A model generated the notes under the pieces. That model searched no databases. It was given only the letters and a program-made list of their open reading frames with translations, and had not been told where the DNA came from. The translations under genes were made by a program, and so were the position numbers. A stretch of DNA of 64,000 bases from Sialis fuliginosa. Taxonomy: Eukaryota > Arthropoda > Insecta > Megaloptera > Sialidae. Each line of letters starts with the position of its first letter. Position 1 is the first letter of the stretch. The stretch spans positions 7,380,501 through 7,444,500 of the forward strand of contig OY540819.1 of NCBI GenBank assembly GCA_961205875.1, written 5' to 3'. This document shows, in pieces, positions 1-64,000 of the stretch.

Positions 1-1128
1 TTACAAATATCGATTATCAACATTGGCAAGAAGATCGATGAGACCGGCCAATGTTACTCAAGAATTGTAAAAGTTGGCCGCATTTATTGCAGTTTTCATA
101 TCAAGAATCCAAAGCGGTAATTTAGATGTGTATCGTCGTTTCTGTTTATATAAAACATAAATGTCGAAGTTTCCAGAATGGTAATTTGTGCTATTAGCAA
201 ATGTAAGTTAGATGTAAATGTTATGCATTTTAATTATGACAATTTAATTTTGTATTTACATACTAATATGATAATTATAATTAGTACAAAATTAAATAAT
301 TATGTCTTTGACTATTTAACATACACGTAATTACTTAATGTGGTATTTTTTATTGAAGATTGACACCATTCGCATATCAAATAAATAATTATAGGTTAGA
401 ATTTTTGTACAAAAACAAGGATATTATTCAATTCTGTAATTATGGTAAATGTGTTCGTACAAAAGGAAAAAAAATGTATTTTTCAATACTTTTTACATTT
501 ATTCAGAGTTATAGGATTACAGAAAGTAAATAAATGCCAAAATTATTGTAAACTTAAAAAATATGTAGGACAAATTTCTTAATATCATCTAAAAGCAGAA
601 AGTAACGAATTCTAAATGTTTTTTAAGACTTGATTTACAACTTTGTTTACAAAGTTATTTAAAATTTAAAAAAATGTGACAATTTTTGCTTATTGTTAGT
701 GTTAAAAAAAATCACAACCCAATATACCTATTTATCTTATTATATATATTATATTTATCTTATATTTAATCTTTAAAATACATTCTTTAATCTATGGATA
801 TACAAACTTTTTTACTATGTATAATTACAAAACTTTGAATACTGCTCACTTGTACAAAATTTTGTATCATGTAAATTATTTGAGTACGATTTGACATTAC
901 ATTCAAAATTATCTCAATTAAAATCTTTTACATTTTACGTATAAACAGTAAAGTTTAGATTAACTTTGAAGTAATGTGATAATATTGATAAACTGCAGTA
1001 TTTAAATAAACATTTGAATCTAAAGTTGTGCTTTTAAACTAGTTTATATAGTTAAGGAAGAAGCAACTATAAATGTATTTAGATGATAATTTGTGTAATA
1101 TATAATAAGCACTACCTACTAATATATA
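1..1128. other. A+T-rich DNA, no feature
   Basis: No open frame, repeat or RNA gene can be supported. The sequence is A/T runs with scattered stops in all frames. Confidence 0.6.
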
Positions 1129-1600
1129 CAGGCTGTACAAAAAATCCCGGTACCCCGGAATAACTCTTTTTCTTTGCTTTGAACCAAAAAATATTCGAGG
1201 AAAAAGTTGCTTGATTTCGAGGATAGGATCGTTTGCACACCAAACCACACCTCAACCCCTTACGGGGGGTGGGGGTGAGTTAAAATTTTCAAATGGGAAC
1301 CCTTATTTTTTATTAGCTTATCAAGTTCTCCGATCGAAAGTAAATATCTTTTAACTTTTTTTTTGTTGGGGCTAATCCTTCGCCACTAATGAGCATGAAA
1401 CAGCAAAAATCAAAAATGTTCAAAAATCAACTTTCACTCCCCAGAATAACTATTTTTCTTTGCATTGAACCAAAAAATGTTCGGACAAAAGTTGCTTGGT
1501 TTCAGGGGGAGGTCGCTCTTGATCTCTCCAACGTCGCATCATCAAGAGAGATATTCTCTCCACTTCTGATAGTGCATTTATTTCAATAAGGTAATTGAAA
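1129..1600. mobile_element. Degenerate TA-target MITE with internal direct repeat
   Basis: The left end reads TA then CAGGCTGTACAAAAAATC, the style of nonautonomous mariner-like ends. Inside, a segment of about 70 bp at 1,153-1,222 recurs at 1,438-1,507; both contain AATAACT, TTTTTCTTTG, TTGAACCAAAAAAT and AAAGTTGCTTG. No matching right inverted end was found, so the right boundary is approximate and the class is inferred from the left end. The short frame inside is not a gene. Confidence 0.45.
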
Positions 1601-3230
1601 AACTATGCAAAATCACTCAAAAACTTCAACGAAAATGTCGATGAATAATATCAACAAGGCTGAAAATTCAGTGATACTAAAAACTCTCTGCTATTTCAAA
1701 TTCGGTAAAACTGGACACTTAATTTTATTTTGTCTAACAAGGCGTTTTAAGATTAGAAAATTCATTTGCGCAGAGATTCATTGATATTAGTTTATACACG
1801 GGCGAAGCCGCTGAGAAATTCTGATACATAAATATTCACAAATGTTAATTATTGGGTTCTTGTTTTAGTTGAATTTAAATGCAAACGTTAGTATTTTTAA
1901 TTACTGAAAACAATCGTTACAAACATAATTTAATTTGTTTGAAGCTAGTTTAATACGTAGTTATATGTATTTTCAGGGCCAACAATGTTGTTAAGGATTT
2001 ATTTAAATGAACGTATTTTAAATAATGCAATCGCTTTGAAATTCGTGAATGGAATGAAAAAGATAAAAAAAGCCGTTGTCCGAGTGGGTTATTTACTTCG
2101 TTTTATTTTTGTTCGATAATGGTTATTTAAATTATACCTCTGTTATTTTAAACTTATTCAAATTTAATTTATAGTTGGTACAATTGAAACGCTAGTACAT
2201 ATACCATGTAGATAAAATAATTAATAAATAACTGTAGATACAGTTTTCAATTACGTAAATATGATTCATTTGGTTTCAACAGCCATACGAATTTACTTGT
2301 ACTTATTATAATTCATAATTACATATTATTTAGATTATTAAGTTATTCGAAGATTCAAAGAGGTTCAAAGAAGAAACATTAAAACGATTTAAATATTTTT
2401 ATTCGAATCAATTTTTCAATATTAATTTTTTTTAAACTATACTAATAAAGTTTGCTGATTTTAAAATTTATCTGTAATAAAAATATACTTTCTGAACTAA
2501 ATATTTTATTCAAATTTTTTTATTTTTTTATAGAAAATAACAATTTCTTTTATTCAATTAACTAACCTAAACTAATTCTGCGTTTAATGCTTCAGAACAG
2601 TGAAATCCCATCAAAATCTGTTCAATAGTTATTGTTTCAAGTCGAAGCAAATAGATAAAAAATTTAAAAACTATTAAAATGGATTATATTACTAGTAAAC
2701 AACGTGAAAAAAAATTAAACTGTATAGACAGAATCTACAGATTGATAATCAAAAAGGTTTAGGTACATTATAATATATAAAAAAATATATTTGAGAATTT
2801 CATATAATTAGTATCAACTTATCGTAATACGATAATTATATCATTTACATAAATATTCCGGACATAATCTGCGTGGGCGGAACCGGATGTGACAAACCCT
2901 TACCCCCGCTTAAACTCTAACAGTAATAAGGATTTGCACACTACATTTACCCTCCTATATCTAATTTACTTTAGTGCACATTTAAAGTCTGCAAAATCGG
3001 CATTGTAATTATTTTGATATTTAATAAAACGTTAAAGTAAGACGACAAATGTTACAAGTATATATCATATTTTGATATTAAACAGTTTAGATGAAAATCG
3101 AATTTTATATTAACTCATTTAATATTATATTATATATTGTTTGATATAATATAACTTGATTACATTCTTTTAAGTTTTTTGTAAAATGTCTTATTATATT
3201 TTAAAAAAGTGATCAAAAGAAGTACATATA
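1601..3230. other. Intergenic A+T-rich DNA
   Basis: No gene seen. The only recognisable piece is a short degenerate repeat end near 1,797. A less A+T-rich patch at about 2,860-2,940 has no identifiable structure. Confidence 0.5.
1797..1825. repeat. Short repeat remnant, copy 1
   Basis: ACACGGGCGAAGCCGCTGAG resembles the hairpin module near Helitron 3' ends (ACGGGCGAAGCCG). A diverged partner lies at 4,993-5,022, and both continue into GAAAATTC-like sequence. Only the end is left. Confidence 0.35.
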
Positions 3231-4177
3231 GGGGAGAGGTGCTGCAGTTGAAACACGGCGTCAATTGAAACGTTTTAAAAATAATATCTACTAGTGGTCA
3301 TAAATAAAAGCTTTATATCATCTGAGTTAGCTAATGTGTTACTGCTTTAGCGACCGAGTCGGCGCTACTATTCTGTCAAATGAGTTTTGAAAATTTAAGA
3401 ATTAGGTGAGAATTAGTGTTTTTTCAGTTGAAGTTTTATTTTTAAATACGAATATATTTTTGGATTACACAGTCAAAAATCATTTCTCGTTAATAATATT
3501 TGGTTAGTAGATTGATATAGAAGCAGAAATGTATAGAGCTATGTGTTTTTAATCAATTTACAATTATTTAAATTTGGTGTACATTGTGTTACATTTTTCG
3601 AACTAGACTGCAATTGAAACTATTTAGAATGCATCGGTTGAAATATGTTTCATCCGACACCCGCAGAGCCGTAACTAGAGGCTCGGGGGCCCCGTGGCAA
3701 CAAGTGACCGAGGGGCCCCCAGTATATACAAAATACCTTTTTTTTCGTTGAATTTTATACTTTTTTGATTTTGCAAAAGTTGCAAAGTGAATAATATTAT
3801 CTCAAAAGAATTACCCCACTTGTTTTTAAGATTTTAAGGGGAATTTAATTTTTTTGTATTGATTTTATGTCAAATAATAATTATAATTTATCATTAATAA
3901 AAATTATTTCATTTAATTTGTTCCTTATTTTCCTTTTTTATTGAAAAAAAATATATGTTTCAATTGACGCTTTCTCGGCGTCATTTGAAACACTCTCCTT
4001 GACTCTACTTTAGATCAATTTCTACATACACTGGTTAATATTTTGAGAAATTTTGTTTGGTGATTAGAAGTTTAATAGAAAGACTATATTGTGTCCAAAT
4101 TTGAAATAATTACTAATTAAAATAACAAAGATATCATCGAAAACCCAAAAACTGTTTCAATTGCAGCACCTATCCCC
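3231..4177. mobile_element. TA-target DNA transposon with subterminal TTGAAAC motifs
   Basis: Inverted ends: left GGGGAGAGGTGCTGCAGTTG, right (reverse complement) GGGGATAGGTGCTGCAATTG, each flanked by TA. A CAATTGAAAC-like motif recurs about eight times, mostly near the ends (near 3,247, 3,263, 3,426, 3,610, 3,635, 3,957, 3,981, 4,153) and in both orientations, as expected for transposase-binding sites. There is no transposase frame, so it is nonautonomous. It shares its architecture with 25,177-25,938 and perhaps 54,387-56,309. A GC-rich piece at about 3,657-3,725 looks inserted. The TA target fits Tc1/mariner-type elements; the exact family is not established. Confidence 0.75.
3657..3725. 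repeat. GC-rich insertion fragment
   Basis: CAGAGCCGTAACTAGAGGC followed by GGGGGCCCC and GGGGCCCCC stands out in an A+T-rich element. It resembles one end of a hAT-type MITE (start CAGAG), but no opposite end or target duplication was found, so it is called a fragment. Confidence 0.35.
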
Positions 4178-4183
4178 TACACG

Positions 4184-4675
4184 ACAAAGAAGATATATTT
4201 CTTCATAATAAGTTTATGACAGATTTCATAAACAATAGTTATCTACAGTATCATTTTCACTATTTGACCAATCAAAGTCATTGATGAACGATCAGTTAGA
4301 AGTAAATTATAGGTAACTATCGTTTGTAAACCCTAACATAAACCTCCTTAAATGTATATAATATTTATTTAAATATATTAATTTGTTTATTTGTATGTAC
4401 GTAATCTTATAATTTCAAAATAACTAGCCCGATGAAAATTATTAGACCCTCAGGAGTAACCTTAGCTATGTATAATACAATCACACTTTCACACATAGTG
4501 ATCGAGCAGTGAAGAAATATGCTACACAATCCATAAAAAAATTATTTATGACGCCAAGTCTAGTTAAATATATATTTTTACGGTAAAAGCTACTTAAAAG
4601 TGATTTTTAGATTTAAATACCTAGTACATTTATCACGGATTATTTTAATATGGAAAACATTAATGTAAGTACGTA
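4184..4675. other. No feature seen
   Basis: A+T-rich spacer between two transposons; no frame, repeat or motif worth naming. Confidence 0.5.
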
Positions 4676-4683
4676 ATATAGAG

Positions 4684-4883
4684 CAGCGATTCTTAAACTA
4701 GGGTTCGCGGACCCCCAGGGGTCCGTGAAACATATTTGGCATAAATTAAAGTACTTTTACATTTCTATTTACCAATGATTAATTAGTATTTAACGACCTT
4801 CTTTGTTTTTCTGTCAGGAGGGGTCCCTGAAAAATAACTGTTCAAAAGAGGGTCCCTTGACCTTATAAGTTTAAGAACCGCTG
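4684..4883. mobile_element. hAT-superfamily MITE, 200 bp
   Basis: Imperfect terminal inverted repeats start CAGCGATTCTTAAACTAG and end TTTAAGAACCGCTG. They are flanked by a perfect 8-bp target duplication, ATATAGAG, at 4,676-4,683 and 4,884-4,891. The CAGNG start and 8-bp duplication are diagnostic of hAT. The GC-rich subterminal GGACCCC / GGGTCCC blocks also pair. There is no coding capacity. Confidence 0.9.
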
Positions 4884-4891
4884 ATATAGAG

Positions 4892-6037
4892 GATTTCAGA
4901 GATACAAAGCAAGTAAAAAAATTATTCCTTGTATGTTCAAGAGGAAAGAAGGAGCATAAAATATCATTGTGTACATTCACCGATTTTGAAATATACGCGG
5001 GTGAAACCGCGAGAAAATTCCAGTTTAATAATAATCAAGATTAAGTCAACAAAGCATATATTACATAAACTAAAACCTGAACCCAAATATTTCAAGCTTT
5101 ATTAGATCTTAACTTTACATAAATACTTGCTCTATGTAAAGAACAAACACAAATTAATATAAAAACCTCATTTTAAAAGTAATTAAGTGTACCTTCTTTA
5201 AAATGCACGATTTACACTCAAACGCTAACACACATACACACACAGATATTCCTTTTAGCACAGTATGCATTATTTTAATATATTACTTAAATATAGTCAA
5301 GTTGAAGATTTTTTGTTTTGCCTCACAAGCCACAAACCATTACATTGAACGTTTTCTTGGCATAGTCGGAATTTGGACCATACTATAATGTATTTTGTTT
5401 TTTAAACATACTTGCAATGCAAATTATTTCACAAATCTAGGTTAATTTGATAGTTGTAGGTTTGTAAATTATAGACAATAATTTTTTTTTATATTAAATG
5501 CATGTTATATTACTGATTATTGTTCTATTTCAAGTAATAAACAGGTTAACTTTTTTAAAGATGCGAATCGGGTAACATTACGTACATGCGCATTGAAAGA
5601 AATATTTATATTAAAAACAATAAATATTTTTCTGTGTTGAAAATTTTAAATATGTATTCAATCGATTCATAAAAATAATATTTGAATTGTTAAAGTTTTT
5701 ACTAAAAAATATCTCTAAACATGGCAAAATTAGCTAGGTTTCTTAAATATATGTATGAAAGATAAGAAATTGATTATTCGGAGAAGTGTATAATAGTTTT
5801 ATAAAACACTCTATATTCTATTTTAGTTATTATATATTTTTTGAGTTTATATAATGTAGTACATAGCATGTATGTTATATTAATTCTCCAGACTCCAAAT
5901 CGACAAACAAAAAGTTCAGAAATGGAACAGCTGAGAAAACAAATATGTACTTATTTGGCAGAATAATCAGTTTTGTTACATGTAATATCTGCAATGACTT
6001 CAAAATGGAATGGATAGTTTCTCTATTTGGTAAAATA
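4892..6037. other. Intergenic DNA with short (CA) run
   Basis: Contains the repeat remnant at about 4,993-5,022 (partner of 1,797) and a short CA-rich microsatellite near 5,228-5,247. The short frames are not gene-like. Confidence 0.5.
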
Positions 6038-6585
6038 CAGGGTGTCCAAAATAAGCGTGTAAAGCATGGGGACTTCCTAAACGGTAAGAGATACAGATTC
6101 GTTTTTTTTTTCTCTTCACAAATTTGTTGTCGGCAGGCTTGGTCCTACAGATTCGGTTAAATGAGATTAATTATTTGTAAGGAAGGGGTGAGTATTACTA
6201 CATCAAAAAATATTAATAATTCTATGTGGTTTAAGCGGTATACCAAAAAATCTGAAAATTTGAAAATTCTTTAAAATACTATAACTTTTTTGTTAATGTA
6301 GATAGGTACATTTTGTTTGTGGTTTCTTAAAGCACTTTTTGTGGAGAATTGATTGGCGTATTTAAAATTTGTATATCACTTTTAGTTTCCGAGTTACAAG
6401 CCCTAATTTTAGTTTTTCTTATGGGCCACTTAGTTGGCTATAGCATATTTGAATGTTTTTTTTTACTCTACTTTACAACGATATGTCATTTGTCATATTT
6501 ATTTTCGAAAACAATTCGAAGTACTAAATACTAGTGATATAAAATATTTTATAACAAACATTTCACGCTTATCTTGGACACCCTA
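6038..6585. mobile_element. TA-target mariner-like MITE
   Basis: The left end after TA is CAGGGTGTCCAAAATAAGCG. The right end (reverse complement) is TTAGGGTGTCCAAGATAAGC, so the inverted repeats match over roughly 25 bp. The right flank has lost a clean TA. The CAGGGTGTCC start is common in mariner-type nonautonomous elements. The short frames within are not genes. Confidence 0.7.
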
Positions 6586-6861
6586 AATATTAATATCAAA
6601 TATTATACAACTAAATTTTCTGATAAATTAGAGACATATTATTTGGAAACAAACGAATGAAAAACTAAAAAATAAACCTATATAAAAATAGTTTATAAAT
6701 AAAAATAGTACAATGCCAAAGTTCACTTAATATTTTTTGCGGAATAAAAATTATATTTAAACTCAAATTCAAAATATCGAAATTATTATTGATCACACCA
6801 AAACCTAAAAAAATATTTCAATAACATTCATTTTCCGAAATCCTATTATAAAAAATTTGAA

Positions 6862-7146
6862 TTACAAACAAGCAAAATCAGTGTAAATTCTAATGAGTTT
6901 TTTTTTGACGGAAGCGCAAATTAAATTTCCCATCAAAGGCTGTGATTTTCCGAACTTGTAGTTGAAGTTTCCCGAAGAGAACTTTATCCAGATTGTGTCA
7001 CTGCGACCAGACGTACCACAGAACTGGGGCTGGTCGGGACAATTTGAGGATACGCAAGTGACTGATGCTTTGTAATGTACAAGAATGTCTGCTATGTTGT
7101 CATTTAACTTTGTTGTTTCGTGTAGAATATGCTTCATTATAAACAT
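6862..7146 (-). CDS. Unrecognised 94-codon frame, possible exon
   Basis: I do not recognise this protein. It is reported because the middle (about 6,940-7,090) is clearly less A+T-rich than its surroundings. On the minus strand it gives a hydrophilic peptide with cysteines in a CVSSNCPDQPQFCG cluster (about residues 30-44), then SDTIWIKF and a Lys-rich end. The frame stays open upstream of the first ATG, so that ATG need not be a true start. No convincing splice site bounds it. It could be an exon, a decayed transposon gene or chance. Function: unknown. Confidence 0.22.
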   Translation of the reverse strand: MFIMKHILHETTKLNDNIADILVHYKASVTCVSSNCPDQPQFCGTSGRSDTIWIKFSSGNFNYKFGKSQPLMGNLICASVKKKLIRIYTDFACL

Positions 7147-7955
7147 TGAAACATTGAGAATGTTATTAGCTAGGTATATTATATTGTTGATATATTAGAT
7201 GTCACGGAAATATATACAAAAACAAGTTTATATTTGACTACTGTTTTGAGTATTTTTAGCCGTTTTATTTTAATTAATTTAGCCAAATATTATATTTAAT
7301 AAACCTAGTATTTATTGACTTAAATTTAAAAAAATTCGGCCAAGACATACACGGGTGTATAATGTACGTACAGCATGGACTGTTTGGAGCCACTTATAAG
7401 CATATTTTTTAGTTATAAAACTAATTGGGATCTACCTTTTAACACCCCACAATCCACATGCCTAAATACGAGTATGAAAATAAAAATAAAATAAAATTAT
7501 GATGCCGCTCCCTATTTTCCATTTGAAATGATATTGGTGACTTTAGTATTTGTTGGTAGTTCCACCACAGTCCCGTTAGTTAGAGGGGGGAGGAAACTAA
7601 ATTACTGCTTATAAAAATAAGGTTAAATTCTACTGATTGAGATCATTTTCATATCCCACACGCCTTAGTATACATTTTTTTATTTGCTTTAAAGCCCCCT
7701 GCAGGCACCATTTTTGAAATAGAAAAAAATAAGAGAAAGAGCCAAATTTCACTGGTTTGGTTTTACATTTTTGCCTAGATTTAGCTTTACTAGACGGCAT
7801 AATTTTACATAGTTTCTAGCTTATTAGTTTACGAAATATTTCGCGTTGACTGAAAGGGGCACACGGACAGAAGACAAACCTTGGGTTGCATTAAGCAAAA
7901 TTAACCACAATTAGTTAATCAGTTGTTTTGAAACCATCATTAATATCAATACTTA
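7147..7955. other. Intergenic DNA, probable old repeat pieces
   Basis: No gene. The 7,490-7,860 part has mixed composition with a G-run (AGAGGGGGGAGG near 7,582) of the kind seen in decayed elements here, but no ends could be paired. Confidence 0.4.
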
Positions 7956-7963
7956 TCTTAATC

Positions 7964-8124
7964 CAGTGGCGTAGTAAGAAAAAATTTCGGGGGCGGTATA
8001 ATACATATGAGTTAAATTTTTTGAAGGTGAAGTTTTCTCAAAACATACGTTTTTTTAGAACACTGAATATTTCGGGGGGGAGGGGGGGGCGTCCCCAAAC
8101 CTCCCCCCCTTTACTACGCCACTG
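7964..8124. mobile_element. hAT MITE, 161 bp
   Basis: Terminal inverted repeats CAGTGGCGTAGTAA and TTTACTACGCCACTG, with subterminal G-rich and C-rich tracts. The flanks are an 8-bp duplication with one mismatch, TCTTAATC / TATTAATC. The CAGTG start plus 8-bp duplication fits hAT. It is noncoding; the frame running through it is an artefact of the G tracts. Confidence 0.88.
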
Positions 8125-8132
8125 TATTAATC

Positions 8133-8621
8133 TCAATTTGTAAATGAACAATTCACTAAATATGATATTTTTCTACCTTATAAAATTTATCATAATCATT
8201 ATTGTTTTTTAGAATACTAAATTAATACTGATACATAAATCTGTACAATGTTATTATAGAATCCATTTTGATAGATTTTAGAATTCATTTGTCTCTTTGT
8301 TTATACCAAAATGATACTAAATTTACAAGACCGATTTTGATAGGATTTTTACTGTCATTAGTTTCAACTATGATATGATAATTGAATTAGGACATGTCTG
8401 TATTGACGCAATTTTCTTACAAAAATATAATATGTAGAAATGAAAGGATTAATTAATCAAGACAACAATTTATAAATATTAAATAATATTGTCAGGTACT
8501 TATTTAAAGAAAATACAATTGATATTTTAAAATAAAATTGAAAAGAATAATTAATTAAGCTAACATTTTTTATTTCAATATAAATTTTTTCTACTTTCAG
8601 AAATAATAGCATTGTTCTCTT
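8133..8621. other. No feature seen
   Basis: A+T-rich spacer; no supported feature. Confidence 0.5.
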
Positions 8622-8849
8622 CTATCCTTTAATACATTATAAAGCTAAACTAACGCTATCTGCAGGGTATTAAATATGAAAGACAGCTCACAGATAGTAC
8701 TAATCAATGGTACGTTTTATATGAATGCCATACAAATACATTTATTACCATTGGTCTAAAATTCCAACGCTATTCATAACGATTTGACACTTCGCAGATA
8801 GGGTTAGCTTAGCTTTTGTTCTAGAGCAAATTCTTTATAATACCCGACA
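8622..8849. mobile_element. TIR MITE of the GGTATTATAAAG family, subfamily 1
   Basis: The right end reads (reverse complement) TGTCGGGTATTATAAAG; the left end is degenerate (TTTAATACATTATAAAG). Inside each end, inverted copies of CTAACGCTATCTGC.GGGTATTAAAT-like sequence pair. The same inner sequence occurs in 61,882-62,203, and the same terminal motif in 37,824 and 40,242. No transposase. The left boundary is approximate. Confidence 0.6.
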
Positions 8850-8857
8850 TGAATCTT

Positions 8858-8904
8858 TCTGACGACCCACCAGAGGGTCACAGCACACAGTTTGAAAAAC
8901 GCTG
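8858..8904 (-). mobile_element. hAT MITE end fragment
   Basis: Read on the minus strand it starts CAGCGTTTTTCAAACTGTG followed by a GGGTC block, a typical hAT MITE end (CAGCG...CAAACTGTG). The opposite end is missing, so this is a truncated copy. Confidence 0.5.
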
Positions 8905-9574
8905 GGCCAAAACAATACGATAATAAATGTCACATGCGCTACCGGCATAAACCATTAAAGTGGTATAGGCATAAAGGTTTCATCATTACTGTAGTGATAA
9001 TAATGATTAAATTGAAATATCTAATAAATATAATCAATTAGTTCATTATCCGTTGTACGATTCGATGTCTACTTTGACCGCCCGTTTTATCGATTTTACA
9101 ATACGCCAGTTCGTGCTGCATACAACGATATACGTTATACATACAATACAAATTAATGTTTTAAGGAATATTAGTTCCATTTTTTCGACACGCTGTTCAT
9201 GGGTTCTCTCTGTATGTGTGTGTGTGTGTGTTCATGTTTGTGGCTGCCTAATTATTTATTTGCATATTGATTTATGCAAATAATTTTATTATATCTAACA
9301 AAATATGGTAAGTGCAAATTCCGATTCAGAAATACGTATAATGAACTGATTTGTGGGTGATGTTATAATTAATATGGACGAGTTTTGTATATGATTATTA
9401 TACAAAATAAATAAAAGTTTGATTTTAAACTTGAATAAAATATTCATGTTACTTTATTTCTTTATCAAAAATATGTTAATATTTCTTGTTTATAAATTAT
9501 GTTATGTATTGAAATTTCAAATCACTTCAACGAAAACTTTTAACCCTTAAGTAAACTATTCTACAGTTTCGTCT
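8905..9574. other. Intergenic DNA with (GT)n run
   Basis: Contains a short GT microsatellite at about 9,215-9,231. The 76-codon frame covering it is driven by the repeat and is not gene-like. Confidence 0.5.
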
Positions 9575-9582
9575 GTTATTAT

Positions 9583-10240
9583 TAGAGATTGGAAAAATAG
9601 TTTTTCAACTATTGCGAAAAATGCAACTATTGTAATTTTTATTACATATCTCCATTAATTTCAGAAAACTGGTTTGATTTAAACTGTTTGCCTTTTTTTT
9701 ATCCAGCGTTAAAAATTTTGTATTGATAAAAAGTCTTAAAGACAAAGTTTGAAATAATTCTAATTATTAATATTGATTTAAAAAAAATAAATATACATGT
9801 TTATATTGTTTATAGATAATAAACATAATATATATTTTCTTGTGATTTCCTAATACATTTGAGTTTTATTCATACAATTCTTTGTAGATTTTTTTAGTTT
9901 GATATATTTTTAGAAATACATTTTGTCTATTATACAGATATTTTTTAATAGATATTATGTTGTGTTTTTACATATTTATTTGTTTAATTTTTTTTTTAGC
10001 TTCTAAAATCTATCTAGAATCGACCATAACATATTTTCTTCGAAAATTTCGGATTTGACACTTCTTACTAATACGTTGGTTTTCTAATTTATTGATTAAA
10101 TCGTAAAAAAAATTATTATTGTAAAAAAAATTGTAACTATTTTGATTAAAAAAAACTATTTGCTAACTATTTTACAGAAAAAAAAATCAACTATATAGTA
10201 ACTATTTCATTTAAAATAACAACTATTTTTCCAATTTCTA
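9583..10240. mobile_element. hAT element with subterminal AACTAT repeats
   Basis: Terminal inverted repeats TAGAGATTGGAAAAATAG / TAGAAATTGGAAAAATAG, flanked by a perfect 8-bp duplication, GTTATTAT, at 9,575-9,582 and 10,241-10,248. The TAGAG start fits the YARNG rule for hAT ends. AACTAT/ATAGTT hexamers recur at least eight times, packed near both ends, which is the usual layout of hAT transposase-binding sites. It is noncoding and 658 bp long. Confidence 0.9.
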
Positions 10241-10248
10241 GTTATTAT

Positions 10249-12990
10249 ACACACCTGACTTAATTAAAAAAATCAATTTAAATATCTAACTAATTTTTCG
10301 TACATCAACGTTTATAAATTTCGCTAAATACAATAACTGAGATGCAAATACTGCAAATCCACAATTTTTATGTTAATAGATCCAAAAACAATTGAAATGT
10401 ATAAATAATGCCATTTGCGCTTGAGATCTTGGTGTATTTGATACACTTGAATAGGTCTAATTATTTACCGAAATAATTTGCAATTTTAATACATAAAACT
10501 AGATTCTGAAGCAGTAGCATCTGCAAGACACTAAAGTGTGCAGGGAGTGGGAGGGGGCAAGTCTCATATTACTGGTGTAGAGAAAGCTCCCAAAATTATA
10601 CTGCAGCTAAATTGATTTATAGTTCCAGAGTACTATGTAACGACAGGATATATGTAGAAAAAATTAATGCAATTCTTAAAATTTACAAGAAGTCAATGAT
10701 AAAACTAGATATATTTGAATTAGTAGAGTTAAATTAGGTTTTAATAAAGAAAAAATAGAATGGCGTGCCCCATTTTAAATCAAAATACCGGAAAAAGCTT
10801 CCCAGTTTCGACTAGGGACTCATTGGTTTCTTAAAGATTAAGTATTTCTGAAGTCATTTCATAAGGAATTTCTAATCTTTCCATTTTTTTCCTTATTAAG
10901 AAAATTTTATAGCTAATTTACTGTACTTAATATTCTAAGCTTGTAAAATATACGTTTTATGTATGTATTATTATAATATTAATTAATTTTTTCGTGTCGA
11001 ATAAACTACAAACACAAGCAATGTGTTAAATTATGTAGATTTAATATGTGAATAATCATCCAACCAAAATAATTAAACGAATGTTTAAAGCAAAATTAAT
11101 AATTATGTGTTTATTTGTCCGCAATCAGCTGCGGTATTAAGTTGGTTCGCCAGTCGGTCTAGTGTATCCATGCACTTATTAAATTACATAAAGTCTATAT
11201 GTAAACTGAACGCGGAAGTTTTACAGAGTTAAAGTTACTTTGAAGTGTATGTATATTATCATAAATAATGTCGTCGCAAAATAACTACTTGTAATTTTAT
11301 AAGGATATTTTGTTATATTCTAATTATAATTACGTGTGGAAATACAATATGATATGGTTCAATTAAATTTTTAATTAAATAATATGATAAAATATGTATG
11401 CTGGTCGTATATTGTGTCAGTATGATTATATTAAAATTTTTATGATTTAATGCTATGGTGACCTACTTTTACGAAATGTACATTTAAGAAGATATCCTTA
11501 ATAATTTAATGAACATGGGTTACTAATTGTTGCAATCAAGAACTAGGAATAATTTATGTCGTTTCCTCAACTGTTCAACTATCTTCGCATATTATTTATT
11601 TTTTGGGTACCTTCATTTTCCGTAGTTTCATTTTAATTAAAATACGATTAAAATTATTTAAAATCAGTACGGTTATAGCGGAGATTAAGTCACGTTTTTA
11701 TCTAAAATAACCCTGAGTTTCGTTACTAGAATTTATGAGCAGCAGAGATTGCCTTAACCTAGAATAATTTATATGCGCATATATACATTTATATTTCTAC
11801 TCATATGACTGACTAGATTTTAACTTTTTTAAATAGTATTTCGGTATTTTAAGTTAAATTTTTAGTATGTTATAAATATTTCAAGATCACTTGAAAATCA
11901 ATAATATAAATATATAAGAAAAGTATCTTTTATTACATAACCACAATAAATTTTATGTGTTTTCAGTTGAAAATACAGAACGATGTTTTCGAATAAATTT
12001 ATTCAATTTCGTTTTACGTTTAATAAATAAAAAAGCACTAGTCATATCAAAAAATAGCAATATGGAAAAGGAACGAGTTCGTCTTATATAATACTTAGTT
12101 TCATTGATCTTTAACATAAATAAGACTAACTATATATATTTCACTTAAAAAAAAGTTATAATAATATTTTATGCAAGACACATTACGAATGCGAAACGAA
12201 CTTTTATACTTAAAAAGACATTTTTTACCACAAATCGAAACAAAGAAAACCTGCTTATGAATAATAATCAAGACTTAAAAATTTATATTTGATACAAATT
12301 GTGTATTATTACCAAAAAAATAAAATTGATACATGCATTATTAATTTCCAACTTTGTGTACACTCCCTTGGTTTATGGATACAATAAAAAAATTGTGTAC
12401 CAATCAAATTTGTATTCGTTTTTAATAGCTTTAAAGGAAATTTGATTTACTTTTCTACACTTCCTCAATGCACACAATTCACATCATTTGTTAATAAACA
12501 CCACTGCACTGTTAACACTATATGTCAAAACACAATGTATAAAATTTAGATCACAATAGAGTTTATAAGCACAAGTTCTAATCATAAATCATAGTCTAAT
12601 TACACGTGTGTTTATTTGTAGAGGACGTACTATTATTAATTGTAGTTGTAAAGTTATAGGATAAAGGTACCAAAACACAATCATTGCATGAATGCATTTG
12701 CTCAACTGTAACGTAAATTAAAACTAATCCGTTTGTTGCAACTTTAGTTCAAATAATGTATAACTGCATTTAAGTAATTAAATGTATGTATATACATTAA
12801 AAATATTTTTAATTAAAACCGAGAAAACAAATATTGATGCAAAAAAAAACTGAAGAATAATATGGTTAATAAATGAATTTAAATAAATCCAGCAAAACTT
12901 TAAAATAATCGATAGAAACGAAACACAATCCAACTACATATCCAATCGAATAAAATACTAAATAATTGAACAGCACACGGTTTAAAATAC
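10249..12990. other. Long A+T-rich stretch without gene
   Basis: No exon, element end or RNA gene could be supported. A slightly GC-richer patch at about 11,110-11,225 is the only local change in composition. Confidence 0.5.
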
Positions 12991-12994
12991 TCAC

Positions 12995-13177
12995 GAAAAA
13001 AAATCGATATCCCCATGCATCAATAATAAAAAAAGCACAATGAAATACACAACAATAGCTACAAATAAACACACAAATAGGTAACAATGTTTCCCGCACG
13101 GTTAAAAGTGCACGCACCACGGTTAAAGCGGTCGGATTGCGGCAGCGTGACAGCAACAATGACGCGACAAACCACAT
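12995..13177 (-). other. Possible first exon ending at a GTGAGT donor
   Basis: On the minus strand an ATG at 13,177 opens a 61-codon frame (MWFVASLLLSRC at the start, hydrophobic) that runs to a consensus 5' splice site, TTTTC|GTGAGTATTTT, with donor GT at 12,994-12,993. The exon would end in phase 0. It starts inside the CpG-rich patch, as expected of a first exon. I do not recognise the peptide, and the downstream half becomes A+T-rich. A chance frame remains quite possible. Confidence 0.25.
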
Positions 13178-13380
13178 GCGTTCTGTCAAGTCCAGTCACT
13201 TAGTAAGCGGGCTCTGAGCGTGACTCGAGTGTGCTGTGGCTCCGGACAACGCTGGTTGCCGAAGTTACCCGGACTCACCCGGACCTGCCCGACATAAAAC
13301 TGCACGCCACTTTACAGTCTACGACACGTCTGCCTTTAAACTACGCGCGCTCTGTGCGTGCGAGTGTGTGTGTGTGTCGA
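13080..13380. promoter_or_regulatory. CpG-rich patch, possible promoter
   Basis: This is the most GC- and CpG-rich non-transposon stretch in the window (GCGGTCGG, GCGGCAGCG, ACGCGCGC), ending in a short GT run at about 13,362-13,378. No inverted ends or target duplications were found, so a simple MITE explanation fails. A candidate first exon leaves it on the minus strand; open frames also cross it on the plus strand, so transcription could go either way. No clear TATA or TCAGT initiator is seen. Confidence 0.35.
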
Positions 13381-13710
13381 AAACAAGGAGTTATAATGTT
13401 TTCTATATATACAGGTTTAATGAAATACCTTAATTGAAAATACTGATTTAAAATTGAAGATAAAATTCTACAGCTATGCCTTTTCAGAAAAATAATAAAA
13501 AATAATAATGCTTATATGAGAACAAGTAACAAAGAAACGAAAGATAATATGAGTTTATAGGTATTATAGGTAAAATATATTATGATAGTCTCAGGTTTTG
13601 GAACGATTATATTACAATCGATTTTTATAACTTTATAATATTTTAGCCAATAAAGTTATGAGTATTGGGTTTTATCCCGCGTCGCACTTTAATATCACTT
13701 GAGGTTTCTA

Positions 13711-14190
13711 CCAACATCTCGTGGTTTTCAGAAGTAAAATATTCAGAACATTATAACATTAAAAAATATCTACCTTGGAAACCACGAGACTTTCTTATAC
13801 GTAATCCTAACAGTGAATAGTATACGTGATTCTTATTTTATTAAAACATTTTTGACAAACTAACAAGATAGAATAAAATGAATAATATAGGTAATATTAA
13901 ATTTATTCTCTCCATTATATAATTAGTGACTTTTTTGAACGTAATAACTGAAAACGTATGTTTGCTCTTGTAAATTTTTTAATTTTCGCATTATTTTTTA
14001 AATAAGAAAAAAATGTTTTGATAAAAAATGTCGAGTATGTTATTATTTATTATTTATTCCCCATACATTTTTTTTCCAACATTTATGATTTAGCCAGAAT
14101 TTTTTTTTTGTAATTATTTAGATTCACCTACATTGTTCAATCTCTGTAATACGTATAAGAAAGTCCCATGACACTCATGGCAGATATTTC
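13711..14190. repeat. Inverted pair of a GTATAAGAAAGT repeat
   Basis: ACGTATAAGAAAGT starts a unit at about 14,151 (+) and another at 13,801 running leftwards on the minus strand. Both continue with C.CRTG.. and then GCAGATATTT / GTAGATATTT-like sequence, so they are diverged head-to-head copies. The left copy also holds a short stem (CTCGTGG...CCACGAG). A related GTATAAGAAAGT end occurs near 15,550. Family unknown. Confidence 0.4.
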
Positions 14191-14284
14191 TCTTCTGTTA
14201 TGAACCATTTGAATTATAATAAAAACAATTTTCTTCAAAAATTCGCTTTTACGAAAAAATGAAATGAACACAAATTATAGATAA

Positions 14285-15113
14285 CTAGCTGGGCCCACGC
14301 GGCTTCGCTCGCGTAGACTACGGAATTATTGTTTAGGATTTTTGAAAAATATAGTTTAATTAATTAAGTACAAACACGATTAGTTATTATTGTAATAATA
14401 ATTTATCAATACCTAAATTACCTAACAAAAACGAATCAGAAGAAAAAAGTACAAATAATTTGTGTTCTGTTTAAATTTAAATGTTAATTATTGAAAACAA
14501 AATAAACACAAACGATCAGCCGAGGGACTCCGAATATCTACCGAGCGTACGCGAATCCAGTCTGATGTACTCGCTTCGATGCGGCACGATACCATACATT
14601 TAAGATATTATCTTTATAAATATATTTTAAGATATTTTCTAAACTATACGACCAAATTGGATGCTGTAAATGGCAAACTATATCTACATTAAGTACTTAT
14701 GACGATGAAATCATTTATTTCGATAAGGATTAATGTTTTGCAGCTCATAAGTCCATGTAAACAAAACCCAAATATTTTATGTTTTCTTTGTAACATAAAA
14801 GCAGTCATTGTGGCTTAAATATAAAAGTTAGACATATCGTGTCGCTGACTTAATTGTAGAACTTTTGATTCTACACAATTCTTTAATACATTATTTTGTT
14901 CTATATTGAACGGTTTAGGCAGCGTATTACAAAACAGCGCGCCGACGGCAAAATTTTTTCCGACTTGATTTACTATTATCGTCACTGCTTTGTTGTTATG
15001 TTACCTAACGTAAAAAAATATAGCCTATAACCTGACCAGAGAACGTACCTATGAATTAAAAAAAAAAACTCGTAAATCGGATAAGTGGTTCTCGAGTGAT
15101 AAGGTAACTAACG

Positions 15114-15163
<50 letters not shown>

Positions 15164-15195
15164 GAGACGTTGAGCTTTATATATATTAAGGATGA
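14285..15195 (-). mobile_element. Nonautonomous Helitron, complete
   Basis: Read on the minus strand it starts A|TCATCCTTAATATATATAA and ends with a hairpin (ACGCGAGCGAAGCCGCG) followed by CCCAGCTAG|T. TC start, 3' hairpin, CTAG end and an A/T insertion site are the Helitron signatures. Near the 5' end is a (GTCT)n run. It has no Rep/helicase coding, so it is nonautonomous. A truncated relative ends at 17,708; both share GCAGTGACGATAATAGT. Confidence 0.85.
15113..15163. repeat. (GACA)n microsatellite
   Basis: About twelve GACA units inside the Helitron, near its 5' end. Tetranucleotide runs of this kind probably grow from the short CTGTCTGTC module that several insect repeat families carry. 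Confidence 0.9.
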
Positions 15196-15560
15196 TATTA
15201 CCTACAATTTTTAACTTGACCATTTTCCTCTATTTCGCACTGTTTCAGAGTAATTCAAAAAATTCAAAACGTACGTAAAAAACCGTATCCGGTTGAAGGA
15301 TCGTTTTCAAAAATAGGACGTTTTCTTCCCAGACAAAATTAATCTTAAATATAAAAATTCACCCTTCTACGATTTGTCGTATTTGAGTTACAGCGCTTAC
15401 AGACAGACACACAGACATCATAGCGAAAATAGTCAGAATGGATTCAGGGAAGGTCAAAATGGATAATTCCATCAAAATCCGGATTTCGAAAAAAATCGGT
15501 TTCACTATACTTACTTATACTATATGTATGTTATATTTCATATACATGGTATAAGAAAGT
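15196..15560. repeat. Dispersed-repeat fragment with GACAGAC module
   Basis: Contains GAGTTACAGCG, CAGACAGACACACAGAC, AGTCAGAATGGATTCAG, and a GTATAAGAAAGTAAAAA end. This arrangement is the 3'-end style of an old insect dispersed repeat; no boundaries or duplications could be set. Confidence 0.4.
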
Positions 15561-15817
15561 AAAAACTATATTCCTATTTTTTATTATCAAAAATATATGG
15601 TGCCCGTTTAGAAAAAAACATTCCATTTAATTATTCATTACATTAGAGAAATAAACTATAATTTAATTAAAATATTAATGAATATTTAAACCTTCTGAAG
15701 TTTAGAATTTTTTACGATAGCTAATTGTGAAAATAACAATATAGCTTTCGTTAAGATGTTGTTATAATTAATGTAAAATGATTATACAGTTATAAATGAA
15801 TTTCATAGAATAGTACA

Positions 15818-15831
15818 GGGGGGGGGGGGGG
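15818..15831 (+). repeat. G14 homopolymer
   Basis: Fourteen consecutive G followed by TAGAT. A second G14 followed by TAGAT lies at 26,770-26,783. Confidence 0.9.
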
Positions 15832-17200
15832 TAGATTAGTACATGGGATCGTGCGTGGAGCCTATAACTGCATAGGTCGATAGGGGATGCCCTCTGTTAT
15901 GAGAAATATAAAATGCGAGATACTTATGTTGCCTTATTTTAATGCATATCTGTCTTATACCAACGAATGCAATATCCTATGTTAGTTCAAGTATTTCTTT
16001 TGATGTATTTCTGATTACAAGAGCTCACTAGAGAATATATTGAATACGAAGTCGTGGGTCAAATAGGCAATACGGCCCTACCAATCAGATTTATTATATT
16101 ATATGTATATTTTTTGTAAATAAATTTATCATATTATACATGGTTAGTCTATGTAAGTTATGGACTATTAATTATAATAAAATTTCAAGTGTACCTTTTT
16201 GTATTTTACAAATAAAATTATATTTATTTTCTTTCGTTTTCATAACATATGGTAGGTATATTAATAAACAATAAAAAGGCTTATTTTTTGTAAAAGAAGC
16301 ATTTTTTATACATATACAAAAAATATTTGCCAATACATTATGAATTTAAAAGTTATAAAAGGGAATACACAAAAATATAGTTTCGGTATAAAAAAAGGGA
16401 AAAAGTGTTGTTGATTTCTGTCCATACGTATTGATATCAAGTACTTTAGACGTAAAGCATTTGTTGTCTGATCTTTAGTGAACTTTTCTTGTTTTGTTCT
16501 TGGTAGAAGTAAACGTTTCATGAACGACGCTTCACTTGAGTGTTCTTTAAAGCATTGTAAAAAAGAAAGGGACTGATGAGCTTAACACTGAGATGTTTCA
16601 AAACATTTGAATTTATTTACATTTCTTAAGTAAAGATATAATCTATTTACGTGATACCGATTTTAAATTCTAATTACTTTATCAAAAGATTGTTTTGATA
16701 TTTTTTTATATTATAACTTACGTAATATATGTAAAACTATTAGTATTATAATATGATGATAATATCTCAAACCCTTAACCGAACTATGTTTTTTATTACG
16801 TATTTTTGGGCATTGAAAATGAATTTGACTAAAAAAATTGCTATTGTCTAAAAATTGGAAAAAATAAAAATTTTATTTGAGGGCCTCCTCGGATGGAATT
16901 TTTTTTTTACAAAATCTTATGAATGATGTTTGTAGATCAGACTTTTTTATTCAAGTTGATTTTTTGTATTTCTATACGATCATTTTTATATAAGTTTTCT
17001 ATTTTTTTTATGACGATAGCAGAAATATTCGGATCTTTTTTACTGTCAACATTGTTTTCGTCGCCCAAAATACGTAACATAATTCGGTTAAGAGCACAAA
17101 ACCTTTTCTTTGTTGTGCTGTGTAATTAATTTATGAAAAAGGATATAACTTAAATAAAATACTAGATACTTACAAAAAGATGACATGAATACATTCTTTG
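15832..17200. other. No feature seen
   Basis: A+T-rich; the short frames near 16.3 and 16.9 kb are Phe/Ile/Lys-rich and not gene-like. Confidence 0.5.
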
Positions 17201-17228
17201 AACACTTACCTAAAAAGAAAACAGAATA
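17200..17228 (-). promoter_or_regulatory. Candidate recursive splice site (ratchet point)
   Basis: The minus strand reads TCTGTTTTCTTTTTAG|GTAAGTGTT: a pyrimidine-rich 3' splice site joined directly to a consensus 5' splice site, with an A+T-rich ATTAAT-like branch region upstream. Zero-length exons of this form are used in very long insect introns. The terminal TAG instead of CAG, and the lack of any proven minus-strand gene here, keep the confidence low. Confidence 0.3.
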
Positions 17229-17232
17229 TTAA

Positions 17233-17279
17233 TATTATATATATATTATATATATATATATATTAATATTATATATATA
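17233..17279. repeat. (AT)n microsatellite / palindrome
   Basis: Alternating AT with AATATT interruptions, self-complementary over most of its length. Confidence 0.8.
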
Positions 17280-17439
17280 CATTTTACATAGATAAAATAA
17301 GTGTAATAAGTTTATAATTGAAAATAAATTGCAATTTAATAGAAATAAAACTGTAAATTTCTAAATGAACCGTTCAGAAACAAAAACGAATGACTACAAA
17401 AAACAGCCTAGAAAATCGATGTCATAACCAGCGTTTCTT

Positions 17440-17708
17440 AATACTTTTACGGCGCAAACCAAATTGAACTAATTGTGTTAATCTCGTGATCCTCACGATA
17501 GAAATTGATTAATATTTTTTTATGCATAGGATAAATTTTCTTACGTTAGGTAAGATAAGGGATAAGCAGTGACGATAATAGTAAATCAAGTTAGAAAAAA
17601 AGTAAATATCTCGATTCCTCCTAAAACCCCCACTGAAACTAATTACAACCCTTCATATGTGACAAGGGGTGAAATAACTCCCGTGCAAAGCCGGGGCGAG
17701 ATCGCTAG
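17440..17708 (+). mobile_element. 5'-truncated Helitron relative
   Basis: Ends with CCCGTGCAAAGCCGGGG (short CCCG/CGGG stem) and GATCGCTAG|T, a Helitron 3' terminus. Upstream it shares TTACGTTAGGTAA and GCAGTGACGATAATAGT with the complete Helitron at 14,285-15,195. No 5' TC end was found; the left boundary is approximate. Confidence 0.65.
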
Positions 17709-18796
17709 TATGGTATATTATTAATGATTTTTTATGAATGTAGGGGAAGGTGGAGATTGGGGGTATAAAGATACATACTTTTATCTTAAAGAACACGAAT
17801 GCTTTCTTTTCGTACCTAATGTAATAACAATAGTTATTGTCAACGATTTTGTTTTCTGAAGTTGGAATTTATTTCAGAGAACAATACAAAAATTTATTTT
17901 CTTTGTTGATGTTTAGTTGCAGTTATTTTGCGTTTTCTACAAATAAAATTATTTCTTTACTTCAAAATTAATTGCAAATGTTAATAATATAATTAGGTTT
18001 AAATATATATTCCCATGTTGCTTAAACGTAAATCAAATTAGAGTAAACAAGTTTTTTATAGTTAAAATAATGACTGATCATATATATTTTTTACAATTTA
18101 ACATAAGCATACATCCTCAGTTAAGATGAAAAGCCCATTTCGTCGTTACCGTTATATAAACATTATTCATAAATCAAGCGATAAATATAAGTTATAGTTT
18201 AAAGTTAATTTCTTAAATAAATTAAATTACCTCTAAAATAATTAAAACTTTAATAAAAATATACATATTTTCATAAAATAACAGAGTATTAATTGAATAA
18301 ATATTTCCATAACAAAAAACAGCATAATTTAGTATAAAGAGTAAAACATTTAACAGTATTAAACACATTATTAATATTGACAATTAAATATTAATTATAG
18401 TAATATAAATTCTAAAGACCTATTTCCATTTATAAATACAACAATTAACTTGATAATAATTATATTCAAGTCAGGTATCAACTGTGTAGCACCGCAAACG
18501 TCATAACTATACGGTATATTTACATATATCTATATATGAACATTGTACACATTATAAGAATGATAATACCAGATAATGTATGTGTTTGAATTAGGGTGTA
18601 ATCTCGAAATACTGGATGAAGATGTTTCGATAAGAATACTTTTTATTATTCATATATTCGTTTATTTTTACACAGTTGCCACATCGTTTAAGATAGGATG
18701 CGAAAAATTTGTATAAGTTGCACATGCATTAGAAAAGAACATAGAATTTACAGAAAAGCGTTACCGCTGAGTGAATATATTCTTATATACTGTTTT
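17709..18796. other. No feature seen
   Basis: A+T-rich spacer; no supported frame or repeat. Confidence 0.5.
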
Positions 18797-19606
18797 CTTT
18801 TGCTTCCTCGCAATATCGAAGATACGAGAAGCTATGTGATCGTTTCAGATTGAGACAAAAAAAAAGTTCTCCAATTTCAAAATTTTAAATTTATTTATCC
18901 GTTTCACGTCAAGACAAACACTTTTCGTTCCGTGTCTGTCTGTCTGTCCGTGTGTCCGTCCGTCCGTCTGTCCCCTGAATCCTTGTCACACGCATAACTC
19001 ATGAACCACTGAACCGATATTATTGAAACTTGGTCGGATGGTTGGGTTTGGTTTGAGGACGGTCCCATTTCAAAATCATCAAAATCCTGTGTAAGGGGGA
19101 GGGGTGACACCCCAAAATATTTCTTTTTTAAAGATATCTCAAGAACGACACATGTTACGAGAAAATTTTATAGAATATTTTTTGTAGAGAATTAAATTTC
19201 CTATAATATGGGTCTACTACGTTTGTTGTAAAATATTCCCTTACAAAGATTTATCTAAATTAATTTTAAAAATTCGTGTTTTGATTTTCTAAATTGATAT
19301 TTGATTGGATATATTAAGTCATTTTGACGTTTTAAATGTCACTTTGGCGTTTTAAATGTCACTTTGACGTTTTAAATGTCATTTTGACATTTGCATAAAT
19401 TTAGATTTAGATTAAAATTGTCGAAAAATTAAAAATATATGAAAAAATATTCAGGTGCGTTTTAAGAAAAAATTCGAACTAAGATTTTTTAGTAAAATTT
19501 GTATAAAAATTAAATGGTTAACCAATGCCAGGCAATTTATCTGAACACAATCGCTTTTAGTGAATTTAGCACGAGGAAGCACTGTGCATTTACTTGGCAG
19601 ATGTTT
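18797..19606 (-). mobile_element. Retroposon-like family R, long copy 1
   Basis: Five related copies occur in the window. All share one end, which on the sense (minus) strand here reads AGCTTCTCGTATCTTCG...GCGAGGAAGCAAAA: a short hairpin (GCTTC/GAAGC) then an A-rich tail. They stop at different points on the other side, the pattern of 5' truncation. This copy is about 800 bp and carries a CTGTCTGTC module, ATAACTCATGAACC, GAAACTTGGTCGG and a 20-bp tandem repeat. The 68-codon frame inside it recurs in copy 2 only because the DNA is homologous. Confidence 0.65.
19317..19391. repeat. 20-bp tandem repeat inside family R
   Basis: About 3.5 units of TTTTGACGTTTTAAATGTCA with single-base variants. 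The same array is present in copy 2 at about 49,790-49,870, so it belongs to the element. Confidence 0.85.
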
Positions 19607-19913
19607 TTGTTTCAATTCAATTAATAAATATTTACAATCAAAATCGTGGAAATGCGAAATTCAGTTTTTAGTTATTTTTTTAAGTATGAAGTTTATCACT
19701 CATTAAAACTTGTGAAATGTTTTGATTTGTATTTGTATCACGTAGATCTAATTTAGATATATAATTTGAGACCAAAACCCGTGTGGTGTCGAGATACACT
19801 GTTTATAAATTTTCGCTAGTGCGCAAACTGATCTCAGCGTGTTACTTCAAGTTTCTGAAATGTCCACCTAGTATCTGGTGTAAAACATTATACGTTATTA
19901 ATGTCAAAAGGAC

Positions 19914-20680
19914 CAGGGTCGCCGACTTCTTAAAAATATTGGGGGGCTCAATTTTTTTGGACTCCCTCTTCCCAAGAAAGTTGACGTTAAAAGCTTTTTT
20001 CATAAACAATTTTTTTTCTTGAATTTTGTTTTTATTTAATTAATAATTTTATTTATTAACCTAAAAAGTAGCCAAGTCAGGTCTGTATTAAGGAAAATTT
20101 TGAAACATATTTATAAAATTAATTATATTTTAGATAGCAAAAATTATGATATTTAATCAAATAAAATGCAGTTAAAGTGACATATATGAGGTTGGAATGA
20201 TTAGTAAAACCTTATGGAATTAGTTTAGAAGTACATTAACATAAAAAATGTCCCATGCGTAAAGTTTTTATTAAAATTATTATTTATAAAATTAATGATT
20301 AATTTAAAAAATATGTTTCAGACTTAAATTTTTCCTTAATACAGACCTGATTTAATTAATTTGTATACTATATGATCGACTATTAAAATATCTACAATTC
20401 TGCAAATAAACTCCTTCATTACGTTTTATTGTGCCTTTATTTGTGTACGAAATAAATCTTTATATTTTATATATTTCACTTGCCAAAAAATCTTCATAAT
20501 TCTAATAATTTTTCATAATGATAACATTATTTTACAAAATATACTCACTAACATATTGGCAACCTATAAAATAATCCGTTAAATCTTAATGTGTCAAAAC
20601 TTACATATTCATCATTTATTAAGGGGTAATATTGGGGGGGGGGCTTGAACCCCTTAAACCCCATGGAGTCGGCGCCCCTG
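19914..20680. mobile_element. hAT element with perfect 8-bp duplication
   Basis: Ends CAGGGTCGCCGACTTC and GAGTCGGCGCCCCTG, flanked by identical AAAAGGAC at 19,906-19,913 and 20,681-20,688. Subterminal G-run and C-run blocks pair. The CAGGG start and 8-bp duplication are hAT features. It is nonautonomous at 767 bp and contains the nested inverted-repeat element at 20,077-20,350. Confidence 0.93.
20077..20350. mobile_element. Nested inverted-repeat MITE
   Basis: TCAGGTCTGTATTAAGGAAA at the left and its near-perfect inverse (TTTTTCCTTAATACAGACCTGA) at the right give arms of at least 28 bp, continuing weakly inward. No clean target duplication is visible. It lies wholly inside the hAT element and is therefore either younger or an internal palindrome of it. 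Confidence 0.65.
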
Positions 20681-20688
20681 AAAAGGAC

Positions 20689-22881
20689 AAGTATGACTTG
20701 CATAAGCTAGCAACATAGTAACTACTGCACTGCATAACTTTTGTGGTTTGCTAATTTAATTTATCTATTAGAGACTTCCTTACAATTAACCGTCTTTCAT
20801 TTAAATAAGTAATTCCAAATACGTCCATTTACAAGAGCTCCTGCACTGGAATGGAATCAAGTTAAACTTTTGGATGGAGAGCTATTCTTTTACACCTGCA
20901 TTCTCTCTGTCTTAACGGACAAGATGATATCGTATCCATTACACGATCTTCTTCCTTTTGAAAATCTCTGCAACGTTACCGTGTTCCAAGTGTGTATACA
21001 AATCATGCAAAACATATCTTCCTTGTTTTATTTTTCTCGAGGAAAATCTCAAGAAAACGTGAGCCGGATTTAAAGCGGGCGCCTCCGAATTAATGATAGT
21101 TGAGGAAAGTTTTGAAGAGACGATTAGAAGGAAATATTGCATGCCCGGATCTGAGTTATTGTGTTTCCGGATTTTTAATTTCAAGAGACGTGTGTTACAT
21201 CTGTAATTAGCACATATAAAGTGCAGTGGTATGGATACATTTTAGATAACGAGTGGGCAAATACTTTTAACGGATTGGATTAAATATTATTATAATATTT
21301 AAATTTGTATGTAAATGAATTTGCGAGTAAAAAGCTCTGAAAAAATATTTTAGTTCTTAACTTATATACCATTTAGTGACATTATGTTTACATGTAAAAA
21401 ATAAACTCGTGATGATAATCAACATATTAAAGCAATGTATAGATAAAATTCAAAAATTTTAATACGATATTTATGAATAGCTCATATATTTTACTAATTT
21501 AAAAACAATAATATTACACGTATGGTTTTTGAGTAATTGGATATTAAAAATAGAATTTTTAATACACGGTAAATGAGAGAACTCGCCGAAAATACTCTAT
21601 TTATTGAAATTCTATACAGAGACGTTTTAAACACTGATTATTCATATAAAAATTATAAGACACATACATTCACGTGTAGTTTCAGAACCAGGTTTATTCA
21701 AAGTAATGAAAAACTAGAAATAGACTGCCATAACATAATGTTTGTAAAGACGCGTGAAAAATATCATCCGTTATAAACAGTTATAGAGTGCGACTTACAG
21801 ACAAACAACTCGTGCAAGTGCAAATACCTACTATAGCCTCGCCATAGTATATATTCTATATATGTACTGTATCTAATTGTTTACTTTTAATTATTAACGA
21901 AGTAAAGAATTCCATTTAATGCACTGTTCTGCATATAAATTTAGAACAACATTTTTCGAAATCAAATCTTTTTTTTTATTGAAAAAATATGAATAGTTTA
22001 CAACTAAAGGGGTGCAAATTTATATTGTGTATAATTATTTACATATTACCTAGATCCTACACAGTCGAGTTGTTATTTATATCGGCTATTAGTAATGTAA
22101 TACATACAGTATGAAGCTGTATGAGTGCATAATGTAGAGAGAGAGGTTAATACGGATAAGAACAGCTAAATATAAATGTAGGTATTGTTATAGGTTAAGG
22201 TAGGTGCATATAATATCAAGTGTGTACTTCGAAGCCACATATTATACCATGTTTTCTGCCAACCTGGTTATGGTATATATGTTTTATTTTACAACTTAAT
22301 TTAAAAACCGTTTATCAAAAATGCCTTGCAGGCTTGGCAATTTATTTATTTGATTGAAATATAATTTTAATAGCATATTTATAAGTTCTAAATTCCCAAA
22401 AATGAAAAAACTTGGTGGTGTTGTTTCCATACCTGAAAGGCACTGAGGAATAATTTTGATATAATATATATATATAGGTGTATTATTTTTATAGTATACT
22501 CGTGATTAATTTAAAAAGCAAGTCGGTTTATTACCAAAGTCACGAAACTGATTAAATTAAGTATTATGACATAAATGGATAGGAAAATTTAGATGTAAAA
22601 TTAATTTTAAGCTATATCTCATGCTATTTTAAAATAACGAAAAATGCAATTTCGTGACTATGGCATTGACCCGCTAATATATTAAAAAAAATAAAAATAA
22701 AACCAGCGCTAAAAATCCTCAAATAGATATCGAAATATAGCTGTCGCTTTATATAATTTTTTTTTTTAATTATCAATTTCAAGTCAAACATCGCGTATTA
22801 GTGTCCCGTAGCGTATCATCTTTGAATTTATTATTTTAATTTAATTTTAGCAAAGTGGAGAACCATAAGCTATAAATGATA
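20689..22881. other. Intergenic DNA, one shared repeat
   Basis: No gene supported. The 20,830-21,200 part is less A+T-rich and ends in the repeat shared with 23,452. Short frames on both strands over 20,870-21,184 overlap each other and are not convincing. Confidence 0.45.
21137..21215 (+). repeat. Dispersed repeat, copy 1
   Basis: GAAATATTGCATGCCCGG and TTTCCGGATTTTTAAT recur in the same order at 23,452-23,530, with about 80 bp of similarity. No ends or duplications were found. Confidence 0.55.
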
Positions 22882-22896
22882 GTTCGTCTATAGCTT

Positions 22897-23030
22897 AGAT
22901 AGATAGATAGATAAAGGGGGGTGGAGCGAAGCTCCTGCACTTAGGCCGCTGGGATCCATTGTGCCCCCTTGAGGTTGCTAAGACTTCACTCTTTGAACAG
23001 GTCCGTTGCTTCCGTGAAGGATAGAATCCT
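22897..23030 (-). mobile_element. 5'-truncated LINE-type 3' end
   Basis: Flanked by a perfect 15-bp duplication, GTTCGTCTATAGCTT, at 22,882-22,896 and 23,031-23,045. On the minus strand the 134-bp insert runs through CCTAAGTGCAGGAGCTTCGC and finishes in (TATC)n. A target duplication of this length plus a tetranucleotide tail marks a non-LTR retrotransposition product. The exact clade cannot be read from so short a piece. Confidence 0.8.
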
Positions 23031-23045
23031 GTTCGTCTATAGCTT

Positions 23046-25176
23046 TGATTTATTTAAAAAAAAGAAAAAATCCCGTATAATTGCGGTGACGATTTTTTTT
23101 TTGATCTTGACATCTTTAAACATATTTTTAATTTTTTTCAGATTTTTCTCACTTTAAACCTCATTTGAATTGAATAAAAAAATTGTACTCCATATTTTCC
23201 ATCAAAAAGCGTTAAAATCTAAAAAAATATTTTTGTATTTTACTATATTTATGCTAAAACTCAGTTTTCTAGGTCAAATGGTTCAATAGCTAGAAGGCTG
23301 TAACCGACAGACATACAGACACAGTATTGATTCCATAAGTTTTCCGTTTTTCCAATTTCGGTACGTGTAATACAAAAAACATACTTACATATTATACATT
23401 AAAAATCAAAGCAATAACAAGTAAGAAATGTTTTGTTAAAATAACCGTAGTGAAATATTGCATACCCGGATCCGGCTTGTTATATTTCCGGTTTTTATAA
23501 TTCCGTGTGACGTGTACAGCTCAGGTAATTATCATGTCCTATTATGTTTCTTGGTGGAGATACTTATCGTTCCAGTTGAACAGAGGAAACTGAATCGAGT
23601 TTAGAATAAAATTTAATGCCTTAATAAATTGCATTCTTTATTTATTTTTTTTAATCTGATTAATTTAATAACTTAATATTCAGTTGGATAATATGCCGTG
23701 TTTTAATTTGTATTACTGTTATTTTAACCACTGTTTCGTTAAATTATAAAATATCTTACAGAAAAAAAAACATTTCGTTTTATAATACAGATCGGTTTCG
23801 ATTATTTCTCTAGATTTTAAATACAAAATAACACATGAAAAGGTTTTTATTTTTATTTTTAGACGCTCTTTATATTTATATGTATCACATTTTGTTTTGC
23901 AGAATATATAAAAAATTGATACTATAATATATGAGCAACTTAATATTATTTATTGAGTTTTTACCTCGAATTATTTTATGTAAAATAAATATACACATGA
24001 ATTTCGTTTATACAAAACATAAATCTTTATACATATTCAACATTTTAACGTGAAATTTTAGTTGTACTTGTAGGTATAATAAATCATTTTGTTGTTCTAA
24101 AAATATACATACATCGACATTTGGATTGTATTTTAATTACAGTAATAAATTTAAATTTGGATCGAAAAATGTTTAAGCATTATTATTTTATTTATGTTAT
24201 AATACATATATAGGGTGTGGGTAAACTATGTATTTCAACATAAAATATAATATCAAGAAACCAGTTTGAAATATTTTTGTAAAAAAATATTTTTTTTAGA
24301 CAACTCCATAATCAACATCCGTATAAAAAGGGAGAGGTTATGCGTTTAACCTGTTTATTTGTTTGTACATTTGTATATACATTCCCCAGCAGCTCTCTAA
24401 TGGTTTATGAATACCAATAAGTAAAACACTAATACATTGTTTTTAAAATAATTCGTACAGGTTTTGTTACTATTTTGTAAAAAAAAAATTGGTGTAAAAA
24501 CGCCATAATACATCAATTGATTTCGGTGCGATTTTCATTATATGTAAATAGATTTCTTCGAGATGGTTACAGGATAAATTAGATGGAAATTTAATTACCA
24601 TTTTAATAACAGAATATGAAGACCCTTGTTCCAGTTGGAAGAGAGGGGGGAGAGGGGGCTGTTAAAAATATTATATTACGCACACAGAAACGGTAGTGTT
24701 TTTTATTTATTTTTTTCTGACTGCTGTTATTAAATATTATAAGTCGTCTAGGCTTAAGATTTCGTGAACCTTCACTGTGATTGCATGACCAATATGTAGT
24801 ATATATGTATGTATTGGTGTGTAACCTTAATATTAATTGGATCAAATCTAGTGTGCATTAAAACATTACGTCGAACCGATTTCAGTGAGATCTAATATCG
24901 GAAACGTAAGTAATTCCTGTACCGGAAGTTTGATCATTTCCAGTTAGGCACTTCCTTCTTTGGAGATGAATCTGCCCATTTTCATTTCAGACAAGCCCAT
25001 AGCTTATAGTACATTTATACGTGACTAGATGCTGTGGAGCGATCTACGAATATTGTCTGATTTGTACATGTAAATAGGTATTTTTATTCACGGTGCGTTG
25101 TCTTAAATTGAATGTTTGTTTGAAAAATAAGCTGACAATAAGTTGACTGAAAGTGAAAACAAGTTTGTATATAGTA
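23046..25176. other. Intergenic DNA with decayed repeat pieces
   Basis: Contains a CCGACAGACATACAGACACAG module near 23,300 (cut from an insect repeat), the second copy of the dispersed repeat at 23,452-23,530, and mixed sequence at 24,300-24,990 in the style of old repeats. No gene. Confidence 0.45.
23452..23530 (+). repeat. Dispersed repeat, copy 2
   Basis: Direct-orientation relative of 21,137-21,215: GAAATATTGCATACCCGG, TTTCCGG, TTTTTATAATTCC and GACGTGT in the same order. Confidence 0.55.
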
Positions 25177-25938
25177 GAGGAAAGTCGGTTAATTTGGACC
25201 ATTTTTTTTAGGTTTAGACAAATTATTTTTTTATTAAGTATTAATCAACATAATTATCATAAACTCCACAATAAAATGTGAGATTGGAGATGGAGGTACT
25301 GTAAATTGGACCACGGAGTTGCTAATTTGGACTTAAATAGAATCTTAACTAAAATATACCTGTAAACAAAATAGAATATATATTTATGAATTACAGACTA
25401 TCAACAATTATTTATCATAAGTTTTAAAACAGAAAACTATATAAAATCAGTCTCGTTACATTATTTCAATTAAATTTTTAAAGAAAAACAATAATCACAT
25501 ATGTCAGGATTATTGGTACAAATTTCATGATTCCAGTTATGGCAACTATGTGCGGTCCAATTTAACCAACAGTGTGAAAAGTGAGAAAAAAAAATCTAAC
25601 AAAAATATAACCTATCAAATCCGCCAATGAATCCATGACAGTTAATTGTTGATAAATTGCTGCTGCAATCTATCAATTAAAAACGCTGTATGCTTATCTA
25701 TGTACTAACTACATATATCCTTAGCACGAAAAACTTAAAAATGACATCAATAATCACTTATTCTCATTTGCGGAAACAAAACACTAACATTCAACTTGTC
25801 AAGGAAAACAATACAGCCGATATGCAATGAAGTTAGGTGCCTATCGCACGATTTTACCATTTAAAAAATCAGAAAAATACTTTTCGAATATAAGGGTGGT
25901 TCAATTTACCGAGTGGTCCAATATACTATACTTTCCCC
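25177..25938. mobile_element. TA-target DNA transposon with AATTTGGACC motifs
   Basis: Ends GAGGAAAGTCGGTTAATTTG and (reverse complement) GGGGAAAGTATAGTATATTG, each flanked by TA. A TTGGACC motif recurs near the ends (near 25,190, 25,303, 25,322, 25,555, 25,889, 25,913) in inverted arrangement. The architecture matches 3,231-4,177, but the repeated word differs (TTTGGACC instead of TTGAAAC). Nonautonomous. Confidence 0.75.
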
Positions 25939-25940
25939 TA

Positions 25941-27861
25941 TATGGAGTTTTTGGTTTTTTAATATAAAAGAAGAATAGGCCGCATGTAGGGATGATATTT
26001 TTCTCGGACTTGAACGGTCTCAAAAAGAGATTAATATTAATTTATTAAATTGTTTCTTCCAAGAAACTCATTAGGTGTGCTATGCGTTCACTAGATAAAC
26101 ATAAACAAACTGGAAATTACAACTAGAGTATTTTTTTATATACATAGGTATATTCTGTTATCCTTTGTATCGAATATCTACATGTAGAAGCATCAAGCAT
26201 GAATAAATCTTCCGAAATGTTATTCTTTATAATTTATGTCAATATAAATTTCATAACTACGCTGAATAAGATACGGGCGGGCCGTATTTTAGAACGTGAA
26301 ACATGACGCCCTTTGAATGGATATTATCATTCATCCCTTGCAGGACCACGTTCAACAACATTAATTCTGTAATAATATTTTTACTGCAGTATAAACAAAT
26401 GTGAAGCAATTTTTATATATCGTTTCTTTTAGAACTTGAATAAAAAAAATTAAAACCAGAAGATTTACAGTGACTCTTGGCCAAAGTTTCGCCACATATT
26501 GCAGGGGATATGTTTTATTTATATTTTACAAAGTACCATTACCCTTAAACTTATTTTAAAAAAAATCGGAATCTGTAGGATCGCGCCAAGCTGACATATT
26601 AACTATTCAACTTATTTGTTAAATTATCAATTTTAATTTCTTAATAATAGCCGAAGGCTAATGGTGTAAGCTAAATTTTTATTTGAGGTTATGTTTAGTT
26701 TTTCAACAATGACTGAAGCAACATTATGGTTGAATTTGATATTAAATTAATTTTTATCATGTTGGGGCTGGGGGGGGGGGGGGTAGATAACATAAAGAAG
26801 TTCTCAAGTCCAAAGTGTGTGCGTTTAGGGAAGTTTTACTGTATTATACGACTTGGTCTCAATAATAAGTTATCTAGCACTTACGGCTATCTCATCTTGG
26901 AATATAGTAACTGCTAACTATATCTCTCATTAATTGTGCGTTAAGAGATCTGATTGGTAAAATCAATAGTTACTAAACTGTTTGAGATAAACTATTTCTA
27001 TTGTTATTGAAACCGATTATTAATGTAGTGGTGTGAGTTATCTGAAAGCAAACACAATACAACTATTTTTTTTTTAAATAAACGTTTAGGTAAGCTAAGA
27101 GTTATATAAATTAAAAAATATTTTTTTCAATCTCATAAAAATAATTCCCTAGTAAAGTGCTTTAATTTAATATCTTAATTATAAAATTAATATGGGAAAG
27201 TGGATTAACTTGCTTAAGCTTCTATACGGAGGTTCTAAAGAGAAAATTTTGTTAAACTCAAAGAAAAAATTACAGTTTTACAAGTACCTCGTTTTTTTAC
27301 AGTCAAAGATCATGACAAATATAAATTACAGAAACAAGATCCATCATTCAGTATGTAGGTTAGGAATCATAAAAGTTGAACATCATTATTTAGAGCAAAA
27401 TAAAAAATAACATAGCGCGCGATATACACCTGGAGTTTCTCTGTACCTCGACGATGATATCCAAGAGATATGAAGTGCCTGTTTGCTCTGGCATAGTTCC
27501 AAATTATACTTTGTTTTTGTGTAGATTTCACGGGTACTACTTATATGGTACGTTACATCTTTGTATATAAGGCATCTTAAAATTTTACTGGAAGTCATTT
27601 ATGTTGATAGGTATTTTGCATGCACCGTCGTTGTAAAAGGTTATTATATTTTTATTTGGTTTGCAGTTTTCTTGTATTAAATTACTAACATAGATTAAAA
27701 TATCGTTATTTAGAGTTGCAAAACAATGTATTTTTCTTTTTGTCGTCTTGATAATTTTTGCAGATACCAAAGTCGGTTCGTGATTATTTAAATATTATAA
27801 TACTACCTATATTAAATACATAATATTTATGTTGGAGTACCATTTTTTGAACTATATAGTT
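25941..27861. other. No gene; one G14 run
   Basis: A+T-rich spacer. G14 followed by TAGAT lies at 26,770-26,783. The overlapping short frames around 26.7-27.8 kb on both strands are not gene-like. Confidence 0.5.
26770..26783 (+). repeat. G14 homopolymer
   Basis: Fourteen G followed by TAGAT, as at 15,818-15,831. Confidence 0.9.
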
Positions 27862-28044
27862 AATAAATAAATGGGATACTCTGGTCTATAAGTTTATTTT
27901 TTTATTTATTCTTTAACGTTTCGATCAATATGTTCTAAAAAAAATTGTAGACTTTAAAAATCTGATGAAAATCATATTGATCGAAACGCTAAAGAATAAA
28001 TAAAAATATAAACTTATAGACCAGAGTATTCCATTTATTTATTT
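27862..28044. mobile_element. Head-to-head pair of short retroposon copies
   Basis: Two copies of one sequence face away from a short centre: the right copy (+) runs CTGATGA...GATCGAAACGCTAAAG...GACCAGAGTATTCC...AATAAATAAA-like end, and the left copy is its inverse, starting about 15 bp later. Arms are about 70-80 bp with few mismatches. The right copy contains CTGATGA-N14-GAAAC (see findings). Penelope-like elements often sit in such inverted pairs, but this assignment is an inference. Confidence 0.55.
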
Positions 28045-29074
28045 ACAAAATTAATTACATAATATACTAAAGCATATTTTAAAAACCTATACATGTAAAT
28101 AAATTGGCCTAAATAAGAGGATTCCAATTTTGATATTTAACATAAATAAAAGTGGTTTATTTTAGAAATTTTTCAATAGTGCTTTTTTGTATTAAAATAG
28201 TTGCCATTTTGGAAATAATTTTTGAGTGTGAACTTTGGTTATCAGATAGACAATAGTCTCTTAAAAAAATCTTTTACAAACCGTTTCAGAGGGAAAATAT
28301 TTGAACAAAGGTATGAATTAAATTTTTCAATAAATCTTAAAACTTTATATACTCGTTTCTACATTTTAAGTTACATAACAAAGGAGTGCACACAAGATTG
28401 ATGAATAAAATGTCTTCCTTGCAATTTTCATTTTTTTATTAGAAAAACAATTAGGTATATATAATTAAGGGTAGAACCCCCATAAATCAAATAAACATAA
28501 ATTATGTTTATTATAACTCACTTAATTAAGATTCTAAGATAATATTGGACGCTATAATATACAATATGTATATTATTGTATAAGTTACATACCTGGAAAA
28601 CACATTTCTACATTTCATAAATTTAGATTTGTTTTCTTCTTTTTCATTCTCACAGTTCAGTAAGTAATAATAATAAAGACTTGTTAAATTCTAGGAAGAT
28701 GTTAACATACGAGTAATATGTACATAGAAATGAATTTCAGACTTACTTATATTTTCAAATATATACATACAGATTTCCATGGAAGAAAAATAATATAGTT
28801 TTAATAAAATTATATTTCTTTGAAATACTTATAACGTTTGTTCTGAAACCTTCAGTACTAGCGCACTAAATTATTACAATTAGGGCCAAGTCTGTCACCC
28901 ATGTATATATTTTAAAGTCATTTGGTATACTCGGGGCTGGTAAAAATTGTAATATTAGTTAATATGCACATCATTTTGTAGATTCTTATACCACGTAAGT
29001 TGAATTTTAGGACTCAAATCAATTTATTAATGTGTTATAATTAATATATCATAAGTACTATTAATCATAATAAT

Positions 29075-29103
29075 CTTTCTCTATAACATAGTTATAGAGA
29101 AAG
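29075..29103. repeat. Perfect 13-bp hairpin
   Basis: CTTTCTCTATAAC, a 3-nt loop, then GTTATAGAGAAAG. No poly-T or gene context to suggest a terminator. Confidence 0.8.
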
Positions 29104-29454
29104 CAGCTTCTAAAATGAAAAGAAATAAAATAAAAATGATTGATATTTAATAAACATAATTGTAAAACAAAGAAAACTTTTATATAACTGTAAAAAACAG
29201 CCTAGCACATGCATCGAGCTAAATTATTTAAAATAAGACTTAACGCCACCACCGAAGGGTTAATACTACAAAATTATATTGTAATTTATATAATATTACT
29301 TTTTTTACAATGCGGAAATTCAATATGCAAAACAAAAATCGATAGCGATTAATTAGTGAAAATAATAAAATGTTATAATATTAAAACATTGTTCGGAAAA
29401 TAACACGTACGTACCACATGAAATGGGTGTTGCAATTAATTTTAAAAACTTAAT

Positions 29455-29610
29455 TACAGAGAACACAGATGCGGTGCACAATATGTTAACAATTTCAGCG
29501 GCAATGAACGGCTGGTTTATGGGACCGCGAAACCGAGCAGCGTTCGGATATTATGCAAAATCCTAGCTCCTGACGCACACACCTACCGGGTGGATACATA
29601 AAAACTCATC
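29455..29610. other. GC-richer patch, possible exon or conserved noncoding DNA
   Basis: The patch follows AACTTAATTACAG, which could be a 3' splice site. Two plus-strand frames are open for about 35 codons, but no good donor follows. It contains TTTATGGG, similar to a posterior-Hox-type site, which is too short to be meaningful alone. No TIR or duplication was found. Confidence 0.25.
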
Positions 29611-30148
29611 ATGTTTGATAATAATTGAACATCCTGGAGTAATGGAAAAAAAATGGTCATAAAATGTTTAATTGTCGAATTTTACAGATTAAAATTTCAA
29701 ATCATACAGATACGTTATTTATTACTTATAGCTGTTTGAGTAAAGTTTATAAAAAAACTTTTTAATGTAAAGATAAGATTTCTTGTAAGCAATTCATATT
29801 TTACGTAATTTTTTTTATGTGCATATATGTCATTATAAGTAGAAAAAAACATTTTTTAATTCACTTTATAATAGTTGTATTGAAACTGATTTTAACTAAC
29901 GTATTTAAAAAATTATTATAAAAACACCTTATATGTAAATAACGCTTTGAACCTCTCCCCCACGTAAGGACTTGTAAAGTTTTACGGACTATAACCCCCC
30001 TCCTTCCTAAAGTTTTATGTGATTGATGGACGCTCCCATAGCAAGTGGAAGAATTTACTAGGTCAATGTTAAATTGTTAATATTACAATTGTTTTTTTTA
30101 ATCCACAAAATTGAAAGAATACTATGTTACTTCAATCATTTAAATATA

Positions 30149-30557
30149 CAGTGTATTCCAAGTTGATTAAGACATAGGAAATTTAACGTGGGGACAATTA
30201 GAAATGTTGTAGTAACCTTTGGTCAAATTTAACGATGTGTGATTGGTGCAATTTGAAATTCCGCCTCGAAACTAACTGATAAATTTTAAATTAATCAACA
30301 GTATTTTGTTTTCAACTTTGATAAAGATTAAAATACATTAATGAAATTAAAGTAAGCATCCTAGATAAAATTACAATAATATTTTTTGGTAGATATAAAT
30401 TTGAAAACAAAATACTAATTACTATTTTATTAAATTTTTGTGTTGGCATTTCAAAATGCACCAATCACATATCGTTAAATTTAACTGAAGGTTCTACAAC
30501 ACTTCTAATTGCCCCCATGTTAAATTTCCTATGTCTTAATCAACTTGAAATACACTG
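30149..30557. mobile_element. Foldback MITE family C, copy 1
   Basis: After TA, CAGTGTATTCCAAGTTGATT; the right end is its inverse (AATCAACTTGAAATACACTG) before TA. The arms pair for about 130 bp or more, including GGAAATTTAAC and ACAATTAGAA blocks. A second copy is at 45,740-46,393. The TA target suggests a mariner-type origin. Confidence 0.85.
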
Positions 30558-30559
30558 TA

Positions 30560-31209
30560 TATGATCATACTTGATATTAGCAATTGGAATTATTTAAATA
30601 AAAGAGCGAATTTACAATGTCCGATTTATAAAGATTTATATTATGATACAAAATAAAATATTAGTTAGATGTATACAATGATAAGTAAATGGACTTACAG
30701 ACTTATGCAAAATTTAGTAAGGAGGTGTAACTACTAAATGAATTGTCAAAATAAACGAACATTTTATAATTCCGGAGTAAGTATCATTCTACTAAACACA
30801 ATATACTTTTTTTGCTCCACCCTCTATATCTATACTGACACACATATGGGGTATATCTTCGTATGTATATCAAGTCGAATATATAGATTGGTACTTATCG
30901 AAGACACGAATAGTCTTGGAATAAAAAAAAACCTACCGATTTGTTGATCCAGATAAATGATCAATTGAAGATGGGATTGGATTTTCTTATCAACCACGTG
31001 ATAAAAACTATGATCAACATTTCGTCAAGGATTCTAGTTTTATTTAAATTGTAATCAATACAATGTAATTTTTTATTTTTTTAGTCTATGGGTCGTTTTT
31101 AGAATTTTTGTTTGTGTGTCAGTTTGTCATATAACGCACGAAGTCAGCTGCGCATCTATTAAAGCACATAATAATAAAATAATTATGGTAGCTCTCATAT
31201 TATGATATA
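30560..31209. other. No feature seen
   Basis: The 69-codon frame at 30,738 is preceded by no convincing acceptor and is not gene-like. Confidence 0.5.
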
Positions 31210-32367
31210 CAGGGTGATTCAACACTGTCGTGCCAAACTTGAACGGTACATCGAGGAAAATATTTTAAGCAAAAAACATTATATAAACATGTGTCCTGAA
31301 ATTTGTCACAGCCCTCCAAAGATTTTACTCAAAATTAGTTTTTATTTAATATCTTGAGAACCTATACTGCCATAGTTATGAAATTTGATACAGGGTTTAG
31401 TATTAATAAGTGTTATCTATATCCAGTATCAACCAATAGTAATTTTGACCAGGGTTGTATGGGCCCAGGAGGCCCGTCGATTTTTATCCAGTATTTTTTG
31501 TTCTTCAATTTTTTCCTGAGTTAAAAATTTGAATAAGACTGTATGAGACAAAATACACAAAAATATACTTTGCTCATTTATAATAGGATAAATCGTTTAC
31601 GAGCAATATCGATGCAAAAGAAAGCATGCAGAATTTTACTTAATACGGATGCTTCAAATTAAACAAAATAAATTTATATTCCTGTTCTTTGATTAAAGGT
31701 AAGAAAAAAGTTCACGTACATATATCACCTATTACGTATCCTCTTATACCTATAGCCAGTTCTATTAATGTTGCAAGTAATTTACTAACATAACTAGAAA
31801 GCGATACTTAAAATGGCTATTTGTTGGTAATGATGAATTTTTGGAGGTATATTTTTATTATTTTTTTGTTTTATTTTTTATCATAGAACAAGAATATAAA
31901 AATATTTTTTGTAATTTGAAGCATCCGTATTAAGTAAAATTCTGCATCCTTTCTTTTGCATCCATATTTCTCGTAAACGGTTTATCCTATGATAAATGAG
32001 CAAAGTATATTTTTGTGTATTTTGTGCCATACAATCTTTTTCTAGTGTCTAATTTAGGAAAAAAATTAAAGAACAAAAAAAACTATCGATGGGCCCACTG
32101 GCCTCATACAGCCCTGATCTAAATTATAATTGCTCAATACTGGAAATCGATAACACTTATTAATACTAAACCCTGTATCAAATTTCATAACTTTAACACA
32201 ATGGGGTCTCCAGATATTAAATAAAGACTAATTTTGAATAAAATCTTTAGAGGGCTGTAGCCCCCTTACGAAAAATTTCCGGACACATGTTCATATAATG
32301 TTTTTTGCTTAAAATATGTCTCTTAATTTACTGTTCAAGTTTGGCACGATAGCGGTGAATCATCCTG
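31210..32367. mobile_element. 1.16-kb foldback element, mariner-type ends
   Basis: Starts TA|CAGGGTGATTCAACACTG and ends CGGTGAATCATCCTG|TA. The arms are about 490 bp each (31,210-31,700 and 31,868-32,367), inverted, with moderate divergence (GTGCCAAACTTGAAC, AAACCCTGTATCAAATTT and AGCAAAGTATATTTTTGTG can be followed in both). A centre of about 170 bp separates them. No coding capacity. Confidence 0.85.
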
Positions 32368-32559
32368 TATATAAGAAAAATATATTGTTCAATTATTATT
32401 AAAATTTTAGAAACAAATATCATAGTTAATATAAGGGTTATGGTGTTAGTTATAATATTTTACCAAAACAATACGGAATGAGTGGTAAATAATATCAACA
32501 AAATGTAAATAAATTTTGTTATAAATATCTAACTATCTCTAATGCCAACCCTGTATCAC

Positions 32560-32730
32560 ACACACGAACAATCCGTTGTTCCGCACGACAACGAGTCACC
32601 CGGCACGGGAAACATAAATTGTGGGAAATGCAGTGCACCAAATCTGCACTGAGTTCCCAAGACGCGGGCTTAGTCGTCATTCAGTCTGCGTCTATCCACA
32701 CACACACATATACACACACACACTATAGTC
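32560..32730 (+). promoter_or_regulatory. GC-richer patch with TCAGT initiator and CA run
   Basis: Holds CCGCACGACAACGAG, CACCCGGCACGGG and AGACGCGGGC, then CATTCAGTCTGCG, an exact match to the arthropod TCAGT initiator, followed by a CA/TA microsatellite (32,697-32,726). No element ends are visible. It lies 2.2 kb upstream of the candidate micro-exon on the same strand. A core promoter is one reading; no DPE was recognised. Confidence 0.3.
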
Positions 32731-32999
32731 TGGGGGATTGCATCGAATTATTGCTATGCTATCGTCGTGTGTTCAAACTAAGGTCATGATCATGATCGTT
32801 TTTTATGAAAAGATTATCTAGTTTATTAGTTCTAATTAATTTTGATTCACAGTTGTTAACCATGCGAAGAGATAAGATTATGATGTTTATTATGAAGCAA
32901 AATCATAAAATATTTCTCTCTAATAGCTAAATAATTATAAATCTACATAATTTAATATATCTACATGTCTTCAATACATTTTGAATGTTATATCCAGTA

Positions 33000-33564
33000 C
33001 AGTAAAAGCTCCTTATTTGCGCTTCCTTCATTCGCGTTTTCACTATTCGCGGATTAAAAAAATACGACCCAATTCCTATATTCGCGGCTAAAGATTTCTT
33101 TATTCGCGGATCTAATCAGTACATACATAATAATAAAAAGGATTCCAATAGGTATCCAACCCAATATCCTTTGTAAATGCCGTCAAATAAAAAAGTAAAA
33201 TAGACCTTATTAAAACTTTGCCTAAAGTATGTAATGCCTATAGTAAGTTGTCTTATTTTTAAGAGGCAAATTGCTAATGCCACTGCTGAATATCAGTCTG
33301 AATTGAAGGAGCTTTTAAAAACTACCAAGCAAGAAAAAATTACAAAATTCTTTAAACCATTGCCTAAACCTGAAGACAATAATTAGTCAATATGGTCAAA
33401 AACATCAATTAAATTAATTTTTTTATATTGTATTTGTTTATTTATTTTGTCACCTAGGAACGTATCCCCTATAATCTCATATAAATTACCATTCCGTATT
33501 CACGGTTTCTGTATTCGCGGCATATTTATGAAACATATACCCCGCGAATAAAGAGCTTTTACTG
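33000..33564 (+). mobile_element. Tigger/pogo-type transposon, internally deleted
   Basis: Ends CAGTAAAAGCTCCTTATTTG and (reverse complement) CAGTAAAAGCTCTTTATTCG, flanked by TA. Both ends carry repeated TTCGCGG words. It retains the last part of a transposase gene (33,204-33,386), whose stop lies about 180 bp before the right end, so the element reads left to right. Deletion removed the DNA-binding and DDE parts. Confidence 0.85.
33204..33386 (+). pseudogene. C-terminal remnant of pogo/Tigger transposase
   Basis: A 60-codon open tail ends at TAG 33,384-33,386. It is Lys/Glu-rich and finishes with QEKITKFF followed by KPLPKPEDNN. Q-x-x-I-x-x-F-F is the PCNA-interacting (PIP) box, and the pogo transposase C-terminus is known to bind PCNA. 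The position just inside the right end of a TIR element of Tigger type supports the assignment. The catalytic core is gone, so the fragment is not functional as a transposase. The frame is bounded upstream by a TAG at 33,201; an ATG at 33,234 is incidental. Confidence 0.6.
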
Positions 33565-33566
33565 TA

Positions 33567-33997
33567 TATTATACTTAATATTAATTAATATCGATTACCG
33601 CTATCTAAAAAATTATTTGTTTTTGACCAATAGAAAAAATATTAGTTTATAGTAAAAAAATAGATATAAGTATCTCCAGTAAAATCTATTTAGGTTAATT
33701 AAATACATGCAACAAACATAAAAAAATCAATTTTTTCATCGAGACCAGTCGGCTAATTTACCAAACAAACAGATATTTTTTTAAAAACCTGTTATTTAAA
33801 TTCTAGAGGTCTGCAAAACGTAAAGATTCATCAAACTGAAGAGGATTAATTTTCGATTAAGGTTACTTTTCTTATCACTTATGTTCTTATTTAACATAGA
33901 ATTTAGTAGTTAAAGAAAATATTGTTGAAAGCCAGTTTATAATGTTTCAGATATGGCAAAAAAACTGAGAAGATTGAAAATAATCGTAATAAAAATT
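33567..33997. other. No feature seen
   Basis: A+T-rich spacer between two transposons. Confidence 0.5.
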
Positions 33998-33999
33998 TA

Positions 34000-34448
34000 A
34001 GGTACTGGCACCAGCCTTGTATTAGAAATATTTGTTGATATTTGATTACTGCCATTACTGAATCATAATCTATAGAATAGACACTTAACTGTAAAACAGC
34101 TTAATTTGATGACAACTTAACTAATTTAAACTAATTATTAGTGTAATTTATTTATTAATTAATATATAATCATAACATCTGCTTTACATTGTTTCAAATT
34201 TTACGATTCTTAATTTTATAACTTTTGTGTTATATTAAGTGTCCATCATTGGTTTTACTTTATCCATTGCTGGAAATAGATAATCAAAATAAAAAGCTAT
34301 AATTAAAAAAAAACTATATTTGCGGACTTTGGCAATTAAATTGATTTTATTAGTAACATGAGTTCATGAGAATTAAAAAAAAGAATCCAATCAATCTCAA
34401 AAACAGTATAACTTGATCTTAAAGGGACCAAGACTGGTACCAGTACCT
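34000..34448 (+). mobile_element. MITE family A, uninterrupted copy
   Basis: TA|AGGTACTGGCACCAGCC at the left and CTGGTACCAGTACCT|TA at the right. Four copies occur in the window (also 43,555; 56,663-61,186; 62,936 inverted). They share GATTACTRCCATT, TTTACATTGTTTCAAAT, ACTTTATCCATT and GCGGACTTTGG blocks. Its ACTAATTATTAGTGTAA stretch is an uninterrupted reference for the Helitron target site. TA target; noncoding. Confidence 0.9.
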
Positions 34449-34450
34449 TA

Positions 34451-34954
34451 TGAACAATTGGTATTTATTTCATTCTAATGTCGGGTTCGTTTTATTTGTA
34501 TAATCAAAATGGAAATTTAACGAAAAGTGTTAACAACTATACAAATTTACATATATACCCTCTACATATATTCAAATTTTATATGTGTATATCTGAATAA
34601 ACACAGATACTCTGTAAATCTGCCAAATAGACGAGACAGAATTTGACAAGCCAAAAAACAAAATCAATCTTCGAACACTTTCTAGCGCAAATGAGTTCTG
34701 TAAAATGAAATGGTTGGTTAGTATGTCTCATTTTGACAAATTATGTTTCACTTGTTTTTTGAGATTTCAATACAAAACACTTTGATCTATAGAATTTTAA
34801 ATTTTTCAAACGTTGTTGAAAACAGTTTTAAGAGAGAATCAATCATAGCAATATGAATTGTCAACTGCCTAATTATACGAAACTTTGTTTATATTATTTC
34901 TTATAATGATTATTTTAATAGGAATATATTTTTTTATAATTATCTATATTACAG
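34451..34954. other. Possible intron sequence before the candidate exon
   Basis: No repeat or frame of note. The last 40 bases form a pyrimidine-rich tract leading to ATTACAG. Confidence 0.35.
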
Positions 34955-35004
34955 CTATTCCAGATGCATACTATAACTTAAAAATGTTCGCTAGTGGCTA
35001 CAAG
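34955..35004 (+). CDS. Candidate 50-bp micro-exon
   Basis: A T-rich tract ends ATCTATATTACAG| at 34,954, and the segment is followed by AAG|GTATGACTG at 35,005: both splice signals are good. Only one of the three frames is open. It starts one base into a codon and ends on a codon boundary, giving IPDAYYNLKMFASGYK, a peptide of normal composition in a very A+T-rich setting. I do not recognise the protein. The long flanks without coding sequence would fit a gene with very long introns. A chance arrangement cannot be excluded without transcripts. Confidence 0.38.
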
Positions 35005-35696
35005 GTATGACTGTAAAATTTAATTTTTGAGAAATCAGAAATAGTATAAAAAAATATATCTTTTAATTATTATTCTTAATAATAATAAATACTACAGCTT
35101 TTAAACAAAATAAAAAATAAAATACATGGATTATTATTATAAATTCATATAACATTGTTCTATATGGTATTTCTTTAAGAAAATACATTACATTATAAAA
35201 ATTGTGTTTTCTACATATTCTACAATAAAATATTCAATTCCGATACACCTCTAGTTACAAGTTACATAAAATATTAATATTTTCGTGATCGTTAACTTAA
35301 AATAATTTGTTTTTGAGTTTAACCTCGATTTTGTACTTTTCAAGACGAAATCTGATTATGTCAATTCAGGAAACGAATATGTAGTTTCCAACAACATATA
35401 ATTCTATTTACAAATCAGTTTGGCTCCTATGGTGTTAATTGATCAGTCATTAAAACCGCAATTGCCCATATAAACACTTTACGAAATCATCATTAAACAC
35501 ATCCATAACTGAATGCACTTTATCTAATTTTATGGGTTAAACGTATAAGTTTGATGTAGAGCAGTGAGTTTTAACTGATTTTACTGCATCTTTAGTACCT
35601 ACTCAAAGTAGGTTCTAGTGAGATAAGATTTGGGTAGTGGTGCAACGATATGTGAGGTCATAAACATTTCGTTTGAGGTTTATATTACGTAAGTGA
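35005..35696. other. No feature seen
   Basis: A+T-rich; nothing supported. Confidence 0.5.
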
Positions 35697-35997
35697 GCTA
35701 TATTATAGGAAATTGAATAATCTACAAAAAAGATTCTATTCTTGAGATATTTTGAAAACATTTTTTTATGATGTCACCCCTCCCACTACACACGATTTTG
35801 ATGAATTTGAAATGGGACCGTCATCAAGCTAGACCCAACCAACCAACCAAATTTTATTAATATTGGTTCGATGGACAGACAGACACAGAACGAAAAGTGT
35901 ATTGATCTGAAACAGTAAGATTCATTTAAAATTTTGAAATCGGATTTTTAAAACGACCACAAAGCTTCTCGTATCTTCGATATTGCGAGGAAGCAAA
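35697..35997 (+). mobile_element. Retroposon-like family R, copy 3 (truncated)
   Basis: Plus-strand copy, opposite in orientation to copies 1 and 2. It has TATTATAGGAAATT, TGTCACCCCTCCC, GATTTTGA.GA.TTTGAAATGGGACCG and the shared end TATTGCGAGGAAGCAAAAA. The region of the conserved-looking frame is frameshifted and stopped here, so that frame is not under coding constraint. The 5' edge is approximate. Confidence 0.65.
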
Positions 35998-36326
35998 AAT
36001 TAAATAATAGCGTTAAAAAATTCAAAATATATTTCAATTAATCAAATGAACCTTACAATAATGTTGCTCTTGTTAAGTCTAGATAACAAATACACCTTTA
36101 CTGAAATTACACTATAAATTATTAAATTATGTAGTTTAAAATTAATTGCTATTTATTTTTGCTCGATAAAAAGATAAAATGTAATTTTCTTGTAAGTAGT
36201 TAGCAATGAGAGCTGCTTGGTTTCTATGTAAACATTAATTATACAAGTTAATAAGAATTTCTCGTATTAGATTTAACAAAGTTCAAAAGCCAGAGAAATC
36301 TGAAATACATAAAAATTTAAAAAATA
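35998..36326. other. No feature seen
   Basis: A+T-rich spacer. Confidence 0.5.
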
Positions 36327-36806
36327 CAGTGTGTCCTCAAATTTTTTATTATATTATTTTGGCCTTGGTAATTACAAAAGAACTAATATGTCTTCAGGAT
36401 AAATGCCTTTTCTGTTTAGTGTACTGAAAAAATTGAATTGATTTTTGTAGTAAAGATATAATAAAAATGTTAAAGGTAATATAAATTAATTTAATGAATT
36501 ATTTTTGAACAAATACAGTTTTTGTAATCAAATAAAATTTAATATTAGATACAAAAATATTTTTTTTGTACCTTCAATAAAGTAATCAATTTCTACAAAG
36601 TCCGATATCAATTTTGTATATTTATAATTTTTCATTTTAAATAACTTTACTCGATATAATTTTGTTCCTTTTCCTGAAAAAATATCAATTGAAATAAACT
36701 TTTATAATTTATTTTTCGATATTAATGAAATTAATTCAAAACTGGACGAACTAAACATGTTTTTATTTTTACTCCTATTTATGTACATAGATCCGGAGGC
36801 ATACTG
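36327..36806. mobile_element. Probable TA-target MITE
   Basis: TA|CAGTGTGTCCTCAAAT at the left; TCCGGAGGCATACTG|TA at the right. The terminal match (CAGTRTGYCYCC-like) covers only about 12-15 bp, so the pairing is less certain than for other elements here. Confidence 0.5.
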
Positions 36807-36932
36807 TATATTTGCAAAGTTATACATACCTTCATAGCCATCAAGAAACTAAAGCAATATCTTTTCTAAATTTGATTTCTGAGTACCTACTTGATAGTGA
36901 AGTAGGTACTTTTCAGAAAATATTATTTTTAC

Positions 36933-37110
36933 TTCCTCGCCATATCGAAGATACGAGAAGCTTTGTGACCGTTCTAAGATGAGAAAAAAAAATGTTCTCC
37001 AATTAAAAAAAAATTAACTTGATCTTTCAGTTTCAGGTCAAGATAAACACTTTTCTTTTCATGTCTGTCTGTCTGTGTGTCTATCTGTCCCTTGAATCTT
37101 TGTCACACGT
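36933..37110 (-). mobile_element. Retroposon-like family R, copy 4 (truncated)
   Basis: Minus-strand copy: CTTCCTCGCCATATCGAAG, ATACGAGAAGCTTTGTGA, then TCAGGTCAAGATAAACAC and ATGTCTGTCTGTCTGTG, stopping soon after CTTTGTCACACG. About 180 bp remain. Confidence 0.65.
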
Positions 37111-37823
37111 AGATGTCTATGTTTATAAAACAATTTTTTTGGTAACTGAATAGTTTACATATATATTATTATTATATACATACATAGATGTACATATGCA
37201 TTTATGTATATTACAAGTCATGTATATTTATAATAAATCATTTTGCATTGTATGTATGCTAAAATTCACTAAATATGTATGTATGTACATTGTAAAGTAC
37301 ATACAGTAAGACGTTCACATAAGTGAAGATATTTTATCAAATATATAGACATTTGTATGCGAACAATGTGTATATGGTATTCTTCATAAGAAAACAAATA
37401 TAAAATAAATCCAAAAAAGATCTTAATGTACCAGTCGACAAGATGTATGTATCTATTTTATGTATTGTTGAAACACATATCTACGATCTATTAAGAAAGT
37501 GTTCCAAATGCCAACTATACGTCAATAACTATGTGTATAGTAGATATAAATCACAATGTTTCAATCTTATTGTTTTAGAAAAAAACTGATGATGGAATTT
37601 TCAATTTATATTACCATTTGTTTATGTATAAAATTTTTATTATAGATAACAAGACTTAATAACAATAATTTTATAATTTTTAATGTTTCGTACTGAAATC
37701 AGAAAAGAGGAAATTAAAAAAAATTATTAAAAATGTTTTTTCAAAACAAGCTTTTATTAAAAATACACTAAAATTAAAAAAATATTTTCCAGCTATCACA
37801 AAATTTCAGGTTTGTATGACTAA
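37111..37823. other. No gene; ATGTATGTA-rich DNA
   Basis: 37,160-37,300 is rich in TACATA/TGTATG words without a fixed period. Nothing else seen. Confidence 0.45.
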
Positions 37824-38005
37824 TGTCCGGTATTATAAAGGAGCTAGCAAAATTTGCTATTTAGCAAGCACTTTCAATTGGGGTATTAATTCTGTACTAG
37901 AATCTATGGATTAGCAATGGAATTTAGAGCAGTGACACTTCAACTAATTGTAACACAGTTGGCATCTTTCACCGTACAAAATAATTTTCATAATATCACC
38001 ACTGT
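37824..38005. mobile_element. GGTATTATAAAG-family MITE, partial
   Basis: Left end TGTCCGGTATTATAAAGG and AGCAAGCACTTTCAA as in 40,242-40,573. The rest matches that copy's internal ATGGAATTTAGAGCAGTGACA...CACCACTGTTT in inverted order, and the right end is missing. This is a rearranged, truncated copy. Confidence 0.55.
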
Positions 38006-38559
38006 TTAGTTTTAAACTTTCTAACTATCGTTAACAGTATAGCGTCATTTTATAACCAACATTACTTCTTGAAAACTATTACTATTTATAAACTGAAAAG
38101 CATATTTCACTTCCTGAGCATCGTTTATATAAAATAATGAATACACGCTCATGTAACATATTATATTTGGATCTAGAACAGTGTAGACACCATTTATAAA
38201 AATTTAAAAACATTGCAACCACTCGAAACAATTGTAAAAGTCGTTTGGAAAACTGCCATAGAAAATCAATTCGCTGAAAATGCTTGTGCACTTTAGTGAA
38301 TATTTTCACTGCAGCGGTGTTTGTATTCATGGATATAACTGCTTTTAGAGAGTACATTAAAAGTGTTCTTCTTGTTATACGTTTGAATAAAATTAATTAA
38401 TTAATGAAAATTATTCGTTAACTGTTATTACAGTTATCGAGACAAAACATTCTACGTGCTTATGTCAAATGAAAATCTTAATTAAAAATGTCTGTATATA
38501 AAGACGAAACAAACATTTTTAACAATAGAATTGGAAGCTACTCTTTTGATTTTGCAGAC
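38006..38559. other. No gene supported
   Basis: A 91-codon minus-strand frame (38,082-38,357) has no recognisable motif or splice context; composition is only slightly different from its surroundings. Confidence 0.4.
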
Positions 38560-38852
38560 TCAAAGCTAAAATTCTTGTATTAACATTGAAATCAAAAAGT
38601 ATTGAACCGATTTAGATGGAACTTTTGATCACAGTACTATAGGATATGTAACATTACGTCACCATACCAGAAAGGAAATAAAAATGAAAAAATAAATAAC
38701 TAAATGCGATAATGCGGTATGCTGGTAAAAGTATCAGAAATATATCAAAACTATGTATAGAAAAACTAACAATAAGTAATGAGGCATATACAAGTAATCT
38801 CAAGTACTTAAATCAATTTGGTCCACACGGGCAACGCAGGGCAAATAGCTAG
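38560..38852 (+). mobile_element. Decayed Helitron 3' part
   Basis: Ends CACACGGGCAACGCAGGGC and AATAGCTAG|T, matching the layout of a Helitron 3' end with a decayed hairpin. About 200 bp upstream is ATTGAACCGATTTAGATGGAA, a module common to insect Helitrons and retroposons. No 5' TC end found. Confidence 0.45.
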
Positions 38853-38927
38853 TTAGTCATAACGACATATTATGAAATATTCCTAAAATTATATTAAAAG
38901 TAAATAAATATATTAATACATATTAAT

Positions 38928-39573
38928 CATAGACATAGAGAATGGACAGTGCATTCTGTATTAACTCAATAGTGTAACATCTGTTCTAAGAATCTGATTG
39001 GTAGCTTACTATAGTTCAGGGTAGTATTTCTGTCTGATATATTTTTGTTTATCTATCTTGTGATTTTTGTGCAATAAGTTTTTTATTAGAAAAGTAAATA
39101 ATATAAACAATAAACATACTATAATGGTTCATATTTCATCGAGGAAATTAAAAAAAAATCAATTGATCTGATAGAAATTTGCAAAATTATGAACGGATAT
39201 TCCAGGAAAATAACATTTTTGCTACCAAAAATATTAAATATATATTAATAAAAAATAGGGTTAAATCAATTCCCATGTGGTTGCTACAAAATGATGAGGT
39301 GGATTACACTTACAAACAGCACATACAAGATTTACCTAACAAAATTTTGAATATTTTTTTTGATATTAGGTTACATTACGAAGTTACGAAAAAGGAAGAA
39401 CAATATATTTTATATTATTATATATATCTATGAATATTGTTCGGGGCCAAGAATGAAATAGTTACACTCCTGTTTGAAAAAAGGACAAGTATATTCCAAA
39501 CCTGTTTCTATCTCTTTCTTTTGACACGACTCTGCTCTCGAGTCAGATGCCTGGTCCATTCTCTATGTCTATG
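38928..39573. mobile_element. TIR element with CATAGACATAGAG ends
   Basis: CATAGACATAGAGAATGGAC at the left and its inverse (GTCCATTCTCTATGTCTATG) at the right, perfect over 20 bp. The flanks ATATTAAT / TTATTAAT match at 7 of 8 bp, so an 8-bp duplication is likely. The terminal bases do not fit the usual hAT YARNG rule. An 84-codon frame inside (39,179-39,433) is not recognised. Confidence 0.75.
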
Positions 39574-40241
39574 TTATTAATGAAAATGATTATTTAATGC
39601 TTAAAAAGATCTTTGTTTCCCCATTATTTTTTTTACAAATGTGACAACTTTTCTAGTACAGTGGGAGTAGTAATTAATATAATAAATTGTTACTAATTTT
39701 TTCTTGAATATTTTGTCTTTTTTTTGTTCCTATATATATTCCTCTACATCTCAACCATTTTAAACTTTCGTTTCAAACGATACCTATATATAAAAATTTA
39801 ACTATAATACATAAAACCTGACATGAAGACATATAAAACTCACCATACATACATACCATAAATTGAGTTGTTTCTTTACAAAGTGCTGTATTTCATAAAG
39901 TTAAATCAATACAGAAAGATATATAACAATACATATACAGTGACGGTATATTGAAAATGAGCACTAGTATCTTAATCTGAATTCAACTCTCGCATGACAA
40001 GAATTGGTCCGGAAGAATGGCGGCATGTGTGTCTGTAAGCTCCGGACTCAAAACTCGAGTTAGTTGAGACCACTTTATGACTTGTCCTCGCTTTTCCGCT
40101 GTTCGTAGTTTCTTAATCTATGTCTGTTAATGTGTACATGTTTTGCAAATTAAAATCTAATAAACTTTACGATAATAACTCTCGATATCTCGAACAACAT
40201 TTTCCGAAAATAAAAATGTATGCTAAAATGCTATAGAAATA
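39574..40241. other. Intergenic DNA with GC-richer patch
   Basis: 39,960-40,110 has GGTCCGGAAGAATGGCGG, CTCCGGACTC and CTCGAGTTAG and is distinctly less A+T-rich. It ends in ATCTATGTCTGTTAATG, reminiscent of the 38,928 element ends, so it may be a decayed relative. No frame convincing. Confidence 0.35.
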
Positions 40242-40573
40242 TGTCCGGTATCATAAAGGACCTAACAAATTTGTTAGCTAGCAAGCACTTTCAACTGAGA
40301 TATCAAACTTATATGACAGTTCTTTTGGAGTTTGTTGATGACTTTGGCAAGTTTCGCGCACGCGTTGTAGGTAAATACAAACGGTATTAAAACAGTGGTG
40401 ATATTATGAAAATTATTTTGTACGGTCAAAGATGCCAACTGTGTTACAATTAGTTGAAATGTCACTGCTCTAAATTCCATAACTAATCCATAGATACTAA
40501 TATAGAATTAATACCCCATTTGAATGTAATTGCTAGCTAGCAAATTTTGTTAGGTCCTTTATAATACCGAACA
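40242..40573. mobile_element. GGTATTATAAAG-family MITE, complete copy
   Basis: Ends TGTCCGGTATCATAAAGGAC and (reverse complement) TGTTCGGTATTATAAAGGAC, inverted over about 50 bp including AGCAAGCACTTTCAA-like sequence. The flanking bases are ATA on both sides, a possible 3-bp duplication. 332 bp, noncoding; the 68-codon frame within is an artefact. Confidence 0.8.
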
Positions 40574-40597
40574 ATAGTGTTTTATATTTGACGTTAG

Positions 40598-40643
40598 ACC
40601 CTGAACTACAGTTATTCTATGGACACTTCAGGACTACCTACAC
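40598..40643 (+). CDS. Weak candidate 46-bp micro-exon
   Basis: GTTTTATATTTGACGTTAG| precedes and CAC|GTAAGTTAA follows. One frame reads TLNYSYSMDTSGLPT starting on a codon boundary, compatible in phase with the end of the 34,955-35,004 candidate. A second frame is also open, and the acceptor tract is only moderately pyrimidine-rich, so this is much weaker than the first. Confidence 0.2.
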
Positions 40644-42976
40644 GTAAGTTAATTGTTCGAAAGAAAGTTATTCACAGAAAACGACAGGTTCGTTAGTGTT
40701 AATTTTATTTGTTTATGTGTACCTATGTCTTATCTGACATGTATTGTTTACCTCTTCACATCAAAGTATAATATTACTTTTGATAAAGTATCACTTTTCA
40801 TTTTTTACATTAGACACAACTTTATATCTCCACGATAAGATGAACTTTTCGTAACTCAAACAGACCCCCGCCTTTTTAGTACGAGTTATCGAAAGTTGAT
40901 TGTAATTTACATGCAATTTTGTTTAATCATATAAGTGAATATTACTTTACAAAAAAGTTTATGTACACTTTTTTCAAATTTAATTAATTTATTTTTTAAT
41001 TATTTTTAACTGTTTCTTTATTAAATATTCTATTGTAAGCTACATTTGAAAATAAAATTATTTCAGTTAAACTCTTTTATTCAACCTCTATTCTTTCACG
41101 ACCTTTTTTAAACACCTGTATTTGATGGAACAATTCATGTTTCGTTTTCTTAATATAATGTTTCCGCATTTTAAAGACCTTTCAGTTAACCCTCATTTGT
41201 CAATTTGGAGCTAATTTTTAGTAGCTGTGCAATGGCTCATCTGTTTAAAGAATTCTAAACTGTAGATAAAAAAAAGTACTAAGGTGTCGAGAATATTTGT
41301 AATATTTTATATAAAGTCACCTCAAAAAATTTAAATCCAAGCATTATCATATACATTGTCTCAATTTAATTAAATTTGTTTCATATAATATACACGCACT
41401 ATTTATTTTATTTAGCAAAGTAATGAAAATGCTTAAATTATTTAACTTGGTCAGTTTAAAGTCATAAATGTTTAAAACTACTACTACCGTGTATCATTGT
41501 CAACGATATATGTTATGTACATCACAGTGTCATGTAATATGTAATTTTCTAAAGGAATGTACCATACGTAATTTCTGTTTTAGTATCTCAGATCTTGTAC
41601 TGTTTTTATTTTTGTAGCCTTCATGGTGTTCTTTACAGTAAACAACATGTAAAAGTCTAATAGTATTAACTCTGACATTTGAGATAGATGCTCTGAATTT
41701 ATTCAAACTACCTACATATTCTCCGAAAAACTAATTTAAATGTATGAAAAATGTTAAGCATATTTTATTTCATTTTTTTATATACATCAATGAATATTTC
41801 GAATCTCTGAGGAAAAAAATATAAGATATAAGTAACTATATATTGTCTGCGTCTAATACAAAAGTTTTGTTTATAAAAAAAATTGTATGTTATCCAAGTT
41901 AAACATGAAATTCAAGCAAGAGTTTGGCGAAATATAAATCTCGCAGAAACTTAGGAAGTTTAATGTAGCATTACTTGATAATCCTTGGTAAAAATTATTT
42001 GTCAAATTTTGGATGTTTATTTTAAAAGTTTCTTAGTTTGATCTTGATAGAATTTACTTCCAAAAATAATAAATTCAATGATCATATTTGTTTATTTCTG
42101 AAATTCGTTTTCTAAAGTAAAATTTTCAATCTTCGTTTTTAAATAAATATGTATGAAATTGTATAATTTAATCTATGGAGAGGAAGTGGACATTTATTAT
42201 TTTGTATATAAACAAAGAAATAAAAGTTTGCAATATGCAGTCGTTTTCCAAATGAAAAATATATGTTTTTATTGATTTCAGAACGACAGTTAAAATAAAA
42301 TATTTGATGAAATACTTTATAATTTAAAATTTCACTATTTATTAAATAACAATTCAAAACTAATATTTTTTTTAGATTTATTAACTAATTATTATCGAAA
42401 GTATCTAATAGTTTGAATAAATAACCAAGCGATTAAACAATCTCTCATTTGGAACAAAATTATTTTGATAAAATTTGTATTATTATTTTTGGGCCAAACA
42501 ATCCCAGTAACAAATGTAACATATGTAAATTATCTAGAAAATTGTACATTGTACAATACATTGTTGTAGCATATACACTCTAAAGTTAATTATACACATA
42601 TATTCCGTATTCAGAATGGTTTCAATATCAACTAGAATTTATTTAAACAGGATATATTAATTCTACATCAAAATGAAACTCGAATAAAGGCAACGGAACA
42701 GTCAGTGTTGGCTAGATTCCAATATTTGACGTTTATAACGGGAATCGAAGCACGAACTATCGTTTAAAATTGGTTCTGATACCATACTGGACCAGACGAG
42801 TTGATTTTTAAATCGATTCCAAGAGAGCCTTTTAAAATTCAATTGGAAACCGTGTTTGCACGTGTTGATAATATTTGATAGTCATATAGTTTATTTTTGA
42901 GATTTAAACAATAAATAACAAGAAAATATAGAAAGAAAATTGTCAATTTGAATGTTCATATAAAAAAATGTATGTA
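40644..42976. other. No gene; one GC-richer patch
   Basis: Mostly A+T-rich. 42,690-42,860 (GGCAACGGAACAGTCAGTG, AACGGGAATCGAAGCACG, CTGGACCAGACGAG) is compositionally distinct, without element ends or a convincing frame. Confidence 0.45.
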
Positions 42977-43363
42977 CAGTCGCCTGCATTAATGGTCTTG
43001 CAGTTTGTATTCATTTTCGTTTATCACAAACTTAGTAGGCTCCTCCCATTTGATTATTATAATATTTAAATCATTTCTCCATGTATCAAACAAAGACAGA
43101 TATTTTGAAATTCATTTGCTAGATAAAGAACTACTTTTCGTTTATAGTACTCATATATATTTGTGCAATTAAATTATTATGTAATCTATTGAAAATTGTA
43201 TACGTAAATTTAGTGGCAATAAATATTTGATATTCCGAATTTTAGTATTTAAATATATTAAACTTGATAAAAAAAGATAACCGATGATGTTTGTCTTTAA
43301 ATTTGGAATCTGTTGTAAGCGATTCTAGCCTTTAGGGTGCCAGACGAGTTCTGCAGGCGACTG
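42977..43363. mobile_element. TA-target MITE, CAGTCGCCTGCA ends
   Basis: TA|CAGTCGCCTGCATTAATG at the left; TCTGCAGGCGACTG|TA at the right. The inverted repeat is perfect for 13 bp and then patchy. 387 bp, noncoding. Confidence 0.85.
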
Positions 43364-43554
43364 TACAATACTCTACTGAAGTAGAGTCTTGTATTGACTC
43401 CATTAAATATGTAGTTTAATTTATTTTATTGGTTCTTTTGTAAATATAAAAAAAAACTATTGAAAACAGCTACTTTTGATATAGAATTAAAATATTAGGA
43501 TATATTTTTCTTTTTAGACATATTTTATAAAAAAAAAAATTATATACTATGTTA

Positions 43555-44295
43555 AGAATTGACACCAACCTTGAATCATACCCCAGTATTGGATTCTTGT
43601 TTAATGAATGTACTAATTTAGAAATATTTGTAGATTATTTGATTACTATCATTATTGAATCATAATCCATAGACACTTAACTGTAAAATAGCGTACTTTG
43701 ATGATAATCGGCTAATGGGTGTTAAAATGGTGGACTTAAAGTAATTATTAGTGTAATGTATTTATTAACTACTATATTATCATAGCATTTGCTTTAAATT
43801 ATTTCAAAATTTACGAACTTTTGTGTCGTAGTACTTATCATTTTGTAATCATCATCATACTGGTTTTACTTTATCCATTACTGGAGGAAAAAAAAGTTTA
43901 AATTTAAAAAACAGACTATATTTGCGGACTTTGGTAATTAAATTGATTTAATAAAGAGGTAGTTATTTTATTATTAACAACAAAAATAACATAATGAACT
44001 ACATGAGAAATGCTGAAAATCTCTATCTAATAATGTATGATTGTTTTCTAAAAGTAGATTGTTTTTGTTTTTGTTTTTTTTTTTATTTACTGAGGAAGTC
44101 TAAAATGACGAAACGTTTAAATAAATAATGTTATAACACGTATAACTGTTTTAATGACCTAAAACCTCGAAGAAAACAAAACAAAATAAAATTTATTATT
44201 AACTTGAATTCATGAGAATTACAAAAAAGAAGCGCATCAATCCGCAAAAACAGTATACCTTGTTCTTAAAGGATCCAAGACTGGTGCCAGTACCT
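43555..44295 (+). mobile_element. MITE family A, copy split by a SINE-like insert
   Basis: The left end is diverged (TA|AGAATTGACACCAACC); the right end is good (CTGGTGCCAGTACCT|TA). The interior is collinear with 34,000-34,448. At 43,979-44,191 it is interrupted by a retroposon. Confidence 0.85.
43979..44191 (+). mobile_element. SINE-like retroposon with 12-bp duplication
   Basis: Flanked by perfect TTTATTATTAAC at 43,967-43,978 and 44,192-44,203. It ends in an A-rich tail (ACAAAACAAAATAAAA). A near-identical 210-bp copy sits at 56,791-57,000 in another family A MITE at a different position. No tRNA-type A/B boxes were recognised, so it may be a 5'-truncated LINE or Penelope-like end rather than a true SINE. 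It contains CTGAGGA-N13-GAAAC. Confidence 0.8.
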
Positions 44296-44297
44296 TA

Positions 44298-45739
44298 TGT
44301 ACGCTATTTTGTTCAGAAGCGATTTTACAAAGACAAAATAATGGTGAGTACCAATTTTCAGATCATTTTATTAGTATTGCTCGCTACGATAATTGTACTT
44401 TTTGATACATTAAAAATAATTATGTATCTATTTTATTAATGATAAATCTTACACAAAATTCATTGACTATAACAAAAAGTTGAATTATTTTGTTGTTATT
44501 AATACAGTGAAAAAAATTTACATTTTTTTACTAGATAGAAGTTTAGATTCAATAAAAAATATTTCCAAGAAAAATCGTCGGACTATATTCAGTGAAAGTG
44601 TAAAAACATGAAATTCAAAGAAACCTGAAACTCTGGCGCTGAACAAATTCGGCAGATAAAACTTTTAATGGATGTATGTGTTCTGTATGTTCATATGAAA
44701 AACTTCAGCTGCATTAAAATTTTAGCCTATGTTTTTTTAAACCACTTTAGCGAAACTTTACAAACCATCATGTTTGTCGATGAAATTCGATCACGCTATT
44801 ATTTGATATGTTTATCAAAAATTACTTTAAATATGTAAATGCATGCATATGTCTCCTCCTACACATTTCAATTTATCCCGAGTAAAACTATATTTGTATA
44901 GTTATTTGGTTCTTGGAATATTTTTTATGTCTTGATAATATTTTCAATGGAGGTGCGTAATGACTAATCTAAGCTAAAGAAAATCGGTTCAAATTATTAC
45001 TACACAAGCGTGGAATACAAGTTAGGTAATATAGATTTCTGTTATGATAGTCGATAAAACTGGTTTTAAATATAACCTAATAAATTTTATAAAGCTATCT
45101 TCTTGCCAAATTTCATAAGGATCGATTCAGCCGTAAAAATATAACAGACACGAAAATTTTCGTATTTGAAGAGGTAATATTTTAAATCTCCAAGTTTAAA
45201 TAATAAGTCGATTCCCATATATGGCTTTATAAAATAAAAATTCCTTAAAAAATCAAATCTAAAACAAAAGCAACTAGAATTTAAAAAAATGAAATCTGCA
45301 ATTTTGTTTAACGACTTTTTAAAGATACCCCGTAAGAAATTGTTTCCAATCTTCCATGCGGATAATGGAAAATATCCAAAAACAAAACTAGTTATCATAA
45401 ACCCCAGCTTGTGAACGGTTGATGTAATAATTTCAGCACAACGGTAGATTTATTTGGCAAACATATCTACAAATGTCCGTCGAGAATTTGATATACTAAC
45501 GTGTACCATTGATATTTGTGTAGCATGATCCGATTATTCAAATTATAACGTTATTAAACGGATGCAGAACTAAAATCAATACACGGAACAGGCGAAAATG
45601 TTGTCAGTTTTAAATAAATATCACGGATATTCTCGTCAATTCACTTAAGCTATGTCAATATGGATTAAGGATTATTATGGTCTGTTATAGATAAAAAATT
45701 AAAAGTTTAAATGTTAATGAACCATTATTATCTCTTATA
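44298..45739. other. Intergenic DNA, decayed retroposon module
   Basis: Around 45,100-45,160, CCAAATTTCATAAGGATCG and TTCAGCCGTAAAAATATAA match the 'cAAATTTCATcaaGATCGgTtcaGCcGT' module found in many insect RTE-type and related repeats. No boundaries. The 103-codon minus-strand frame overlapping it is therefore probably not a gene. Confidence 0.45.
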
Positions 45740-46393
45740 CAGTGATTTCCAAGTTGATTAAGCCATAGGAAATTTAACATAGGGACAATTAGAAATGTTG
45801 TAGTAGCCTTTGGTCAAATTTAACGATATATTATTGGTGCATTTTGAAATGCCGCCACAAAATTTTATAAAAATGTCATTAGTATTTTGTTTTCACTTTT
45901 GTATCTGTCAAAAATTACTAATATTTATTGTAATCACAGAATAATTAAAACATTATTCATTCTGATATTATAATTAACTAGTACACGATTAAAAAAAAAT
46001 TGTTATTTCTAAGTAAGAGATTTATTAAGCGTTGAATTTGAGAACTGACCAATACCATTGAGTAACAATATTTCATATTTCAAGCATAGGTAATAAAATT
46101 AAATAAAACATCCAAGATAAAATTACAATAGTATAATTAATTAATAGTTTAATTCGATACTTGCACCAATGAGTTACAAATTCTGCGATTAAAATGTTTT
46201 AATTATGATTATTTTCATGATTTTGACAGATATAAAATTGAAAACAAAATACTGATGACAATTTTATTAAATTTGGTGGCGGCATTTCAAAATGCACCAA
46301 TGACACATCGTTAAATTCGATCAAAGGTTACTACAACACTTCTAATTGTCCCATGTTAAATTTTCTATGGCTTAATCAATTTGGAATACACTG
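45740..46393. mobile_element. Foldback MITE family C, copy 2
   Basis: TA|CAGTGATTTCCAAGTTGATT and AATTTGGAATACACTG|TA, with arms matching copy 1 (GGAAATTTAACATAGGGAC, GCATTTTGAAATGCCGCC). The centre is longer than in copy 1 and itself partly self-complementary. Confidence 0.85.
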
Positions 46394-46486
46394 TATGGTA
46401 TTATTATTAATTTATTAGTTAAAAAGGGTTAAATATCGTGGTATTATTGAAAATCTATTTTATTTTAATATCTAAGGTTACTACTA

Positions 46487-46530
46487 CAATATTCATAGAT
46501 TATACTACTCCCTATAATCTATGAATATTG
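46487..46530. repeat. Perfect 18-bp hairpin
   Basis: CAATATTCATAGATTATA, an 8-nt loop CTACTCCC, then TATAATCTATGAATATTG. The perfect arms suggest recent origin; no element or RNA family recognised. Confidence 0.85.
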
Positions 46531-48150
46531 ACAAGAAATTGTAAGAAATATTGTAATCAAAAATAATTTTTACAAAAATAAAAATAAGAAGTATAAAATT
46601 ATTCTAATAACGACTTCAAACATATTTATAGCAACTGTTTAACACATATGTTTGTATTTTATCCACAGATAACAATAAAAACATATTTAGATATTACGAT
46701 ATACCAAAATAGATTTTTCATTAAATAACTTGGAATACAAAAACGATAAATAACTATAAAAATTGTACTAATACGTAATAGTTAAATACGTTATTTTATA
46801 GGGTCCTTATTTCTTACAACAAGTATACTATTTTTTCAATGATATCTATGTGTCGATCTATCAGTCAAAACCTTACGCATAAAGACATGAACTTTTTAAA
46901 TTGATATACGTGTATATTTGTATATGTTACGGCTAATATACATGAATATGATGTTATTACTAACATGCCTTAAATATAAATCTCTAATCGATTATGAAAT
47001 ACATATAATATGTAAATTTAACAGTCCAAGAGCTGATGACACATTTTCCTGATTCATGAAAAACGTTAATTCATGTGTTATGCATCATAAAAAATAAATT
47101 TTAACTCTCACACTCGGGGTAAAAGGGGTGTAATCCGTTTATGAATATTCAAAGAAAAAACCTATCTTTATATCTCCAGATATTAACTATTACATCGATG
47201 ATATCAAATATGTTTGGAAACCTCTCAATGATAGCAATATATTATCCCACTTGGGATTTTTTGATATAAAGTACCGTTGTGGAGGTTACATATATTTTAT
47301 TGTACAAATAATTTTTTTTAATTTATGTGAAAATATCTAATCTATCAGATTGGAATAAAAAATATCGATAAAAATAATAAAACAGTTTTAGTACCACTAT
47401 TCTACAATAGGTCAAAAATTATTAAACCGAAATTTTTATTTGGTAACATCAATGAAAATACAAATTTTATAAAAACATAATCAGTTAAAAAAATTATTTT
47501 AAATCCAATTCCATACAGGCATACATTCTCATATGAGAAAATAGTACATACATACTATTTTACATACGTATAATGTACATTTTCATTAACTATTATTAGT
47601 CTACAATACTCTATATCGGTATGAATTTGTAATATGATATCGCTTATTTAAATCATAAAATGAATTTATCATCAGCAATATATCATACATATAATTTAAT
47701 ATTGATGATGTTCAATCGAATAATACCAGATATTCACATTTGTCATTGATTTGAGTGCATATTAATCTAAGCTCTTGTTATTTCTATCTATGCAATTAGA
47801 GCTTCATACGAAACCGTCTTAAATCTTCACGAGGTAAGACTGTAAGTTACAAATTCAAGACAAGACAATATTTCCCTAGTTTAGAACTAAACTAAAATAA
47901 ATCGAATATAATGGGTTGTTTGAAAAGTTTGTATAGGAATTTTAAGTATGTATGGGGGATATAATCAGAGACAAAAGTAGGTAAGCTTTTAAAGTTCACA
48001 AATATATACGCTCTATATTTAGTTATAGAAGTTATAAATGACAAATTATAGCTAGAGTCGTTAACTTACATAATATATGAAGCTAATTTCCCTCCCAAAT
48101 GACTATTTAAAGATTTTACTACATTATAATAAATTATTTGACATTGGTTA
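46531..48150. other. No feature seen
   Basis: A+T-rich; a possible 34-bp exon-like segment near 47,793-47,832 is too weak to annotate. Confidence 0.5.
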
Positions 48151-48432
48151 AGTTCACGACTGACCAAAAACAGTGAACAACGAGCTTTGATTGGCTGATT
48201 CATGGAATTTCTGGTGGAATGTACCAGTGTTCTGGCAGAAACGCTCAACATGAAGTGAACATAAAAGTTCTTTGGTTAGCCTGGTCACTAGTTTCTATCT
48301 CTTTCTAGTTACTTCTTTCTCAACTCCATACACGATTAAAAAATGACATTCTTTTAATTTCTAGTACATTCCACCAGAAATTCCATGAATCAACCAATCA
48401 AAGCTCGTTGTTCCGTTTTTTGTCAGACGTGA
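48151..48432. mobile_element. Short foldback element
   Basis: GTTCACGACTGACCAAAAAC...GAGCTTTGATTGGCTGATTC pairs with its inverse at 48,363-48,432; the arms are about 70-75 bp with few mismatches, the loop about 135 bp. No target duplication could be fixed. Confidence 0.7.
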
Positions 48433-48671
48433 ACGCTCCCATTGACTACGCGATTGATTTAACTCAACAAATTTAAAAAAATATTACTTGTGTTATCTAC
48501 ATATAATTGCAAATTAATAAATATAGTTCATATATGTATAGTAAATATAACAAGAATTGATATTGATTATTACTTATTGACTTAGATATCAGTTTTGGCA
48601 ATGATGTAAACATATTCAGTTTGGTAAATAGAACTGTCAATCTATAATAGAATATTTTGATATTCTATTAT

Positions 48672-49133
48672 TCATGTACATTTAATTGTACTATAGTAGA
48701 ACAACATTATTATCTGTCGGTCGGGGCAATCAATGGTCAATACTGTCTCCTTACATTTTTTCCCAATACGAGTTTTTTCCCCAAACGCGCATAGAGTGCC
48801 TACCAATTTATTGAGAGCAGTTTTTATTATTGTGTGGTTATTACTGAAACTGTCACTTTTGAATGAAGAGTACCTTTGTACAAAATTTGTCTCCAATTTT
48901 CTTTAAAAAAACAATTACTTTTTGTTTCAATAATTTATTGTCTATAAGAAAATTTTATGAGTAAAATAAATGATCATCTGAGGGTGTAAGCTTAATTGAG
49001 TTAGACAAGCAAGTTGCAACAATTTTTGCTGGGTCTGCAGAAACATGAGGCCTGGCACTTTATCTTCCGCCATTTTTAAAATCACATCCGTAAACAACAC
49101 TCTACGAATACGCTTAAACTTTGTTCTAAACAA
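48672..49133 (-). pseudogene. Possible decayed transposase N-terminal region
   Basis: Two minus-strand frames, 48,942-49,133 and 48,672-48,896, lie in line but in different phases, as if one gene had frameshifted. The second has FSNNHTIIKTALNKLVGTL, which resembles the helix-turn-helix spacing of insect Tc1/mariner-like transposases (SNHTI...K). No DDE part or element ends could be assigned. The similarity is by eye only and the call is tentative. Confidence 0.25.
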
Positions 49134-49156
49134 AACGTTACCGTTCAGAACATATA

Positions 49157-50146
49157 CCGGGTGTTAAAACGTTTACCGTTTAAGATAAAAGTTAGTCATT
49201 TTGAAGGAGGTAACATCATTAAATTTTTAATTTTATTTGTAATTTTTTTTATAGTTTTTCGAACGGTAACTTTATTTTGCTTCCTCGCAATATCGAAGAT
49301 ACGAGAAGCTATGTGATGGTTTCAGATTGAGACAAAAAAAAAGTTCTCCAATTTTAAAATTTTAAATTGATTTATCCGTTTCACGTCAAGACAAACACTT
49401 TTCGTTCCATGTTGTCTGTCTGTCCATTTGTCCGTCCGTCTCTCCCCTAAATTCTTGTCACACGCATAACTCATGAACGTCTGAACCGATATTATTGAAA
49501 CTTGGTCGGATGGTTGGGTTTGGTTTAAGGACGGTCCCATTTCAAAATCATCAAAATCGTGTGTAAGGGGGAGGGGTGACACCCCAAAATATTTCTTTTT
49601 TTTTGTCAAGATATCTCAAGAACGATACATGTTACGAGAAAATTTTATAGAATATTTTTGTAGAGCATTAAATTTCCTATAATATGGGTCTACTACGTTT
49701 GTTGTAAAATATTCCCTTACAAAGATTTATCTCAATTTATTTTAAAAATTCGTGTTTTGGTTTTCTAAATTGATATTTGATTGGATATATTAAATGTCAT
49801 TTTGACGTTTTAAATGTTATTTTGGCGTTTTAAATGTCACTTTGACGTTTTAAATGTCATTTTGACATTTGCATAAATTTAGATTTAGATTGAAATTGTC
49901 AAAAAATTAAAAATAAATGAAAAAATATTCAAAAATATTCGAACTAAGATTTTTTAGTAAAATTTGTATAAAAATTAAATGGTTAACCAATGCCAGGCAA
50001 TTTATCTGAACACTATCGGTTTTAGTGAATTTAGGACGAGGAAGCACTGTGCCAGATGTTTTTTTAAAGGAGGACTTAATTTAATTATTAATAATAATTA
50101 ATCCGAGGTGAGTAAAAATTCGTAAAGTTTTATTTTGAACACCCAA
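49157..50146. mobile_element. TA-target MITE split by family R copy 2
   Basis: TA|CCGGGTGTTAAAACG at the left and GTTTTATTTTGAACACCCAA|TA at the right form a weak inverted pair. The family R copy sits between them. The pairing covers about 15 bp with mismatches. Confidence 0.45.
49276..50066 (-). mobile_element. Retroposon-like family R, long copy 2
   Basis: Collinear with copy 1 (18,797-19,606) almost throughout, including the 20-bp array and the far end GACGAGGAAGCACTGTGC. A TTTACTTGG segment of copy 1 is missing before CAGATGTTTTT. High similarity to copy 1 suggests recent amplification. The 95-codon frame is the extended equivalent of copy 1's 68-codon frame. Confidence 0.7.
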
Positions 50147-51139
50147 TATCTTATAAGTTTATATTTGGCGCGACACATTTACGCAACTTTCTCTTGGAAA
50201 TCTCATCTACGAACTTTTCGAACAGCCTGATAGAACATCGCGTATAACTATAATATCAATCAATACGTACTTCTTTGTGTGGTAAGATGTATCTGAAATA
50301 ATTGTTTACATATATAGATAAGAACCACAGATACTTTATTGTACGTTAGCAAATATTTAATACTATATCAATAATTCATAGAAATAGCCACTCTTGTTTG
50401 ACGAAGGACGTATGGTATAAATCTATACATACAAACAGAATCGACTCAACTGATAGAATTGAAATCGAACTGGTCGTCACAAAGAATACATATATGTATA
50501 CAAAAAAACATATATATACTTGTTCACATATAAAAATAAATCGTGTGATTGGGAATTGGTCAATAAGAGAATGCTGGAAAATAATTTTAGAATTTCAGGT
50601 TCTTTATCTCAATTCCAATTTCGACATAATTTTACCTGTATCGTATTTTTGATTGTTTTTTTTCTTTGTCGACGAAATGAATGTTTTAAATTCACATAAT
50701 TATAAATAGTATGAGGATTGAGTTGTTAGGACACCACCAGGAAACAAAAAAAAACATTTATGATACTAGAATTACATTAAATGTATTTAAAATAATTTTT
50801 ATATTAAAATAAGTACATTAATTAATATTTAAGATGTAACATCTAAGATGTCTGGGTTTCATGACTACTGTCTGCCTTGATCAGGGCAATTCCTTTTCCC
50901 TACGATAATCCATGTGAGATTATAATTGGTTGCGTAGAAAAATCAATGACAAATAAAGAAATACCTAAAAAAAAAGATTATCTATTTATTAATTGTTTAG
51001 TAACTTAAAATTATACATTATGAAAAAGTCCTATTCATTTTGATAAATTAATTTTTTGCATCTAATTAACAAAAAACTTTATAATTTAGATATATTTCCA
51101 ATAAATAGTTTTAATAATAATTTAACTGATTATTCTTTA
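50147..51139. other. No gene supported
   Basis: A+T-rich; the 84-codon frame at 50,398 has no motif or splice support. Confidence 0.45.
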
Positions 51140-51141
51140 GT

Positions 51142-51184
51142 TGCTTCCTTGCCATATCAAAGAAACGAGAAGCATTGTGATTTT
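51142..51184 (-). mobile_element. Retroposon-like family R, copy 5 (minimal)
   Basis: Only TGCTTCCTTGCCATATC, AAAGAAACGAGAAGC and TTGTGA remain, i.e. about 40 bp of the shared end. Confidence 0.5.
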
Positions 51185-51245
51185 TTTTTATTTGTTGCTA
51201 TTCTGTTTAAATGACTAAAATCAACATTTTCTAACAATAATTAAT

Positions 51246-51262
51246 GTTAGTTACGCCACTGG
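51246..51262 (-). mobile_element. Isolated hAT-like end
   Basis: TTAGTTACGCCACTG, i.e. CAGTGGCGTAAC on the minus strand. Similar TACGTCACTGG words occur near 52,015 and 59,222. No partner ends. Confidence 0.3.
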
Positions 51263-51594
51263 TCTCGCATATATTTTTTTCATTACATTGAAAATCTTAT
51301 TTAATACATAAAATACACCGTATTTGATTCAAGTTTGGCGTTACCTCCTCCTTTAGACAAATTTTCAAACAAAATTGATTTGATTTTTAGTTTATCACGT
51401 ATTTATTTGTGGAAAATTTTAGTTTGTTCAGTTATGAAGCTTCGTTGACTCGAAATTTTCCATTTTTTAGCGATTTCGATAAAAAATAAATATTAACAGC
51501 CAGAAGTTATTTTAAGAAAATTTTTCATATGAAAATACATTTTTTTTGTTCTACACTTACACTTTTTTATACTTTTCTTTATATTATATTCTAT

Positions 51595-51895
51595 CACACC
51601 AACAAGTGTGTTATTTTTTCAATATAGCTCTAAGTGAATAGTACTCCAAAAAGTGTGTTAGTAAATATTATATGTGTCATTTCAACACACTCAAGTGTGT
51701 AAATAATATTTTTGGTTATGATTTACAAATTATTTTTTACACACCAGAGAGTGTTTTACACTTTTAAGACGGATAAACGTGTCAATTGTAAAGATCAAAT
51801 GTGTAAACTAACACACTTAATCTTGACTACATACTTATGTGTGTATAATAATACACTCATATGTGTTTTGTAACACATTTTGGTGTGTTTTTAAC
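51595..51895. repeat. Cluster of GTGTG/CACAC words
   Basis: About 300 bp hold some sixteen GTGTG, CACAC or close variants, in both orientations at irregular 10-40-bp spacing (AAGTGTGTTA, AACACACTCAAGTGTGTAA, AACACACTTAATC, GGTGTGTTTTT). This is not a simple microsatellite. It could be subterminal repeats of an unrecognised transposon or a cluster of binding sites. Confidence 0.5.
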
Positions 51896-52014
51896 AAACT
51901 AGCATTTGCAGTGCACAAATTAGCTTTTACAATAATTGCAGTTTTCATTTTTGGAAGTTCAGAAACAAGCTACAACTACAAACTAAAATAACCCCTGTCA
52001 ACATTAATATAAGT

Positions 52015-52190
52015 ACGTCACTGGATTCGCGCACATGTTTGATTACAGCGGACACCACGTTTGGGTTCGGCCAAGTCAGAAGGATTTGGCTCCGTTCCAA
52101 ATAAAGGCCACTTTGCACCATCCCTGCCACGGGGGAGATTAGAGAACTACCGCAGCGCGTATCCAATATAGAGGTAAAATAAAAGTTATA
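52015..52190. repeat. GC-rich patch, probable transposon fragment
   Basis: TACGTCACTGG at one side resembles a hAT end. The rest (GGTTCGGCCAAGTCAG, CCCTGCCACGGGGGAG, CCGCAGCGCGTATCC) is unlike the surroundings. The 73-codon frame here is not recognised. No duplications were found. Confidence 0.35.
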
Positions 52191-52322
52191 TCGTGTGGTA
52201 TCGTTAATACAGTCTGTGACGAAACTTTATAAACTATCTCTTTAATTACTGTTGTGGCGCATATTATTACTTTAAATGATGCAAATTAAAATTTACTTTA
52301 TTAGTAGTACGATTGGATATTC

Positions 52323-53516
52323 CAGGGCTGGCCAGCCTGCGATCTATGGACCGCATGCGGCCCGCCGAGCCCTTTTGTGCGGCCCGCGATCACATTTGAA
52401 CAAATTATATTTAATAATGTTTTTTTTAAGTATCGGATTATTTAAAATGCCTGAAACTGGTTTTATTTTTCCATTGTTTTCTTTAAAATAACATTTAAAA
52501 TATTGTTTTATTTATGTTTTATAGCTTAACTAAAAATTTTAGTTTGTTAAAAATTTTCGTTGTAATTGCCATATTTTTCTTAATTTATTATGTTTTGTGT
52601 GCATTGGTGTTGAATTTAGGGTATATGGGGGTGCGGGTCGTAAACGTAAGCTATTTTCTTTTTTTGATATTCGTGTATTTTAATGTTTAAATACCTGTGA
52701 TTTAAAAGAAAAATTAGATGAAATATAATGAAAATTATTATTTATAAAGTATGTTAAGTTATGATGTTCCTTCTAATTTTCTTATTTTTAAATTGATTTT
52801 TCTATGAAATGTTAAAATTTGAAGCAGCATGAAATATGACTAAAAAATTTTAAATTTTAGATTTCGTTAAAAGTACTTTTTTGTATAGAAAATGTAGAGA
52901 AAAGTTGTAATTTTCAAACCGCAGGTCTGTTTCTCAAACTGTTTTCGAGATATACCCTCTCAAAGTTTCAGTTTTTATTAAATTTTGGGGAAAAATAGCC
53001 ATAACTTTTGAACGCTAGTGTCAAAATCTATATAATTATATTTATAACATTTCAAAATCAGACAAAAAATTTTGGCCAAAAATCGACATTTTTGAATTTT
53101 TTCGATTTTTGCGATTTTTTTTTTGTAGTTTTGAAGAATTTTACCTGTTATTATATAGATTTTTACACGATGATTTCAAATTTGTCAACTAAAATCAATT
53201 TCAACCACGCGTTCAAAAGTTATAGCTATTTTTCTCCAAAATTTTGATAAAACTGAAACATTGAGACGCCATATCTTGAAAACGGTTTGAGATACAGATC
53301 TGCGGTTTAAAAATTTTGACTTTTCACATTATTTTCTATCAAATTACATAGTTTTAATTTTACTTTTCATAGAAAAATTTCAACCATTCATAGAAATATT
53401 AACTTGAATACATACAAAAGTTAATTTATAACATGATATATTAAATTTTGTCACGAGCGTGAATAATTTTAGGTTGTCTTTACGGCCCGTGGAGCAATTT
53501 TGGTTGGTCAGGCCTG
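52323..53516. mobile_element. 1.2-kb hAT element
   Basis: Ends CAGGGCTGGCCAGCC and GGTTGGTCAGGCCTG, flanked by GGATATTC / GAATATTC (7 of 8 bp). It has the subterminal GCGGCCCGC and ACGGCCCGTGG blocks typical of this hAT group. The interior (about 52,880-53,340) is a long imperfect inverted repeat (TTTGAACGC..., GTTCAAAAGTTATAGC). No transposase frame. Confidence 0.85.
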
Positions 53517-53524
53517 GAATATTC

Positions 53525-53858
53525 GATTAATTTGTAGATATTACATTACATAATACTTTGTACCATTATACCTATATAGGTATAAACATTAAAAAAAAAA
53601 TATTAGTAATTATTATTATATATTCCCAAGTAAAGAAACCGTCATTGCAAAAGTAATATATTAAAATTTTTTGTACAATTTAATTTGATTGTCCCGGTCT
53701 TGTCTCGTCAAAATTTCAAATAGTTCCATCTCGATCTCGTCTTGACAAAAAGAGTCATACCTTACATTTAAAAAGTAGGGCAGAATCCATTAAAATTATA
53801 TTTGTTTTAGATCTGTAAGTAAAGTTGTCTTCAAAAAAATTGTTGAAAATTTCTGTAT
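53525..53858. other. No feature seen
   Basis: A+T-rich spacer downstream of the broken frame. Confidence 0.45.
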
Positions 53859-54170
53859 TTAGTTTCCCAGTATTTTAAATTTAGTATAAACGTCTTTCGT
53901 TGAAAGTGAATGTGTTTTAGCCAGTATATTAATAACATAAAACGCCATGCTGCCAATCTCGCGCGGTACAGATGTCCTTATCAGAAACGCACAACGTCGT
54001 TTTGATTCTATTTCCGAAGTGAAAGAAATGGGTTTCAGAGATGGTTCTTTTATAAGTCATTCTCGACGGTTACAGAAGCCACAAAAGCGGTCGTACACAT
54101 TCTTTATTCTTTCTTTATCGCTCGCTTGCATAACTTCAATAATATTTTCTAGTGTCGTGAAACCAACCAT
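53859..54170 (-). pseudogene. Broken coding sequence, one in-frame stop
   Basis: From ATG (54,170) to TAA (53,859) the minus strand reads 103 sense or near-sense codons with a single TGA at codon 38. The composition is clearly richer in G+C than the flanks. The peptide starts MVGFTTLENIIEVMQASDKE, contains FCGFCNRRE just before the stop, and continues with KRRCAFLIRTSVPREIG and a YTKFKILGN end. The CxxC pair and charge pattern look protein-like. I do not recognise the family. It may be a transposon gene relic or a processed pseudogene; readthrough is possible but unsupported. Confidence 0.45.
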
Positions 54171-54452
54171 GCCTTAAAAAAGAATTTATCATCAACTTTT
54201 TTTTTTTGAAATGTTACTTTTATGTTTTCATTTACAGTTCGTTCAATTTTTACTTTTTATTTTATATTGATTTTAATATTATTATTGGCAGCATATTTTC
54301 ATTTAATACAATTTTATTTGTTTGTTACACATTCGATAATTATATGTATATACATTAATACCAGATTATTTGAAATAAAATGAGTAAGGGAGAAGGGGGC
54401 ACATTGGAACATTTTTTAACCTGGAGTTCTTATTTATTGAAGAAATCATTTA

Positions 54453-54892
54453 CAGTAGAACTCCTATAAGTTCTAAGCTACGGGACAAAAAATTCTCGGA
54501 ATTAGAACTTACAGGGTACCCCTTCTGTCACAATACCGATCTAATGAAATGAGATGGAAATAGCTTTATCTCTCTCTCTCACACTTTACTCAGAGCGATC
54601 TAACATAACTCCCTGGTGGTAAAATTTGTAAAGTTCTCTGACAGTTCATAATTTGTAATAAGAAAAAGGTATAGTGACTATATATTTGAGTTTTATTTGA
54701 AAACTAATGTAAGTATTTGATTACATATTGTTTTTTTCGTCTGTTTAATAACGTTGTACGTATATTTCCATTTATATAATTGTAAAACCACTTTAATAAT
54801 TATTTTCTCACCGTTTGCGCATGCGTAAGGAGTGAGGGAAACAACTTTTCCTAATTCGAACTTAAAGGGTTCGAACTTATAGAAGTCCAATG
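54453..54892. mobile_element. pogo/Tigger-type MITE
   Basis: TA|CAGTAGAACTCCTATAAG at the left; GAACTTATAGAAGTCCAATG at the right is its diverged inverse. AATTAGAACTTACAGGG and AATTCGAACTTAAAGGG form inner inverted words. The right TA is lost. Confidence 0.6.
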
Positions 54893-55253
54893 TTTTATCG
54901 AAAATGTACAAAAGTGCCCCACAAGAGGGGCAGTAAAGGTCATAAAATAATGTTTTAATTAGGCATTAAAAAAATAATTATAAGTAAACTAAAATAATTA
55001 GTAAATTCTGTAGTAACATAAGCAAATGGAAAACATTTTATTTACAATAAATAATGTTTTTATAATTTATTTTATAATCCAGACTACCATTTGGTTAACA
55101 CTGTCCAACAGTGACCCGTATTTTTGTCCCAAAGTACCCCGACTGAAAACTGTTAATAAAAACCTCTATCAACTTTTTTTTGGGTAGGTTTAACGAATAA
55201 TCGACACTACTAAAGTACAGCATAACATTACATGTTTTTAACATGTTTAATAA

Positions 55254-56270
55254 CACCGGCACACAAAAAAAATTAAGAAGAATGTGCATTTGACCGGACC
55301 TACCTACGGGTACGTATTTTGGTCCGCTGAATCCGAATTCGAGGTCAGTTTGACCCCTACACCCTCGAAATTTCGAGAAAACTTCGAAAATCCGTAAAAA
55401 TGATGAAAATCGGCAGTTTTAATGATAAAAAATTTTTTTGGAACTGAACTAAGCGTGATTTTCATGTATTTCGATCCGCTGAATATGAATCGAAACTTTA
55501 TTGAGACCACGAGCCATTTCAAATGTGAAAAAATCACACAAAACTCTCGAAAATTCCGAAAAAAAATGAAGAAAAAAAAAAGAGAAGTACCCGAAGAAAA
55601 TCGTAAACGAAAGAGGAATCCACTACGAAGATCATTTGAGGATAAAAGAGTGCGATACAAACGAAGGAAAGTTTAGGATTCGTAAAAATCATTTATTTCT
55701 ATCTTTTTATGTCTTGTGTTTTTCACAGATTTCAAGTTATTTGCTATATCTACGTTATAGAGTATTTATTTTAGGCATTAAATCATGTTCAATCAATTTT
55801 TTTTCTGTTATGAATGGTAATTTTTACAATTTTTTCGAATTTTTCCAGCTTTAGAGGGTGAATAGACAAAAAAAATTAAGATGCGAATTGAAGACATCAA
55901 AAGATATAAAATTTTATCTGAATTGGACCAGAAAAAGTTTTTTTTATCATGAAAACTATATTTTTTCGGAATTTTCGAGAGTTTTGTGTGATTTTTCACA
56001 TTTGAAATGGCTCGTGGTCTCAATAAAGTTTCGATTCATATTCAGCGGATCGAAATACATGAAAATCACGCTTAGTTTAGTTCCAAAAAATTTTTTTATC
56101 ATTAAAACTGCCGATTTTCATCATTTTTACGGTTTTTCGAAGTTTTCTCGAAATTTCGAGGGTGTAGGGGTCAAACTGACCTCGAATTCGGATTCAGCGG
56201 ACCAAAATACGTACCCGTAGGTAGGTCCGGTCAAATGCACATTCTACTTAATTTTTTTTGTGTGCCGGTG
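55254..56270. mobile_element. 1-kb foldback element with TAA duplication
   Basis: CACCGGCACACAAAAAAAAT at 55,254 and its inverse ending CGGTG at 56,270, flanked by TAA on both sides. The arms are about 315 bp (to about 55,570 and from about 55,955) and nearly identical; a centre of about 385 bp has its own weaker pairing. The 3-bp TAA target fits PIF/Harbinger-type elements, which is an inference. The 118- and 120-codon frames on opposite strands end in the same peptide because they read the two arms. Confidence 0.88.
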
Positions 56271-56309
56271 TAATGATTCTAGAATCCAAAATTTCCCACT
56301 GTGCCCCAC

Positions 56310-56660
56310 GTTACAATGCACCAGAAATAATTTCAATAAATTGGGCAGTCCAGTTAGTATGAATATAAACCAATACTATAATATACATAATTAATTATAC
56401 AGTATAATTTGATCTCGCCACTCCGCCACTGTATAACCATAAACATGATCGTTAAACAGCCATTACTAGCTGGTTAGTAGTTATTGTATCATCACGAAGA
56501 TCAAATATATTAACAACTTCCTAAGTAAACGTCATAAAATATAATACATTTTAAGAAATAAGTCACAGTAATCAGTCAAACACAAGCTTGTAAAGGCGAG
56601 TGCACACGTTCTAATAAATACAGTTGTTAATATAATAGATGTCATTAGTTATAAATTATA
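56310..56660. other. No feature seen
   Basis: A+T-rich spacer. Confidence 0.5.
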
Positions 56661-56790
56661 TAGTACTGGCACCAGTCTTGATTATGACTCCAGTAATTGC
56701 TATTTTTAGTTAAATGTACTAAATTAGAAATATTTGTTGATTTTTGATTACTACCATTTCTGAATATTAATCTATATATATACATATTTA

Positions 56791-57000
56791 GAAACAACAT
56801 AATGAACTACATGAGAAATGCTAAAAATCTCTGATTGTTGTACAATAATGTATGATTGTTTTCTAAAAGTAGATTGTTTTTGTTTTTTTTTATATTTACT
56901 GAGGAAGTCTAAAATGACGAAACGTTTAAATAAATAATGTTATAACACGTATAACTGTTTTAATGACCTAAAACCTCGAAGAAAACAAAACAAAATAAAA
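56791..57000 (+). mobile_element. SINE-like retroposon, second copy
   Basis: Nearly the same sequence as 43,979-44,191, with the same A-rich tail. The flanks AATCTATATATATACATATTTA and AATCTATATACATATATACATTTA are probably a duplication blurred by AT-repeat slippage. It carries the same CTGAGGA-N13-GAAAC core at 56,898-56,921. Confidence 0.75.
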
Positions 57001-58442
57001 TCTATATACATATATACATTTAACTGTATTACAGCGTGATTTGATGACAATCGGCTAATAGGTGTCAAAATGGTGACAATTTACACTAATCTACTATATA
57101 TAATGAAGTGCCCTGACTCACTGATAATCATTTTTTTGACCATTTCCACTCATCGGAGAACCTTGAAATTTGGTATATACATTCCTTGGGGGTAAAAAAT
57201 AACAACTAGTGGGCCTTTTTTGAAAAAGTTCATAAATGGGGTGACAAGGGGCCCCCAATTTTTCAAAAAAAAAGTTAGAATTTTTTAATTATTTTTTTTA
57301 TATTCCTTGGGCGATATAATGTAAGGTTCAAATTTCAGATTTAAAAAAAAATAAAAAAAAAGGAAAAAAAAAGTTTTGATGTAAAAAAGTATCAAAACGA
57401 AAACCGATATTAGATTTTTTTAATTTTTTTCAAATACTTTGGTTAATTGACAACCATGAACCCGTGTCTGATTTTTGAAAAAGATATGTTAAAGAGGAGA
57501 AAATAAACAAAATACGTTTACATATAATGCGCTTTAAGCATTTACTAAATTAATTGCAAATGTCGTAACTATGGATACATTATATTTTATTGATTATTTT
57601 AAAAAAATTTAAATGTCAGTGGCCATTTAAAATTTTGAAGTGAACAATAAAATATAACAAAAAAGAAATATAAAGAACATAACGAATGAAAAAATATGCA
57701 CAACTCTAATGTAATATATAATTAAAATTTTCATAAATAAATTTGACAAAAAAATTGAAGACAAACAATTACAGCATTCGGACACAATTCGACCAACATT
57801 CGGCGATAGATATGTGTTCCCGGTACAAATAAAAATTAAGTATATAATGACATTTTTTTAATCTTAAGTCATTGAATTATCAATATTTTTACTTTCATAG
57901 GTATAGGTATTTTATTATATTTATTTGTAATCATAAATATCAGAAGAATTTATATAATTTCAAATTAACATTGTAATTTTAAATGATATTATTTTAATTG
58001 TTGTTTGAAACTGTATATCTGTCATCTTTACCCAATGTACTAACCTAAAATGTACATTTACAAAATTAAAACAAGATGTTGATTTATTGCAAATTGTTAC
58101 GAAAGCTTCATTCAATTGACAAGACCTATATTTGATTGTAATTAATTAATTAATTGTACAAAGGGTGTACGAGTATCTACAAGAGCTAATAATGTATTTA
58201 TATAGACACATTGATGAATTTTTGAAAGACACGAGCAGAAAAACCAAAAATGAAATTATGTATTTTTAATATTCATAAAATGTTCAAATCATGTAAGTAC
58301 ATGATGTAATACAATACATGTACCAGAAGTCATAAAATAATTTTTTGTCGTTGTCATATCAGAAACAAATGTCATAATATGTATTTAGTATGCAATATAT
58401 TTTCATACGACAAGAGTTGAAAACGCATCGTAAACAAATATA

Positions 58443-58731
58443 CAGGTAATCCTCGACTTATAATTGTCTTTGTCTCTTTCTTACATGCACATATTACATA
58501 AATGAAACAAACAGTTCCGGGAATTTCCCAAAAATGTAATTTATTATTATTTATGTAGATATTTTTGGGAACCCGCAACTGTTTGTTATGTATAGAAAAT
58601 GCGATTCGCTTCACATCAAGGAAAACGTCCAAAGCAAAAATATGTACATATTGTACGTGTTAACTTACAACTTATTCTATTTACGATCGATGTTTAGAAA
58701 CCTATCTCGGTTGTAAGTCGAGGAATACCTG
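58443..58731. mobile_element. pogo-type MITE carried inside the Helitron
   Basis: TA|CAGGTAATCCTCGACTTA at the left and TAAGTCGAGGAATACCTG|TA at the right. 289 bp, noncoding. The 86-codon minus-strand frame overlapping it is not recognised. Confidence 0.8.
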
Positions 58732-59726
58732 TACTACGATATATAACGTATGTCTTATCAGTTTAAGCGTAAAAAATATCAAAGTTAATATTCAATGTTT
58801 TTAAATGCTGCGAGAAGTTCAAACATGCTTGACTGATTTAAATTTACTTTTTTCCTTATTTTATATATTACTTACAAAATAACCAAGACGTTCCATTAAA
58901 ATTTCAGGATTTGTGAAGTGTTCTGTCGTAGGAAAAGTTTAGGAAGCACTGTTCTACATCATACTTCAATATCAACCAAATTGAGTTATTGAGGGTAAAA
59001 AATATATTGAAAAAACCTCATAGAGAAACCATATTTAGTTTGTGCAATAAAGTTTTAACAGGTACGATTTTTCTAAAATATCTTAAAATTAATAAAATTA
59101 AAATTGATAAAAACCCAGCTCTAATGAATAAATAAGAAAGCACTCCGTCACAGCACTATATTATTCCGTCGCGGGAAAGTACCTACCATATAGGCCAGTC
59201 AGGATCCACTCAGGGCTAGCTACGTCACTGGTTACGATACTATATTATTGTTGGTTACGATATTTCATAAAACAGATATCGTTGCTTAGAATACATTGTC
59301 TGGAGGAATACGATAAAAGTTTTAACAGATTTTTTAGCGGAAAAGAGAATTTTGTCGCTTATATATGAGATTTTTAGAATCGATAACTCAATTTCGCAAA
59401 AAGTGTATCTTACGATACTTTGCCTTGGAGGGGACGATATAGAAATAATTTAACCAGGTATGTTATAATTTAGGTATATAAAAACATAGTACCTAGCCAT
59501 GGAATACGGAATTTTATAATTTACGGTTTCAATATTTTATTTTATTAATTTAGGTTACTATGATTATGTCTCTTTAAAATATTTTGTCGAACAATTAAAT
59601 GATTTTTGACACATATTAACAATTAAATATTTTGAAATGCCTATATTGATTGAAAATTTAAATATGAAGAAACATTTCACTTCTATGAAAGGTAAAATAT
59701 CGAAATTAATTATTAGGTTTGGTGTA

Positions 59727-59803
59727 AATTTTTCGAAACACAATTTTTCGAATCACAATTTTTCAAATCAAAATTCTTCGAATGAACAATTTTTCGAAAA
59801 ATT
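59727..59803 (+). repeat. 15-bp tandem repeat
   Basis: About five imperfect units of AATTTTTCGAAACAC. In frame it would encode an FSNHN-type repeat within a 64-codon frame at 59,637-59,831, probably without function. Confidence 0.75.
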
Positions 59804-59875
59804 TAAGTTTTATTGTTCAAATTTTAATTAGTTAATAAAATATTAAGTAAAGTAATATTTGGACATTTTACGATA

Positions 59876-60829
59876 TCCATACTAATATTATAAATGCGAA
59901 AGTGTGTTTGTCTGTCTGTTTTCTGTTTGTTACCTTTTCACGGCTAAACCGCTTTACCGATTTTGATGAAATTTGGCAGTGAGATAGCTTGCATCCCGAG
60001 GACGGACATAGGCTATTTCGTATCTTAAAAATTCAACCCCTAAGAAATTGCAAGGGGGTAGAAATTTTTTAATTTTTTTTAGTAATTATTATTTTACCCC
60101 CCGATACATATGAAGGGTTGTAAGTGGTTTTATTCGATCCGGCGGGAAAAATACCACGGGGGCGTAGGTTTTAGGGGGCAAAACAACCCTCTATCTCGCA
60201 TAGGAGCCGAGATATTTACGATTTTGTATAATGAAAGAAAACTAAAAATAAGAAAAATTTAATATTTTACCCCCTGTCACATATGAAGAGTTGTAATTGA
60301 TTACATTCGATCTGGCGGGCAAAAATACTACGGAAGAGGGATTATTAGGGGGACAAAACAACCCCTTATCTTACATAGGAGTCGCGACTTATATTATAAA
60401 TGCGAAAGTGTATCTCTCAGTCTGTCTATTTGTTACCTGTTCACGACTAAACTGCTTTACCGATTTTGATGAAATTTGGCAGTGAGATGGCTTACATCCC
60501 AAGGACGGATTAAGGCTATTTCATATCTCGAAAATTCAACCCCTAAGGAATTGCAAGGGGGAGGAAAATTTTAAATTTTTTTTAATAATTAATATTTTAC
60601 CCGTTACATATGAAGGGTTGTAAGTGGTTTTATTCGATCCAGCGGGAAAAATACCACGGGGGTGGGGGTTTTAGGGCGGAAAAACCCCTCTATCTCGCAT
60701 AGGAGCCGACACATTTACGATTTTGTATAATTAAAGAAAACTAAAAATAAGATAAATTTAATATTTTACCCCCTGTCACATATGAAGGGTTTCGAAATCC
60801 ACGCGAGCGAAGTCGCGGGTAGCAGCTAG
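59876..60829 (+). mobile_element. Inner Helitron with duplicated body
   Basis: A|TCCATACTAATATTATAAATG starts a typical insect Helitron with a GTCTGTCTG run, CTAAACCGCTTTACCG and GATGAAATTTGGCAG; it ends at the shared CTAG (60,829). The body is present twice: the AATTTGGCAGTGAGAT block at 59,970 recurs at 60,472, each followed by CCCCTAAG-AATTGCAAGGGGG and CCACGGGGG.G blocks. The second unit lacks the 5' TCC start. Confidence 0.8.
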
Positions 60830-61186
60830 TTATTAGTATAATTTATTTATTAATTATTATATTCTCATAGCAACTGCTTTACATTGTTTCAAATTTGACG
60901 ATTCTTTCTTTTATATATTTTGTGTCGTAGTACTTATCATTAGCAAGTGTCCATCACTGGATGATCATTACTGGTTTTCTTTATCCATTATTGGTGAAAA
61001 ACATTAACAAAATAAAAGGCAATAATTTAAAAAACAAACTGTATATTTGCGAACATTGGTAATTAAATTGATTAAATAAAGAATTACTTGTTTAATTAGT
61101 AACTTGAGAATTATAAAAAAGAAGTCCGTCAATCACTAAATAAGTAAACCTTGGTAGTATAGCGGCCATAACTGGTGCCAGTACCT

Positions 61187-61881
61187 TATATATTTGAATT
61201 TATTTTGTCAACATTATAGTTTAAGATCTGAGATCTAACAATAAACCTAAACGTTTTATCCAGATTGCAGTATTTAAGTGTATACATGAACATGTACTTA
61301 CATTTACCTTTAAAGGTATTGTAAAAAGCGGAAGTTTGAAAGAACTTTGTACGACAGCGCACGACAGCAAACCTGCGCTCACAAAACATTACACGTGATT
61401 TCTGTGATACCTTAAATGTTTACATAACATGCTACTGATAATGGAAGAATTTTAAATCCAGTTAAAATATAAATTGTGTCAGTAATAAAAGTAATAAATG
61501 TCGGATGGAAACACAATATATTGCATTCTTAGATTTATGTGTTTGATTTTGTACTAACTTTGTTTTTTCTTAAGGAAACGAGCATCGTACAGTTTTATCT
61601 GTTTGTTTATTTATTTTTATTAAGGTTAAATACCCAGTTATGGAATAGTTTTAGCAAAACTTTTTTTACGCTCATATTAAAATCTGTTAGTTATTAAATA
61701 GAACTTTTAAATGCATTATTTGATCGGATTATGTTTTCTCTATAACGTCATGCTTCCAAAATTCAATTAAATAAAATATTTTTCATGACATAAAAAAAAA
61801 GTTTATGATCTGATTTTTACTTGGTACCTTTGTTTCATAATTCATTCCCCTATTATGAAACATATCGGTTTTTTTCATTAA
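61187..61881. other. No gene supported
   Basis: A 67-codon minus-strand frame at 61,186-61,389 starts in GC-richer DNA and meets an AAAG|GTAAATG donor-like site, but the rest is A+T-rich and nothing else supports it. Confidence 0.35.
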
Positions 61882-62203
61882 TGCCCAGTATTATCAAGAA
61901 TTTGCTTAGCTGCAAATGTAAATTAGCTCCCAGCTAACGCTATCTACTAGGTATTAAATATAAATGACAACAACTAAAAGTTGTAGCGAATGAAATCAAA
62001 CATATAATGACTTTGACGTATGCATATTAAGTAGAAATCAGCGACTTAAAATAAGTGCTCATAAAAGGCATAGCATTTACATTACTATACATTTATTACC
62101 ACTGTTTTAAAATATCGAGAAATTTCATAACAATTTGATACCTATCAGATAGCGTTGGCTGGGAGCTAATTTTCATTTGTAGCCAAGAAAATTTTTTATA
62201 ATA
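61882..62203. mobile_element. GGTATTATAAAG-family MITE, subfamily 1
   Basis: Left TGCCCAGTATTATCAAG; inner arms AATTAGCTCCCAGCTAACG and its inverse (GTTGGCTGGGAGCTAATT), then CTATCTACTAGGTATTAAAT-like sequence as in 8,622-8,849. The right end is decayed (TTTTTTATAATA). About 320 bp. Confidence 0.7.
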
Positions 62204-62933
62204 AAAAATATAAAAAAATAATAGTAAATCCTTTTATAAATCTTACTAGGAATACTATATTAATTTAAATAAAATAAAACATTACACAATTCACGCAATC
62301 ACATCATGAAACAATTTATTTTGTCGGTTGTATTTAATTATAATATTACTAATGTTCATTAATAATAAATATAACAATATTCATTTAATACATATTTATA
62401 TGTATTTTATCACGTACAAGACACTGATGTTTACAGATGTATTAAATAATACAATTTTTAACATATAAAGGGGGGTGAATGGCACGTTAAATTTATATAT
62501 TAATTTGTACTTACAATTTTGGTGATACTGAATTATCGTTTTCAACTGATAAACTGCACGCGAATAATGGGAAACATAGTTTAAAGTTTTAACAATACAC
62601 ATAAATAACTTAAATATCATTCAATATAATATAACTATAATAGTGTATACCACAGCGCTGTGGTTAATATAAATAATTTTTATATTCTATATAATGTGAA
62701 TAGATTAACATGTGTAACTGTATAGCTATGAGGCTAGCTATCTAATCTGTATACGTTTTCAAACTCTACTGAATTAAAATCAATTAATCTAAAACTATTA
62801 CCAAACAAGTTTCAATCAATGCTGGTCCTAACAAGTTTCATATAATAAACAAATAATTGTAATTAATATTTTAACTAGTAAGTGGCACCATTAGTTAAAT
62901 GTAAATTACACATGATCTTTTATTATAAAAATA
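62204..62933. other. No feature seen
   Basis: A+T-rich spacer; the 74-codon minus-strand frame is not gene-like. Confidence 0.5.
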
Positions 62934-62935
62934 TA

Positions 62936-63436
62936 AGGTACTGGCACCAGTTATGGCCGCTATAAGAGCAAGGTTTATTGTTTTTGTAATTGTTGGCTTT
63001 AATCAATTTAATTACCAAAGTCCGAAAATATAGTTTGTTTTTTAAATTAAAGCCTTTTATCTTGTTTATGTTTTTATCCAGTAATGGATAAAGTAAAACC
63101 AGTAATGATTACGCAGTAATGGCCACTTGCTAATGATTACAAAATGATAAGTACTACGATACAAAATATATAAAAGAAAGAAGCGTCAAATTTGAAACAA
63201 TGTAAAGCAGTTGCTATGATAATATAATAATTAATAAATAAATTATACTAATAATTAGTTTAAATATCTACCATTTTGACACCTATTGGCCGATTGTCAT
63301 CAAATCACACTGTAAGACAGTTAGATTCATATTCAGAAATAGAAGTAATCAAATATCAACAAATATTTCTTATTCGGTACATTTAATTTACAAATAGCCA
63401 TTACTGGGGTCATATCCAAGACTGGTATCATTACGT
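62936..63436 (-). mobile_element. MITE family A, inverted copy
   Basis: TA|AGGTACTGGCACCAG at the left; the opposite end is decayed (CTGGTATCATTACGT|TA). The interior is the reverse complement of the other copies and includes an uninterrupted ACTAATTATTAGTATAA (read on the minus strand), the empty form of the Helitron site. Confidence 0.85.
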
Positions 63437-63438
63437 TA

Positions 63439-64000
63439 TAAAAATTATTGGAAAATGTTAGGTTAAATAAGATTGGTTTAATTTTTTAAAATTATCACAA
63501 AGTAATAAGCACATAGGTGGCACATAGCACAAATAATTCTAATAATAATAAAGAAACAAATTAATAATCACTTCAAAAACTATTTAACTCAAAAAAACAA
63601 TTTTATTATGACACAGATTAGTTGCAAACAATACGTGTCATAATAGGATACATACAATCCATTTCACATCACATCTCGGGTGTTTCATAAACAGGAAACT
63701 AATGAAAATCAGCGTTCCTATAATAAAACATGTATTTATTAATAATGAATTTCTCAAATCCATGAAATAATTATATCTTTTCATTCATTAATGGCTTATC
63801 TACAGTTTTAGTACTATTATTAAATTAAAAGGTTCAATGACGCTAGATTAATTTTTTAGTACGCAAAATTGATTTCATAATAGTTTTATGTAAAGGGAAT
63901 AGATATTTTTTGATTTTCTCTTTATATGTTCGAAGACGAGTTGAAAATCGGAAAAGTTAGAAAAATCGGCCACGTGCGTCTCGAAAAAAGTGCATTTTTG
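63439..64000. other. No feature seen
   Basis: A+T-rich to the end of the window; the last 60 bases are less A+T-rich but cut off. Confidence 0.5.

Follow-up and report, generated by a model that had tools for sequence, protein, structure and literature searches.

As summarized in Table 1, the 64,000-bp stretch of Sialis fuliginosa contig OY540819.1 analysed here (the window) contains a 3,740-bp insert that begins with TCTACTATATATAATG, ends with GCAGCTAG (TC...CTAG) and lacks a target duplication. The insert is flanked by ...TTTACACTAA (ACTAA) on the left and TTATTAGT on the right, and the rejoined flanks give ACTAATTATTAGT, an exact match to the uninterrupted target repeat. The initial annotation had fixed the insert to the base between A and T, and the rejoined flanks and empty sites agree with it exactly; its count of two uninterrupted target sites in the window was low, three copies being present.

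Table 1. Features of the insert and of its target repeat (positions in the window).
Feature	Coordinates	Strand	Evidence
Empty-site copy of target repeat (site near 34.13 kb)	34067..34470	+	uninterrupted in the window
Empty-site copy of target repeat (site near 43.74 kb)	43669..43978	+	uninterrupted in the window
Whole H1 element, non-autonomous Helitron, TC...CTAG	57090..60829	+	empty sites; 23 full copies; junction at 303 exact places
Outer-lineage 5' end and body (H1 1-1351)	57090..58440	+	similarity to H2 and H4
MITE, 23-nt inverted ends starting TACAGGTAATCCTCGACTTATAA, TA on both sides	58441..58733	.	inverted pair; 23 full copies
1,079-bp segment common to H1 copies	58734..59812	+	compared with H4 tail and H2
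Repeat M left terminal arm, at least 63 bp	59813..59875	+	95% to M copy L054
Inner Helitron, TCC...CTAG	59876..60829	+	free-standing relatives L040, L049; same base in M at L055/L056
Terminator, CTAG end	60795..60829	+	372 exact genome places of CGCGARCGAAGTCGCGGGTAGCAGCTAGT, control 0
Empty-site copy of target repeat (site near 63.25 kb)	62998..63332	-	uninterrupted in the window

The termini were those of a Helitron (5' TC, 3' CTRR), as TC...CTAG delimits the window copy and 22 other full copies align with it from the first base to the last. Insertion between A and T, evident from the exact empty site, was likewise observed in the fetched DNA, where A preceded 37 of 41 distinct outer 5' ends, the remaining four adjoining the CTAG of a tandem neighbour, and T followed the inner-type CTAG in all 41 distinct ends (two of them tandem). 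An assembly join at 60,829, which the initial annotation had named as a possible objection, is very unlikely to be the source of the insert, because 14 of the 20 loci fetched as best matches hold the whole 3,740 bp intact, as a single match, at different places and between other flanks.

Within the insert, hereafter H1, the inverted-ended MITE reported in the initial annotation, which labelled it pogo-type, was found, its 23-nt inverted pair (58,441-58,463 and 58,711-58,733) being 91% complementary with TA at each outer edge. The second Helitron 5' end, TCCATACTAATATTATAAATG, was likewise present at 59,876 with A in front. The inner Helitron contains an internal duplication (59,881-60,292 and 60,387-60,791, 89%), and its terminator carries a stem, CGCGA/TCGCG, at 60,802-60,806 and 60,813-60,817, ending 12 bp before the 3' end; the fold of the terminator was not better than that of shuffled sequence (z -0.46). 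No open frame of at least 120 aa was present in H1, no Rfam match was obtained at the gathering threshold, and a search of viral contigs with both 5' ends, from which records near this genome were possibly left out, returned 0 matches. Elsewhere in the window, short inner-Helitron-like fragments were seen at 17,634-17,677 and 15,074-15,189 (-), and a 183-bp inverted repeat (55,250-55,432 and 56,092-56,274, 98% identical) has open frames in both arms with a long near-identical peptide in common.

The assembly itself (392 Mb, 20 contigs) was searched with the first 311 bp of the insert, which yielded 773 first-look candidates, the 40 scored being full-length matches at 98-100%. Twenty stretches were fetched around the best matches to the outer 5' end. 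In this selected sample, the whole 3,740 bp aligned as one piece in 14; two (L017, L022) were H1 with internal insertions or deletions, one (L010) held an H1 match that was interrupted and also cut by the end of the piece, two (L011 and L012) were overlapping pieces of one array, and one (L026) was a different element, H2. An unselected sample was formed by the first 20 terminators listed on contig C1, apart from the one already fetched in L021, and comprised 14 H1, three H2, two H3 and one inner-type mini-Helitron of 181 bp; eight of these 14 H1 were full-length, the others (L029, L032, L043, L044, L046, L047) being rearranged, expanded or 5'-truncated. Genome-wide, the outer/inner junction of H1, ATTTTACGATA followed directly by TCCATACTAATATTATAAATG, occurred at 303 exact places (154 + 149; control 0). 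This is not a count of H1 elements, because at least two of the places (C1:1,911,567 and C1:31,806,732) lie by position in composites of repeat M and the inner Helitron and L043 holds two H1 junctions; as far as sampled, nearly all are H1.

The 23 full H1 copies, including the window copy, differed pairwise by 0.03-1.29% (median 0.81%), and the nearest to the window copy was L009 at 99.7%. The whole-length copies that the initial annotation had regarded as a sign of a mobile chimera were thus found, and the same 23 copies and 303 junction places ruled out its notion of a single event recorded at this locus, that is, that the chimera was formed here. H1 has two 5' termini and one 3' terminus that move as a unit, as in a composite Helitron, and the insert belongs, as a single copy, to a young and abundant family of non-autonomous Helitrons.

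Helitrons of the inner type also stand free in the genome, with A before and T after each, as read in L049 (521 bp) and L040 (181 bp). L049 was 81% identical to the inner part of H1 over most of its length, and the two are divergent relatives rather than near-identical copies. Inner-type 5' ends in which the base before A is other than T occurred at 494 exact places (control 0), H3 copies among these, and this requirement excludes the H1 junction from the count. The last 42 bp of H1 matched L049 at 95%, whereas H2 matched just the last 35 bp, at 94%, and the 3' end of H1 is therefore nearer to the inner lineage; the 35-bp terminator itself is common to H2 and that lineage.

The bases ahead of the inner Helitron in H1 belong to a repeat, termed M, whose inverted terminal arms span about 70 bp (92%); an empty copy of it was read in L054. 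L055 and L056 are the two ends of one M copy containing the inner Helitron, and only these ends were read (93%). There, M runs up to ...TTTTACGATA and is followed by TCCATA..., the inner element, a decayed copy, ends with GCAGTTAG, and M resumes right after it with TATTTAATAAAC, the same as in the empty L054. In H1, at least 63 bp of the M left arm precede the inner Helitron at the same base as in L055/L056, and the alignments thereby establish a shared insertion site in M; H1 ends at the inner CTAG and therefore lacks the 306 bp of M that come next. The pre-inner bases TATTTGGACATTTTACGATA, when followed by T and a base other than C, occurred at 52 exact places and at 477 with up to one mismatch (H1 included; control 1), and the matches listed on C1 included inverted pairs about 280 bp apart (at least two) and 1.24-1.29 kb apart (at least four). 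Apparent M-plus-inner composites were noted at at least four places on C1 (1,910,335-1,911,607; 28,139,943-28,141,228; 31,805,512-31,806,772; 33,150,840-33,152,076, the last of them read at its two ends), as if the composite itself had moved or been duplicated.

The initial annotation had proposed a search for the outer 5' end with a terminus of its own, and such an element, H4, was found on contig C2. It is 3,757 bp long, combines the outer 5' end with its own terminator, GTAACACCGGGTCCAGCGCGCTAG followed by T, and has its right end fixed by an exact empty site in an H1 copy. This C2 copy of H1 is interrupted between bases 1,777 and 1,778 by a 7,433-bp insert made up of an H1 with H4 immediately after it; rejoining the site restores the H1 sequence exactly, with the A/T join between TTTATATA and TTACTTAC, a position that may shift by one or two bases with the copy. 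The stretch C2:21,792,383-21,798,096 (5,714 bp) comprises H4 and the right part (1,778-3,740) of the interrupted H1. The H4 terminator occurred at 571 genome places at up to two mismatches (283 + 288; control 0).

H1 was 88% identical to H2 over 1-942 and 86% identical to H4 over 1-933, with further H4 matches at 991-1,052, 1,050-1,213 and 1,238-1,349 (to 58,438; shuffle z 21.6 and 23.8), so that the H4 homology ends at the left edge of the MITE. The initial annotation had considered the approximately 2.8 kb between the two ends to be captured DNA throughout. This was an over-count, as 57,090 to about 58,438 (about 1.35 kb) shares homology with an outer-type element that has a terminator of its own; a foreign origin was shown only for the M left arm at 59,813-59,875. 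The segment at 58,734-59,812, compared as H1 1,645-2,722 with the last 684 bp of the one H4 copy, gave no significant similarity (z 0.8), which implies that the H1 founder was without the outer-lineage terminator; its similarity to H2 was weak (z 2.7; a single 79-bp match, E 2e-5).

Head-to-tail junctions with zero bases between CTAG and TCTACTATATATAAYGAAGTG were also observed, 38 of them exact genome-wide (control 0), for example in L011, L019, L024 and L025. In the arrays at C2:21,792,383, C3:32,870,804 and C5:35,298,578, among the matches listed, the H4 terminator lies 3,757, 3,757 and 3,760 bp on, which suggests recurrent H1-H4 pairs, the C2 pair having been read and the others being placed by position. 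Within the C2 H4 (L012:495-779), a 95-codon open stretch of the ribosome biogenesis gene BRX1 was noted (Pfam Brix, E 3e-19; BRX1 chain in PDB, E 3.5e-35), by its sequence a gene fragment carried by the Helitron, and an apparent inverted repeat, GGTGCGTTCCAG / CTGGAACGCACC, was seen by eye around it. The Rep/helicase transposase domain PF14214 gave 30 genome matches, 29 over the cut-off, with open frames of 1,660, 1,675 and 1,987 (twice) aa among them. No H1 ends were present in the 3 kb read around one autonomous Helitron locus (L052, L053). Among the matches listed, an exact H4 terminator lies 11.4-11.8 kb downstream on the same strand of at least three of the 30 (C9:1,083,925; C9:563,415; C12:952,310, minus), and an autonomous partner may therefore use the H4 end.

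Two further elements combine the outer 5' end with a borrowed terminator. H2 (3,661 bp) is without the inner segment and resembles H4 until about 10 bp from the H4 end, where it has ...CCCGGGTAACACCGGGTCCAATGTG in place of ...CCAGCGCGCTAG and no CTAG; it runs 487 bp past that position to a terminator whose last 36 bp are those of the mini-Helitron L040, and looks like a read-through product. H3 (1,951-1,975 bp in L036 and L039, with only the last 1.1 kb covered in L050 and L051) has about 1.0 kb of outer body joined straight to the inner element at a junction, AAA followed by TCCATAC, that differs from that of H1. The outer body of H3 matched H4 at 84.6% over 91 bp, the similarity ending about 5 bp short of the inner 5' end, and H3 looks like a nested-stop product. 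The outer 5' end is thus not always linked to the inner segment, as would be expected of one ordinary element: H2 lacks that segment in three of the 20 unselected terminators and in L026, and H4 pairs the same 5' end with another terminator.

Variation among the 23 full H1 copies was unevenly distributed along the element. The median pairwise difference was 1.49% over the outer 942 bp and 0.25% over the 409 bp after them; the MITE had a median of 0 (six single-copy variants), the 1,141 bp after it 0.35% and the inner part 1.26%. Variants present in at least four copies numbered 18, 0, 5 and 9 across four segments (chi-square p 1e-4). The outer and inner segments show mosaic combinations of variants. 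When the outer part was compared with seven sequences of H2, H3 and H4, into which the 5,714-bp C2 stretch was entered by its first 960 bp, belonging to H4, the minor allele was also found there for 17 of 30 shared variants versus 5 of 23 single-copy variants. A likely cause of the mosaic is exchange among related elements once the founder existed; some of it can be due to misalignment in A/T runs.

The best overall explanation, which we consider highly probable, is that H1 transposition begins at a 5' end of the outer lineage and finishes at another Helitron's terminator. The earlier reading that the outer 5' end and the inner 3' end stem from different Helitrons, with the element ending at the inner terminator, is supported. 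The inner Helitron would have inserted earlier into the TIR repeat M, and in the H1 founder, of which no copy was found, M with the inner Helitron would have lain within an outer element or on its downstream side. Starting from the outer 5' end, rolling-circle transposition up to the inner CTAG would have omitted the right part of M and whatever followed it, and the new TC...CTAG unit, competent with transposase in trans, would have multiplied, one copy reaching the A/T site in the window. The sequences show the chimera, its precise insertion and amplification, the common site in M and the separate terminator of the outer lineage, while the rolling-circle step, the transposase in trans and the founder route are what we infer here. 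The points against this explanation are that the free-standing inner relatives read are divergent, that the M-plus-inner copy was read at its two ends, that the terminal stem is no stronger than in shuffled sequence and that L052/L053 showed no H1 end in the 3 kb read. As to the route, the initial annotation had called H1 a read-through; the borrowed terminator is confirmed, and H1 itself fits read-through and an early nested stop alike. In a read-through, to which we would give about an even chance, the outer element would have lost its terminator and continued through the adjoining DNA as far as M and the inner Helitron. H2 appears to show this route, and bypass of the 3' end has been demonstrated experimentally for Helraiser (PMC4778049), although no source locus of 58,734-59,812 was found, which leaves the link from the outer body to M without explanation. 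It is also possible, though less likely, that M with the inner Helitron landed in an outer element which had kept its 3' end, and that the first terminator met was used, as H3 appears to show and as published for Fusarium Helitrons (PMC5148889); however, 58,734-59,812 would then be expected to resemble the H4 tail, and it did not in the one H4 copy compared.

Assembly of the pieces within a Helitron already present, through filler-DNA repair, gene conversion or recombination and not through the choice of a termination point, would accommodate the mosaic copies, their uneven shared variants and the outer variants held in common with H2, H3 and H4, and filler-DNA capture has been proposed for an insect Helitron (PMC6544945). 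The exact end at the inner CTAG and the loss of the remaining M are, however, explained directly by termination and not by repair, and we regard such an assembly as unlikely. That H1 is one ordinary Helitron in which the internal TCCATAC motif arose by chance is hardly credible: all parts do occur together as a unit in the 23 full copies, but inner-type Helitrons stand alone with their own A/T ends in L049 and L040, and the inner Helitron lies at the same base inside M in L055/L056, observations that ruled out a chance inner 5' motif.

Termination at a borrowed end, the preferred reading of H1, has parallels in earlier reports. Both of the routes considered have already been published (PMC4778049, PMC5148889), and H1 is a well-documented case of an established process rather than a new type of element. 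The case resembles that of Helraiser and HelibatN, in which the 3' end can be bypassed and a terminator further downstream used, and for which de novo 3' ends backed by empty sites are described in bats; Helraiser is an experimentally tested bat element, whereas H1 is known from sequence alone and took its new terminator from another Helitron (PMC4778049). The FoHeli composites of Fusarium oxysporum, with several 5' termini and one 3' terminus, were attributed to self-insertion and a stop at the first 3' terminus; H1 likewise has an outer and an inner 5' end with a single 3' end, but differs in that it joins two Helitron lineages, has its inner insertion site marked by repeat M and shows its junction at about 300 places (PMC5148889). 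By its termini only, the inner element resembles the Hel-2 insect Helitrons, which have a TCC start, a CTAG end and A/T flanks (PMC4344730).

With its empty site, inner relatives, M donor arrangement, outer relative and hundreds of daughters, H1 provides an unusually complete natural record of a Helitron gaining a new end, and it indicates that such a chimera can grow into a large family. Products of both published routes appear to be present in one genome. Tentatively, and with more doubt than confidence, one 5' lineage may have swapped its terminator for those of another Helitron lineage at least three separate times (H1, H2 and H3), by both routes, with strong amplification of the swapped forms, as if a foreign terminator suited the resident transposase better. 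If this is true, Helitron terminators would be interchangeable modules under selection.
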